A stretch of 64,000 bases of DNA from Selaginella tamariscina (lineage: Eukaryota; Streptophyta; Lycopodiopsida; Selaginellales; Selaginellaceae): NCBI GenBank assembly GCA_003024785.1, contig PUQB01000435.1:1-64000 (forward strand), given 5' to 3'. This document shows, one piece after another, positions 1 to 64,000 of this stretch. Each line of letters opens with the position of its first letter. Within the stretch, counting starts at the first letter, position 1. Made by a program: the position numbers and the translations under genes. A model generated the notes under the pieces. It was not told the DNA's origin, searched no databases, and worked only from the letters and a program-made list of their open reading frames with translations.

Positions 1-735
1 AACACAACAAACTTCAATATGTTATTATGGTACAACAGGCGTACAGACACATATATGCACATGCACATGTAGCTGCTAAACAATCTCTCTCACACACAAG
101 CAAGGGTTAGATGTTTTTCATTAACTTCGTTTCATTGTTTCATTCTGCATGGCAAATGCAAAAGGAATATATACACATTGAAGCTTTTTCTTTTTAACTC
201 TCATTTTATGCAGTTTGACTCACTGTCAATCATTGGATACTCTTTTACCGGTACGTATATTTATTAGAAGGTTTATAAGACGGTCTTGTTTGTACATGAG
301 TTTAATGCATGCACGACGTTTTCATTTGCTTTTTCACACTGGTTAATGAATTATAGAGCTCTCCAAGTTTATTAAGAACATGCATGTATGAAAGTTTGTA
401 CGATTTGACTTTCTTTTATACTCATCCAAGAAGTATTATCTTTGTATAGTTTCCATGATATATGCATTTTCTTTACCGACGCCCCTTCTCATACGATTTG
501 TATTTCATTCTTGTGTAGGTAGGTATACGGTCAAGTGGTTAAGTTTTTAATGTTACTGCTTTGACTTATATCCAAGACTTGTAGGCAGGATTGTGTTTTG
601 TGTTTAACTGGGTACATTTTGTAGGTATTAAAGTTTTAACCATTGGAAAGCGTAAAATAGAAACCCCCATCATATTTGTGCTTGCCACTCATGCCCCTTG
701 CCTCCCGGACCTGCCCCATGCAGACAACAACAACA
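1..735. other. Intergenic spacer upstream of the polyketide synthase
   Basis: AT-rich sequence with no open frame resembling a known protein and no recognisable RNA gene. It ends at the core promoter of the following gene. Confidence 0.6.
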
Positions 736-744
736 CCTTATAAT

Positions 745-752
745 TATAAATA
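745..752 (+). promoter_or_regulatory. Candidate TATA box of the polyketide synthase gene
   Basis: TATAAATA lies about 85 nt before the chosen ATG, inside a longer AT run, which is a normal distance for a plant core promoter with a short leader. It is called from sequence only. Confidence 0.5.
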
Positions 753-835
753 TCTCACACACTTGGAGGTGAGAGCTCACACATACATCATAGTTTTCAC
801 ACATTTAACTGCAAGATTTACCTTATATTCTCTCC

Positions 836-2327
836 ATGGCTTTGAACACAGAGAATGGGAGCAGCAGCACGATGAGCCCAAGAGCTGCATATCCCGGGCG
901 TGCTACCCTCCTTGCGTTTGGACGAGCACTGCCGGACACCGTTGTGAAGCAGGAGTACCTCGTTGATGGCTATTTTCGTGATACCAAAGTTGAGAACGAG
1001 GCTCTCAAGGAGAAGCTTCAAAGACTCTGTAAGTTCTATGAAAGTTATGATTGTTCATATCTTATAGAAGCTTCTAAGTTTTGCATAAGTATATTATTAT
1101 TATTATGAGGAACGTTTTGACTGTGAATGCAGGCAAGACAACGACGGTGAAGACAAGATACGTGGTGATGTCAAAGGAGATACTGGAAAACCACCCGGAG
1201 TTTTATACGGCCGGAACTCCCAGTATACGGCAGAGACTGGAGATCGCCGGTGAAGCGGTGACTGAGATGGGCGTTAGGGCAGCCACGCAAGCGCTCAAGG
1301 AGTGGGGGAGACCTACGTCGGATATTACGCACCTCGTCTACGTGTCATCTAGCGAGGTCCGATTCCCTGGAGGTGATCTGTATCTCGCCAAGAACCTTGG
1401 CTTACGTAGCGATGTCCGACGTGTCATGTTGTACATGCTTGGATGCTGTGGTGGCGCCGGTGGCTTACGTGTCTGCAAGGATCTGGCAGAGAATAATCCT
1501 GGTATCTTATTTACTTATGAACTTGTTACTCTTGTATTTAAGCACTAAGAGTGTGTTGGCTATCAGGTAGCAGGATTCTGCTGGTGATAAGCGACACGAC
1601 GCTGATCGGCTGGCGTCCACCGAATCCGGCTCGACCATATGATCTGGTGGGGGCTGCATTGTTTGGGGACGGTGCATCAGCTGTCGTACTGGGAGCCGAC
1701 CCTGTTCCTGCCATCGAATTCCCCGCGTTTGAACTGGTGTCTGCCAGCCAGAGCTTCGTCCCTGGTTCCGAGAAGACAATTGACGGCCGTCTAACCGAGG
1801 TATTACAGAGCGCGATAAATGATGTTGTTCATATACTGAGAGATATAAGAATGGTACAAGAGTTCAGTGGCCTAAAATGTATACTGAGTTACATAAGTAC
1901 TGTTAACGATATATAGGATTGTACTAAATCAGACGATGACATGGGCAGGACGGAATCGTGTTTAGCCTGGGACGCGAGCTACCGCAGCTAATAGAAGGGC
2001 ACGTGGAGGGATTCATACAGGGGATCCTGAAGCGGTCGGGTGTTGAACTAGGTTACGAGAATCTGTTCTGGGCTGTGCACCCCGGAGGACCGGCAATACT
2101 CAACGCATGTGAGAAGAAGCTGCAGTTGCCGGCTGACAAGCTCGAGTGCAGCCGACAGGTGCTGTCCGACTATGGGAAATAAACGGGGCACAATCATTTA
2201 TGTGCTGGATCATATGCGGCAGATCAACTCGGAAGCCGGTGGGGATCGTCCTGAGTGGGGGATTATACTTGCCTTTGGTCCTGGCGTTACCATGGAAGGC
2301 ATGGTCGCACGCAAACTTGTTGCTTAA
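836..2327 (+). CDS. Type III polyketide synthase, ASCL (LAP5/PKSB-like), four exons
   Basis: Chalcone-synthase-fold enzyme that condenses malonyl-CoA onto fatty acyl-CoA starters. The ASCL branch makes alkylpyrone precursors of sporopollenin for spore or pollen walls. Exons are 836-1028, 1133-1501, 1567-1799 and 1949-2327, all with GT-AG introns (104, 65 and 149 nt). Diagnostic stretches are CKTTTVKTRYVV, the catalytic-Cys region VMLYMLGCCGGAGGLR, LVGAALFGDGA and the catalytic His in WAVHPGGPAIL. The C-terminal GFGPG-type loop reads AFGPGVTMEGM. ASCL rather than chalcone synthase is supported by SSSEVRFPGGDLYL and RPPNPARPYDLVG. The frame breaks near 2173-2185, exactly at the DYGN segment holding the catalytic Asn. 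Upstream the frame stops at DYGK, while downstream NKRGTIIYVLDHM continues one base out. Apart from that, length and order fit the family (about 390 residues). Confidence 0.9.
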
Positions 2328-2532
2328 GAATTACTGGATTTATTACTTTGTTAATAATTATTACTTTATTAATTATTAACGAAAGACAAATGTGAAGAGT
2401 AAATAGAGAGAATATTGCACAAGCTCAAGAAGGCTCGAAGGCTCTCTTTATACCACTTCAATGGAGGAAAAAAAAAGAACAAAAAGATACATAATAGAAA
2501 GGCCTCTACAAACTTAACATAAAAAAAACACT

Positions 2533-4170
2533 TCAAAGCTCGTCTCGTCCGCTTGCGTCTTTCAATTTCTGACCAACATCAGCAGCGGTCTTGGAAGCAG
2601 CCTCCTTGGCAGCTTCGTACTGTGACTTAGCCTGCTCGCTCCCGCTATCACTCGCAGCCTTATACTTCTCGCCGACCTTGGCCTTCGCCTCGTCTTATGT
2701 TGTGTACTATCCTTGGCACCCTTCACCTTCCCGCTGCTCTCCTGTGCGGTGCCCTTGGCCTTCTCGGTGCCCTCCTGTGCGGTGCCCTTGGCCTTCTCCG
2801 TGCCCTCCTGTGCGGTGCCCTTGGCCTTCTCCGTGCCCTCGTATGCGGTGCCCTTGGCCTCGTCTATCTTCTGTTGTGCACTCTCCTTGGCACCTTTCAC
2901 CTTCCCGCTGCTCTCCTGTGCGGTGCCCTTGGCCTTCTCGGTGCCCTCGTATGCAGTGCCCTTGGCCTTCTCGGCGCCCTCCTTTGCACTGCCCGTTACC
3001 TTATCCTTGGCTGCCTTGATCTTCTCACCAATCTGAGAGCTAGTCTCCTGAGCAGTACCTGTAGCCTTATCCTTGCCCTCCTGTGCAGAGCCAATTGCCT
3101 TGTCCTTGCCCGCCTTGACGCTCTCGCTAGCTTTGCCACCCGTCTCATGTGCTGAACCAGTTAGCTTGTCCTTGGCCTCCTTCAACTTTTCACTGGCCTC
3201 GCTACTCTTCTCATATGCAGCTTCGGCTGCCCTATCCTTGGCATCCGTCACCGTCTGTGCGGCTTCGTAGCCCGTCTGCTGTGCCTTCTCCGTTGCCATC
3301 TTTATCTTCTGGCTTGCCTCCGTACCAAGCTCGGAAGCCTTGTCCTTGGCACTTGCCACGTACCCCTCAGTTGTCTCCTTGGCACCAACGCTCTTCTCCT
3401 GACCCTTCTTCAGAGTCTCAGATGCTGTTCCCTTGGCGCTCTCAGTTGCTTCACTGCTCTTGTCCTGGACCTTGGATGCGGTGCTCGCTGCATTCTGCTT
3501 GGTACCTACACAAGTCATGTACCACACATAATCAATCCCTCGGTCCGAAGATCATAACCATGAATCATAAGAAACACGACAGTACGCAAAGTGCTTATTT
3601 AAAATTACTTGCAACTACTGAGATGCATGTCACAAGTGTGTTTAACGTTATTACCTGAAACTATCTGTGTGAGCTTCTCTTTGAACTTATGAACTTTTAA
3701 AAAGCAATCCAAGAAACGCAATCAATATCCGAATAAAAAAACGACTATGGTTATTTACCTGAAACAGTTTGTGAGATCTTCTCCTTGACTTCGTGCAATC
3801 TTTCGCTGGCCTTGCTGAGGACCTCGTTCACAATACCCTTGCTCTCCTCGGTCGATTCGGAGGTCTTCTTTGCCGCCTCAGAAGCAAGATCCTTCATTGC
3901 CTCGTTCTGGTCATTGGCTTCCCTGCGTATATGTAAAAAAGAACAAGCACATAATTAGATGAATAATCCATGGTGGTTCTCAAGCTGCCTAAAAAGCTTG
4001 GTTGGTTTGTTTGAACGGCCTAGGGGGCTTGTTAAACTGTGGAAATTCAAAAAGCATTAATGTGTACCCAATCATTTCTTCCGGGATTGTGCTTTGGATA
4101 TAAGGACTGCCAAAACAACAAAGAAAACAACCAAACTATTGAATCTATCTAAATACCATGAGGGTCTGCA

Positions 4171-4229
<59 letters not shown>

Positions 4230-4497
4230 CAATAAGGTTAATACAAATAACCAAGTGGCATGCTTAAGAACCTCACCTGGCAGATGAATCGGAGAAAGAA
4301 TGAACTTTTTCACGGGCCCAATTCGTCCATGATTTGCCCTCCTCCGCAGCTTCGTTCATCTTCTCATCCTGCTTCTGCTTGGCATCCGCAGCACCCTCCC
4401 ACGCCTTATCGCTCGCATCCTTGGCACTCAGCGCAGTGGCAAAGATGAAAAACGTACACGCCAACAGGAACAGTATCAACACCAATCTCCTCGCCAT
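2533..4497 (-). CDS. Group 3 LEA protein (LEA_4) with signal peptide and C-terminal RDEL
   Basis: Desiccation-related, alanine/lysine/glutamate-rich helical protein. Exon 1 (4277-4497) starts with a signal peptide (MARRLVLILFLLACTFF, cleavage near ALSAKDA). Exon 2 is 3759-3922, and a small exon near 3655-3693 encodes KEKLTQIVS. The last exon runs from 3505. The body is LEA_4 11-mer units (KDKATGTAQET, KAKGTAQEGTE). The ancestral frame ends DASGRDEL-stop at 2533, an ER-retrieval tetrapeptide matching the N-terminal signal, so the product was an ER-lumen LEA. Near 2695 the last repeat lacks 4 nt compared with its sister repeat (QQKIDEA versus QHK). This throws translation into another frame that stops at 2562 and loses RDEL. 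It is convergent with the polyketide synthase, about 205 bp apart. The start is the only Met that gives a signal peptide. Confidence 0.85.
2735..3000 (-). repeat. 33-nt coding tandem repeat in the LEA gene
   Basis: At least six copies of a 33-nt unit encoding AKGTAQEGTEK variants, some nearly identical. Recent unequal exchange has probably changed their number. The unit is a multiple of 11 residues, the LEA_4 helical period, so copy-number changes keep the frame. Confidence 0.85.
4173..4227. repeat. (AT)n microsatellite in LEA intron 1
   Basis: About 27 uninterrupted AT units between LEA exons 1 and 2. It gives a false open frame of alternating Ile-Tyr on the minus strand. Confidence 0.95.
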
Positions 4498-4616
4498 GAC
4501 TATCTCACTCACACGAATTCTCTGAAAGACGCAAAACACACAAAACTCTGTATTGTTTTCCCTTGTTCCCCTCTGGCTTTCAACCAATAAAACCACCACG
4601 ACTACGCTTGCATGTC

Positions 4617-4797
4617 GCCACGTGGCCTACTACTGGTCGCCCAGCTACGTCGCCACGCGTCCGCCATACAACAGAAAAATAGACAGGTGTCTTATAATTG
4701 GGTATACAATGTGTTTCCATGGATTATCAGCAAATAGTTATTTCGTGTATACATGTCAGTGTTCAAATGGAAATGGCTCCTCATCCAACACGTGGTT
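4617..4797 (-). promoter_or_regulatory. ABRE/G-box elements upstream of the LEA gene
   Basis: GCCACGTGGC at 4617-4626 is a palindromic ABRE/G-box about 120 bp before the LEA ATG. A second ACGTG core sits at 4788-4797, and CCACGCGTCCGCC near 4651-4664 resembles a CE3-type coupling element. ABRE plus coupling element is the classic ABA and drought promoter of LEA genes, so ABA control is inferred. Confidence 0.55.
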
Positions 4798-4799
4798 CA

Positions 4800-5452
4800 A
4801 AAACGTATTATCATAAATTTACTCGCCGACATATGACAAATTGATAAGTTTAAGAAAATATTTGGATATACTAGTATATACTCATATGTTTTATTTCCTC
4901 AGATTTGTAATTCTCTTATGCGTTACACTTTAATTTCGTGTGTGTATATACATACATATGTACACAACAATGGTATTAGATAAATATTAAAATAATCTAT
5001 TATATTAGTATGTGCTGTCGAGCGGTACATTAGAACGATGGAGATTGTAATAACGTCCACCGCCTCCAAATCCAGAATCGTGTAAAGAGCTTACCTTTAT
5101 TGTCTTCAGGGACATCTTTTAATATGAGTGAATCTACACGGTGGTGTTTATAATAATGTGATGTATGGTAACAACGTATTAGAATGTTTGCATAGATATA
5201 TGGATGCATGTGCATCAATATGTATTATGTTTTTTTTTTTTTTTTATTTCGACAGAAACATGCACACCAATAAGTATACACATATATATTTACGTTTGTG
5301 AGTGCCCAGGGTACGAGAATAGTTATATTAATTGGGTGTATACTCTTTATTATATACAAAAAGGATGGACCAAATTTAATTCCAATTGGATAATCCATAT
5401 GCTATACTATTATAATTAATGTATTACTTAATAGGGTAATACTATATATGTA

Positions 5453-5492
<40 letters not shown>

Positions 5493-5722
5493 GGATCCTC
5501 CCTTTTTTGAGAAGGAAAAGTTTAATGTTGTAAATTTGATGGAACATATGGAGTTTCAACTGGGCGATTATAAATTGTCAATAAAATTTGAAGCTCTCAC
5601 ATAACCATCGACATAATTGTTAACAACCATCATAAAAACAAAACCCGCAGCCATGGCACAAATGTCAATTGATTACAGATTCTGATGAACCAATTGTGAC
5701 TCTTTGTGCAACCATCAAATGT
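4800..5722. other. AT-rich spacer with (AT)n tract
   Basis: No supportable gene. Contains a T17-type homopolymer near 5230 and an (AT)n run at about 5455-5488. Confidence 0.6.
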
Positions 5723-5995
5723 TCAAACCTCCTCAAAGCCAAAACTTTGAACCAAAGCAAGAGCCACCATAGTCCATAAAATGCCATTGTAGCAAACAAT
5801 ACATCTTGCCTCTAAACCTGCCCGTTGGCCATCCTCAAAGACCATCATTAACTCAAACTCATGATGATCAACAAAACTTGCCTTTGCATCTTTCCTTTGG
5901 TCAACGTCCAAGACCCATATTAACTTATACTCATGACCTTCGTCCTTGTTTAGCACCACACATGGGAGGTTAGACTCACTCCATTTGTCCTTCAC
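5723..5995 (-). CDS. Unrecognised 90-residue open frame
   Basis: I do not recognise this protein. The frame is open with ordinary composition (for example EYKLIWVLDVDQRKDAK) and stops 47 bp from the left end of the LTR retrotransposon. It could be the 3' exon of a gene cut off by that insertion, but no matching upstream exon is seen beyond the element, so it may be chance. Confidence 0.2.
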   Translation of the reverse strand: MKDKWSESNLPCVVLNKDEGHEYKLIWVLDVDQRKDAKASFVDHHEFELMMVFEDGQRAGLEARCIVCYNGILWTMVALALVQSFGFEEV

Positions 5996-6041
5996 ATTCT
6001 CCTTATCCCTTCTGCAAAGGAAAAAAAGTTTTGAAGCATTG

Positions 6042-7784
6042 TGTCATAGTTTTTACTATGACTCGACCCTTTACTTTGGACGTTGACTGTTGTTACCTAC
6101 TGTACTATGTTGATGGACCCTAGATGTAGTAGAAAACAGGCCCGTTTAGTGCACTTGGGTATCTGGTGATGGTCCGGCTGGGTGTCATTAGGTATTTGCA
6201 GGAAACTCTAAGCGAAGCTAGAACTTACCTTCTAGAAACCCACCCCCAATTTTGACGTTCTGAATAGGCTGACTGGTCTTTGCAGATGAGTTCGGCGTGT
6301 TAAGTAGGGTTAGGAACACCCTTAGGGTTGCCCTAACCCACGCCCTAAACCCCCACCCCCTTGGGTAGGGTTTAGGGGTAGGAGGAAGGGTGAGTTATAG
6401 GCTCATATTGTTAATTTATTAAGGGGCTAGAATTTAGTGCTAGCCCACTAACACATAGGAAAAGAGGGGGGGGGGCTCCGTCACATAAATAAGGTAGAGT
6501 ATACATAGGAGTGAGGGTTCCTGGGTTCATGACTAAGCTTTACTCTTCTCCGGTGCAAGCTTTAGCTTGTGTCGTCAAGGCACAACCCTCTATTGTGCCG
6601 CCCTAACTTCCAGGTGCCAGGGGTACGTCCCACCTTCGGGGTAGCTTACCCTTAACGTTGGCGAATCCATGCCTGGGAGGTCTTGTCGGAATGCACGTTC
6701 CAAGAGGCAAAGGTTAGGCTTGTCTCCAGCCTCCTCCTCCACGTCAAGCTAGGTGTAGCACTCACGGCCAAGCAAGGCACATCCGTGTCCTTGTCCATGT
6801 GAGCGTGGGATCTTGTTTGACAGGTTCATGTTACATGGTTCCTGAGGGTTCATTGAGGGGTTCTAGAGTCGGCATTTAGGAGCCACGTTTGTGGCACTTG
6901 GTGCAACTCTTGAATCTAAGGGCTATGGCATGATAGCCCACATTGGGGAAGGCAGTGTCACATGGAGATGTGACACTGGGTAAACGTCACATGGTACAAC
7001 GCCTGAGGCACGCCCTTTGGGGTTATGTCATGGGCTTGTTGCCAAAGGGGTTGGATACTCTAGCAAACAGACATGCTTGTGCTTGTACTAGGGTGCTAAG
7101 CCTTGGGCATCTGCTCAAGGGAGGTTAGTCTCATAACTAGGTGTGCTTTGGCACACTTGGCTAGGGGAGTGTTCTCCTTGGAATTCAAGGGTTGAACAAC
7201 CTAAACATGTTAGCAGGAGCCCTTTCGTGAGGCACTCGCAAGGTCATGTGCTTAGGGTTATCCCAAACCTAGCCTTAGGGAGTTTGCTTAGCAGAACACT
7301 CGTGTCCGCCTACGGCGCACACTCGTGTCCTCACTAAGTACTAGCCCTAGGTCTAGGGTATAACTTGGCCACTCAAACCCTTAGGGGTTAGTTGTGGTTC
7401 AGGGTACCCCTTGTCGCCCTAAAGGGGTTGTACTCCCGGATGAGGGTGATTCCTCAAGGGGTAAGTGACGATGCCTTAGCTCTGTCCAGGGGTATGTGTG
7501 GAACACACATCTCCTTGATGGGGGTTAGGGCATGAGCCTGTCTAGGTCTTCTAGGGCAAGACCCTAAGTCAACTAGGGTTATCCCTCAAGGGTTCTGGGG
7601 GCAGACATTCTAGGGAGACTTAACCCTAAGTCTCCTTGTCCACTTGGGCATTAGAGTCTAACCCTAGGGGTCGTTGGGGTTGTTCTGGGAAACTTAGCGT
7701 TGCTCACACAGGGTGATGACGCCGAATGGCCACCTGGCAGCCACGTGTTGCCACGTGTTGGCCCTTTGGGTTAAAACTCTGACA
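6042..7784 (+). repeat. 5' LTR of the LARD-like element
   Basis: About 1743 bp, bounded by the 5-bp inverted termini TGTCA/TGACA. It is colinear with 11517-13377 throughout, apart from small indels and an internal expansion in the right copy. Confidence 0.9.
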
Positions 7785-7798
7785 ATTGGTAGGAGCCT
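7785..7798 (+). promoter_or_regulatory. Candidate primer-binding site
   Basis: ATTGGTAGGAGCC directly follows the left LTR. TGGTA plus the following AGC resembles the complement of the initiator tRNA-Met 3' end (TGGTATCAGAGC), though the match is partial. Confidence 0.5.
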
Positions 7799-10700
7799 AT
7801 TCTCTACGGTCAGTAGGACTACCTAAAGTGTAGTGTATTTTAGGGTTTAGTTAGTTCTAAATTCTTGAAGTACTCTATCACTTTCGGCTAATGTCTGAAT
7901 TCTGCGTGGAGAGTTGGTCCTGAGATCTATAACTCTTCAGAGTACACCTACTTCATAAGTGGGTGTGGGTTATGGACTTAGAAGGTAGCACTTGGAAGTC
8001 AGCTTCCAAGTTGTATGCCAGGTTATTTTACCTTATGGTTGTCCAGGTTACTTTACCATTTACTTCCACAAGACAAGGCATGTTAGTTTGTTCTGGCTTA
8101 CAAACTAAGTCTTGTGAGTGGGCCTTGTGATATCCTATTCTACACATTATTGAAAATTTTTCTTTTTCTTTAAGGTGTTTGAATTTGGGATAACACATGA
8201 TTTGAGAACGTGACTATGTCCATTGAGTTTTGGCTTAGGTCAAGATTCAATATCGTTTCCAACAATAGTGTTCAAACGGGGAAAGACTTATGTTCAGAAG
8301 TGCATCTTTGACTTCGGGAGAAGGGGCATATTCAAACATAAGAATGAACACTACATTTTGACATAAAGTGTAAAATAAGCTCTTATTATAGTGCATGTTT
8401 CCAGAGTGTAACTCTAGAAGCAGACTATGGTGATGAACTTATAATACAACGGAATGTCGAATATTAACATATGATGAATATGTTAAGCAGTTGGTTCGAA
8501 GATCCAATGTAATCAAAGTATTGTCCGATGTTCGCAATATTTTGATGACGCTAGCTGCAAGTAACATTAGGTGAAATAGTTTACTAAGTTCAAGTCACTT
8601 AATTTGAACTTAGTACAACTTGAAACCTTAGTTAGTTGTAAGCGCGCACTCTGTATTCAAGTTAGCTAGCTCGACTAACTTGATTATGAAGTTATCTCAT
8701 ATGGATCATGAGAGAACTTGGATAATAGCTTGAGATTTTGTTATCTTATCAATATCGTTTTGGGATAGATGGCATGATCTATCAGAAAGAGTAATGTTGG
8801 AAACATACGTTTACATTTTTAGTTTACTGAGTAATGAAGGACTTGCATAGTGAAGGCGTTCGGCGCACACTTGTGCATTTTCATTGTTAACTCTTTAATC
8901 TTGAAATTGTAACGTTGTTTGCAATGTGGGATAAGCTCTTGAACAAGGGTGATTCCTTGGTTAAGAAGAGCATGATTTGGGATTCTCACTTTGTTTATCA
9001 CTAAGTAAGGAAACTTGCTAAGTTTGATAACTTATGTTGAGAATTACCAATGAGCTAGTAAAGTCGGATTTCCATTGGAGGTTTAAGTGCATGTACCTCC
9101 TCAGAGAGTCGGTTTTCGATGAGAATTAGAAGTTGATATTGATTTTCAATATCAATTTCATTTTAGAGTCGAATACGATTATTCAAAAGACGGTTTCTTG
9201 ACTCTGCATCATGGTCGCAAATGTGGGCACTTAAAGAACAAATAAAGTATGTATCTTCAATCTTTCGGAATATTGAAAAAAGAACTATTCTTGACTCAAG
9301 GTTTGATTGTATTCCTTGGGTTAGTTGTTAGTTCTATCTCAAGGTTTGATGGTGTTCCTTGAGTTGGTTCAATATTCTTGTAAGTATGATATTGTGTAGC
9401 GGGATTAGCTCAAGAAGATGGTGTCCCTTCGATGATTGTAGTTCAAGGTTCGTCCAATATCCGGTTCGAGAATATGAGGTTTCCTATCACCTCATCTGTT
9501 GAGATATTTATATTTAAACTTTGGCAGAATTTGTGACAATCTTTTCAAGATTGGTTATAAATGACTTGTCAAAGTATGGTATGATATCTCTTCAATATTG
9601 AGTTTGGAGCGCTCAATATCAAACTTGGTTATGATCACATGAGGTGGCCGTAATCATATAATATAAAGACTCAAGTGGATTTGAGTCTGACACTTTGGTA
9701 AGGCACTACCTTAGTGTTATAACTTGAAACGTGTTTTCAAGTTAGTTGAGAAATGAGACATTTCTCAATACATTGCTTGAGGGGCAATGTGATACTTTCT
9801 GGATTGCTAGGTGTCTAGAATGAATAATGTATCTTAGTTCAATGTACTGAACTAGATATTTTATTCATGTTTGGGGAGATCTATTGAATTATAAGGTATG
9901 ACTAAAACATGAAGTTGATATAACACTTCAGTGTTATGATAACATTTATGTGGAGGTTGATATCTTACTAAATCAATTAGATGAACCAGACACTAGTTCA
10001 TGATTCCTCTTAGTCTCTGAACAAGTTCCTCGAATACTGTCATAACATTATATTCCATCTCAAAACTCAAGTTCGGTTCATGTAAACTAAGACCATGTCT
10101 ATATTATAGTTGTAGCATTTTGATAAATTGATATGATTGTAAGTTTATATCCCTAGTATAACAACTAGTTGATAAGCTTAGGATTTGAACGTTAAAACGA
10201 TCATTATCCATTCGAGAGTATCAATATCGAAATTGCACTATTTATAGAATAAGGATTAGTTTTAAAAGATGTTTATCAAAAACACTAATTGCTTAATTAG
10301 TGAAAATGCTATACTTCGGTATAGTGTTGAGAAACATTTACGAAATCAGTTTAAGAGTTGGAAATAAATATAATGTTATGGAGGCGTGCAGTATTCGAAT
10401 TCAGAGACTCTTATCGTGGAAACTAAGTTTAAAATTTGGTATTTTGAACTTAGTAGATAAGAGTTAGGAATTATTGAATGGCACTAGTATGATGTGCTCT
10501 TTGGGAATGAGTACAATGAGTGACAATTAAGAGACGTGTTATCTAAAGGTTGTCGATTGAGGCACTAGAGATGGGTTGAATTTCCTGGTTTCCACATTGG
10601 TTTGTAAGAAAGGTATGTTAGCTTATCTGGTCCCTGAACTGGTCGGTGTTATGAAAGAGTACAAAGTTGGTTGCGAAAGACAATGGTAGTGCTATCACAC

Positions 10701-11502
10701 TTGGTCGCAATTTGACTGAATTTGATTCCTATCGGGAATAAATTTATGTTAATAACACACCAAGTGGATGGCAGTTGGCAGATTAGCATAATCTTGTTGT
10801 ATACATGTGTACAAACATGCGCCTCTGTGATCGCCTCTGGCCAGATTGACATGTTTATAAAGAACAAGGTTTTATGAATTGTACTCTTGTATCGGAAAAG
10901 AGCTTGATTCCGATAAAAGTCTCATACTTAGTCTGGTGTAACTATATACTAACGAGGATAGGTATAGTAGCAGACCCTTATGAAAAGGGGTAATGAGAAA
11001 CACCGAGGGATGCAGAGATGTAAGCTATAATACATAACATGTGACATGTGGGACCATTGGAAAATCAAAGAAATGCGAAGGTGTTTGGTCAAGCATTTGA
11101 TGCTTGTTGTGTGGGGTCGTCAACAGCTTTAATATAAAGGAATAAAAAGTCTTTATTTCTTATTAACCAAGGGGCCGGCAACAACACTAACTAGAGGCCT
11201 CCAATATAAATTCTAGTTAAGTAAAGAAATTAACCAGTGTTGTGTGCGTCGGGTGACAGACTTTGCAGACGTGCAAAAGGTCTCCAGGTGACTTCATGTC
11301 GCAGGTGGTGCCTCCGGCAGCTGGGTTTACGACTCAGTGAACGACGGTTCTGAAGTACTTGGCTTCGCGTAATGCAAGGGGGGTAATGAAATTATGTGAA
11401 CTTTTGGCTAACTCCGCATAGAGTGATATGTTAGTTTTGGTTAGTTTTTTCTAACATTATCTAGTCTTGGAGTTGGACGTCAACGAGGACGTTGACATTT
11501 TC
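7799..11502 (+). other. Internal non-coding region of the LARD-like element
   Basis: About 3.7 kb with no gag, protease, reverse transcriptase, RNase H or integrase similarity in any frame; the few open frames are short and unrelated. Many short direct words (aacttagt, caatatc) occur. Confidence 0.75.
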
Positions 11503-11516
11503 AAAGGCGGGGAGTG
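11503..11516 (+). promoter_or_regulatory. Polypurine tract of the LARD-like element
   Basis: AAAGGCGGGGAG ends immediately before the right LTR, the usual plus-strand priming site. Confidence 0.7.
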
Positions 11517-13377
11517 TGTCATAGTTTTTACTATGACTCGACCCTTTACTTTGGACGTTGACTGTTGTTACCTACTGTACTATGTTGATGGACCCTAGAT
11601 GTAGTAGAAACAGGCCCCTTAGTGCACTTGGGTATCTGGTGATGGTCCGGCCGGGTGTCATTAGGTATTTGCAGGAAACTCTAAGCGAAGCTAGAACTTA
11701 CCTTCTAGAAACCCACCCCCAATTTTGACGTCCCGAATAGGCTGATTGGTCTTTGCAGATGAGTTTGGCGTGTTAAGTAGGGTTAGGAACACCCCTAGGG
11801 TTGACCTAACCCTAGGGTTGCCCTAACCCACGCCCTAAAACCCCCACCCCTTGGGTAGGGTTTAGGGGTAGGAGTAAGGGTGAGTTATAGGCTCATATTT
11901 AATTTATCTAAGGGGCTAAATTCAGTGCCAGCCCACTTACACATAAGGAAAAGAGGGGGGGGGCACATAAATAAGGTAGAGTATACGTAGGAGAGCTCCT
12001 GGGTTCATGAATGAGTTCGTTGCTCTTCTGCCGGTGCAAGCTTCAGCTTGTGTCGTTAAGGTACAACCCTCTGTTGTGCCGCCCTAACTTCCAGATGCCA
12101 GGGGTACGTCCCACCTTCGGGTAGCTTACCCTTAACGTTGGCGAATCCATGCCTGGGAGGTCTTGTCGGATGCACGTTCCAAGAGGCAGAGGTTGAGGCT
12201 TGTCTCCAGCCTCCTCCTCCACGTCAAGCTAGTGTAGCACTCACAGCCAAGCAAGGCACATCCGTGTCCTTGTCCAACTGTGGGCGTGGGATCTTGTTTG
12301 ACAGGTTCACGTTACCTGGTTCCTGAGGGTTCATTGAGGGATTCTAGAGTTGGCATTAGGAGCCACGTTTGTGGCACTTGGTGCAACTCTTGATCTAAGG
12401 GCTATGGCATGATAGCCCACATTGGGGAAGGCAGTGTCACATGGAGATGTGACACTGGGCTAAACGTCACATGGTGCAACGCCTAAGGCACGCCCTTGGG
12501 ATTATGTCATGGACTTGTCGCCAAGGGGTTGGATACTCTGACAAACAAACATGCTTGTGCTCGCGCTAGGTGCTAAGCCTTGGGCATTTGCCCAAGGGAA
12601 GTTAGGTCTCGTAACTAGGTGTGCTTAGGCACACTTGCTAGGGGAGTGTCCCCTTGGAATCCAGGGGTTGAACAACCTAAGCTTATTAGCAGAAGCCCTT
12701 TCGTAAGGCACTCACAAGGTCATGTACTTAGGGTTATCCAAACCTGGCCTTAGGGAGTTTGCTTTAGTAAACACTCGTGTTTGCCTTCGACGCACACTCG
12801 ACTAGCCCTAGGTCTAGGGTATGACTTGGCCACTCAAACCCTTAGGGGTTAGTCGTGGTTCAAGGTACTCTTGTCAGGGTTGTACTCCTAGATGAGGGTG
12901 ATTCCTCAAGGGGTAAGTGACGATGCCTTAGCTCTGTCTAGGGGTATGTGTGGAACACACGTCTCCTTGATGGGGGTTAGGGCATGAGCCTATCTAGGTC
13001 TTCTAGGGAAAGACCCTAAGTCAACTAGGGTTATCCCTCAAGTGTTTTGGGGGCAGACACTCTAGGGAGACTTAGGCTAAACCCTAAGTCAACTAGGGTT
13101 ATCCCTCAAGGGTTTTGGGGGTAGACACTCTAGGGAGACTTAGGCTAAACCCTAAGTCAACTAGGGTTATCCCTCAAGGGTTCTGGGGGCAGACATTCTA
13201 GGGAGACTTAGGCTAAACCCTAAGTCTCCTGTCCACTTGGGCATTAGAGTTTAACCCTAGGGGTCGTTGGGGTTGTTCTGGGAAACTTAGTGTTGCTCAC
13301 ACAGGGTGATGACGCCGAATGGCCACCTGGCAGCCACATGTTGCCATGTGTTGGCCCTTTGGGTTAAAACTCTGACA
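11517..13377 (+). repeat. 3' LTR of the LARD-like element
   Basis: About 1861 bp, the same family and orientation as 6042-7784. It is longer mainly because a segment of about 75 bp has been tandemly multiplied at 13010-13215. Confidence 0.9.
13010..13215 (+). repeat. 75-bp tandem triplication inside the 3' LTR
   Basis: Three successive copies of a unit starting CCCTAAGTCAACTAGGGTTA and ending in AGACTTAGGCTAAA. The left LTR has one copy, so the expansion arose after insertion or in the template RNA. Confidence 0.85.
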
Positions 13378-15685
13378 ATAATGTCTTTTAACAAAAATTT
13401 AAGCTAGTAAACTTATATTTTATTTGACTTATATATATGAGGTTATTTTAAAACACATTAATTTTAAAATGTAAATCTCTAAAGATGTTAATGTGAAACA
13501 AATGTTAATATATTCATTACTATGTTGTAATATTATATATTCATGTTTTAGAATTATCTTATACATTATATATATACAAAATTTATATTTATGTCAAAAG
13601 TACATAATAAATAATATATATATTGTAAAATTTGATTGGCTGACTTACTGTCTCATTCCTAAAATAAATTTAATGATCAGGCTAAAGTAACCATTATGTA
13701 TACAAACTTAAATATATATTATATTTATGCTGTATGTACGTACATATGCCCAATTCTCCGCAAGTAACTATTAAATACTAAACGTGTATTAATTGAATTA
13801 AAACTAAAAGCATTCACTGTATACTTAGTGCTTTAGTACATGAACAAGCCATTTCAAGACAATGTTCTAAAATATACAAAAATCCTTAATGCAGGGTGTT
13901 AAACGTTGCAATAATGTTTTGATTAATATGGATTAAAGTTCATTAAATGTTTTTTAACACAGCACCTTCAACACAAGTGGTAGCCGATCAAAACTTGTTT
14001 TGAAAGTGTTAAAAGAAAACTTTTTAAATCTCTTTTTCAGTTTTTTAAATAAAGGTTTAATACCGTTCGATGTACAAGGAATCAACGGTAAAGTTTAAGG
14101 ATATAATAATAAAGATATAATAAAATATTTAATGTATAAATCAATGTCAAATTCAATCGTGTAAAGCAAACTACCGTGGATAGCACTCACGATTAGAGAC
14201 ATGCCATGGAGAACCTAACAACCATTAATAAGAAAGGTTTATTCTACACACACGTATGTGTGTGTTAAAAAGTTCTAGTTAACGAATTTGCAGAAAAATT
14301 TCATTTCTATGCTTATTGAATATGCCTAAATTTCTTATTATGTGGACATCACATGCTCAAGAGTTAGAGATTTTAGTTTATTCTAAGTATATAAAATGTT
14401 AAAAGCGTTCGTTCTTAGTACTAGTACGTAGTTAAACATGTGCATGAACTATTTAAAAGCAATATGTTCATATCTTATCTAAATGTGTTAAATCTATGAT
14501 ATACAACCCCCTTTTGTATAAGTGGTAATTAACTAAAACTTAATTAATTAATAAATATTAAAAATCAGAAAAAGAAAATATATATTTAAGAAAATTTAAA
14601 TATACCAAATCATTATATAAATGACATGCATCAACCCTAAAGGTGTTTTTAATTTATATCTTATAAATACATATAAAATCATTGAAATAATTAACTTAAG
14701 AGAATTAAGAGATGAATAGTTAAATGAAAACATTTTAAAATTTGATACTTTTAATATATGTTTAACACATTTTTAACATATGATCATTGTTATTTGAACA
14801 AAGCACAATACAAGAAATTTAAAAAAAACGTGTTCAATATTAGGTTTACAAAAATAGAATTTTTAACACCGTATGTTAATCTCTTAAGCACGTTACGTGT
14901 TGTATATTATATGTGTATGTATATACATGAATTAAATCAGTTCCAACATGTATGTTGTTGCACAAAAGAATGAATTAACATTCTGGATTGAAATAAAGAA
15001 CTTGGAATAATAAGAAGAAGAATTAGAGAAACTTATATGTCTAAAATTTACTAAAGGCCTTAGTCACCTATTACAAAAATAATAAACAGTACAATATTAA
15101 ATATAAATTTAGTTTATTAACTTATATGTGCATTGTTACTGCGAACTTAGTTTTATAAGTTCTACACATATTGTGTATATAAGGGTCCTACGATGGAGAA
15201 GAACCCGTGACATTTGGAGAACCCCCATCCTGATAACTAGTCTCACGACATGATCTCGTCTCCATGAGAAATGATCACATACACACACATGGTTGGGTAG
15301 TCTTTGGATGAAGAGTCCACATATAAGATATGTTTGATGGTTTAAAATTCTAGGGAAAGAATATATTCTACTCTATAAAATATATTCTTAACCTAGCTTC
15401 TTTTTTTTTTCTTCTCGAGTTAATACGAGAAGCATGCTTTCATGTTTAATAATCTAATAACTTTATTTGAAAAAATGTTCTAAGACATAGGACTGCTTAA
15501 ACTACAAAAGATAGTAAATATTGAGCTATTTATACTTTAAAGCTTGGGTAATTAATAAAACAAATTATATAAGACCAATCATATTGTGTACAAATGTGTC
15601 CTCTATATAATTAAATATAAGTGTAACACACATAGACTATATATGTGACAACAGTTAGAAATAATGTTCTAAGTTCTGAAAATTA
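13378..15685. other. AT-rich spacer
   Basis: Very AT-rich with no coding frame resembling a known protein and no clear repeat ends. I see no supportable gene. Confidence 0.6.
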
Positions 15686-15689
15686 TTCA

Positions 15690-16095
15690 GTCAGGGAGGT
15701 TAGATATCCTAATTGGATGTGCAATTAACACACTTGGCTAAGGAGGGGGTCTTCTCCTTAGGGTCTAATAGTTAACAAAGCCCATTCATGAACCACTTGT
15801 AAGGTCATGTACTTAAGGTTATCCAAACCTAATTTTGGTGAGTTTACTTAGAAGAACACTCATATTTGCCTATGCACACACTCGTGTCCTCACTGAGTAT
15901 TAACCCTAGGTCTTGGTATTACCTAGTCACTCAAACCCTTACTTGTTAATCGTGGATCATAATACATGTTGCTGTCCAAAAGGGGTTGTACTCCCGAATG
16001 GAGGTGATTTCTTAAGGAATAAGGGCTTATCAACATATTATAGTAGGTAACAACAGTCAACGTCCAAAGTAAAAGGGGAGTCATATTAGAAACTA
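15690..16095 (+). mobile_element. Rearranged LTR fragment of the LARD family
   Basis: 15690-16020 matches the interior of the LARD LTR (compare 7130-7460) in plus orientation. 16021-16095 matches the first 75 bp of the same LTR in minus orientation (compare 6042-6115), ending AACTATAACA. The two pieces abut head-on, so this is an inverted junction, not a plain truncation. Confidence 0.75.
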
Positions 16096-19000
16096 TAACA
16101 AGGGTACTCCTCCTGCTCATGTTGTAAACCCTTGTGTCCAGTCGGATTTCTTTCACGGAAATCCTAAAGATGATGTGTACCATTGGTTTGACCACTTCAC
16201 TGTGGTTGCCACAATATCATTTGTGAAATGGTGCTCAATGTTTGCGTGAGTTTCCTACTTGTCTTCAAGGGATGGCGTTGCAGTGGTACAATGGTTTGGA
16301 CGTTGCAACTCATGGAGATTGGAGTATTCTTCCAGAGATCTTCAAATGTGCATTTGAACATGCGGACGACTGTGACAATGCTTTTCAATAGTTGCATCGT
16401 ATTCATCAGGAGCCATTTGAATCGGTGATGCAATTTGGTGTTCACTTTTGAAGCCTTTTGCTGCGTGCAGAACCTAACATGTCAGAACACATCTAGGTAT
16501 GTTGTGGCCAGCACTTCGTCAAGACCTTGTGGGGCTTGTGCACGCACTAGCTCCAGTGACTCTTGACGATGCTTTGAGGCTAGCACAATAATATGAGTCG
16601 TCACCTCTCCCACTTGCGCCTTCACGTGCTCTCATTCCACTTCATGTTGGGGATGGACCTGCTCCGATGGAGGTTGAGACTGTTGCCATTTTGTACCAGC
16701 ACAAGGTTGGGCCCGTGGACGTGCAGTTCATTGTTGGGCATGTGATGAGGTTAGACACACGTATCGGCACTATCAACAATTTTCCCAATTGGTGCCCCAT
16801 TTCCAGGGTGGAGGCCATGGCGTCAACAACGTCTGGTTGGTGCTACTGCAGTGAAAGGTTGTGATGTGGTGGTCTTCCAGGAAACGATGAATCACACGAG
16901 TAGAGGAGGGTCCTCGTGCAAATAAATTAATGACCTCCGTCTTTCTTTCAAGAGTATCATCAAGGGTTCACTCGGCACCAAATCATCTGGTTTTCACTTT
17001 TCAAGTTCGATTTAATCAACACGCACTCCTATTTTCCTTTCAGTGTGGTGGATACAAGTTCGAGTTCGTCCTTTATTTCTTAATCTATTGCTACACATTG
17101 CAGCCTTCATTTGCGTTGTGTGGTAGAACCTACGGCAATGGACACACTCATGCTTATTTGCGAGATGAAGTTGACATTGTTGTTTGTGTGGATGATCGTG
17201 AACTTGAGCTTCAATCTTTGTAGGTGATGCTGAGTCAAGCTTTTCACCTTAACCTTGGTATGGATTGGTTGACTTGCAATCATGCCAAGTGTGACTTTGA
17301 AAAGTCTCCCCCTTGTTTGACTCTCCCTCGTCTTTCTTCTATTCCTCTTACTTCTATTCCACTTCGTCCATCTGTTTCCACCTCTGCTTCCATCACTTTT
17401 TTCTCGCCCCTACTTCTAACCATTTTCCCTTCATGTTCTTTCTTCCTTCTTTGGACCCATCAGATGATTGTCGTGCTGCAGTTGTTGATCAACTCAAGAA
17501 GGAGTATGCTGATCTTTTCAACTTCGACTTGTCATCTAGGGCCAAGATTGCGATACGCCACCCTATTCAATTGGAGATGCTAGGCCAATCAAGGTACCTA
17601 TTTGGCGTTAATCACCAAAGAAGCTCAAAATCTTACGAGCGAATGTCAAAAAAGATGTTGGAGAAGAGTGTTATCTGGAAATCTCGAGTCCTTGGGCGTG
17701 CGAATCTTATCTTGTGATGAAGCCTGATGGGAGTGTTCGATTCTGCATTGACTATCGCCCATTAAATAATGTAATCTCAAATGTGTACCCACTTCCTCAT
17801 ACTGCAGACCTTTTGGATTGACTAGGTGGAGTCGTTGGTTCACCAAGTTAGATCTCACCTCTAGATATTGGCAAGTTCCAATGGCTAACATTGACATTCC
17901 CAAGACTGCTTTTCGGACACCATTTGGCATGTACGAGTTCTTGGTGATGCTTTCGGTTTGAGCAATGCTCCAGCAGCTTTCCAAGGTATGATGAACGAGG
18001 TTCTTTGTGACATGCGGAGGTGACTGCTGATTTCATCAATGATGTTTTGATCCATTCGGATGGAACATGAGAGGAGCATGTCGGTGATGTACGTAAAGGT
18101 TGAAGCCATCTAAGTGTGTGTTTAGATCAAAGGACACACTTATCTGGGTTATCACATTTCACGTGAAGGTTTGCAAGTCGATCCTGACAAACTATTTATA
18201 GTTTTGAAGTTCCCTACGCCAAAGTGTGTGAATGATGTGCAACGCTTTCTTGACAAGGTACAATATCTAGGTCATTTTGTGGATCATCTTTCAGATCGTA
18301 CTACACTGTTGCGGGCGTTGTTGAAGTCGTTAATAACTTCTTTTGTTTGATCTAAGGATTGCAAGCAGGCATTTGTAAATCTCAAAGAGTTGTTGACGAC
18401 TCCTCCAGTTTTGGCGTACCCAGATTACACATGTCCTTTCATCTTGTGTGTAGATGCTTCTGACATCGGCTCGGGGGCGTATTGATGCAGGAGAGTACGA
18501 GTGTTTTGGCCAACGGCATCCCATTGCGTACATCAGCGTACATTGCAGCAGCAATGGTGAATTACTCCATGATAGAAAAGGAGTGTTTAGCATCAGTTTG
18601 GGGTTTTGAGAAGCTCCATACCTACTTGCATGGTTTGCGGATGTTGTTGGAAGGTGATATGCGCAGTCACTTCATTGTGAAGCAGAAGAATTTGATTAGT
18701 CGTACTGCTCGGTGGGCCTTTAAACTTCAAATTTACGACTTTGAAGTTGTTTATCGCCCAGGAAATTGCATGGCTAATGCTGATTCTTTCTCAAGCTCCT
18801 CTTCCACCTTCTTCTCTTTTGTTGCCCAGAGGAACCAGTTGTTCTAGCTTCAGTAGAATTTTTTGGACGAAGATTCCGTACCATCAGTAGTCACTATGCT
18901 TGATGTTCAGTGTTCGCAGAATGCAAAGTTAGATTTGCGTCTTTGGATGAGGTTCGGGAAGCTCAAAAGGTTGAGCCGTGGATTCAAAGGCTTCATGATA

Positions 19001-20277
19001 GGTTTGAGAATCCTGCATCACTTGCTGATGACTTGCCTTTTAGGCATTTACATTTGCAGTATCGCCTTCAGGATGACCTTCTTTATTTTGTGGGGACTGA
19101 TCCAGATGATCCTTTGCAGTTGGTGGTGCCTTCAGTCTTCATTCCACGCTTCCTCCATGCTTACCATGACTCTCTTATTATTGGTGGGCACATGGGACAT
19201 CGTTGTGTGATGGAGAAGTTGCGTAGATCTTTTTATTGGTCGGAGTTGCAAGGAGATGTAATTCGGTATGTGCATAGCTGTGTGTAGTGCCAAGCTCACA
19301 ATACTCCCCATGTGCTTTAGAAGGACGGTTGGAGTCAATTGTAATTTCTTGTCCGTTTAAGTTGGTGGCATTTGATTTGATGGGACCTTTTCCGCAGTCA
19401 ACTGCTAGCAACAAGTACGTTATTATTGCTTCTAATTACTTAACTCGTTGGGTAGAAGTTGGTGCTCTTGCTAGTGCGACTACTTCTGTTGTTGTCAATT
19501 TCTCCTTACGGAGCGAAGTCTCTCGGATAATGGTCCTGCATTTATGGCTGAGGCATTTCATGTTTTGATGTCTTGACTAGGGATACGCCACACTTTCACA
19601 AGTGCTTATCATCCTCAGACAGATGGTTTAATAGAACGGCTCGTCAGAACCTTCAAGGGGATGATCGCGAAGTATGTGAACTTTCATTAGGATTGGGATG
19701 GTTATTTACCGTCTCTCTGATATGCTTATGTCACTGGAGTACAAAGTTCCATCGGTACTTCCCCATATAAGCTCTTGTCATGACCTGGTGTTGCCAATAG
19801 AGTTGGGTTTGCCTTTCGATTACCATGAGCTGCTGATGTTAGGTCGTGAGATCGGTATCTAACGAGCATTCTTCCATTGGTTCATGTGGAGTCAGTGGGC
19901 CCGTACAAGTAGGACAACAACAACGCACAACTCGCACCATCGTCCTCTTGCGGAGTACAAGGTTGATGAGCTGGTGTTGGTTCGTTTTTCCAAACTTACG
20001 GTATGTGATTTAGCTAAGAGTCTCCTTCCTCAGTGGAAAGGACTGTATCAAGTGTTACGGCAAGTAGGGCCGCAAGTTTATGAAGTTTGACACAACATTC
20101 AACTCGATCCTCTGGAGATTGTTCATGTGCAACAGTTGAAGCATTTTGTGCAACAGGAACAATTTACAATTTGCTACCTACAAATCCACCAGTGCCTCCT
20201 CCTGATGTTCCTCCAGATCCAGGCCCATCTACAAAAGAACCCTAACCAACTTACATCCTTCCGAGAGGAGGGGATGA
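16096..20277 (+). pseudogene. Decayed Ty3/gypsy retrotransposon polyprotein
   Basis: A run of recognisable gag-pol pieces in order on the plus strand, broken by many frameshifts and stops. The gag-like part is FHGNPKDDVYHWFDHFTVVA (16.14-16.2 kb). Reverse transcriptase shows [19 protein letters not shown] (17.72-17.81 kb) and later FINDVLIHSDG. RNase H contains LCVDASDIGSGAY and the end motif YRPGNCMANADS (18.4-18.8 kb). The integrase has an HHCC-type region with HDSLIIGGHMGHRCVMEKL (19.16-19.25 kb) and core AFDLMGPFPQS with the first catalytic Asp (19.37 kb). Order RT-RNaseH-INT identifies Ty3/gypsy. No intact frame exceeds about 130 residues, so it is inactive as sequenced. Confidence 0.85.
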
Positions 20278-20425
20278 TGTAAGATCCACGTGTACAGTTG
20301 TATTTGCACATACTATTATTAGTGTAGTGGATTTTGATAACCGTCGGTCTGGACCACTCGCTCTTATATAAGTTAGGGTTTCTGAATTAATGGATATACA
20401 CATTTTTATATTCAGAGCTCTCACA
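20278..20425 (+). repeat. Candidate short 3' LTR of the gypsy element
   Basis: After a purine tract (GAGAGGAGGGGATGA) the sequence TGTAAGATCCACG begins and runs about 148 bp to CTCTCACA, giving TG...CA ends, with TATATAAG inside as a promoter. No matching 5' LTR was found left of the gag region, so this is provisional. Confidence 0.45.
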
Positions 20426-20547
20426 ATCTTATAAATTAATTTTATAAAAATATTTAATAATCGTGTGGTATAATTTAACTGGTCGGTTTGGATATTCTCT
20501 TAAAGCGGAATGTTTTTTATTTTTTACCCTTAAAACTTACACATCCC

Positions 20548-20735
20548 TACTTGCCTGGTAGACATTGCACATCCTACTTGCCTGGTAGACATTGCACATC
20601 CCTACTTGCCTGCCAGTCCAATGTCTACCATAGATTTGATGCCATATTGGAAGATGGATCTGGACAGACCAGGGATTGAACCCAAGACCTCCTACAAGCT
20701 ACCTGCCAGGTTGTGTGCTTAGTTCCAACAAAGAT
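20548..20735 (-). mobile_element. tRNA-derived SINE fragment
   Basis: Read on the minus strand, the segment has CTTGTAGGAGGTC followed by TTGGGTTCAATCCCTGG. This matches a tRNA B box (GGTTCAATCC) and its neighbourhood, with a degenerate A-box-like TGGCAGGTAG upstream. The tail contains repeats of a 28-bp word (CTACTTGCCTGGTAGACATT on the plus strand). It is SINE-like rather than a working tRNA, since no cloverleaf can be completed. Confidence 0.45.
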
Positions 20736-20736
20736 G

Positions 20737-20745
20737 ATATATTGA
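20737..20745. repeat. Left target-site duplication of the MULE
   Basis: ATATATTGA, identical to 29077-29085. Confidence 0.8.
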
Positions 20746-20930
20746 GGGCTCGGCGAAAAGGAGGCTCCGGCTCAGGAGGCTTCATATTATTCTAGTATAT
20801 TCGCGGATATTCTAGGGTTATTCTAGCATATTCTAGCATATTCTCAAGAATATTCTAGAATATATAAGTTTTTTTAATATGCCGACTGGTTTAATATACG
20901 CCGACTGGCTTAATATATGCCCACTGGCTT
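20746..20930. repeat. Left terminal and subterminal repeats of the MULE
   Basis: The inverted terminus (20746-20785) is followed by repeated TATTCTAG/AGAATATTCT words (20790-20875). Then come three 20-bp-spaced copies of GCCGACTGGYTTAATATA (20881, 20900, 20919, the last with one change). The latter share GCCGACTG with the central array. Confidence 0.75.
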
Positions 20931-20959
20931 AATAAACATTATCCTAAACCCTAAACCAT

Positions 20960-23900
20960 TTATCCTTGTAGCACCGGTGGGTCATGAACTCTGTTGCAAT
21001 TCACCAGCAAACGGTGGACCTCCATGTCACTGAGCGATCGCCTTTGTAGAAAATATGTGACTTCCGGGTTCAAGCCAAGCACACGGCTATAGACGAAGTA
21101 CATGTGTACACATGGGCTCCAACTTTTGCTCTTCTGAAATGTAGAACAACTGCATGAAGGATAAGTATTAATAGTCACCTTTGCAGAGTCATTTCCTGCC
21201 GACACAACGAAAGCCTCCTTCCGTCCTCTAGCTGTCACTTCAACATTTCGCACACAACCTAAAAACGTCTTGGCCTTGCGGAAATTCTTCTCTTGTTCCT
21301 TAGACATTTTTGTTGGAGTCCGAACCATACGTCCTTCGAAAGGTGGAATTGTTGTAGATCCAGCTCCACGTGGTGGCGATGGTGTTTTGTCCTTCTGACC
21401 CTCATCTACTCTTCCTGCCATCCCCTGTAAACCTTCCAGAACAAAGCCTGCATCCTGTAGTTCTCTGACCTCCTCACTTGTCAGCTTCGTTTCCTTGAGC
21501 ACAGGCCAAACCGTTGGTGGTGTTGGAATACGTGACCGAAGAATTTTGCCGTTTGGCCGCGTGAAACACCCTGAATCTTTTGGGCAGAACCACATCATCT
21601 GTTGTACATACTCCTCATTCCCCAAGGCATCAATGTACATTCGTTTTCCATAGAATCCTGGTGCTGGCACTCTGCTTGGATAACCGATTGGTTTTCCACA
21701 CAGAGCAGTTCCTTCCTGATTCATCCCCAAACACTTAACCTTACTGGATGCTCCGATTCGTCTGATGGCCCACTCTGTTTGAGCAATCTCTCTCTCCGAA
21801 ACCTCTTCGAACCTTAACCTCTTTCTCCTGTTGTTTTGGACCACCCGCTCTGTGTACTCTACATCATGTCTGTGTGAACGTCGAGCATCAGACTGTTCTG
21901 TTCCTGTGACTGTTCTCCTAACAGTTTGCACTCGAACGTTAGTGGTACACGTGAACTCCGGGCTGGTCAAGTGTTCCTCGCCTTCCACCAGATTAATAAT
22001 TGTTGATGGAGATACACTTTTCCCCTCAGAGAGTTTGCGTTGCACTCGTTTCAACAGAGTTTCCTTCGAAGGCCCTGACCCTGTATACCTCCCTTCTATT
22101 GCCGCTTTCACCTTCGCACTCTGCATAACTGCATCGGTGAGGTCTAACATTGTCGCCTCCAGCAGTGGTACTCTTTTGGCCAATCTTGCTCTTCTTGCTC
22201 TCGTGAATCACTTCAGCATTGTTTGTAGTTGGAACGCTCGCGAGTCCTTCTTCTGTCATGTCTCCCAGTTCCGCCATGGAGATGTGGTCCTCATGCCTGA
22301 TCCACCAAGACAGCCATGTCTTCAAAGCTCGAATGTTTGACGCTCGTCCTTCCCAAAAGACTCGAGAATTGCCAGTTGTTCTTTCTTAGATTGTTCATTC
22401 AGTGCTGCAGGCCAGGCACGAGCAAGCTTCATGTGTTCTTCGCGATGTTCTTCTGCGATCCATTTCTTTGTCACCTGACGCACGGATTGCATAAAGTGAA
22501 ACAGACAGCTTCTTTCCCTCCCTTTCATCTTTGCTCCGTTGTTGAATACTTGGCGCAAGGCTATCCATATCGCTCCAGCCTCATCCGACATGAAACCAGC
22601 AAAGTTGACATTCTCCAAACCCTGCTTCTTACAAACCTCTAGCATTGTGTTCAAGAACTTCAGCACTGCAACATTATCTTCGCGGCACATATCTGCGTAA
22701 GCTATAGTCACCATGGATCTGACACTGCAAGAGAGCGTTAGATAACGAAGATTAGAAAGTGTTATGAAGAGTTTTACAACTTACAATGGGTCATAAAGGT
22801 GTATTCCAATTGTCGCCCAGTCTGGTATGCGGTGCGTGTGGTCCAGAACAACCCATTGATCATGAAGGTCTCCTCCACTTTGACACCTTCTGATGTACTC
22901 AACTCCTGAACCCGGTCCCTCAACTGTCATTTTGAAGATCAGAGGCTGCTCCTCAGCACCATGCAGTTCCATCCCTGGAACATGTATGACGTGAATGAAA
23001 GGTATTGGCAGCTTTGTCTTCAGCTCCAGAAGACCCTCGTAACCCTCTCTAAAGTGTGTCTCCTTCTGTCTTGATTGTGTAATCCAGTCCCGAGTCCTAA
23101 AGAAAAGGTCACGTCAGTGTGTAGAGATCTAAAAAAAATACCTTCGATGGTTTGTTAGAGGTTCAAGTTTTGAGAGTAAACCAGTGTACGAGACTTCTCC
23201 TTCTTCCTTGAAAAGTTCTTCAAAGATGAGCTCACGCGCGGCTTGAAACTCAATCACTCGTTGATTGGTTCGCGGACTGCTCTTTACCACGTTGCTGACA
23301 CTAGATCTGGCTCGCTGAACGTTTGAAGCTGACACTGAGGGGCTGACTGGATGCTGATGAACACCTCTGTGAATGAACAACCTTGTAAAAGAAATGTCGT
23401 CTGGCAGAATGTAGTACACATAAGCCGGACAAGTGTGCACCAGCAATGGCTCCTCTCCACAATGCTTACATTTTATGCCTATTACTTTGCCTGTCTCAGT
23501 TGTCTTTGCCTTCTCCACAGCACCCTTGAAGTGACATTCATTTGCTTTCTTCTCAAAAGCCAAGTAGGGGCAGTAGGATTGATGCATTGGAGATGTCCGA
23601 CACATGAACTTCGACTGACTCGCGCCGGAACATGCCAGTGTGTTGTGCTCGGGTGTGTCCAATGGTAGCAGCCATCCTTGCGATTCATCCCCGAGTACTT
23701 CTCTGTGCTTTCTGTCTTAGGGGGAAGTTCGAAAATGACATTTCCATTGTATATCTGCGGTAGTTCAGAGACTCGTTTAACTTCAGACGAACCAATGAGA
23801 TCCTTCCCTATCCTACATTTGTCTGCTCTTAGAAGACACACCAGCATGGATTCCTCACGCTCCTCTGTCCGCAACCTGAACAACGGGCCCTTTGCCGGGC

Positions 23901-24120
23901 ACAATGTGTAAAAGACAAACTGGTTTGATGCATTGCCTTCTGGTAACAACTCCACATCTTCTCCAGAACTCGCAGAAACTGACATCAATTGAACCACATG
24001 TATACTGAACCAACAAGGAATGTTGAAAGCAATGTGAAGATCATGTTCAAACACAAAAGCATTTCCATCTTCATCGACTGGGAAATCTTTGTCAATGCCT
24101 TCATAGGTAACTCTGGCCAT
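20960..24120 (-). CDS. MULE transposase with SWIM zinc finger
   Basis: DNA transposase expected to cut and paste the element. ATG at 24120. An N-terminal Cys/His region (CKHCGEEPLLVHTC...HRGVHQHPV, about 23.35-23.48 kb) resembles a WRKY/FLYWCH-type finger. The catalytic core has a first Asp in WVVLDHTHRIPDW (codon 22841-22843), a YADMCREDN strand and the D-x(n)-C-x-x-H signature, GFMSDEAGAIW (Asp codon 22583-22585) then RSCLFHF, which is typical of MULEs. A Cys cluster (CLGMNQEGTALCGKPIG ... WFCPKDSGCF) and a C-terminal SWIM finger (YPSCSCSTFQ...SPCVHMYF, about 21.10-21.16 kb) follow. Introns of 54 bp (ends near 23088-23141) and about 60 bp (about 22725-22784) have proper GT-AG. Frames shift near 23680, 22320 and 22170, so it is either dead or mis-sequenced. 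Confidence 0.8.
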
Positions 24121-24409
24121 GACAACGCAAGGAGAAAGCTCGGTGGTTTAGGAAAGCAAAGCAAAAGATTAAACACACTTTCTCTTACCAAAAAAAAATT
24201 ACAATCGTTAACAATAAACGTGAATACACGTTTGTATATAATTAATTCTATGCTGCCCAGTTCACAGTGTTCTTAATGATGTCCTCTCTAGTATCACCGA
24301 TTTAATTTAATTTCTACCTTTTATGATTTGAAATATCTTCACATTTACCAATTATTCACATATTTTAAAATAAACCCTAAATATTAATGTCACATTTATT
24401 CCGTAGGGT

Positions 24410-24600
24410 TCACTGTTTTCATTGCGGCTAGGGTTTTTTGGTAGATAGGGTTTACTGTTTCCATTGCGGCTAGGGTTCTTTCAATCTCAGATCTGTTTCC
24501 ACTGCGGTAGATCCAGAGGGTTTCTTCAATCTCAGATCTCAGAGTTACGGTTTCCACTGCGGCGCCATCCATTTCGACTCGATTCGTGCAGCGCCCAAGT
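24410..24600 (+). promoter_or_regulatory. Probable bidirectional promoter region of the MULE
   Basis: Lies between the transposase ATG (24120, minus) and the first exon-like unit of the plus gene. Contains repeated blocks of TTTCCATTGCGGCTAGGGTT and TTCAATCTCAGATCT (24415-24570). The CTAGGGTTT words resemble telo-box-like plant promoter motifs. The promoter role is inferred from position. Confidence 0.4.
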
Positions 24601-25584
24601 ATAACAATGGAGATTTCTGTGCCGATTTAGATTCTCGGCACCATCCTGCTCAGCCGGCGGCCACAAGGTATGTGTAATTTCTGTATTTTATGATTTGCTG
24701 CTCAAAGTATTTCTTTTTCCAGAGATATAGGGTCTTCTTATTTGTGCCGACTGAGAGCAACGGCACCATCCTGGTTCAGTCGGCAAACACAAGGTATCGT
24801 CGATTTATTTATTTTTTTCCTTGCGGCTCAAGTATACGTGTCACAATGTTTTTTTTTAGAGTTAATGGGTCTTTCCATTTGTGCCGACTGAGAGTGACGG
24901 CACCATCCTGGTTCAGTCGGCAAAAACAAGGTATTTTCGATTTGTTTTTTTTTGCTTTCTGGCTCAAGTATTCGTATCACAAGGTTTTTATTTTCAGAGT
25001 TAATGGGTCTTCCCATTTGTGCCGACTGAGAGTGACGGCACCATCCTAGTTCAGTCGGCAGCCACAAGGTATGTTCGATATATTTATTTTTTGCTTTCTG
25101 GATCATGTATTCGTATCACATTGTTTTTTTTCAGAGTTAATGTGTCTTCTCATTTGTGCCGACTGAGAGTGACGGCACCATCCTTCTTCAGTCGGCAGCC
25201 ACAAGGTATTTTGAATTTGTTTATATTTTGCTTGCGGCTCAAGTATCCGTATAACAATGTTTTTTTTCAGAGTTATAGTGTCTTCCCATTTGTGCCGACT
25301 GAGAGTGACGGCACCATCCTTCTTCAGTCGGCAGCCACAAGGTATTTTGAATTAGTTTTTTTTTTCTTTGCGTCTCAAGTATTTCTTTTAAAACAGTTAA
25401 TGGGTCTTCCCATTTGTGCCGTCTGAGAGGGACGGCACCATCCTATCTCAGTCGGCACCATTATCTCTTCTGTGCCGTCTGACAGAGTCGGCACAAACTA
25501 TCTCAGTCGGCAGGTTTTTTCTTCTACATCTCTCTGCCGACTGAGAGGGTCGGCAGCATTCTAGCTTGAGTCGGCAGCCACAAG
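24597..25584 (+). repeat. Tandem array of 71-nt exon-like units, each with splice sites and hairpin
   Basis: A founder-like unit (24597-24667) is followed by 24723-24793, 24860-24930, 24998-25068, 25135-25205 and 25271-25341. The last five are exactly 71 nt, preceded by T-rich tracts ending in AG and followed by GTAT. The spacers between units are 55-67 nt, so the monomer is about 137 bp. A sixth, fused unit runs about 25397-25584. Each unit contains TGCCGACTGA and, downstream, TCAGTCGGCA, a perfect 10-bp inverted repeat, with an inner CGGCAC that can pair with GTGCCG instead. Units at 24860, 24998, 25135 and 25397 carry an 8-codon upstream ORF (MGLPICAD type). 71 nt is not a multiple of three, so it is most simply a spliced 5' leader. 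Confidence 0.85.
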
Positions 25585-25648
25585 GTTAGTCATCTTTGTT
25601 TGTTTTTTATTTGACTCCTCATCAATTGACTGTGTGTTTACTTTCCAG

Positions 25649-28600
25649 AGTTCCCAAAATGGTGAGAGCTTCAAACGTCTACTAGAGACTGCGCCTGATG
25701 AAGAGCCACGGGAAGAGAAGAGGATATCGAAGCAGAAGCGAGGCAAGAGAGGAGAACCATCTAATGTAGCAAAGGAGGATCCTCCAGTGACTCAGTCTGG
25801 AGTAGTAGCAGTTGAGCAAGAACAGCCTCCACCAACAATCACAGATTTCCCGGAGAGCTCGTCGCAGTTGCCTCCTTCATCCGCTGAGGTTGCAGTCCTG
25901 AACGAGCAAGTGCAGATGACAGAGGCAGCTGAAGCTAGCGAGGACGACTTGGAGGAGGCAGTCAGCAAAAAGAGAGGCCGCGGGAAAGCTGATTCAAAAG
26001 GCAAGAAGGCGAAGAGCGATAAGGAGCCGAAGGAGTTATACAGCATACCGGCGAGCCTGCATTTGGAGAGCTCAGCAAACCTGCTCGACAAAATTACTAT
26101 CAAGGGACTTGGTGATCCTCCTGATGTGCCCATCTGCAGAATACATTCCAACGAGGTGGTTCGACGAGTGAACCCAGGGGACTTGGACAGGCTGGTGTCA
26201 TCGTTGAAGAAGGCTGGTTATCTACGCAACACGGCCTTGTTCATTCTGTCCATCGGAGATCGACTCACTGCTGAGGAGCTATCGGAGCTGTCGAAGGACA
26301 CGATTCAGTACGAGCAGCACCGGTCTTTCGAGCAAGCTCTTACTCAGCCGGAGTACAAACAGTGGGCTTCAAGGCTCTCAAACAGGAAGTTTAGCTGCTG
26401 GGACGGGAACCATAGGCTACAGGCTTTGCAGAAGCTGTACCGAGAGGATGCAGAGGACAACCAGCGATGGGCTATTCGCGTTCGATCGAGTTTCATCTCC
26501 ACGGAGAACCTCGACATTCTTCAACTGGTTTCGATGTTCCAATCGATTAACATGTGAGTATTTTCTTTTCTTTTTGTTAAGAGTTTAGACTTACAGTTTC
26601 GTTGAACAGATCTTCAGCAACATCTGTGGAAACAACGCTACCACATATTCTCCTCGCTGTAAAGGCGGTCTGCACTAGTACAGAAGGAACTCAGAAAATC
26701 CTCGAGTCACTCACGGAGGTTGATCGTCTTGAGGTGCGGAAGTGGAAGGAGAGTTCATCAGGAAAGACGGCTTGGCATCCTCTTCCGAACCTGATCTGCG
26801 CAAAGATACTTTTCAAGGTAACCTCCGATTTAATTTATAGGAAAGAAATTTTTAACTTTTCTATGTGCAGAACGAGATCGACGATGATCTCGACAGAGCA
26901 GTCACCAGTGCTAAGGGCAATCCACAGGTTGAGGTGAACCTGAAGCAGCTAGTATACAAGAAGCATGACAAGCGTATGCACAAGTTCCTCTCCATCATAG
27001 ACCCAGACTTGGGGGAGGAGTGGTTCCAGAAGGTGACAAACATCTCTCATAAGCAGTGTCGCTGGATGGGCATTGAGAAGCTGTATGCGATGTCAAGGGC
27101 GAAGATTCCAAACATGCTGCGACTCCGATACCTGAACAAGCTCACCCGTCTCGAATCCAAGGCAGAACAACAGACACTTGGGCTACCGGGCATGCAGGAC
27201 AAAGAGTGGATCAAGTGGTTCACCTTGGACTTATATTGGAAGGCTGTGCGCGAGGAAGCCATTCAGATCCTTAAGGGGTTGCGAGAGGATGGTGAAGAAG
27301 TTGGAACGGATGTCGACTTCATGAGCTGGTTTGACGAGATGAGAACTCGGAGCAAGTGCCTGGTCTTTCAGCCCTTCCATGACTGCATACGGTTCACTTA
27401 TTCGATGGAGCCGAATGAGTTTCTGGAGCGTGAGGAATCTGCGCGTCGGATGATATGGAGGTAAGCTTTCAATCCAGCATTGCTACTGTCTGACTTTGTG
27501 TTGCAGGTTCATACTGGCGAAGCAAATGACACCGTCCCATACGATGAAGCTGTGGACAGATCATACAAGCGAGCCTCACATGTGGTCGAAGAGCAGAGGA
27601 GCTCTAACACCGTTCGAACGGGAGCATGTTCCATTCTGGCTCGACTGTCCGTCGCAACAGCCACCAGCTTGGGAGAGCACACTATTCGACATGCACGCCA
27701 ATGATCTACCAGCGATTGTTTGGGAGCCAGAAGAAGTAGAGGCTATCAAGAAGAGCAAGATGAAGAAGACGGTGCGGAAGACAACTACACCTGCAAAGGG
27801 ATCGGGAGCGGGACCAAGCTCTTCTACAGCACCTCCGCCGGCATTCGACTTTACAATCAATGAGGTACAGCCACTTGTAGCTAGTTTGGACATCAAGGAC
27901 GACCTGATGACCTTCATCCCGACCCTGGCTGCATCCCGTGGATCCTACGACCTAGCTGTGTGCGACATGGAGGAGATGAGCAGGTCTTTCTTCGAGCCAG
28001 GTGCTTCCCAGACAGAGGTGTACACCAAGCTCCGAACAGGTTGACAGACTACATACGGTTGAGTCACAAACGTTGTTCCAGGAAGTGGTAGGTGAATACG
28101 GCTTCAACCTCATCATCCTCGACTTGCCCAATGAGCTTGTATATGGAGGTGCTAGCATCAACAAGGACATTGTGCAGCTAGATCCGGTGAAGTTTGAGGA
28201 GGCCTTGCAGTTCAGTGGAATGCACTTGGCAGCGAGTGGTTTCATGGTCGTCTTCGCGAGTTCTCCTTCTGTTTCGGCGGTGATTCAGGCGGCTGCAGTA
28301 ATCAACTTGGAGGTTGCAGGGACTTACAGCGTCTACCGTGCACGAGGCTGGGGATACCGTGACAAAATTAAGGTAAGCTAGCTATTCAAGTTCAAGTTTA
28401 ACTTGGTCTATGTGGCAGGATAACTTGTTAGTTCTCTTGGTGCTGCAAAGCTCTGAGAAGAAGTCGAAGAGGCCAAACCCTCTGGCGTTGACGAACACGA
28501 TCCTCGTCGACACTGCCGACCGTTATCAGGAGGCTTGGTAAGGAAGTGCTTTGCTATGTTTATCCTAATGGAAGATTGTGCAGGATTATGATTCAACCGA

Positions 28601-28881
28601 AGAGTGTTCGACTCATGCAGCTTTTGATCGAGCGTCTCAGTAGACCTGGCGACCTAGTCTGGGATATTGGTTCCGGAACCGGGTCATCATTGTTAGCTGC
28701 CGTCGAGCTCGGAAGGAATATTATAGGAACCGAGAAGAGTTTCGAACTCTCTAGGTTGGCAACAAACAAGCTTGCAGAGAACATTAGACCAGAAGAGTTA
28801 CCTACTCAAACACCTCCACGTCCAAGCGTAACTGGTGGTTCGAGAACTGCAGCTTTACTTAAGATGAAGAAGAAACTTTAG
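25649..28881 (+). CDS. ParB-like domain fused to N6/N4-type DNA methyltransferase fold
   Basis: The second gene of the MULE; its function is not known. Coding exons are about 25649-26554, 26611-26817, 26871-27461, 27507-28374, 28420-28538 and 28585-28881, with clean GT-AG introns of about 45-57 nt. It starts with a charged disordered region (nuclear-signal-like KKRGRGKADSKGKKAK). A ParB/Srx-like domain follows: VPICRIHSNEVVRRVN, LVSSLKKAGYL and the signature DGNHRLQAL at 26402-26428. After an unrecognised middle come methyltransferase motif IV (FNLIILDLPNEL, 28106-28141) and then motif I (WDIGSGTGSSLLAA, from 28660) with GRNIIGTEKSFELSRLA. IV-before-I is the beta-class order. DLPN replaces DPPY, so catalysis is doubtful. 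The first in-frame ATG is 25916; an earlier ATG at 25659 gives only 8 codons. One apparent 1-nt shift lies near 28035. Confidence 0.8.
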
Positions 28882-28959
28882 CTAATGTATATTGAGTAAT
28901 AAATTAAGCTAATATAAAAAAAAATTAAAAAGAAATACAACAGTTTTAATAGAATTCTT

Positions 28960-29076
28960 TTTTGCCGACTGAGGCCAATACTGCCGACCAGAAAGAATAT
29001 TCCAAAATATTCTAAATATTCTTGAATATTCGAGCCCAGGCCTCCTGGGCCCCAAGCCTCCAAAATGGCGACACTC
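28960..29076. repeat. Right terminal and subterminal repeats of the MULE
   Basis: TGCCGACTGAGG and TGCCGACCAG (28962-28992) are followed by AGAATATTCC, AAATATTCT and TTGAATATTCG words and the inverted terminus. This mirrors the left end. Confidence 0.75.
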
Positions 29077-29085
29077 ATATATTGA
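29077..29085. repeat. Right target-site duplication of the MULE
   Basis: ATATATTGA, identical to 20737-20745. A perfect 9-bp copy suggests fairly recent insertion. Confidence 0.8.
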
Positions 29086-31547
29086 TAGGCTTTTGTGTGG
29101 ACCATAGTTGTGTCAATTCATTCATTGTTCATGTATTAGTGGTGAATGTTACAAGAAGATTGCTTGAAGCATTTCAAAATTGTGTCATTGCCACTACGCT
29201 CGGGTTATTGATTGTCAATCCTTCAACAGATTTCCCAGTTGGTACTCATGGTGCAATCATGTAAAGTTCAACGCTAGGGCTGTTTGAGAAAATGGAACAA
29301 CTTCAGAGTGTACCAAAAGCATCTTCATATGTGCTTGGCCATGATTGGACATTCATCTGAAGGGATGGACGGCAACAAAATGCATGTAATATGTTATACA
29401 CATAAGATTGCATTCCCCATAATGGGAAAAAATTTGATCAATCCCATTGGCTCCAACCAAAGACTTTACCTAGGGAACTTCATGGTACACATAAATGAGT
29501 GTGGAGTGTATACAGTAAATGCCCAGCCATGATTTGAATTGATAAGACATAGAAAGAAAGGTACAAAACTGGTATTTGATCTGCAAGTGTTGTGTCAAGA
29601 TTAGTGAGGGAGGTTAAAGTTTTGATGTGAAGAAGCAACCTGAATATGGGAACAGAGATCAATTTGACTATTGTGGTCGACATTTTTGTCTCTCATAAGT
29701 CCTTGCTATAAGATGCATCTACAACTTCATTTTTCTTCAAGTAAGTTTTTTTAATATTATGAAAGTTGTGGATTGTAAAGGCTAACAACCACAACCTCAT
29801 TAAGAATTTTATTAGTAGGAGACTTTTCTACATATATTCAGATTTCTTATCACTTCAATAGTGTTGTTGATTTGCTACTTTGAGATCAACATTAAACATT
29901 GCCACTCTCAGGTTTGGACTACTCTGAAGTGTTTTTTCAAAGGTTAATGGCATGGTGGGAAATGAGACACATAATAAAATAGTCGAGTTCAAGCAAAGGG
30001 GAGGCTGCTCTTTCCCAAGGTTAAAAGTAACAAAAGTACCATACGTTATAATTCAAATGGGGATGTATATAATTCCATTTTAATTATCATTTTTGATTAT
30101 AAAGAAGTAATTTTTAAAATAAATATGTTTAAATTTTTTTAAATGTATGTTTAAAATATTAATTAATTTTTTTTAATATTTCCATTTTCATGTATAGTTC
30201 CAATTTATTTACAACGTTCATTTACGGTCTTAATTAAATAAATAACTTAACAAAAATAAGTATACGAAGGTGGGCAGATCTTACAAATTATATCGTATGT
30301 ATGATAATTGAAACATGTACGAGCATAAGAAAGAAAATCACTTAGGAGAGCAAGGATAATTGAGTAACTTTTAAATGGAGATTAATTTGGCCTTTTATAA
30401 AAATGTGACAACTATGGAAATGGTAATTTCGGATACAAATATATTCTAAATAATTAATTCATCTCATTGAACTCAATTATTTCTGTTGTGCATCTCATGT
30501 TTGAACCATGTATAAAACATGTTGAAAAAGGGATTGGATTGACTTTAAAATACATAAATATTACATTCATAAATAAATAGTTTTATTTATTGACTTGGTT
30601 ATTAACTTAATTTTCTTATTTAATAATTACAAAGTTCACATGCTAAATAAATTAACTTATTAAATCTACATGATATAAATTTAGATTTTGGATTTTAAAT
30701 TCAATACTTGGGTTATATTAAGAATTTATAATTTTACCTGGGTCCTTTATATAAACAAGACGTGCCAAACAAGGATGACTGAGTTTCTGCCACATATCTC
30801 TAGATTCAGTATGCGATTCATCGCTCCAGATTTAAGTGAAAAACTCGTCACATAATACAGTTGTTTTCAAATAATGTGTTTAAACAAATGATTAAATCTC
30901 CTTAAGGTTTTAATACAATTTTTTAAAAATATTTAATTTAATTTCAAATATAATACATAGATATACATGTAGAGTATTCTTTACAATATTGTCAAGAGGA
31001 ATAGCATCTAACAGAACTTACCATGTCCGAATAACTTCGTGTTCTAAACTTATGCTACGTATATCAAAATTTTATGTGTCAGAGTCCCTTTTGGTAGCTT
31101 TAATAGTGATAATTAATAATTATATATAAGAAATAAATTTATTTAAATTATAACAAATACATATTAATATTTTTGGATTATCACTTGCCTGTGTTAGTTT
31201 GAAACTATTTACACATATATCACATATATTAAGCCTTAGTGAGAAGATTTAAGGAACGTATGTATATAATATGTGGATGTTTTGTATTCTTTCATACTTC
31301 TTTAATGTTTTATTATTTATTTTTTATTTATTATATTATATTACTTATTACTTATTAAATTAAATCTTTACCATTATAAAATAATATATTTTTAAGTGCC
31401 ATCCAATTAAACTTTAGTGGTCCTTTAAATAAATTTCAATTTTTATTTTACCTGAGGAAGGTCTAACCTAGAATTAGAAATGAATAATGTGGAGAGCCAA
31501 TTATATATATTTTATGAAATTATGCATAAGTTACTATATTTTTACTG
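29086..31547. other. AT-rich spacer
   Basis: Short open frames at 29022-29264 and 29284-29532 resemble nothing I know. I see no gene, RNA or clear repeat boundary. Confidence 0.55.
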
Positions 31548-32227
31548 TTAGAATAAGTAGAATTCACTATTATTATGGATAGCGGTCCTTGAATGGTTTA
31601 TTTGGTTCAGACTAATACTTGTCTCGTAAAAACAATGTGTTTTTTTCTTATTATTTGGGACCTGAGCGGATTTAAGTAGTTTAATGGTCTCAGGGGAGAC
31701 CTTAAACGCCTTGCTTAGCACTGCATCGTCAATGTTGGATCCGAAACAGTCCCGGGAATGGAAACGGTCATTCGAGCTGCTGAATGCAGACACGGCCTTT
31801 GCTTCATAAGCACCCTCGTTTATCTGAAAATGTACTAAACCTTTGGGAAAAAAAAACATCACCCTTTTGCAGCTTCTGTAAAAGAGCTTGTTTGTAGTGT
31901 CTATTTAGTCCCACAGTTAACCATCCTTCTTCTACATAGAGAAGCTCCGTTCCCTACAACAACATGTGTGTTAATACGTGCACTTGTGTGTATGAAATCT
32001 TACCCGCACCTGGGGTGAGTGTGCGGAGAGTAGCAAGTGACACACCGAGGCCTTCGAGGGCGGGAAGCTCTGTTAGAGAGGCTTTCTTCACAAGAACCTA
32101 GCCCTGAAACCAGTGAATTGAAGAAGTTTGGTTGAATTCCCTGCGAAATCCTTAATAAGCTCTGGATCAGATGCAATAACGGCTGCTAACCCAATATGAA
32201 GGAAATAATAACAAATGCCGTCTTCAT
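31548..32227 (-). pseudogene. Germin-like cupin protein, frame-disrupted
   Basis: Secreted cell-wall cupin family (oxalate oxidase or Mn-SOD-like). ATG at 32227 opens a signal peptide (MKTAFVIISFILG, then LAAVIASDPELIKDF one frame over). LPALEGLGVSLATL matches the beta-strand before the metal site, and the germin metal motif HTHPR is present near 32000 but in a different frame. Exon 2 starts near 31954 (ELLYVEEGWLTVGL, then KGDVFFFPKGLVHFQINEG). It ends in the family signature FGSNIDDAVLSKAFKVSPETIKLLKSAQ. At least three frame changes separate these pieces. Either decay or indel errors would explain them, as the residues themselves are well conserved. Confidence 0.7.
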
Positions 32228-32749
32228 ATCTGTATCAAATCACACCAAGAGATTGTGTGTGTGTGTGTGTGAAATATGTTCACTTACCTTGGTTTGATCT
32301 GCTGAAGGCTTTACCTGTATGATATGAAATGGGAGTTTCTTGGAGTTCACCAAATAAAACACGCGTTAATCCTTGTGATATCTTCACGCTGTTTTGTCTA
32401 GAAGCTTGTTGAACTAATCTAGACTGGCTAAATAATCTAGCATCTTTAGCAAGTTTGTTTGCAAATGCAACTCAAGCATTTTCGTTATTTAGTTTGTATG
32501 GTGACACCAACAAGGTTAGTGAACATATATAACTTAACACATAATGATTATTTACAACTTAAATACTAAAAAATAAGGTCTTTATTAATCAAACAAATCA
32601 CGTTAGCAATCCTTACTTAAATCTTAATAACAGCCTTACCCTTTCCCTCTTTGGACCTGCATAAATTCTTATGTAACTAGTCTGATTAAGGACATCAAGA
32701 TTAAAAATGTCTTGATACTAGTTTGATATATAAGTAATACTACTATTAT

Positions 32750-34122
32750 CATACGTGCTAATCTTAAACCTATTGCTCAACCTGACATCTTTATTATTGG
32801 ACTGCGGCATATGCAGCGTCTCTAAAAGTTCATGCCTCTTCTTGTAAGCCTCACCATCAGTGTCTTGGAAGACATATCAGGAAATGTATTATATATAAAT
32901 GTACCTGTATATTGTTCATTCAAATTTATTCATCTATTAAATTCATAAATAGAATGAATGAAAGCCTCATGTGGACAGAGGCAAATCTCAAACACACGCA
33001 CGTGTATGCAAACGTACCAATACCATAATATGCATAGGTAAAGCAGTCTTATATAATTTTAAAAATTAAATTAAACTATAACCTCATCACTTGAGTCCCA
33101 TCCTCATCCAGATCCAGAGGTTCCACCAGCCTCCACTGAGGTATCTCGATATCAGTTTGTTTAACGCGCTCCACGTGCTGTGCATGAACACTCTCAGGCA
33201 CGACAAATTTGTCGATATTGTAGTCTGATGCCCGTCTCCTACCTGTTATAGACACATTGGACAGTATCATTTTTCTTCAAAGTTTTCAGATATGTATAAT
33301 AGAGGTTCTTATAACATCTTGATATAAAAGAAAGAAACGTAACTTAACTTCTATTACTAGACCTATACATCTACATAATGCTTACACATACGTGTATATA
33401 CATACGCATGCATATATATTCGTTTAAAATCTTACATATATGTGACCTCGTCTGGCTAGCTGCAGCAGTTTATGGAACCTGGTGGTGGCAACCCTATCTC
33501 GTTGTGGTTCACGCATAAGCGCTTCTCTCTGGAGAATCCTCCTCCTCCTCCTCCTCCGAGTTACCCACTTCTGTCATTACACATGCTACAATTTAGCAAA
33601 TGATACAAAACATAGATTTATGTACATAGATATAGGTCATATCTACCCACACAAAAGACTTTTTAATATTAAACTGGTATGGATGTTACCTGTCACTTTA
33701 TTCACTAATAGTTTATATCATTCTAAGTTAATAATATTTAGTCTTACCGACTGCATTCACAAAGTCCTCAACATTGTGGTTGTGGGCTGCAGCATCTTTG
33801 ATTTCCTCCATGTCTATATAATTTTCAGAATCTTTTGTTGCTGCCTCCATGACTCCACGTTCCTCTCGATCCTTCACAAACTGTCTATACTTCTTAGTAG
33901 TTACACCGAACTTCGTCACTGAACACTCTTTGTTTGGCAACGAAACCGGGGTTGGGTCTCCTTCCCATTGTTGTAACTGTCAAAGATAGTGTCTCTTGTG
34001 CCACATTTGTAGCACATATATACTCCATTAGACAGTTCGTGTGCAGGCCACTGATGTTCAAGATGGTTTTGAACTACATATTGCCAAGGATATGGACATC
34101 TTCTCGGTCTTTGATTTCCCAT
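32750..34122 (-). CDS. PEHE-like (KANSL1/MSL1-type) multi-exon protein, tentative
   Basis: Several exon-like pieces in order on the minus strand. 34122-33916 has a zinc-ribbon-like part (RCPYPWQYVVQNHLEHQW ... YMCYKCGTRD). 33928-33728 has an acidic helical part (KKYRQFVKDREERGVMEAA). About 33590-33450 encodes a basic stretch (LQREALMREPQRDRVATTR). 33241-33083 reads RRRASDYNIDKFVVPESV then EIPQWRLVEPLDLDEDGTQ, and about 32890-32760 has DTDGEAYKKRHELLE. The last two resemble the Y-x-IDxIVIP ... P-x-WR ... DEAFxxRHxxxE pattern of PEHE domains in histone-acetyltransferase scaffold proteins. Introns show GT-AG. Exon 1 joins exon 2 out of frame by one base. It may be two genes. Confidence 0.4.
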
Positions 34123-34659
34123 GACTACACTGCAGTTATAGATGAAACTTGGTTAATAAGATGTAGGAGAAATACTATTAATAAAGACTTAAAATATGAA
34201 TTCAATCTAGTATTGATCTTATCGTTAAGTTTTATTATTTAAATAATATAATAATAATAATGAGTGTATATATACTCACTCATATGTGTTTATATAGAAA
34301 AAGATTATGTGCTTAAAAACAAAATCTAGATTATCCAAGCACATGCATTATCAACCAATTCGTTGTGGATAACAGAATTAAACATTAAAATACATACCCA
34401 CGATCAATCTCATCACTATTTCAATATGAATCAATTCAAACTAGTTTAACGAAAATACACTTACAGCTCACTTAGATTACTGTGTTTTCTAAAATGTATA
34501 TATATTCAAAACTACTATTCAATATTAAATGAGGTGTACAAAATGATTGAGTCCAACATAAAATTAACAATATTCACTAACAAAATTGTATGAAATTACC
34601 TCCTGACTTTCTTTGACCAATAGTCAACCCTAGGGCAACTCTCATTTTATAAATGCAGT

Positions 34660-34960
34660 GCAATCCACGTGCCAACGTGAAATCCACGTGTGTCACGTGG
34701 AATCCACGCATGCCAACGTTTTTTAATTTTAAGTATTAATTTATTATTTTGATATTGATTGTGGATTTGATGGCAAGGAATCCACGCATGAAATCCACAC
34801 GTGGATTCCATGCCAACGTGGAATCCACAATCAATAAATTAATAAATATATAAAATTAAAAAACGTTGGCACGGAATCCACACGTGTAAAATTCCAATCC
34901 ACGTTGGTCCACACGTTGGAATCCACGCATGCCAACGTGAAATTCACACGTGCCAACTAA
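34660..34960. repeat. Foldback (hairpin) element
   Basis: The left arm from about 34713 (TGCCAACGTTTTTTAATTTT ... TTGATTGTGGATT) is complementary to the right arm about 34822-34873 (AATCCACAATCAAT ... AAAAAACGTTGGCA), giving an imperfect stem of roughly 50 bp. Further CCACGTG/CACGTGG words (CCACACGTGGATTCC) fill the loop and flanks. It is MITE- or foldback-like, with no coding content. Confidence 0.65.
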
Positions 34961-35801
34961 CATTATTTTATAATTATTTTAATTTAATTTTCTTTGAAAT
35001 TTAAAAAGAGATTGTATTTTGCTTTTTAAACCATATGTATAGTTTAATTCTAAATATTATATCTATAAAATACATTGTTGATTTTTAAGTTAAATTTATG
35101 ACTTTATAAATTTAAATATTTTAATTTAAAATTTAAAATCCACATTAGGATTTTCATTTTCAAATATAAAATCCCACTGCAGATTTAAATATTAAAATTA
35201 AAAATATTAAAACATATAAACTTATAAATTAAAATAAATTTAATTTTTTTATAATGTGGTGATAAATTCACTAATTTTTTTGGTTATTGTTGCTTTTTCT
35301 TTTCTAATCTGTTTTGTGATATAGTATTTTCTGTATAAATCTCCAAGGCACATTTAAGCTGTAAAATATATAACTTTTTAAAAGTATATTAATACTTATT
35401 TTAACTTTATAAAATTCATCACATTAAGAATCTACATCCAACTTGACGGCTTTCTATGTTATAATAATCACTCCATGCAACTATTAATTAGAGTTAATTA
35501 ATAAAATGAACAAAATAAACATACGTCACCTGCTCCTCTGTTTTATGTTTTATACTCGTTTAATAAATATAAATTCAAAATATACGTATGCAGTGAGAGA
35601 AGTATGCAGTCTTTGATTTTAACTTTGAGATGACATTTTCTATTAACAGTTGTTATGAATATTAATTTTATTCAGTTATTTATATAAAACATTGCAGACA
35701 ATTCGAAAAAATATTTTATTATATAGGAAATTACTTAAAAAAAAAAGTTTTAGGGTTTATGTAAAACAGAGGATTAGGGTTCCATGTTCTTGTGATGGCA
35801 G
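34961..35801. other. AT-rich spacer
   Basis: No gene seen. It ends at the probable promoter of the first PPR gene. Confidence 0.55.
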
Positions 35802-38001
35802 ATGTTGAGGAACGTGCTACGGGACCAGATACGAGTAGTTGACTGCTGCTGTATTGCTGCATTCTTTGGTACGAGTCTCTCTCTATCACACACACGCAAC
35901 ACACACATTCTCATTGTCTAATGCAAAACAGTACGCACCCAACACGCCCTGTGCGAGCCGAAGAAGGAAGATATAGATCTAATTGGGCTCGAGAATGGCC
36001 GACAAATCGATGTGATCAAAGAATGCTGCGTCACTGGAGACCTCACACAGGCAAGGAAGCTCCACTCTTACATACTCCAAGCAGGTATTAAGAACAACAA
36101 GATTTTTCAAAGTATCTCATCAGAATGTATGCTGTGGAAGCATTGAAGACTCTCTGAGGACGTTTGATGAGCTAGAGAATCCAGAGAATGTATCTTGGAC
36201 AGAACTCATCTCAGCATATGCCCGAACTGGGCATACCCAACAAGCCTTCGTAGTCTTCAGGAGAATGCACCTGGTCGGAACCCGACCAGACAGGTTCATC
36301 TTTCTTGCTATACTCTCGGTATGTCAGGACCACACTCACCTCAACGACGGATGTTCATACATGCACTGGTTTGTGAATCCGGTTATAGGCAGACACTGTC
36401 GTGGCTACTGCAGTACTCGCAATGTACGGTCGTTGTGGGAGTCCAGAGACCAGCAAGCGAGTGTTTCTCGCACTCAATGAAAGAGACGCTCCTTCATGGA
36501 ATGCCATGATCAGGATATGCATACAGAATGGGAAACACCATGAAGCAATACAGCTATTCAACCAAATGCAGGACCGGAGTTATTCCCGACACAGTCGACT
36601 TTGCCACGATCCTCGAGGCCTGTAAGACGGCCTCTGAAGTAGAGTCTGTTCATGCTGAAGTCGTGAAGAGAGACCTTGAGAGTCACCCTGTGGTGGTTGC
36701 TGCCCTGGTCTCTGCATACGGAACCTCTGGTGATCTCCAAGTAGCTGAGCAGCTTGTGTACACGGTACACCCCGCGGATCCCATATGTTGGACCAAGCTG
36801 ATATCTGCATATACCCAGCATGGGTACTACAAGGAAGCCTTGCAAGCCTTTCACGAAATGCAGCACAGGAAGCTCAGACCGAATTCTACCACCTTTGCTG
36901 CGGTTCTTGACTCATGTGCCGGCTTGGGAGCGCTCGTTGAGGGCAGGTTATTGCATAAGCAGATACTGGAGATCGACAACACAGGGCTCTCACTTCTCTT
37001 GCACGTCCTCTCATCAACATGTATGCCATGTGTGGGCAGACCTTCAGGAAGGATTATTCATCTTTAGTGAATGTGTAAAGAGGACCTCGGCTTGTGGAAC
37101 ACGTTGATCAATGCATTCTCCATATATAGAGACGGTTGTCTGTTCTTAAGCTCTTCCGTCTCATGCAGCAGGATGGTGTTCACCCAGATCAATCTACGTT
37201 CAACAGTGTTTTGTCAGTCTGCTGCTACCTCGGACTCGTCGAACCCGGGTATGGATTCTTCACATTGATGTCGAGGGACCACGTGCTGCTTCCCACCCTG
37301 AAGAACTATTGGTCATGGTCGAGCTTCTGGGACGAGGAGGCGACCTGGACGAGGCTGTAAAGCTTATAAACAGAACTCCATATGCATCCAGTCCGATTCT
37401 GTGGGCGGCTTTCTTGAATGCCTGCAGAAACTGGGGCGATGTACATCGAGGGAAGCTTGCTGCAGTCCGCTTGTTCAAGCTGGATGAAATGAATTCCGCT
37501 GTGTACGTGGTGATATCCAGAATATACTCGCGGGAAGGAGAACAGATGTCTGTGAGAAGATGTACAAGTTGATGGAGTCTAGAGGTGTTAAGAAACTGGA
37601 GCCTGCCAGGAGCTGGACAGAGATAAACGCTTTATGCAGGAGTTTGTGACTGGAGACACTTCACATCCTCAGGCTGAGAGGTGCGCAGGGCACTTGAGAA
37701 GCTCGAGGTTGTGGTAGACAGTGCACCACGGGTAGATACCTCGAGCCTGGTGATGCACGATGTCGAAGAGGAGGACGAGGGATCATTGTGGGTACATAGT
37801 GAGAGGATGGCTGTTGTTTTCGGACTCATGAATACAACCAGTAATGAAACAATCCTTGTGTTCAGAACAGAAGAGTGTGGGGGATTGCACAGTGCCATTG
37901 CTGTGCTTTCCAAGCTCTCAAAGAGAAAGATTATTGTCCGAGATACCTCAAGGTTCCATAAGTTTGAAGATGGTTCGTGTTCTTGTGGAAACTACTGGTG
38001 A
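35802..38001 (+). CDS. PLS-class PPR protein with E and DYW domains (RNA-editing factor type)
   Basis: Organelle RNA-binding protein expected to direct C-to-U editing. Begins MLRNVLRDQIRVVDCCC. A short GT-AG intron (about 35871-35928) leads into KECCVTGDLTQARKLHSYI. PPR repeats follow in PLS order (NVSWTELISAYARTGHTQQA, WTKLISAYTQHGYYKEALQA, FAAVLDSCAGLGALVEG). The E region shows LLGRGGDLDEAVKLI and WAAFLNACRNWGDVHRGKLA. The C-terminus is DYW: HSERMAVVFGLM and RFHKFEDGSCSCGNYW-stop. The zinc CxxC reads CGGL instead of CGDC, see findings. Frames change many times between 36100 and 37650, while repeat similarity continues. Confidence 0.8.
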
Positions 38002-38131
38002 TTCACATTTTTGAGGCTCTTCAGGTTAAAGAAGATTTCTCAGAGGTACTGTGTTGTATACACACACACATGGAACGCACCATTATTACACCCCTATATA
38101 GTAAGGTAGCCGACGCTACATTATGCTGTAA

Positions 38132-39985
38132 ATGCTTAGGAGCCTGTCTAAGCAGCTTAGTGGACTCCAGAAACAAGTTAAAGCTCTAGAACACAAGTGT
38201 GCGAGTTTAGATACATACACGTATGAGAAGCTCTTACAGACGTGTGGAAGCCTGGGGCACTTGAGGAAGGCAAGAGGGTACACGAGCACATTGCTCGATG
38301 GGGATTCGGAGAGCACAGATTGTTCCTGGAGAATCATCTTCTCAACATGTATGCCAAGTGTGGAAGCCTGGACAATACACAGAAGCTGTTCTCTTCAATC
38401 AGGTACCCGAATGTTGTGTCCTGGAATGCAGTCATTGGAGGCTATGCGCAGAGTGGGCATCCCAGAGAAGCACTAGGGTATACCAGAGAATGCAGCTCGA
38501 AGGAACAAAGCCGAGCAGGGTCACGTTCACAAATGTATTGTCAGCTTGCAGTTGCCTAGAAGACATCGCGCTGGTACACTCTTGTATTCTAGAAGTTCAA
38601 CCTGGAAACGTGCTTCTGGAGAACAGCCTTGTGAATACGTATGGCAAGTTCAGGGAGTTACAAGCTGCGAAGTCCGTATTCGACGAGATGCAGGAGAGGA
38701 CTGTTGTGTCGTGGAACTCGATGATTGCAGCATATGCCGAGTGCGGGTGTCTCCGGGAGGCTTTCCACACTTTCAAGCACATGGAGCTGGAAGGCGTTCA
38801 TCCATGCATAATCACTTTCCTGGCCTCCTGAGCGCCTGTCATCTCTCACAGAGATAAGATTCGTCCATGCTCGTATCACACATTCAGGCTTGGAGTCGGA
38901 GGTCTCCTGGGCACCTGTTTAATAACCACATATGGTAAATGCGGCAGCCTCGAGTGTGCACGGAGAGTTTTTGAAATTACGGATAGGACGAATATTGTGA
39001 CATGGAATGCGATGTTCACTGCCTATGCACAGTCTGAAGCACCGGAAGCTCTTCATTTGCTGGAGCACATGCTTCTGGAAGGACTTAGGCCTGTAAACGT
39101 GACGCTCATTGGAGCTCTAAATGCATCTTCCAGTCCAGAAAACACCACTCTTGTCCAGATGCTCGCTTCAGAGACAGGCCTTGACTCGAACTCCGAAGTA
39201 TCACTTGCACTCGGCAACAGGTACATGAGAGCTGGGAAAGTAGCAGAAGCACAGGTTGCGCTAAGAAGAAGCAAGCACAGCAACCTGGATGTAGTCTCAT
39301 GGACCTCTATAATGACGAGTTGCATGCAGAATGGACAGGAGAGAAGGCACTGTATTACTTCAGAATGATGCAGTCACAAGGGGTTCCTCCAAATAACTTC
39401 ACAGTGGCCGTGGCATTAGAAGCCTGTGCAAAGCTCTTTGACTCCGACACGGGTCGGAGAATACACGGGATTGCACTCGAGAACGGGTCTTGCTGGACGA
39501 GTTCATAGCCACAGGGCTTGTCAACCTCTACGGTAAGTGTGGAAGCTCTTAGAAGCCCAGCATGTGTTTGACGAGCTTGGTTGGTCTACACTCGTCTTGA
39601 GCACGGCCTTGATTGCTGCATACTCCCAGAATGGATTCGGGAAGAAGGCCTTAAACCTCTACAGTAAAATGCAGCTCGATGGTGAGCAACCCAATGAGGT
39701 AACCTTTGTTACAATACTCTCTGCATGTAGCCATGCTGGGCTGCTTAAGAGGGAACCAGTTACTTCAAATCCATGACAGCTGACCACGGTATAACTGCCT
39801 CTCCTCAGCATTACAGGTGCATGGTCGATCTTCGGGCGCCTCGGACACCTATCCGATGCAGAAGAGATTATAAACCGCATGCCATTTCAACCGGCACTGT
39901 CGACTGGCTCACTTTGCTCGGTGCCAACCGGAACCACGGTGGTCTCAAGCAAGGAGAGCATGCTATTCAGCAAGTTGTCTCTTGA
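38132..39985 (+). CDS. PLS-class PPR protein without DYW
   Basis: ATG at 38132 (MLRSLSKQLSGLQKQ), then TYTYEKLLQTCGSLG, NHLLNMYAKCGSLD, VVSWNAVIGGYAQSGHPREA, VVSWNSMIAAYAECGCLREA and TFVTILSACSHAGLL repeats in PLS spacing. It ends near 39985 after an E-like stretch (WLTLLGANRNHGG). No DYW domain follows. Starts 131 bp after the preceding PPR gene in the same direction, suggesting tandem duplication. Frames break repeatedly (near 38270, 38490, 38690, 38900, 39330, 39500 and 39770). Confidence 0.75.
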
Positions 39986-40081
39986 ATCTCAACTCTAAGA
40001 GATGGATACTTTCAAAATGATATGGATAGAACCTATAGAGATGTATCGACTGTGATATACAAGTAACTAAGTCCTTACTAC

Positions 40082-42652
40082 TCATTTGCCATCGAGCTTC
40101 CTTACAGCATTCACTTGAGCAGCATCCTTGAGGATCGCGTTGATCCCACGGACCCAGAGCTCAGCACTGCTTATTGCAGAAGCTTGAAAGTGCACCTCTC
40201 TCCCTGTGTTGTTACCACTCTAAACAGACCTGGTATCGGCATCAGATTTCCTGTTCTTCACAAATGTACTTGTTGGTCCCAGTCCTGCTTCCTGGCATAC
40301 TACTGTCCGTCTTCTTGTACTTCCCCATGTGAGTAACCCAGACCTCAGCGTACGTACAGACTTTGTATGAGGATTTCCCCTGCCTTGCCTCGTATGCTTC
40401 AATAATTGTTCCCCGAAAATTACGAGCTTAATAGCTAGGTGATCCAACAGAACCTCTTCAGCAGCTTTAGATGTTCCTCCCTTAGTTGCAAGTATCAAAG
40501 CCGTTTCCCTCTAGCATTAGCGAGATTACAATCCGCTCCAGCATTAAGAAGTGCTCTACACACTTCTGCGTGTCCTTCTCGTGCAGCCAGCATGAGAGGT
40601 GTGTATCCTTCCTCGTCTAGTGCGTTTACATCGTATCCGTGCTTTAGAAGCTTGGGTGCCTTCCAAGTTGCCTCTCCATGATGCGAAATGTAGCGGCTTG
40701 AAGTCCTCCACTCTCAACAAGTTGTTGAGGATACCTTCAAGTAAGATCTTCTCGAGCTGCTCCGCAAATCCACTGTACTTCGCAATACCTGTCATCATAC
40801 ATTTACATCAGCTCATACGTGTGTATGTACACACACAACACACACATGGACACTACATACCAAGTGCTGTCTCTCCTTTCTTGTTCTTTATGTTGACATC
40901 TGCACCGCCATACTAGCTGCGTGAAGATTTCAATGTGACCGCACTGAGCAGCTATCATCAAGGCTGTGTACTCATACTGGTCCTGTGCATTAATGTCGAT
41001 AACAGGATCTTTCAACAGCCTTGCCACCACCTTGGCATCTCCCGTTTTACTGCAAAATGTAGGGAGAACGCCTGAGGATTACTAGACTGTATAGTGAATC
41101 CCGACTGAGGGCCTTCCAGATAACTGCATTAAAGACTGCCAAGTTACCGTTACTTCTGCCACGGTGAGTGCACTGCGACCGTCCTGGTTTATAAACCCTG
41201 CATCTGCCCCCGCGAGTAGTAACTCCTCGAAACACTGCTCAGAACGTAGCTTGGCAGCCAGCAGAGACCGGTTTCTCCGTTAACACCCACCACGTTCAAG
41301 TCGCATCCATAAGCAATGAGCAGCTTAAGTATGGGGAGAGATCCATACTTAAGCGCCATTAGCAATGGAGGAAACTCTTCCTCGTCCTTGGTATGTAATC
41401 CCTCTTCGATATTCGCACCGGCCTTTAGAAGCATCTGTACAGCTTGCAAGTTCCGACACAGAATCGCATGACAGAGGATTGGTCTCCCAAATGGTCGTCA
41501 TTCGGGGAGAATGCGTTCAGTAGCAATTCAAGTATAGTCCCTGTTGCTTCCCAATACTCCACTGCACACCACAGTTCGTTGTACGGGTTGCTAGCCCTGC
41601 ACCGACCCGTACTTCTTCGAGTGAACCAGGCTCCCATGACCATGCTCCTAGAGATGCTTTGCATCCGGTTCTTGCTCCTGCCTGAGAAAGCAGTCAATTA
41701 CGTACTCTCTACATATACTATACGCAGTCACCTCCAGCAAGTATCTGACAACGGGGACTTGCCTCCAATGATAGCTGAGATCAACGGCGTACAGTTTACA
41801 TTCGCATGTAACGTCGGCTTAGCTGACCGTAACAGCATTCTATGCCAAGAATTGATATTCACTCCACTCTGAAAGCAGATAATAAGAACAAATGTAATTA
41901 ACCGTATACAGTACCTGAATGAGAGCCTCAACAACGTCAACGAAGCCTCTATTAGAGGCGTGTGTAAGAGCTTGCACAAGTACTTCAGGTCTGATCTCCG
42001 ACGAGATGAGTTCCGTACCGACTTGACTTGCTGGTAGAGGCACGCTTCAAGCAGAGCATCCTCCAGTGCTGGCGGGAAGCACCGGATCTCTGTAGAATGT
42101 TGACAATCTCATGGTGTCCTCCTTGCAGCTGCCGTGGTTGCATCCTCTGTACAGTTTCTCGTTCACATCCGCTCCCGCAAGCTGTTTTACATAGAGGTTG
42201 GTTGTTTTGTGGACTCATACAAGACACACACACGCACATGTCCATACACACGGTGTTGACAAATTATAAGAAAGAAACAAAAGTGCGGAGGACTTACGAG
42301 GAGCATTTTAGCGATACAGATGTGACTGCATGTGAGGCCGCAAACAGCGCAGTGACGTCCGTCTTGAAAATCTCGTAATCGATCTTGACCTCGTCTGGAG
42401 CGTGTTCGTGCTGTATGGAATCTGTGTGCTTCACGCAAAGATTAACTGGCCCCTTGTAGTTGACATCCACGACCTGATCCGCCAGTGCCTCGGACACCGC
42501 CAAGACGTCCCGGCTAAGGCGCTGTCTATCAGCCTCTGCGATACGGCTTGCTCCTGTGAGATGTCCTGGACTGTTTCTACCTTCATAGCGGATTGATTCG
42601 GGACTTCTTTCAGCCTACATTCACTCCTGGTGCTTCCCAGGAAGAAACTCAT
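40082..42652 (-). CDS. Plant ankyrin-repeat protein with C-terminal PH-like region
   Basis: Conserved plant family; likely a scaffold, biochemical role not known to me. Starts near MSFFLGSTRSECRLK (42652), then RLIDSALAG, ALADQVVDVNYKG and KIDYEIFKTDVTALFAASHA. Ankyrin repeats follow in separate short exons (EVLVQALTHASNRGFVDVVE; ELWCAVEYWEATGTILELLL; VQMLLKAGANIEEG; PILKLLIAYGCDLNVVG; YTALMIAAQCGHIEIFTQL). The C-terminal part has GLLTWGSTRRRTVVCQEA and, in another frame, REVHFQASAISSAELWVRGI, the end of the PH-like segment, stopping at 40082. The order matches angiosperm relatives throughout. Single-base shifts interrupt several exons. Convergent with the PPR gene on its left. Confidence 0.75.
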
Positions 42653-43254
42653 CAGAAATCAATAGAAACCCACACAGACTTACTGCAGAAGACCTGCTCG
42701 TGAGATTTCTTGCTCAGGATCCACAATTTCTATACACAAGTACCTCATCTCAGCGACATTCTTCCTTCTTCACAGAGAGATCTCAACATTTGAGGAAGGA
42801 AATACGCGGTGTGTGTAGAGAGCGCGCCGGTGACCGTCCATCCATTGCAGCCAGTAAGCATTTAAATACACACGCAGAGAAAACAGGACCCTACTTTCCT
42901 CCATACAAAAACACACACGCATATTAAACAATTACACTGTGTCTGCATGCAGGCGTTACACAAGGGATACTCCGTCAGCCTAACCCGTACACTTAACGCA
43001 ACCGTTCCCGTTTTCCGTTTTACATCCCGGGAATTTCCGTTGGAATATTCCCGAAATTGTTTCAAACTTACAGACAGGGATTGACCCCGCAGAATGATTG
43101 AAAAATGCCGCTTGCCAAACCCCAGATTGATTTGTTGTCTCTTCAATAAATCCCTGTTACACCTAAAAGGTCCCCACAACAACAACCGTTTGGAATCAAT
43201 CACTTCATGGTCGAAAGAGGGTTTTACGTAGGAAGATGAATCGATGCTAGCTTA
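42653..43254. other. Divergent intergenic region, ankyrin and PPR genes
   Basis: About 0.6 kb separating the minus-strand ankyrin gene from the plus-strand PPR gene. Holds a possible non-coding first exon and intron of the ankyrin gene (GTAAGTCTG at about 42683 on the minus strand) and a CA-rich stretch near 42860-42920. No further gene seen. Confidence 0.45.
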
Positions 43255-44931
43255 AAACAAGGCACGTGTATCAGCTTTGTTGGCTGTCTTGAAGGCATGC
43301 AGCAGCTCGAGGGAGCTCGAGACAGGGCGGAGGATACACCAGGCTGTGCTCGACAGCGGATACGAGAACAACATGTACATTGCAAGCAGCCTGGTATATA
43401 TGTATGGAAATGCGGTAGCATGTTCGATGCCCACCGTGTATTCGACAGCATGCTGTGTCACGACTTGGTGTCGTGGAGCGCCCTCGTTCTGGGATACGCC
43501 GAGAACGGACAAGAGCTGCTTGCATTGGACATATTTGCTTCCTGAGGCTGCGTCCAAATGGTCGAGTCTTTGTATCTGCAGTGAAAGCTTGCAGAAACCT
43601 TGCTGCAAAACACAGACTGATGGCACTGGAGAGAGGCATGGCTGTTCACTCCATGTGTGTGTCGTCTGAGATCGACATCTTTGTTACCAACGCACTGGTG
43701 GTATGTACGCCAAGTGTGGGAGCCTCGTGGATGCTAGACACGTGCTCGATACGTCTCCACGTCATAATGTGGTTACGTGGACGTCTATGTTGCTTGGATA
43801 CGTGGAAAACGACGAAGAGTACATGGCCTTGGAGCTCTTCTCGGAGATTCAGTCTCTTGGTGTCTCTCCAGATGCCTTGACTTTCTATGCAGCCGTAAAT
43901 GCGTGCACGGGTCTAGCTATGAAAGAAACAGGCCACCAGTCAATGGTGCGCTTGTGAAACAGACGTCACTGAGAAGGGGATGTCAATCCACTCACTGGCT
44001 GCCAGCTACGGACACGACACGGACCGTCTTATCTCAAACAGTCTTGTGGATATGTATGCAAAATGCGGCAGCATGTTCCACGCACGACCGTGTTCGATCG
44101 TATTCTACACAAGGACGTAGTCTCGTATACCTCTCTAATGAACGGGTACGCCAGGAATGGTCGAGGAGGTAATGCTCTTGATATCTTTACACACATGCAT
44201 GCACACTGTGTGCCGAACACGCTCACGTACGTGGCCGCGCTGGGAGCCTGTGGGACGCTGGCAGCTCTGGAAGCGGCGAGGGCAATCCATGCACGGTCTA
44301 GCATTTGTCTGTGATACTGATGTCGACACGAAAACTTCTACAGAGCTCTCTTGTTGACGTGTATGGGAAGTGTGGGAGCGTGTGCAATGCACGTATGGTG
44401 TTCGACTTGTATATGGACCACGACTCTGTGACGTGGAGTACGCTCATGTCGGGGTACGCCCGCCAGGGGTGGCTGACGAAGTGATGAGTCTTTTCCATAG
44501 AATGCAGGAGGAAGGGATAGAACCTGATGGCATTGCCTTTCTGAGTGTCCTCATTGTGTGCAGCCATGTAGGATTCGTTGAGTATGGAAGTAAGCTGTTC
44601 GACACAATGTGTAGAATCCATAACATAGTCCCGTCTGTCGAGCATTACCACTGCATGATTGATATGTACGGTAGAGCCAACCAAATGCAGAACGCAGTAG
44701 AAATGGCGAGCAGCATGGCCGGAAGGCAAAACACCGTGACGTGGTTGACGGTGTTGGCTGCCTGCAGGAAATGGAAGGACGTGGTCACTGGGAGACTGGC
44801 TTTGGTGCGTAATGAAGATGGATGAAACTAATGTGACAGCGTATAGTTTGATGTCTGCTCTATATGGAAGTCTATGTATGTGGGAGGAGCATGAGAGACT
44901 GGAACAAAGAAGGAATACAAAGTCATCTTAA
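43255..44931 (+). CDS. PLS-class PPR protein with E domain
   Basis: Repeats in order: ALLAVLKACSSSRELETGRR, SSLVYMYG, HDLVSWSALVLGYAENGQE, MYAKCGSLVDARHV, VVTWTSMLLGYVENDEEYMA, VSYTSLMNGYARNGRGGNA, TYVAALGACGTLAALEA and DSVTWSTLMSGYARQG. Then come the last P/L2/S2 and E region (AFLSVLIVCSHVGFVEYGSK, HYHCMIDMYGRANQMQNA, TWLTVLAACRKWKDVVTGR) and a stop at 44929. No DYW. The start is uncertain because the first ATG (43232) closes at once. Frames shift near 43390, 43545, 43700, 43950, 44070, 44310 and 44815. Confidence 0.75.
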
Positions 44932-46004
44932 AGACTCATTTACTATGTTGTAATATATCATATAGATGAAATTAGGTAATGTCGTTGCTATAATTCAACT
45001 ACTCATTGTGATCTACTATATATACATACTATATATGATATGCAGTTGAGCTACCGACGTTGATGTGTTAATAATGGAAAGGTGTATATATAGTTATTTA
45101 TTTATTTATGACCTTTCCGCACATCTCATCGCAATCAATACTAATACGTAGATGAATGTTCATTGATGTGTGCCAGTGTGTGCGTTGTATAGTATACCTC
45201 TTTTAGAAGTGTGACCATGATATAAACACTTTGTACACCAGGACTTCACAGTACTATGTAGGATATGTAGGGTTATATTCTAGTCATATATATAACCCAC
45301 GCACAACCACGCCATGCTCCTGTCCACGTGTACATTGTGTGTACAAAACCAGCAGTCATAAATTGTTGATGTGATTAAAGAACATGGATTTTATTTTCTA
45401 AATTTTTTCTATACATTTTCAAATATAAATCACATTATGATATAAGCAATTAAAAGTAAAAAGCATAAAATTTACTAACTTGCATGAAGTTAAGTATAAT
45501 ATCTTTAGTATTGCCTTACTTTTAATTTTATCCTAATTTCTTCTTGTTTATTAATGTTTATTTTCTTTATGTTAATCTCCTTCCAACAATATTATTTATT
45601 AATCATCAATATTATATTCATTATCCACTAAAGCATATTTATCTACAATATATGAACATTTATGTATAAACCTCGTAAAAAAGATGATTTTAAATACACG
45701 AATAAAGAGGGTGTCCAATTTATTGAAGTGACATAAATAGAACTTCATAAATAATATGTTGTGATAAAACAAAAATAAAGAATAGTAATACATTTAAATA
45801 ACTATTTACAGTATAAAATATTTTTGATATGTATATTTACATATGAACAATAAAATATAAAATATCTTAAAACAAACTTGTATTTAATCATTTATTACCC
45901 TTGCCATTATATACACTGTAGTCTTTAGTTTCTGCATGGTATTTAATTGCAAAGCACTTGCCTTATCACTATATTAAAAGAAAAAACCTAAACCGCCACC
46001 AACC
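44932..46004. other. AT-rich spacer containing copy 1 of a direct repeat
   Basis: No gene seen. 45238-45350 is repeated at 48125-48271. Confidence 0.6.
45238..45350 (+). repeat. Direct repeat, left copy flanking the F-box gene
   Basis: Starts CCAGGACTTCACAGTACTAT and runs to GTACAAAAC. It is almost identical to 48125-48271 over the first 55 bp and clearly related after that. Confidence 0.85.
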
Positions 46005-47289
46005 ATCCAAATTAATAAAAGCTAAGGACTTCCAAAGCCAAATCCCACGAGATCATACCCATGTCCACGTGCCCATCCGTTAGGCTTGTCTTAAGAGTCT
46101 TTAGGTTCCAAACATCCTTCCTCACATCGTACAAAATCATACGCATTGCAACACGATTGTTCATGTGTCTCCCATCAAAAATCTAAAACACAAATGCAAA
46201 TATATAATTTACTCAAATTTAACAAATCACATAAAATTTACCTGTATGAAGTCCCCATGTTTACAACAGTTCACAAATGATGTCCAATTGGCCTTACTTG
46301 GCCCAAATGTTTTAAGCCACATATCTATCCGTGTCTCACTTATAAAACGCATCCCTTGAATGCGGATCAACCATATTCCGAGTACTGTCGCATTGTTCCT
46401 CGTAGTACCCAACCATATAAAGCATCCCCCCCAATTCACCAGTTGCAACCACCTGTGCGTGCTTGGGTTCTGCAGCAAAACTTCCCACTCTCTACTACCA
46501 TTTGCGCACTATAACATGCAAATACCTCTGTACAACATAACTTGATCTCTTGGGAGTCACATACGTTTTACCATCTTCTGCAACAACTGCGGCCCACCAC
46601 CCATCGTAAAGGTCTATTCCCATACAAGTGCGCAATCCCACGGGATGCTTCGTCCAATTCAATGCTCTAGAGTCGTAAACCAGAACTGAAGTCCTCGAAG
46701 CCATGTAGATGCGTGAATGGACTGCGACCATAACTTGGTAATGACCATTACCGACGTCTGAAATCGTGGCAAACTCATAACATATATACCCCTCGATATA
46801 ACCGTTGGTGGTAAAGGAGGCAGCTCCTTCCAATTGTTTGTGATGGGATTCCCCACTACAAATGGCTGTATCATGCATGCATCAACCAAGGGACAACCAC
46901 TTAAAAGGATAAGACCTGACTTTGAAAGACCATACATTCCTACACGCCAAGCAGCCAATTCGGAACCACTTGGCTAAAGAGCCACTGTATATAACTAATT
47001 GATTATCGCCACTTGGAGCAACACGGATTGGGCCCTTATGGGTATTCTTCCAAGATCCGAGTTCCGCAGAGAGAGCCATGACACACACGCTCGTGTCACG
47101 ATATGTGCTCCTAAAACTATCTGAGTTAATCGAATCCTTCCATTCCTTGCATACAGACCGGGCACGTAGCAAACTTGGAAAAGGAAGCTTGAACAAGATA
47201 ACACATTGAATGTCAATTGGTAGATATGAAAGAGATGGTGAAGGTTGTAAAATGACTCTTGCTCTCTTCTTAACCCTCTCACCCTCCAT
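46005..47289 (-). pseudogene. F-box protein with kelch/galactose-oxidase-like repeats, damaged
   Basis: Substrate receptor of SCF ubiquitin ligases. The ATG at 47289 leads into an F-box (LSYLPIDIQCVILFKLPFPS LLRARSVCKEWKDSI). The downstream half has beta-propeller-like motifs (NPITNNWKELPPLPP; VLVYDSRALNWTKH; WEVLLQNPSTHRWLQL). A final exon after a short GT-AG intron (about 46192-46240) encodes RVAMRMILYDVRKDVW and ends at SFY-stop near 46005. At least three frame changes (near 46920, 46750 and 46490), the last with in-frame stops, break it. Confidence 0.65.
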
Positions 47290-47312
47290 TGTTTGTTCAA
47301 ATCTGCCATCAA

Positions 47313-49420
47313 AATGAAACGATTAAGATAAAAAGAATTTATATCTAGACATGAGGGTTACACACAATTTATGTGGAAGACTAAATATGAAAGTGTAAAA
47401 ATATCAGGACAAAATGTATTCTAAAGCCATAAGACATAACAATGGTCACGAGATGGATTTAGATAGTACGTACAATGGTAGCGTTATATGTAAACTATGT
47501 GCTATAACACACAATTTTATAAGATAGAAATTCATAATTAAATAATATGAATTATTAGATTTATAAGTAGAGGACATCACATACAAATGGGTAAGGGCAT
47601 CCAGTCTCCACAATATACACATCAAAGTATACCCCTAAAAACTTTCTTTTATGTGGTCATTAATAAAATTCTTGTAAATTGTAATACACTAGAATACATA
47701 AGCAGAGCATGCAGAATTGAACTGTTTAAAATTCAAATTAATTAATTATATGATATCACCAAGTGTATAATTTGTAAGGATTAATTCAATATATACAGCT
47801 TCTCCTAACTATACAGATACTTTAACACAACAAATACTGATTCTCACTACGAGTACAATTGAATATTTATCATAAGGATATTACTAAAACAAATCAGAGC
47901 AATCTTATATTAAGAAATAAAAGTCTTTATGTTATATATAGACAACACTACCTAGAATCAAATTCTATACACATGCGTCACAATTTAAAACTAATTTTAA
48001 GAAGGGAAAATATTTATATATTTGTGTTTTATATCTTATGAATGAACGAAACTACCAAGGGTGGATTCATGTATCTTTATAAGAATCGGAATTCCATAAA
48101 TATTACTAAGAACATACCTCTTAGCCAGGACTTCACAGTACTATGTAGGATATGTAGGGTTATATTCTAGTCATATATATTGAGGATACCCACGCACAAC
48201 CACGCGATGCTCCTGTCCACGTGCACATTATGCGTGCGTGTGTGCATTAAGTATATTCCTTTGTACAAAACTGGTCAATGTTGAGTATTGTGATACAAAG
48301 CCACAAAAATTTGGGTTAGTAAAAATACATGGGCATGTCTACACAAGTTAGGTACTCTGGTTATCTTTGTTATATTGAACAACAGCCACAAACCCTAGAG
48401 TAAGTACACCATGCAAATCAAAAGGACAAATTGGTGCTCCACATGTCGAGCTAGATGTAACTTGGACTAATAGCTTGGCATTTGTCTCTACTTGTGTGGG
48501 ACAAATTTTATATTTGTATATCAATGTCAAGCCAATGAATTACAGACTATCATTTGAGATAGATTTTATGGCAGAACAAATATTCATCTACTGTAACTAA
48601 TAAAATATTGCATGTTCAAGAACACGATTGAGCAATAACTGATAGTCAAAAGTCTGACATTAACAAATATATGTTGATGTAACAAAATATATGTAGTGTA
48701 TGTACAAGCCCATACAAGCAAGACGTCAGAAAGAATATAGGTTGGCCATGCACAATGACACATGTCACCACATATATAATGCCATTGGAAGCTAGGGCAA
48801 ACTAGATCTATGGTCTTTGTTTAAGGTTTTTCTGTAAGTCTCCACAATTTCTTGCTGAATTCTTCTTTGTTGTTGAATCTGATAGATTAAAGCTTCTTCC
48901 ATCAAGAAATACAAACCATTGTTATTCCTCAAATCCCAATCATGTAGCTAGTTATCTTTTTTTTTTTTTTCCAAGTCTTTATTAGATCTCTCTCTCAATA
49001 GTTTTCTCTCACATAAGTCAGCATTTCTCTGCACATTTGACTCTCTTTCCTCCACTAATTAACACTCTTCCACTCACATGCATGCATGCACACACACATG
49101 CAGATCTCTCTCTTCTCCAAGTGACATCTCTTGCTCTTTTTGTCTATCTCATATGTACAAACACACACATCTCTCTTGTAGGCATAGATCTCCATCTATC
49201 TAACACATGTGGACATATGCACATCTCTCTGAAACACTAGTTCTCTCTCTCTCTTTTTCCTAATATATGAAACTGGAAACCTCAGTGCTAAGGTCTCCAC
49301 AATTACATTCATGAAATATGCTTAAAATACACATGTTTTGTATACCTTGTGCCGAGGTTCATATTACTTAACAAAAATGCAAGGATAACAATCTATGATA
49401 GGCTCATATTTTAACTACAC
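47313..49420. other. AT-rich spacer
   Basis: No gene seen apart from the direct repeat at 48125. 48958-49260 is T- and CT-rich with ACACAC stretches. Confidence 0.55.
48125..48271 (+). repeat. Direct repeat, right copy flanking the F-box gene
   Basis: The same sequence as 45238-45350 with small insertions (TTGAGGAT after CATATATA, and a GT-rich insert before TTGTACAAAAC). Same orientation, 2.8 kb apart. Confidence 0.85.
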
Positions 49421-49429
49421 TTTCTAGTT

Positions 49430-49660
49430 TCCCTCGATGTCGAGGATTTATTAAATTGTTCACCCCTTGGTGCCAAGGCTAGACTGTCTCACCCTCATCG
49501 CCAATGTTGGAGCATGTCACCCTCCACACCAAGGTTGGAGCGTGTCACCCTTCAAGCTAAGGTTGGAGCATGACACGCTCCAACCTCAGCGTCAATGGTG
49601 AGATGGTCCAACCTTGGCATCGAGGGTGGTATTTTCAACCTCAGCACCAAGGCTTTACAC
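49430..49660 (+). repeat. Imperfect tandem repeat with hairpin
   Basis: About 30-bp units with the word AAGGTTGGAGCATGTCACCC recur several times. One unit flips into GGTTGGAGC-ATGACAC-GCTCCAACC (near 49560), a perfect 9-bp stem. Non-coding. Confidence 0.65.
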
Positions 49661-50039
49661 ATCTATTTTGTTGACTTATTTATTTCAAGTCAAAATGCCT
49701 AAAAGACGTGACCAACATGCTACACAAATTATTGTGCCACACCCCCTAGTCCCTCAATACAACAAAGCACTTGGATTGGACCAACAACTTCTTTCAGCAA
49801 ATTTTGCATGATCACCTTTGTTCAACATGATTAATGGCTTGGAGAGGAAGGGGGGAGAAAATTTGCCACATATCCCATTTATATTATTGGAGAATAAGCA
49901 AGTGTGATCGATTGCAAGGAATATGAGCAACTTAATATACTCCTTAAGACAAAATGGCTACATAAGCATGGTGCAAGCTTTCATGGTTATGGTGGGTAGG
50001 GAGCTAAACTCCAAAGAAAAGAAAGCTATTGAAGAACAT

Positions 50040-51410
50040 TGTCAAAGTTTTAACCCAAAGGACTAACACGTGGCAACACGTGGCTGCCAAGTGGCTATCC
50101 AGCATTAACACCCTATGTGAGCAACGCTAAGTCTTTGAAGACAATCCTAAGAGTTTGACTCAGATGTCTAAATAGGCATGAGACATAGAGTCCTACCTTA
50201 AGTCCCCTTGGTGGGGTTAGGGCGTGAGCATGTCTATATCTCCTAGGGCAGGATCTTAAAGTCTACTAAGGTTATCCCAGAGGCCCCTGTTACAAAGCTA
50301 AAACATTGTCACTCATCCCTTGAGTAATCATTCTCATTCGGAGTATAATCCCTTTTGAGCAACAAGGATTACCTTGATTCACAATTAACCCCTAAGGGTT
50401 CGAGTGTCAAGTCATACCAAGGTTATGGTTGATGGCTAGGTGCTCCTTAGCAATAAGGTGGAGGTCAAGCTAGAGGTCCTAGGAGGAAGACACATGAGGA
50501 TGATAGGATGTCTTGTGGAGGAGGGCCGGAGGTCCCAGGGGGATAGTCGAAGGTCCCAGGAGGAAGGCCAAAGGTCCGCAGGGGGGCAGTTGGAGGTTCC
50601 GAGAGGATGACCAAAGGTCCAAAAGGGGATGGCCAGAGGTTTGTGAAGAGGATGACCATGGGCATTATGATCCCTGGTTATGGTAGTGACAATTGTAGGT
50701 CATCACAAGGAAGGACGATATAGGTGGTTATCATAAGTGTCAAAGTTTTACCTGGTGCCACAAAGGCAGCTTGTCAAATGCCAACCTTGAAATCCCCTCT
50801 CTAGAAACCCCACAAAATTTGGTAAAGTAATCCATATTAAGAACCCATCCCCTAGGAACTTAAACCCCAGTTGACTAAGTCCATGAACGAGGCTCACCTT
50901 GTGAATTAGGATACACAAACCAACCGAGCTACATGTATCGTTTCTAGTTAGCATGGTTGAGGTGGTCGGAGCAAGTCCTCAACCACTAGTTCTGCAGAAC
51001 GTGAACTCAGGTAACACCTTTGAGCTTGCGAGTAGGTTTTCGAACCAAGGAATTTGACTAACTCCTTGGAAGTGATGGTCACAAAGGCAAAATCCTACTA
51101 ATGATAAGGGTAGGTTGATCCAAAGGTGGGATGTACCCCTGTCGTATGGAAGTTAGGGCAGCACAATAGAGGGTTGCGCCTTGATAACATAAGCTTTAAC
51201 TTGTACCAGTAGGAGGTTAACGAGCTCTTTTTTGAACTAAGAAGTCTCACTACACATACTCTACCTTATTTATGTGATGGAGCCCCCCCCTATTTTCCTA
51301 AATGAGTAAGTGTGCTGCATGGAAATGCCAACCCTTAATGAAAATGAGATGCCTAACCTAACCCCTGGGGGGGGGGGGTAAACAGCAACCCTAGGGTTAG
51401 TGGTTGACAG
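50040..51410 (-). mobile_element. Diverged LTR of the LARD family, inverted
   Basis: Starts TGTCAAAGTTTTAACCC, the reverse complement of the LARD LTR end, and follows that LTR in minus orientation to the CCCTAGGG region near 51400 (for example GGGATGTACCCCTG, TTAGGGCAGCACAATAGAGG). It is far more diverged than the two LTRs at 6-13 kb. The LTR start is not recognisable. A solo or truncated LTR. Confidence 0.75.
50455..50660 (+). repeat. Purine-rich tandem repeat inserted in the LTR
   Basis: About 27-30-bp units with GGAGGTCCCAGGAGGAAGG variants, absent from the LTR copies at 6-13 kb. A local minisatellite. Confidence 0.65.
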
Positions 51411-53498
51411 TGGTTTGACCATCGTCAAACCACTAGCCGGCGCAAATGAGCAATGGGATGGAGCGACCAAGCGGTGAAGGTACAACAAGTACAGATCAAT
51501 GACGACAGCTATCATGTAGCACTTAACTCAGACGTAGATCTGATCATCCTGACAACTACCAAGGCACTCGAGGATAGCGGTGCATAAATGCTACATGCAG
51601 GACCTTGTCACAAGGCGCCAGTAGGAGAGTGGCACATGTACCTAGGGTCTAGCACTGGCTGACCCACTAGTGGGTCGGGATCTTCTAGTCCATCTTCTTC
51701 TTTGTAACTTGCTCCACCTTCTTTGGGGCCACACTGTATCTGGACAAGTAATATATATATATGTCTTTAGATTCCTTCTGTTTACCACATGTCCCTTTTA
51801 CCCTTCTCTCGTCCCACTCCTAGTTTAAAGAGTTACCACCAAGGAGGCCATAACACTGGACATAAGGGAACTCCTACTCACCTATACATAGACCCTTGCA
51901 GCGTCCGAGTAGAGGCCATCACAGCATCTTCTAGTGCTCCCGTGGTAAGTCCAACTCATTGATGCGGACCACCGAGACTGGATGCTACCAATAGTGTCCT
52001 AGCAACCACTGAGGCTTTATAAGTTACCTCACATCTAGCTTGCGGAGTCCCGATGACCATTTGTGGCAACCACGGAGGAATAGTATGTATACACTGATGG
52101 AGTTTACTGTAGCAAGCAAAGTTGCGGCCCGAAGGAGAGATCAAAGAACTGGGATTAACTAGTTTGAACAACTAGAGATCAACGAGTACCAGCTGGCCAG
52201 AAGGATGCTTTGAGCTAGCCGAGAGAGGTTAATGGAGGGTAGAGAGGTACCCTGGTTGCCACAATCGGCCCTTGCCTCGCCTATTTGAGGAAACAATGCA
52301 AACACTACATGGCCAAACCTTCGAGAAGCGGTAAACTTGGCACAGCAACATTAGAGGCAATCACGAGCTACAGACGATAAAGAAAGGTATGAAGAACCCA
52401 CAGCACGTTCGAATGTCATTCCAAGTGGAGGAGCATGTGGAAATGAGCAGCACCTATACGGGCGACCCCGCCTAACAATAACCTACAATGCAAAGTGGGA
52501 CAGATGGTAGGATGATGGAAGCCCCCCACCCCCTCTTGACATAGGTGAAAGTGATGGCTATAATGAGCCCCCATACCAAAGAGCCGAACTCGTGTTTGAC
52601 GAGTACCCTTAAGGGAGGAGACCCCGTGTAGGAGAACCATAAGAGAGGGAAGGCATGTGCTGAAGGTAGGAATCTCAAGGCGGCAAAATTAGTGTGGATA
52701 GCAATAGGGACGAGAGCTGGTCTAGTGTGGCCAATACTATGAGGGACGTAAGGTAGGAAACCCAGGGTCATTGTCACCCACTAGGGTAAGGTGGGAGGAC
52801 CGTGGATGCCCAAAAAGAGGAGAGGAAGAGCCTCATACGGAAGGCCCCCAAAGGAGGGGCACCGATTACTGACAAAACAACCTCTGCACCAAGAGTTCAG
52901 TTGATCGGACAATGCAGTAGGCCAGGGTGGGTACCAGGATGAGAGCCCAAGGCTCCAGAAGGCTGGGTTACACATGGGATGATCACATGTGCGAAGGCAA
53001 CTAGATGTCGATGAGTTGATGGATTGGGAAGAGGTACTAGTAAGGGGGGCCACAAAGTGGTCACTCTAGGCAAGGGATGAGGGGATTTTAAGGGGTGAGG
53101 AAATCCACCCGAGCGAGCAAGACCATATCAACCCCGCAAGGGCACATGACAGAGTTGCAACCACCATGAGATGAGGGGACACCGTCTAAGGGTGAGGAGA
53201 ATCCTCCCAGACAACCACAACCATTCTGACACCACGAGGGGATTCCTCAGGGTTGCACGGTCCTACCAAGCCACTTGCTAAATGAGGGAATATCGTCTAG
53301 TCAAGGTATGTCACACCACTAGCCGTCAGGTTGGTCTGAAAGACAACCGAGAGGAGCCCATCCTCGTCACCCACCCTCAACTAGAGGGCAGGGGTACAAG
53401 GGAGGAGAAAGGTACCCACATGATATCGAGATGTGGACTACAGCATGTGTAAAGTGGAGGGTCTAGATCAAAGCACCTCCCAGGCTTAATGGGACACC
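51411..53498. other. Region upstream of a gypsy gag, probably its leader
   Basis: Moderately GC-rich with no intact protein frame. Base composition matches the gag that follows, so it is likely the 5' part of that element. No clear LTR pair was found. Confidence 0.4.
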
Positions 53499-55220
53499 AT
53501 GCAAATCGATTTGGTGACCTTACTAGTCCACGCACTCAATTGGATGCAAGAGAGCATAATAACAATGCCCTTATTTGCATTTCAAAGATTGAAGGGTGAA
53601 GACGCAAACCAACATGTACACAAGTTTGAGCAGGTATGCGAGTTGAGGAGCGTAAGCGACAACCACAAGAAGCTGGGTGCATTCGCATGCACTCTAGATA
53701 AAAAGGCACACGCATGGTGGATGCGATTCCACGAGGCAAACGAGGGAACTTGTTGAGAACCGCATGGATGGCGTTTTTGAATACCTTCTGGGAGGAAAAG
53801 AGCAAGGAAGAGGTAATCCAGCTAACTAGCTTGAAGCAGAAAGCGGAAAAGTCAATCGATGAATACACAATCTGCATGTTGGGGTACATCGCCCAGCTAA
53901 GGGATGCCCCAGTTGACCTGATTATGAAAATGTGGTACCAAAAGGGATTGTGGCTTGAGATCTGCAAGTGGATTGGGTTAGACAACGACCGGACGTTTGA
54001 CAAGTTACTCCAGTACGCAAAGAAGGCTGAGAAGCGAGAAGCCGAGAGACGCAAGGAGGAGAAGATGCAGGACAAATCAAACTTTGAGGAGGCAAATGAC
54101 ACCACCATAGACAAGAAAAACCTCTTAGACGTCCCAAAGCCTGCCAAAAAGGAGAGACAATCAGGAGCCAAAGGGCACATATAGTTACAACGAGGGGGAA
54201 ACCCATCAAGCAGCAGCATGGAAGGAAGACTTAACCGCAACACTAGCTCAACTAGGATATTACCACATGTGGGGACAAGCATTGTAGGGTATATAACATC
54301 TGTAGTCCCACAACATAGATGATTGCTATTAACTAGTCGAACTTCAGAATAATAGGCTACCACAGGCAACTGCATTGATGATGGAACAAAAGGCAGAGGG
54401 GGACACAAATAGCCAGAGGAATTATGGGCGTAGAATGGGAGGGAACAACCAACCTCGCAGGAGGTCACGGTTAGGAGACCAGAGTCATAGGTTCGGTGAC
54501 CTAGGTATGACGATAGGGAGAGGCGGACGGAACGTAGGAGATGATGTGCGTGCTATGCAGTGGCTATCGCACGCTCTATTAGTGATCATTAATCAAACCC
54601 ATGCTGGAAGCACAGCACTTGGCATCCAAGGGGGTGGGCAGCCCTCGCCGGCTCGACACCAATCCCCACACCACATGCAAAACCAAGTAATAGTAGTATA
54701 CCAGGTCAGGATGACGAGATGAACACAACACTGTAGGACCCCCTATGGAAGAAACAAGTCGGTGCATGTGTGTATAACTAGGGGAACATGAAGGCACCAT
54801 GAGAAGAAACGGGTAGCAAAACCCTCAGTGTTGAGGCAGTGGGTGAGGAAGCAAACCGATGTACTAACCACTCCAGGACTGGCAAAGCCGAGGATTGAGG
54901 GAAACAACAAGGAGGCGGGAACACCTCACCTTCAACTTAGGAGAGGCCAAGGCCTTACGAGGCAAGAAGCACCACTTATTCTAGCCGTGTTATGTGGGGC
55001 TCGGCCACAAGGATCAGCTAGGCCCTGGCCAAGAGGCACTGCAACCATAGTGGATTTCGTGGACGACGTGCCAACCATTTTGGTTCAAATGGCGGGTCAC
55101 ACAATTAGCAAGGTGATTATAGATGGAGGATCAGCAGTGGACATTATGTCAACGAAAGTCCATCATGATCTGAGTATGCCAGCTTCAAAGCCTACTCCTT
55201 TCCAGGTAGCATGACAAATC
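53499..55220 (+). pseudogene. Ty3/gypsy gag and protease remnant
   Basis: The gag domain is split over two frames: FQRLKGEDANQHVHKFEQVC, FACTLDKKAHAWWMRF, then WMAFLNTFWEEKSKEEVI, LTSLKQKAEKSIDEY and KLLQYAKKAEKREAE (retrotransposon gag, ending in a charged tail, to 54183). A protease-like segment lies at 55030-55160 (FVDDVPTILVQMAGHTISKV, IIDGGSAVDIM), where DGG takes the place of the catalytic DTG/DSG. Reverse transcriptase and integrase are not recognisable downstream, so it is truncated. Confidence 0.75.
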
Positions 55221-56440
55221 AAGCTAAGCTAACAACCAAGGGCATCCTAAGGGTAGTGGAAGTTGAGATCCAGGTTGTCAAATTTTGGATAAACATCGTC
55301 ATCCTCAACATGAACATCGGGGGGGATTCAACTTGCTTCTTGGGCACACCTAGCTCAAGGGCGTGAAGGTACAGCATGACTAGGAGCACAAGCAAATAAG
55401 ATTTTGGACCAGAATCCACAAGGCAAGTCTGGCACCAGCGCAACAATTTAGAGTGCTAAAACACTATGCGTCATGCAGGCGTAGAAGATTGAATGACGGC
55501 AAAACGGCGGCTTCTTGCACCCATCCACCAAGCTCGGGCCGCATAGGCAGGAGGACCCCACCATGGTAGGCACTGCACGGGCAGACCAAGGGTCATAGGG
55601 GAGTGCTCGAAGCCCAAAACAATACAAACACAGTGTGGGAGCTCAAAGACTGGATCACCAACCACCTTTGCAATTTTGAAGGAGCAACCTAGATGCACTA
55701 TAATCGGACAACAATGCCACCTAAGCAAGCCTGATAGTGGACTAGACTGACAGCTCCATACCAACTGAACCAAGAATATCCACAACCACAATTGATCAAA
55801 GATCAGCTATGGAAGTTGCGAAGGGAAGAGCCCCGGTGGGGACATCCCTGATAGAAGTAAGGCGCGAAGTCCTAGGTGTGGGACGTGCAAGACTGGTGGC
55901 GAAAGGCCTCGGTGGGAGGGACCAATTGGAAAGGCCCTACAATTAGGACCAAGGTGGGCTCTACCTGTAAGCCATGATCTAGGAACAAGGAAGAGAGCAA
56001 GATTCCAAGAACGAGAAAGCTTGACTCAGGAGCAACAGGAACCAGGAACTCAGGAGTCAGGAGTAGGACAAGGAGTAGGACAGGAACTAAAACTCAGGAG
56101 TAGGACAAGGCACAGGGAAGGAACCAGGAACTCAGGAGTCATGAGTAGGACAGGATCCAGGAGCAAGACAGGAGCAGGACAGGATCCAAGAGTGAGACAG
56201 GAGCAGGACAAGATCCAGGAGCGAGACAAGGAGAGAACTAGAAGTAAGGAGTAAGACAAGAACAAGACAAGACAAGATTGATCGTAGAAAGACTAGTGTT
56301 GATAGTAACTGATTGTATAACAATTAGGTCAGAACTTTTATGCTCACAACTCCAAGAGCTAATCTAGGCATGAGTGCTAAAAGTGGTTGCATGCATCTAA
56401 AAGTGGCTATATGCATGCAGAGGCTAAAACGAGTCCACAT
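55221..56440. other. Non-coding element debris with a minisatellite
   Basis: No gene. 56018-56275 is a GA-rich tandem repeat of words such as AGGAGCAGGACAGGATCC and CAGGAACTCAGGAGTC. The small open frames over it are repeat artefacts. Confidence 0.55.
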
Positions 56441-56452
56441 GTCCCTTATCCT

Positions 56453-59400
56453 TTAGGCATATCTTGTAGCATATCTGTAGAAATATCCTGCAGGCATATC
56501 CTGTATCCCATATCTTGTATCCGGAATCCTGCATCCTGTATCGGATTGTGACATCACCTCTTCCCTAAGGACGAATTTCATGAGTCTTGAGACCTGGTTT
56601 AGCAGGATAATGCCGATGGAAGGCAGCAACCTTGGAAGAAGCATGGAGTAAGTTGATGCAGGTTCCCAAGTGCGATCAGTACAAATAACCTTTCTAATCC
56701 ACCAAATATTGAAGTTGGCGGCGATGAAGACGAGATCAAGGATGGCTGCAACTTCATACTCAGGTTCATCGTCAATGACCATAGGAGGGGGAAGAGAAAA
56801 AGCATGATCAGGAAGAGAGAAGGATGATGGCTCCAACAAAGAGGTGTAAAACACAGGATGAAATTTCATCGTGGATGGTAACTTGAGTCGGAAAGCTATA
56901 GGATTAACCTTCGCCACAATCTTGTAAGGCCCAATCATTGAAAATCCAACTTAGAAGAAGGCATGTTGGTGCAAATATGTCAACGAAGAAGCCACACGAG
57001 ATCATCAATCTTGTATGCAGGTGCTGGCTGACGTGAGCATCAGTTGTACGTTGTGCCTATTGAAGATGAACCCGAGATCATCCTGTACCTAACAAAGATG
57101 CTAAAAATGATCCTATACTGCAGAAGCAGAAGAAGGAGAAGCAGGAGGAACAAAGTCAAAACGTGAATGGTAACCTGTAAGAGCAAAAAATGTGTCTGTC
57201 CTGTAAATGCATGAACGGAGTTGTTGTAGGCACTCCGCCATTGGAAGAATTTTCAACCAGTTGTCTTGTTGGTAACTGATGAAGCAGCGAAGATATTGCT
57301 CAAGGTTTGAATCATGCGTTCTGATTGCCCATTAGTTTGTGGATGTATCTTGAAGAAAGATTCGCTTTAACTTGTAGACTTCGAAGAAGCTCTCGCCAAA
57401 ATTTGGACATGAATTGTGGGCCTCGATCAGAAACAATGCTCTTAAGAAGACCATAATGTCGAAACACTTCACAGATCACCAACTCAGTAGTTGTCTAGCC
57501 TGTAGTTGTCTTGTTGCAGGGTAAGAAATGAGCCTGTTTGGTGAAACGGTCAACCACCACAAGAACTGCATCGAATCCACAAGGAGGAAGATCCGTGAGG
57601 AAATCCATAAAATGGATCTCCAAGGAGCAGAGGGAACATGAAAGGACGAAGAAGACCAGAGGGTGCAAGATGAGGCATCTTCGACCTGTTGCAAGTGTCA
57701 CAACTCTGTATAAAATTTCCACAAAACCTCGCAACCCAAGCCACTAATAGTTGTGAGTCACCAACTCAACTATCTTGGCCACACCAAAATGTTCTATAGT
57801 CGGGGTATTATGACAATCCTGTACCACACGAGTCCTGCAAACACCAACATGAACGTACAGGAGACCTTCCCGGTACAGGAGTCCGTCCTGTATTCAAACA
57901 ACTTGTAGTCTGTATGGGAACTGGAGAAAGAGGAACTTGCATTGTCAGGACTAATGTGTGAAAACACATTCCTTACCAAGTCATCTGTAGCCAATTGCAA
58001 ACGGATGTCCTGTAGGAGTGTGGAATCTACTAGAGCCTGATGAACTTATACTGCTGCAAGCCAAAGTTGATTAGGACCCAATAACACTTGCTTTTGACAG
58101 TCATATGCAGGATTGCCCGGGGTCGATGCAAGGTAAGAGCCTAGACAATGCATCTGCCTTGCCATTCTGAAAACCAGGCCTGTAGATGATGACGAAATCA
58201 AAACGTGATAGGAACTCCACCCACCTAGCCTTCGCCGACTGAGAACTCGAGCCGTTTGAAAATACTCCAGGTTCTTGTGATCGTAAGAACTTGTACAGGA
58301 TCTGCAGCACCTTCCAGGAAATGCCGCCACTCCTCGAACGAATCCACAATGGCCTTGAGTTCCTTGTCATGAATCTCGTAATTGATCTCGCCAAAAGGAA
58401 CTTACGAGAGTGAAAAGCTACAGGATGAAGCAACTTGTCTTCTCCAACTTGTGATAGGAGATCCTACTGCAAAATCCGAGGCATCTGCTTCAATGAAGAA
58501 GGACGAGAAGGATCAGGATGTGCTAAAATGAGCTGTCGTGAAGCATCCTTGAGTGTTGTGAATGCATTTCCGCCTTGTCGGACCAAGAGAACTCCTGTGC
58601 GCTTGGTGAGTTCCTGAGTGGAAGTACACGCTTGGAGAAGTCCTGTATGAACGCCTGTAGAAGTTTGCAAAGCCAAGGAAACATTGTACTCTTACAGACT
58701 TGGGCCTCTCCCACTCCACGATGGTCTTCACCTTGTGCATGTCCATGGAAACGCCAGCAGGAGAGACGATGTAGCCCAAGAACTCCACAATCCCTATCGA
58801 AAAACACTTCTCCAACTTCGCATACAGGCCATGCTCACGAAGCCTGTAGACTAGTGTACATGCTTGTCATGAGCCGCCTGGTCCTTGGAGAAAATCAAAA
58901 TGTCATCGAGGTAGATACCACAAACTGGTCCAAGAAGTCACAAAAGATGTCGTTCACCATGTGTTGGAACACGGCTGGGGCATTGGTAATCCGAAAGGCA
59001 TCACCGTGTACTCGAAGTGTCCATACCTTGTACGAAAGGTCTTCCACTCATCGCCTGGACGAATCCGTACAAGATTGTAAGCCCCTCGTAAGTCGATCTT
59101 CGTGAACACCTTTGCTCCTTGCAGCCGATGAGAAGTTCCAGGATCAATGGCAACGGGTACCGATTCCGAATGGTGACTTGATTCAAACCCCTATAGTCCA
59201 CAACCAAACAAACTCCCATCTTTCTTCTTGACAAAAAGATAGTGCTCCTGCAGGGGACTTTGAGTGACGAATGAAGCGGATGCCAAGTTTCCTCGATGTA
59301 CTGATGAAGAACCTCCAATTCTGTAGTGATAGTGCATAAATGGTCCGAACGGTGGAGTCTTTCCTTCCACAAGATCAATAGGACAGTCGTAGGACCTGTG

Positions 59401-60936
59401 AACAGGAAGAACTGCAGCCTTGTGCTTGTCAAAAACGTCCTGAAAGGAGTGATACTTGGATGGTGGAAGAAGGAGGAGAAGAAGAAGGAATAGGAGAAGG
59501 AGATTGAAAAACAGGGAGTCAGATACAGGAAAGGTAAAGAGGACGTAGGAGTTACTTGAAAGGCAAAAAGATGAAAAGGAGCAGGATCAGTGGCAAGTTC
59601 ATGCATGGTACTCGGAGAGGAGAAGGAGGGAGCTGTGATTGAAAAAGAGGAAGGATTGGGGGGTGGAATAGAAAAAGTAATGAAAAGAGGCAGGATTGGG
59701 AGAAACATGTGTGGATGTTGACAAGTGTACAGGATTGGAAGAATCCTATACAGAGTGTGGATGCAAGGAGTGAGGAGAGCCTGTGAGTGTGCTGACGAAC
59801 CAATAGGAGGTGGATCCTGTTGAGGAGGAACCTTCGACACTGATACAGGATTGGAAGAACCCTGTACAGGAATCACGAACTTACAGGAGTGGAAGAGCCT
59901 GCGGATGTGCTGAGGAACTGACATGAGGTGAATCCTGTCGAGGAGGAGTCTTCAACACTGATACAGGAACAGGCACGGTCAATCTGTAGCTTGTACTGCC
60001 TCAACACTAAGGATGTATCCTGCACACAGGAAGTACAGGATTGATCCTGGTTGCGGAGAGGAAAACGTGAGCGTCCTAGACCTCCATCGATCTGTGATTT
60101 GCAACAACGAACCATGGCATGCCCAAAATGATGGGAGTCGACCGAGTCTTGATCAAGTTGAAAAATCGAACATTGAATGCCATGACTGCAAGAGAGAGGT
60201 TTGGTAGCATGGGTAACTGTGCAGAAGCAATCAGACGACCATCGGCCACCTCTACAGGAACTGCACGTTCAACTTCACCACCGAAATGCCATGTTGAGTT
60301 GCAAAAGTGTCATCCATGAAGCATGCATTTGCACCAGTGTCTAAAAGGGCAAACTCCTTGAGCTCTTGATTATTGAGATGAATGTGTACAGAAACTTGAG
60401 TAATGAATGGTATGAGCAGCACCAATGGAGCCTGCACCTATGTTCAACTTCGCAGCTTAGACAAAGTGGACATTGAAGTTTTTCGACTGAACTTCAGCTT
60501 CAATTCACGCGTCTTGAACTTTTGGCTTTAATAGGATATTCTGCCACCTTGTGTCTTGCTTCACCACAATACAAGCATAGGTTCTCACTCCAGCGATGTT
60601 GCTTCTCAGAGCGAAAGAGAGCCACGCTTGGATTTCTCAACCTCCATAGGAACTACTCCAAAGGTGTGCAGGAACATGTACCATAGCTACAGGATTGTTT
60701 GCAGGAATTGTTGACGGGATCTTTCCTAATGACGCTCAAACAAACAATTGTCACGAATGGCTTGTTGCATGATCTCCACTAATGTTTGGACATCCGGTAA
60801 CGTAAGGAGAAGGTCCTTTCATGTCATCCCTCAACCCAAAATGAAAGTGTTCAATCAATGCAGTCTCATCACGGAATGTTCGTGCAAAGTTGCTGAATTC
60901 GGATGCATAAACGGAAGCTAGTCGGGATCCTTGTGT
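56453..60936 (-). pseudogene. Chromovirus-type Ty3/gypsy retrotransposon, truncated by the gap
   Basis: Minus-strand order is complete from the gap downward. The gag end is EFSNFARTFRDETALIEHF (60.9 kb), then a zinc knuckle CLYCGEARHKVAEY (60.55 kb, last Cys replaced by Tyr). The protease is ALLDTGANACFMDD (60.3 kb). RT has [19 protein letters not shown] (59.2 kb) and later VEFLGYIVSPAGVSM (58.77 kb). RNase H ends [20 protein letters not shown] (58.15 kb). The integrase shows [20 protein letters not shown] (57.6 kb). A C-terminal chromodomain-like segment, EYEVAAILDL ... DRTWEPAS (56.67-56.78 kb), makes it a chromovirus. Frames are broken throughout. LTRs were not located; the right one may lie in the gap. 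Confidence 0.85.
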
Positions 60937-61508
60937 NNNNNNNNNNNNNNNNNNNNNNNNNNNNNNNNNNNNNNNNNNNNNNNNNNNNNNNNNNNNNNNN
61001 NNNNNNNNNNNNNNNNNNNNNNNNNNNNNNNNNNNNNNNNNNNNNNNNNNNNNNNNNNNNNNNNNNNNNNNNNNNNNNNNNNNNNNNNNNNNNNNNNNNN
61101 NNNNNNNNNNNNNNNNNNNNNNNNNNNNNNNNNNNNNNNNNNNNNNNNNNNNNNNNNNNNNNNNNNNNNNNNNNNNNNNNNNNNNNNNNNNNNNNNNNNN
61201 NNNNNNNNNNNNNNNNNNNNNNNNNNNNNNNNNNNNNNNNNNNNNNNNNNNNNNNNNNNNNNNNNNNNNNNNNNNNNNNNNNNNNNNNNNNNNNNNNNNN
61301 NNNNNNNNNNNNNNNNNNNNNNNNNNNNNNNNNNNNNNNNNNNNNNNNNNNNNNNNNNNNNNNNNNNNNNNNNNNNNNNNNNNNNNNNNNNNNNNNNNNN
61401 NNNNNNNNNNNNNNNNNNNNNNNNNNNNNNNNNNNNNNNNNNNNNNNNNNNNNNNNNNNNNNNNNNNNNNNNNNNNNNNNNNNNNNNNNNNNNNNNNNNN
61501 NNNNNNNN
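60937..61508. other. Assembly gap (run of N)
   Basis: 572 undetermined bases within the gag region or 5' end of the chromovirus. Any open frame across it is meaningless. Confidence 1.
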
Positions 61509-61959
61509 GAAAAATTAACACACCCATACAAAACATATACAATACACACACCCATATTTGTATATTCACTTTGTAGACCTTCTAATAAAATTTTTTCAAA
61601 AAGTAAAAGAAAGTTCTTAGATAATAATAACCCAAATGTTCATAAATTTTTAAGCTGATTTTTTACCACCCCAACAATATGATTTTATTAACTTTAACAA
61701 AATTATACTTAGCAATTTGTATGGAAACATTCTAAAATTAAAGTCCTCCATATGATGTGGCATCGTGACTTAATTTTAACAAAAGAAAATATGTAATTTT
61801 AAAATTAAAAATTGCTAATTTGTTTATACAGAATTAAATTACAATTATAAGGAGGCATGGCAATAAAATATTTAAATAGACAAGCAGAATGTTTCCTTTA
61901 TTTTTGTTATTTTTGCACACATGGTGCTTATGTCATAAGGCGGTACGTTATCAAAGTAT
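61509..61959. other. AT-rich spacer
   Basis: No gene seen. Confidence 0.5.
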
Positions 61960-63445
61960 ATGCGGCTGTTTCAAAAAATCATAAACCTAATGGAGGTTTA
62001 TAGTTTGTTGATGGCTGAGAGCCGATTTGAAGAATCAGAACAAGAATTATACAGAATGTTTAAGAAGATGAATCGTGGAATGAAATCAAGCCGCCAGGTT
62101 CATATGGTGTATGTGTGTGCGCGTGCGTGTGTGTCACAGTGTTACATATAAATAACACAATAAATCTTTGAATGAAATTAGGCCCCAGAAAGAGAGAGTC
62201 TCTATATATTATACATAAAAACACAAACACGTCTATATCTGGTCTTCAAAGTATGTATATGCATTTATGCATGCGTGTGTGTGTGTGATAACATTTCATA
62301 TAGAATATTAGAACACTCTTACCGCATACACAGTTGTAATATTCATAATGTGGAAGATTTCTGGAAATGAATCTCTCTCTCTCTCTCTCTCCCACACACA
62401 CACACACACACAACACTTTGTCTGTGTTTATATGTACGTACACACGTGTGTGTGTGTATGTATATATTTATGTATGTATTTTTAAGAACTGCAATGAAGA
62501 TAGAAAAGGAGCACAAGTTTCCACCAGTGGAGGAGATAGAAACCCACTCGAGGAACATGACAAAGCGAGATCTTCCTGGGAATCTCCTATCTGTAGAAGG
62601 TGGAATAAAAGAGAGGCTGAGCAACGATCTGGTCCGTCGATTTCACAAGCAAGTCCCCGAACAAACATGGCACTGGCTCATACAAGCTCTCTGTGCAAAC
62701 ATCCATGTTATGGGAAGAGGAGAGACTTCTCAGGGGAAGCACTGGAGTTCATCGACTCCCTGGGTGAAGGAAACCTCGAGGGTGTGGCTACAATGCCTTA
62801 GTTGGAGCCTATGCAACGATTAACGACTTCGACATGGTGCTCCAGACACTGACGAAGATGAAAACATTGCATACAGTCACATTATTCAGGTACAGAAAGA
62901 GCCGGTGTGTGAGAGAGAGGAAGGGGGGATGGTGAACAACATTCTGGTTAATATCATTTTAATGTCTCTCTCTCTCTCTCTCTCTCCACAACACACACCA
63001 ACACACACACACATATGCACACATGACCGGAAATGCATGTGAAACTTATGTACAACACATACCACAGAGAAGCTCTTTACCAACTTCTTGCAGGCTTGTA
63101 GATGCAAAGGTACTGAATGACATAGTATATGCTTGGGAGGGACACGGAGGCCGAATGAGGGCCTGAGGAAGATGCGGATACACGGTAGACAATGAGAGCT
63201 ATGTATCACTGATTCAGGCAGTGGGGAGGACCTCAGAAAGCAGAGCATATTCTTGGGGAGATGAACAGCAGGGGCATACGCCGAACCTGAAAACACTTCT
63301 AGCGGGTTATCGAGTTAAACCGGATAGAGAACCTACTGAAGACTTTGAAGGATGGTATAGCAATCGACAAGGTCACTACTGCATACCATGGTACCATGGA
63401 CAAGGTCACATACTGCATACCATTTACATTATTCGAACCTTTTAT
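61960..63445 (+). CDS. P-class PPR-like protein, several short exons
   Basis: Probable organelle RNA-binding protein. The first exon is 61960-62096 (INLMEVYSLLMAESRFEESE, donor CAG/GTTCATATG). The second is about 62490-62890 (KIEKEHKFPPVEEIET; LNDLVRRFHKQV-like; then ALEFIDSLGEGNLEGV and ALVGAYATINDFDMVLQTL, a typical PPR helix pair). A GT-AG intron at about 62891-63095 leads to LVDAKVLNDIVYAWEGHGG, ESYVSLIQAVGRT and, one frame over, AEHILGEMNSRGI. One-base shifts break exons 2 and 3. It is not a PLS type and there is no E/DYW. The end is uncertain. Confidence 0.5.
62362..62412. repeat. (CT)n(CA)n composite microsatellite
   Basis: CT run followed by CA run within an intron of the PPR-like gene. 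A similar CT/CA tract is at 62965-63015 in the next intron. Confidence 0.9.
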
Positions 63446-64000
63446 TGAAAGAATAATTGAACCATATATTTTCAAATAAGGAGAATAAGAGCAACATTTT
63501 GACTTCTAACTTATAACTAATTGAAATCACATACTAAACAAATAATTAATCATGATTTATATAATTATGTATATCTATTAAACAAGCATTTGCATAGTTA
63601 ATTTGAAACAAGTTTATGAGTTGTACAATATTTAATCTTAAACCAAGTTGTCTAATTTCAAGTTTGACAATATAAAATAAACTAATAATGAGTACTAAGC
63701 TACAATGAGTACTTTTGGATTTCAATTTATTTAATATAGACTAAAGTTTATATAAAAGTTTAAATATATCTTGATAAATAATTGTTTTAAGACATTTAAT
63801 ATGAATTTTGATCTTTTAAGTGTTGTAGAAAATTTTAACTATAATATTAATATATCATCAATATTTAAAAAGAACTTGTTCTCATATTAATTTTTTTTTA
63901 TACTTATACTTTAATTCATACAAGTAATCACATTTCACAACCTCATGCTGCCCTGTATTACTGAGAGAGAACGACCCAGGGAAGCCTCTTAATAGCTGAA
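63446..64000. other. AT-rich spacer to window end
   Basis: No gene seen. Confidence 0.5.

Follow-up and report, generated by a model that had tools for sequence, protein, structure and literature searches.

Very few accessory proteins are understood mechanistically in how they let a transposon evade DNA methylation in plants, and neither VANC nor mudrB is known to be a methyltransferase-fold protein. VANC21 binds a 9-base motif arrayed within tandem repeats in the non-coding parts of VANDAL21, and the transposon reported here resembles VANDAL21/Hiun in being a plant element with 9-base motifs in non-coding tandem repeats and with an extra gene beside the transposase (PMC5735166). VANDAL21 carries vanA/B/C, and both binding and hypomethylation have been demonstrated for VANC (PMC5735166); for the Selaginella element, both are predicted. 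MuDR (mudrA/mudrB) also combines a transposase with a second gene, but the ends of MULEs are described as often hundreds of bp long, compared to ~40 bp in the Selaginella element (PMC6446971). Virus-borne Mariner elements are likewise eukaryotic DNA transposons with a methyltransferase gene; as described, they differ in their endonuclease and in a methyltransferase of the Methyltransf_26 or C5-cytosine type (PMC3627910). Furthermore, ParB-like/methyltransferase genes are on record for transposons of brown, green and red algae, so that the pairing, of which the first-pass annotation knew no described case, has precedents. The Ectocarpus element is likewise a DNA transposon, and its opposite-strand gene also encodes a protein of ~1000 aa, in which its authors describe ParB-like and N4/N6 DNA methyltransferase domains; the element differs in its Sola1 transposase, its 21.5 kb and its algal host, the likeness being one of described layout. 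Unlike in the algal case, the ParB part of the Selaginella protein lacks profile support and the expected catalytic motif is altered. Our literature search returned no paper on a ParB/methyltransferase transposon in Selaginella or with a Mutator-like transposase, and what is new is the land-plant host, the MULE-like element with a 9-bp duplication, the altered catalytic motif and the VANC-like motif layout.

We find one such element in the window, the whole stretch of 64,000 nucleotides of Selaginella tamariscina DNA that was analysed (Table 1). The 9-bp duplication and the inverted ends proposed earlier are both present in this copy, with ATATATTGA flanking ends at exactly 20746 and 29076. 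The terminal inverted repeats are ~40 bp and imperfect, and each of the seven young copies has them on both sides. The target-site duplication is exact in four of these seven and also in the older copy C158; by eye, it matches at 7/9 positions in C1170, at 8/9 in C1 and with a gap in C583, and it was absent on inspection of C512 and C449. The sequence examined for copy C731 stops short of the right end. An Rfam search of the window gave no match at gathering scores.

Table 1. Features of the transposon and its flanks, in window positions
Feature	Position	Strand	Details
Target-site duplication, left copy	20737..20745		ATATATTGA, 9 bp
Whole transposon	20746..29076		8.3 kb; two divergent genes between inverted ends
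Left terminal inverted repeat	20746..20785		GGGTCTCGGCGAAAAGGAGGC, the start of most siblings fetched
Left subterminal motif	20877..20933	+	19-bp units built around GCCGACTG, three in tandem; includes one exact TGCCGACTG
Transposase exon 3	20960..22724	-	Second catalytic-type Asp (FMSDEAGAIW), C-x2-H, SWIM-type cysteines
Transposase exon 2	22785..23096	-	First catalytic-type Asp, VVLDHTHR
Transposase exon 1	23142..24120	-	Cys/His-rich N-terminus with start ATG; window copy has one frame gap
Divergent intergenic region, array of ~137-bp units	24121..25659	+	TRF 24714-25457, related sequence to ~25600
Accessory exon 1	25660..26553	+	Start ATG, Lys/Arg-rich tail, DGNHRLQAL region
Accessory exon 2	26610..26817	+	GT-AG in 7/7 copies
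Accessory exon 3	26871..27460	+	
Accessory exon 4	27507..28372	+	ILDLPNELVYGG where catalytic motif expected
Accessory exon 5	28419..28537	+	
Accessory exon 6	28584..28881	+	VWDIGSGTG as methyltransferase motif X/I; ends in stop codon
Right subterminal motif: TGCCGACTGA plus a partial second site	28963..28990	+	
Right terminal inverted repeat	29035..29076		
Target-site duplication, right copy	29077..29085		ATATATTGA, 9 bp

Copies were sought across the plant genome of 300.7 Mb. Besides the window copy, we observe six more full-length copies with 0.04-0.20% substitutions; the family is large and young, and the transposon is recently active. The left-end and right-end 30-mers (<=3 mismatches) have 367 and 324 genome matches respectively, the transposase marker has 426 and the accessory-gene marker 409, with 0 matches for each control, and transposase to accessory markers thus stand at ~1:1 genome-wide. 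Since the end markers are not in excess over the gene markers, the counts do not describe a family of ends lacking the plus-strand gene. Of the 81 accessory-gene places listed, 62 are paired with a transposase place in the order predicted (controls 4 and 6), and the two-gene layout within the same ends recurs in the six further full-length copies, the observation that the first-pass annotation had named as support for its account; the two divergent genes multiply together. As assembled, at least one of the two genes is broken in each of the seven young copies. A join of transposon and bacterial gene made by contamination or mis-assembly, for which nothing spoke, is refuted by GT-AG accessory introns in all seven young copies, by marker matches spread over very many contigs and by target duplications in the copies examined. 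Additionally, old copies display an excess of C-to-T changes at CG and CHG sites, the pattern of decay expected from host methylation.

The minus-strand gene had been read as a MULE-type transposase. A multi-exon transposase-like gene is indeed present, with the order Asp...Asp...C-x2-H...SWIM recognised by eye, but the profile searches gave no MULE assignment: neither the 1019-aa joined query nor its core matched a MULE profile, and the SWIM profile reached 16.3 and 13.9 bits, under the cut-off of 19.6, and we therefore keep the label MULE-like. A protein-database search with the transposase found no relative among 7999 scored candidates. As assembled, exon 3 of the window copy has frame gaps relative to some siblings, and one T-run in the transposase is short in six of the seven young copies.

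The plus-strand gene lies inside the same ends, as first proposed, and is multi-exon and divergent from the transposase. It encodes an accessory protein of 992 aa, the intact form being taken from copies C1137 and C512; the reading frame is intact in these two of the seven young copies and broken, as assembled, in the other five. As assembled, the window copy is separated from its six siblings by gaps at two points, near 25672 and near 28033, both of which shift the reading frame. A seven-exon, 973-aa model was rejected because the sibling copies expose these two small gaps behind its 64-bp "intron" (28018-28081) and its lost start. For copy C722 we also considered a mosaic origin in which exon 1 had been exchanged; this was ruled out by its DNA, which has 93-96% identity across the stretch fetched, with frame breaks. 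A protein-database search with the accessory protein recovered one relative, SELMODRAFT_402005 of S. moellendorffii, and a two-sequence profile found no further relative among 8000 scored candidates.

Purifying selection acts on the accessory protein. Substitutions rank 3>1>2 by codon position in all nine old-versus-young comparisons, and, once sites in CG/CHG context are set aside, N/S as a fraction of its expected value comes to 0.24 for aa 136-300, 0.27 from aa 681 on, 0.39 in the middle and 0.71 in the tail. It is thus very improbable that the gene is a functionless captured passenger in the style of Pack-MULEs: gene fragments are described as frequent in MULEs (PMC6446971) and five of the seven young gene copies are frame-broken as assembled, but the gene is full-length and multi-exon, is about as frequent as the transposase, has N/S well under expectation and has a relative in S. 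moellendorffii.

In beta-class N6/N4 DNA methyltransferases, motif X/I is placed C-terminally. The beta-class methyltransferase motifs claimed for the accessory protein hold for this C-terminal motif and for the Pfam N6_N4_Mtase profile, which matches aa 898-953 (E 1.1e-8, 35.8 bits, cut-off 26.7), and fail at catalytic motif IV. This region also has matches among the DNA methyltransferases of phages, both families and genes. The N6_N4_Mtase match is just 56 residues long and confined to profile positions 164-219 (of 221), and the catalytic half has therefore diverged. Where motif IV, (D/N/S)PP(Y/F/W), is expected, the window copy has DLPN, and so does every one of the 35 further distinct copies in which the site was read; the equation with motif IV is by position, and four additional loci did not extend over the site. 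On NCBIfam, this part of the protein has a weak match to CpaM (3.5e-5) beside a DNA methyltransferase (3.6e-5), and a resemblance to ribosomal L11 methyltransferase is weak as well (0.057). Given this weak likeness to non-DNA methyltransferases too, DNA is no more than a candidate substrate.

These observations bear on a reading in which the accessory protein, as an active methyltransferase for N6-adenine or N4-cytosine in DNA, would bind the element that encodes it and mark it, an idea put forward by the Ectocarpus authors for the similar algal protein (PMC12477816). We consider this unlikely, though worth weighing: the Pfam match, the motif X/I with GSGTG conserved among the young copies and the purifying selection over the methyltransferase region are in its favour, but the invariant DLPN and the short match with its diverged catalytic half argue against it. 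The proposal that the element marks its own DNA is doubtful as far as methylation is concerned, because DLPN occupies the expected catalytic motif. Since it does so in every copy read, a role of the fold in binding DNA or a cofactor is probable.

The ParB-like label rested on the string DGNHRLQAL, which the accessory protein has at residues 249-257. Profile tests did not support it: Pfam gave no ParB match up to E 10, and the hhalign score of 12.7 against ParB was reached by 12 of 60 column shuffles. NCBIfam, PDB sequences and phage and plasmid sequences support neither ParB nor another DNA-binding domain, and an AlphaFold model of the candidate region was uninformative (mean pLDDT 35.9). We do not adopt the ParB assignment, and the capture of a prokaryote-type protein proposed by the first-pass annotation stays a conjecture.

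The parallel with VANC drawn by the first-pass annotation is backed by an array of a 9-bp motif in non-coding DNA. The window holds 15 sites of TGCCGACTG, where 0.30 would be expected; each of them lies in a non-coding part of the element, and exons have 0. Thirteen of these lie in the central intergenic array, five units of which hold inverse pairs 32 bp apart, and older copies have 0-8 exact sites. The array-unit core 30-mer (<=2 mismatches) has 1561 genome matches (control 0). The units bear splice-like AG/GT flanks, as a series of duplicated 5' exons would, and a different cause may lie behind their spread.

We tentatively favour a recently active MULE-like two-gene transposon whose accessory protein, judging from the motif layout, would bind both the central array and the subterminal sites in members of its own family, and would oppose host silencing by cytosine methylation, as VANC does for VANDAL elements. 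More guardedly, a methyltransferase-fold protein without the canonical catalytic motif could have become a sequence-specific anti-silencing factor for an iterated 9-bp motif in its own DNA, convergent with VANC and drawn from a kind of accessory protein described until now in algal transposons. Alternatively, the accessory protein could be a structural transposition factor, its motif binding joining the ends or guiding integration with no role in silencing. The presence of the motif at end-proximal and central positions, the ~1:1 retention alongside the transposase and the description of maize mudrB as apparently needed for integration (PMC6446971) are consistent with this, but 13 of 15 exact sites lie in the central array, away from the ends, and we regard it as rather unlikely.

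Overall, with many near-identical copies, a candidate target motif and a conserved protein, an independent anti-silencing route would be directly testable in a lycophyte. If true, the favoured account would extend the methyltransferase accessory genes of algal transposons to land plants and to another type of transposon, and it suggests that in the lycophyte lineage the fold may persist without normal methyl transfer.

We examined the boundaries and the copies of the transposon placed by the first-pass annotation at positions 20746-29076 of the window, and its coordinates proved exact, the element being bounded on both sides by ATATATTGA, with imperfect inverted repeats of ~40 bp as its ends. 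Six other full-length copies from the same genome (L049-L054) contain the entire element at 99.3-99.75% identity, and among the seven young copies substitutions alone amount to 3-17 per ~8.3 kb (0.04-0.20%); we infer that the remaining differences are small indels of the type left by long-read assemblies. Exact 9-bp duplications flank four of the seven (the window copy and those on contigs C1137, C180 and C726), the duplication on C1170 matches at 7 of 9 positions as judged by eye, and a target duplication was looked for in the flanks on C512 and C449 and not found. Four older copies were checked for their ends: the one on C158 carries an exact duplication of 9 bp, those on C1 and C583 carry, as judged by eye, a duplication matching at 8/9 and one with a gap, and on C731 the right end was not found within the fetched stretch. 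The element family is one that has been active very recently. On two contigs, two right ends lie tail to tail, ~812 bp apart, perhaps as a duplicated contig stretch. Elsewhere in the window, an open stretch of 329 codons carries repeats that we take to be those of group-3 LEA desiccation-protection proteins, which fits a desiccation-tolerant host.

Coordinates of the element's boundaries and of accompanying features (window positions unless a contig is named)
Feature	Position	Strand	Remark
Target duplication ATATATTGA	20737-20745 and 29077-29085		Flanks the element on both sides
Transposase frame differences	near 22354 and 23572		Between near-identical young copies; T-run, and CC short in 3/7
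LEA-type open stretch	2562-3551	minus	Repeats of type TAQEGTEKAKG
Tandem units	13013-13226		About three units of 68 bp, 96% matches
Paired right ends, contig C607	247703/248514		Tail to tail
Paired right ends, contig C658	221619/222432		Tail to tail

Next, we investigated copy number across the genome (300,702,823 bases, 1391 contigs), in which the window is C766:1-64000, using 30-base markers with up to 3 mismatches allowed. We found 367 matches for the left end, 426 for the transposase, 409 for the accessory gene and 324 for the right end, with reversed-pattern controls of 0 for each marker, and a protein search gave at least 161 matches (98 of 2511 candidates scored). Ends lacking the plus-strand gene, named earlier as evidence against the two-gene reading, were looked for; by the marker counts the genes are at least as frequent as the ends, and accessory gene and transposase occur in about equal numbers, in a search that would pass over shortened or diverged derivatives whose ends have changed. 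The layout was assessed on the first, perfect matches, namely 99 for the transposase, on contigs up to C527, and 81 for the accessory gene, on contigs up to C522. The repeated two-gene arrangement proposed as a check was recovered, with a transposase place within 1.5-12 kb in the expected order and strand at 62 of the 81 listed accessory places (controls: opposite strand 4, reverse order 6), mostly spaced 3.3-3.9 kb apart with a peak near 3.82 kb. The transposase lies 1.7-1.8 kb inward from 44 of 53 listed left ends, none being listed for the other 9, and 18 of 21 listed left-right pairs under 20 kb are spaced 7.9-8.7 kb (minimum 6.6 kb); these spacings indicate that full-length copies prevail among the matches listed.

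The assignment to MULEs was upheld in part. The transposase features run Asp...Asp...C-x2-H and then C-terminal SWIM-type cysteines, and because of this order, the 9-bp duplication and the inverted ends, the element is best filed, on sequence features, as MULE-like. A MULE profile match to the transposase was looked for and not found; its SWIM-type match reached 16.3 and 13.9 bits, below the 19.6 cut-off, and no relatives emerged among 7999 scored candidates from protein databases.

The accessory gene is part of the element. It is uninterrupted in two of the seven young copies (C1137 and C512), with six exons encoding 992 aa, and its five introns of 45-56 bp retain GT-AG in all seven; two gaps against all six siblings shift the reading frame of the window copy. 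Among 8000 candidates scored from a set of 5.8 billion, the only protein relative was SELMODRAFT_402005 of Selaginella moellendorffii (E 1e-67), whose gaps suggest that the gene model is incomplete; the host is treated here as a Selaginella. C1137 was compared with each of nine copies of greater age or divergence; these comparisons have ancestry in common and are not mutually independent. In 9/9, change was greatest at third codon positions, at about the intron rate, and smallest at second positions. C-to-T change in old copies was 3.7-30.8% at CG, 2.0-23.6% at CHG and 1.0-9.6% at CHH, with A/T transitions at 1.2-4.2%. CG/CHG-specific decay was seen on C1, C158, C731, C1184, C540, C606 and C91 (L007, L008, L011, L012, L021-L023). 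Plant cytosine methylation of silenced copies would leave such a CG and CHG pattern, and the old copies were probably methylated by the host. Since this decay is strong, N/S was recounted without CG- and CHG-context sites, giving, relative to expectation, 0.71 for the N-terminal tail, 0.24 for aa 136-300, 0.39 for the middle and 0.27 for the part beginning at aa 681. The accessory gene has been kept by selection.

Upon examining the protein, we found that aa 898-953, at the C-terminus, match N6_N4_Mtase (Pfam E 1.1e-8). The C-terminus also matches phage DNA methyltransferases, one listed phage gene being annotated as group beta, and NCBIfam and PDB gave weak matches to DNA methyltransferases and to other methyltransferases. 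The catalytic region precedes motif X/I, as in the beta class. This much of the earlier beta-class claim stands; what counts against it is the altered catalytic motif, since the expected position, placed by position and context in a catalytic half without a profile match of its own, reads ILDLPNELVYGG (LDLPNEL, aa 770-776). All 35 other distinct copies in which the site is readable, decayed ones included, have (I/V)LDLPNEL there; four more loci do not span it. The same evidence, for and against, bears on the rival view that the protein is an active methyltransferase marking its own DNA. The ParB-like domain claim rested on DGNHRLQAL (aa 249-257) and a stretch ending SLKKAGYL (aa 182-189), both of which resemble ParB boxes; it found no support in Pfam, NCBIfam, PDB sequences, phages and plasmids, nor in an hhalign comparison with four ParB domains (score 12.7, a value that 12 of 60 shuffles also reached), and AlphaFold of the putative region (four sequences) yielded no usable model (pLDDT 35.9). 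The region may be a diverged ParB member.

The motif TGCCGACTG sits iterated in the element's non-coding DNA, with 15 sites in the window versus 0.30 expected (15 reached in 0 of 100 shuffles): one in a left subterminal tandem block, 13 between the two genes, one near the right end and none in exons. The central array has ~137-bp units, in five of which a site and its inverse lie 32 bp apart; with as many as 2 mismatches allowed, the unit core has 1561 genome matches (against 0 in the control), and a copy on contig C14 has an enlarged array. Because splice-like AG and GT border the units, repetition of a 5' exon is another possible reading of them; single-strand folding is possible for four tested stretches (z -2.7 to -4.4). 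Exact sites number 15-16 in the seven young copies and 0-8 in ten older ones, some of these loci being partial, a difference that may reflect recent growth or decay.

According to PMC5735166, the VANC protein of VANDAL21 binds a 9-base motif in non-coding tandem repeats and causes methylation loss; the element studied here matches VANDAL21 in layout, with its motif iterated in non-coding DNA and its additional gene. By this analogy, the accessory protein would bind TGCCGACTG and thereby relieve host silencing; alternatively, it could be a structural transposition factor. The first-pass annotation knew of no described transposon with this pairing, but there are algal precedents: PMC12477816 describes a brown-algal Sola1 element with the two-gene idea, citing cases from green and red algae. 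The words methyltransferase and ParB are absent from the main text of the MULE survey PMC6446971, and full-text literature, a scope outside which most subscription papers fall, gave no paper on ParB with Selaginella or with Mutator-like. As far as these searches reach, what is new comprises the land-plant host, the MULE-like element with a 9-bp duplication, the change at the catalytic motif, and motif arrays in a family of such recent activity.

Finally, both genes are unbroken, as assembled, in none of the seven young copies. The T-run in the transposase is short in six of the seven, with the longer form in C726 and two older copies, and the transposase frame gaps may be assembly error or real damage. 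If they are real, many copies would depend on few intact ones.
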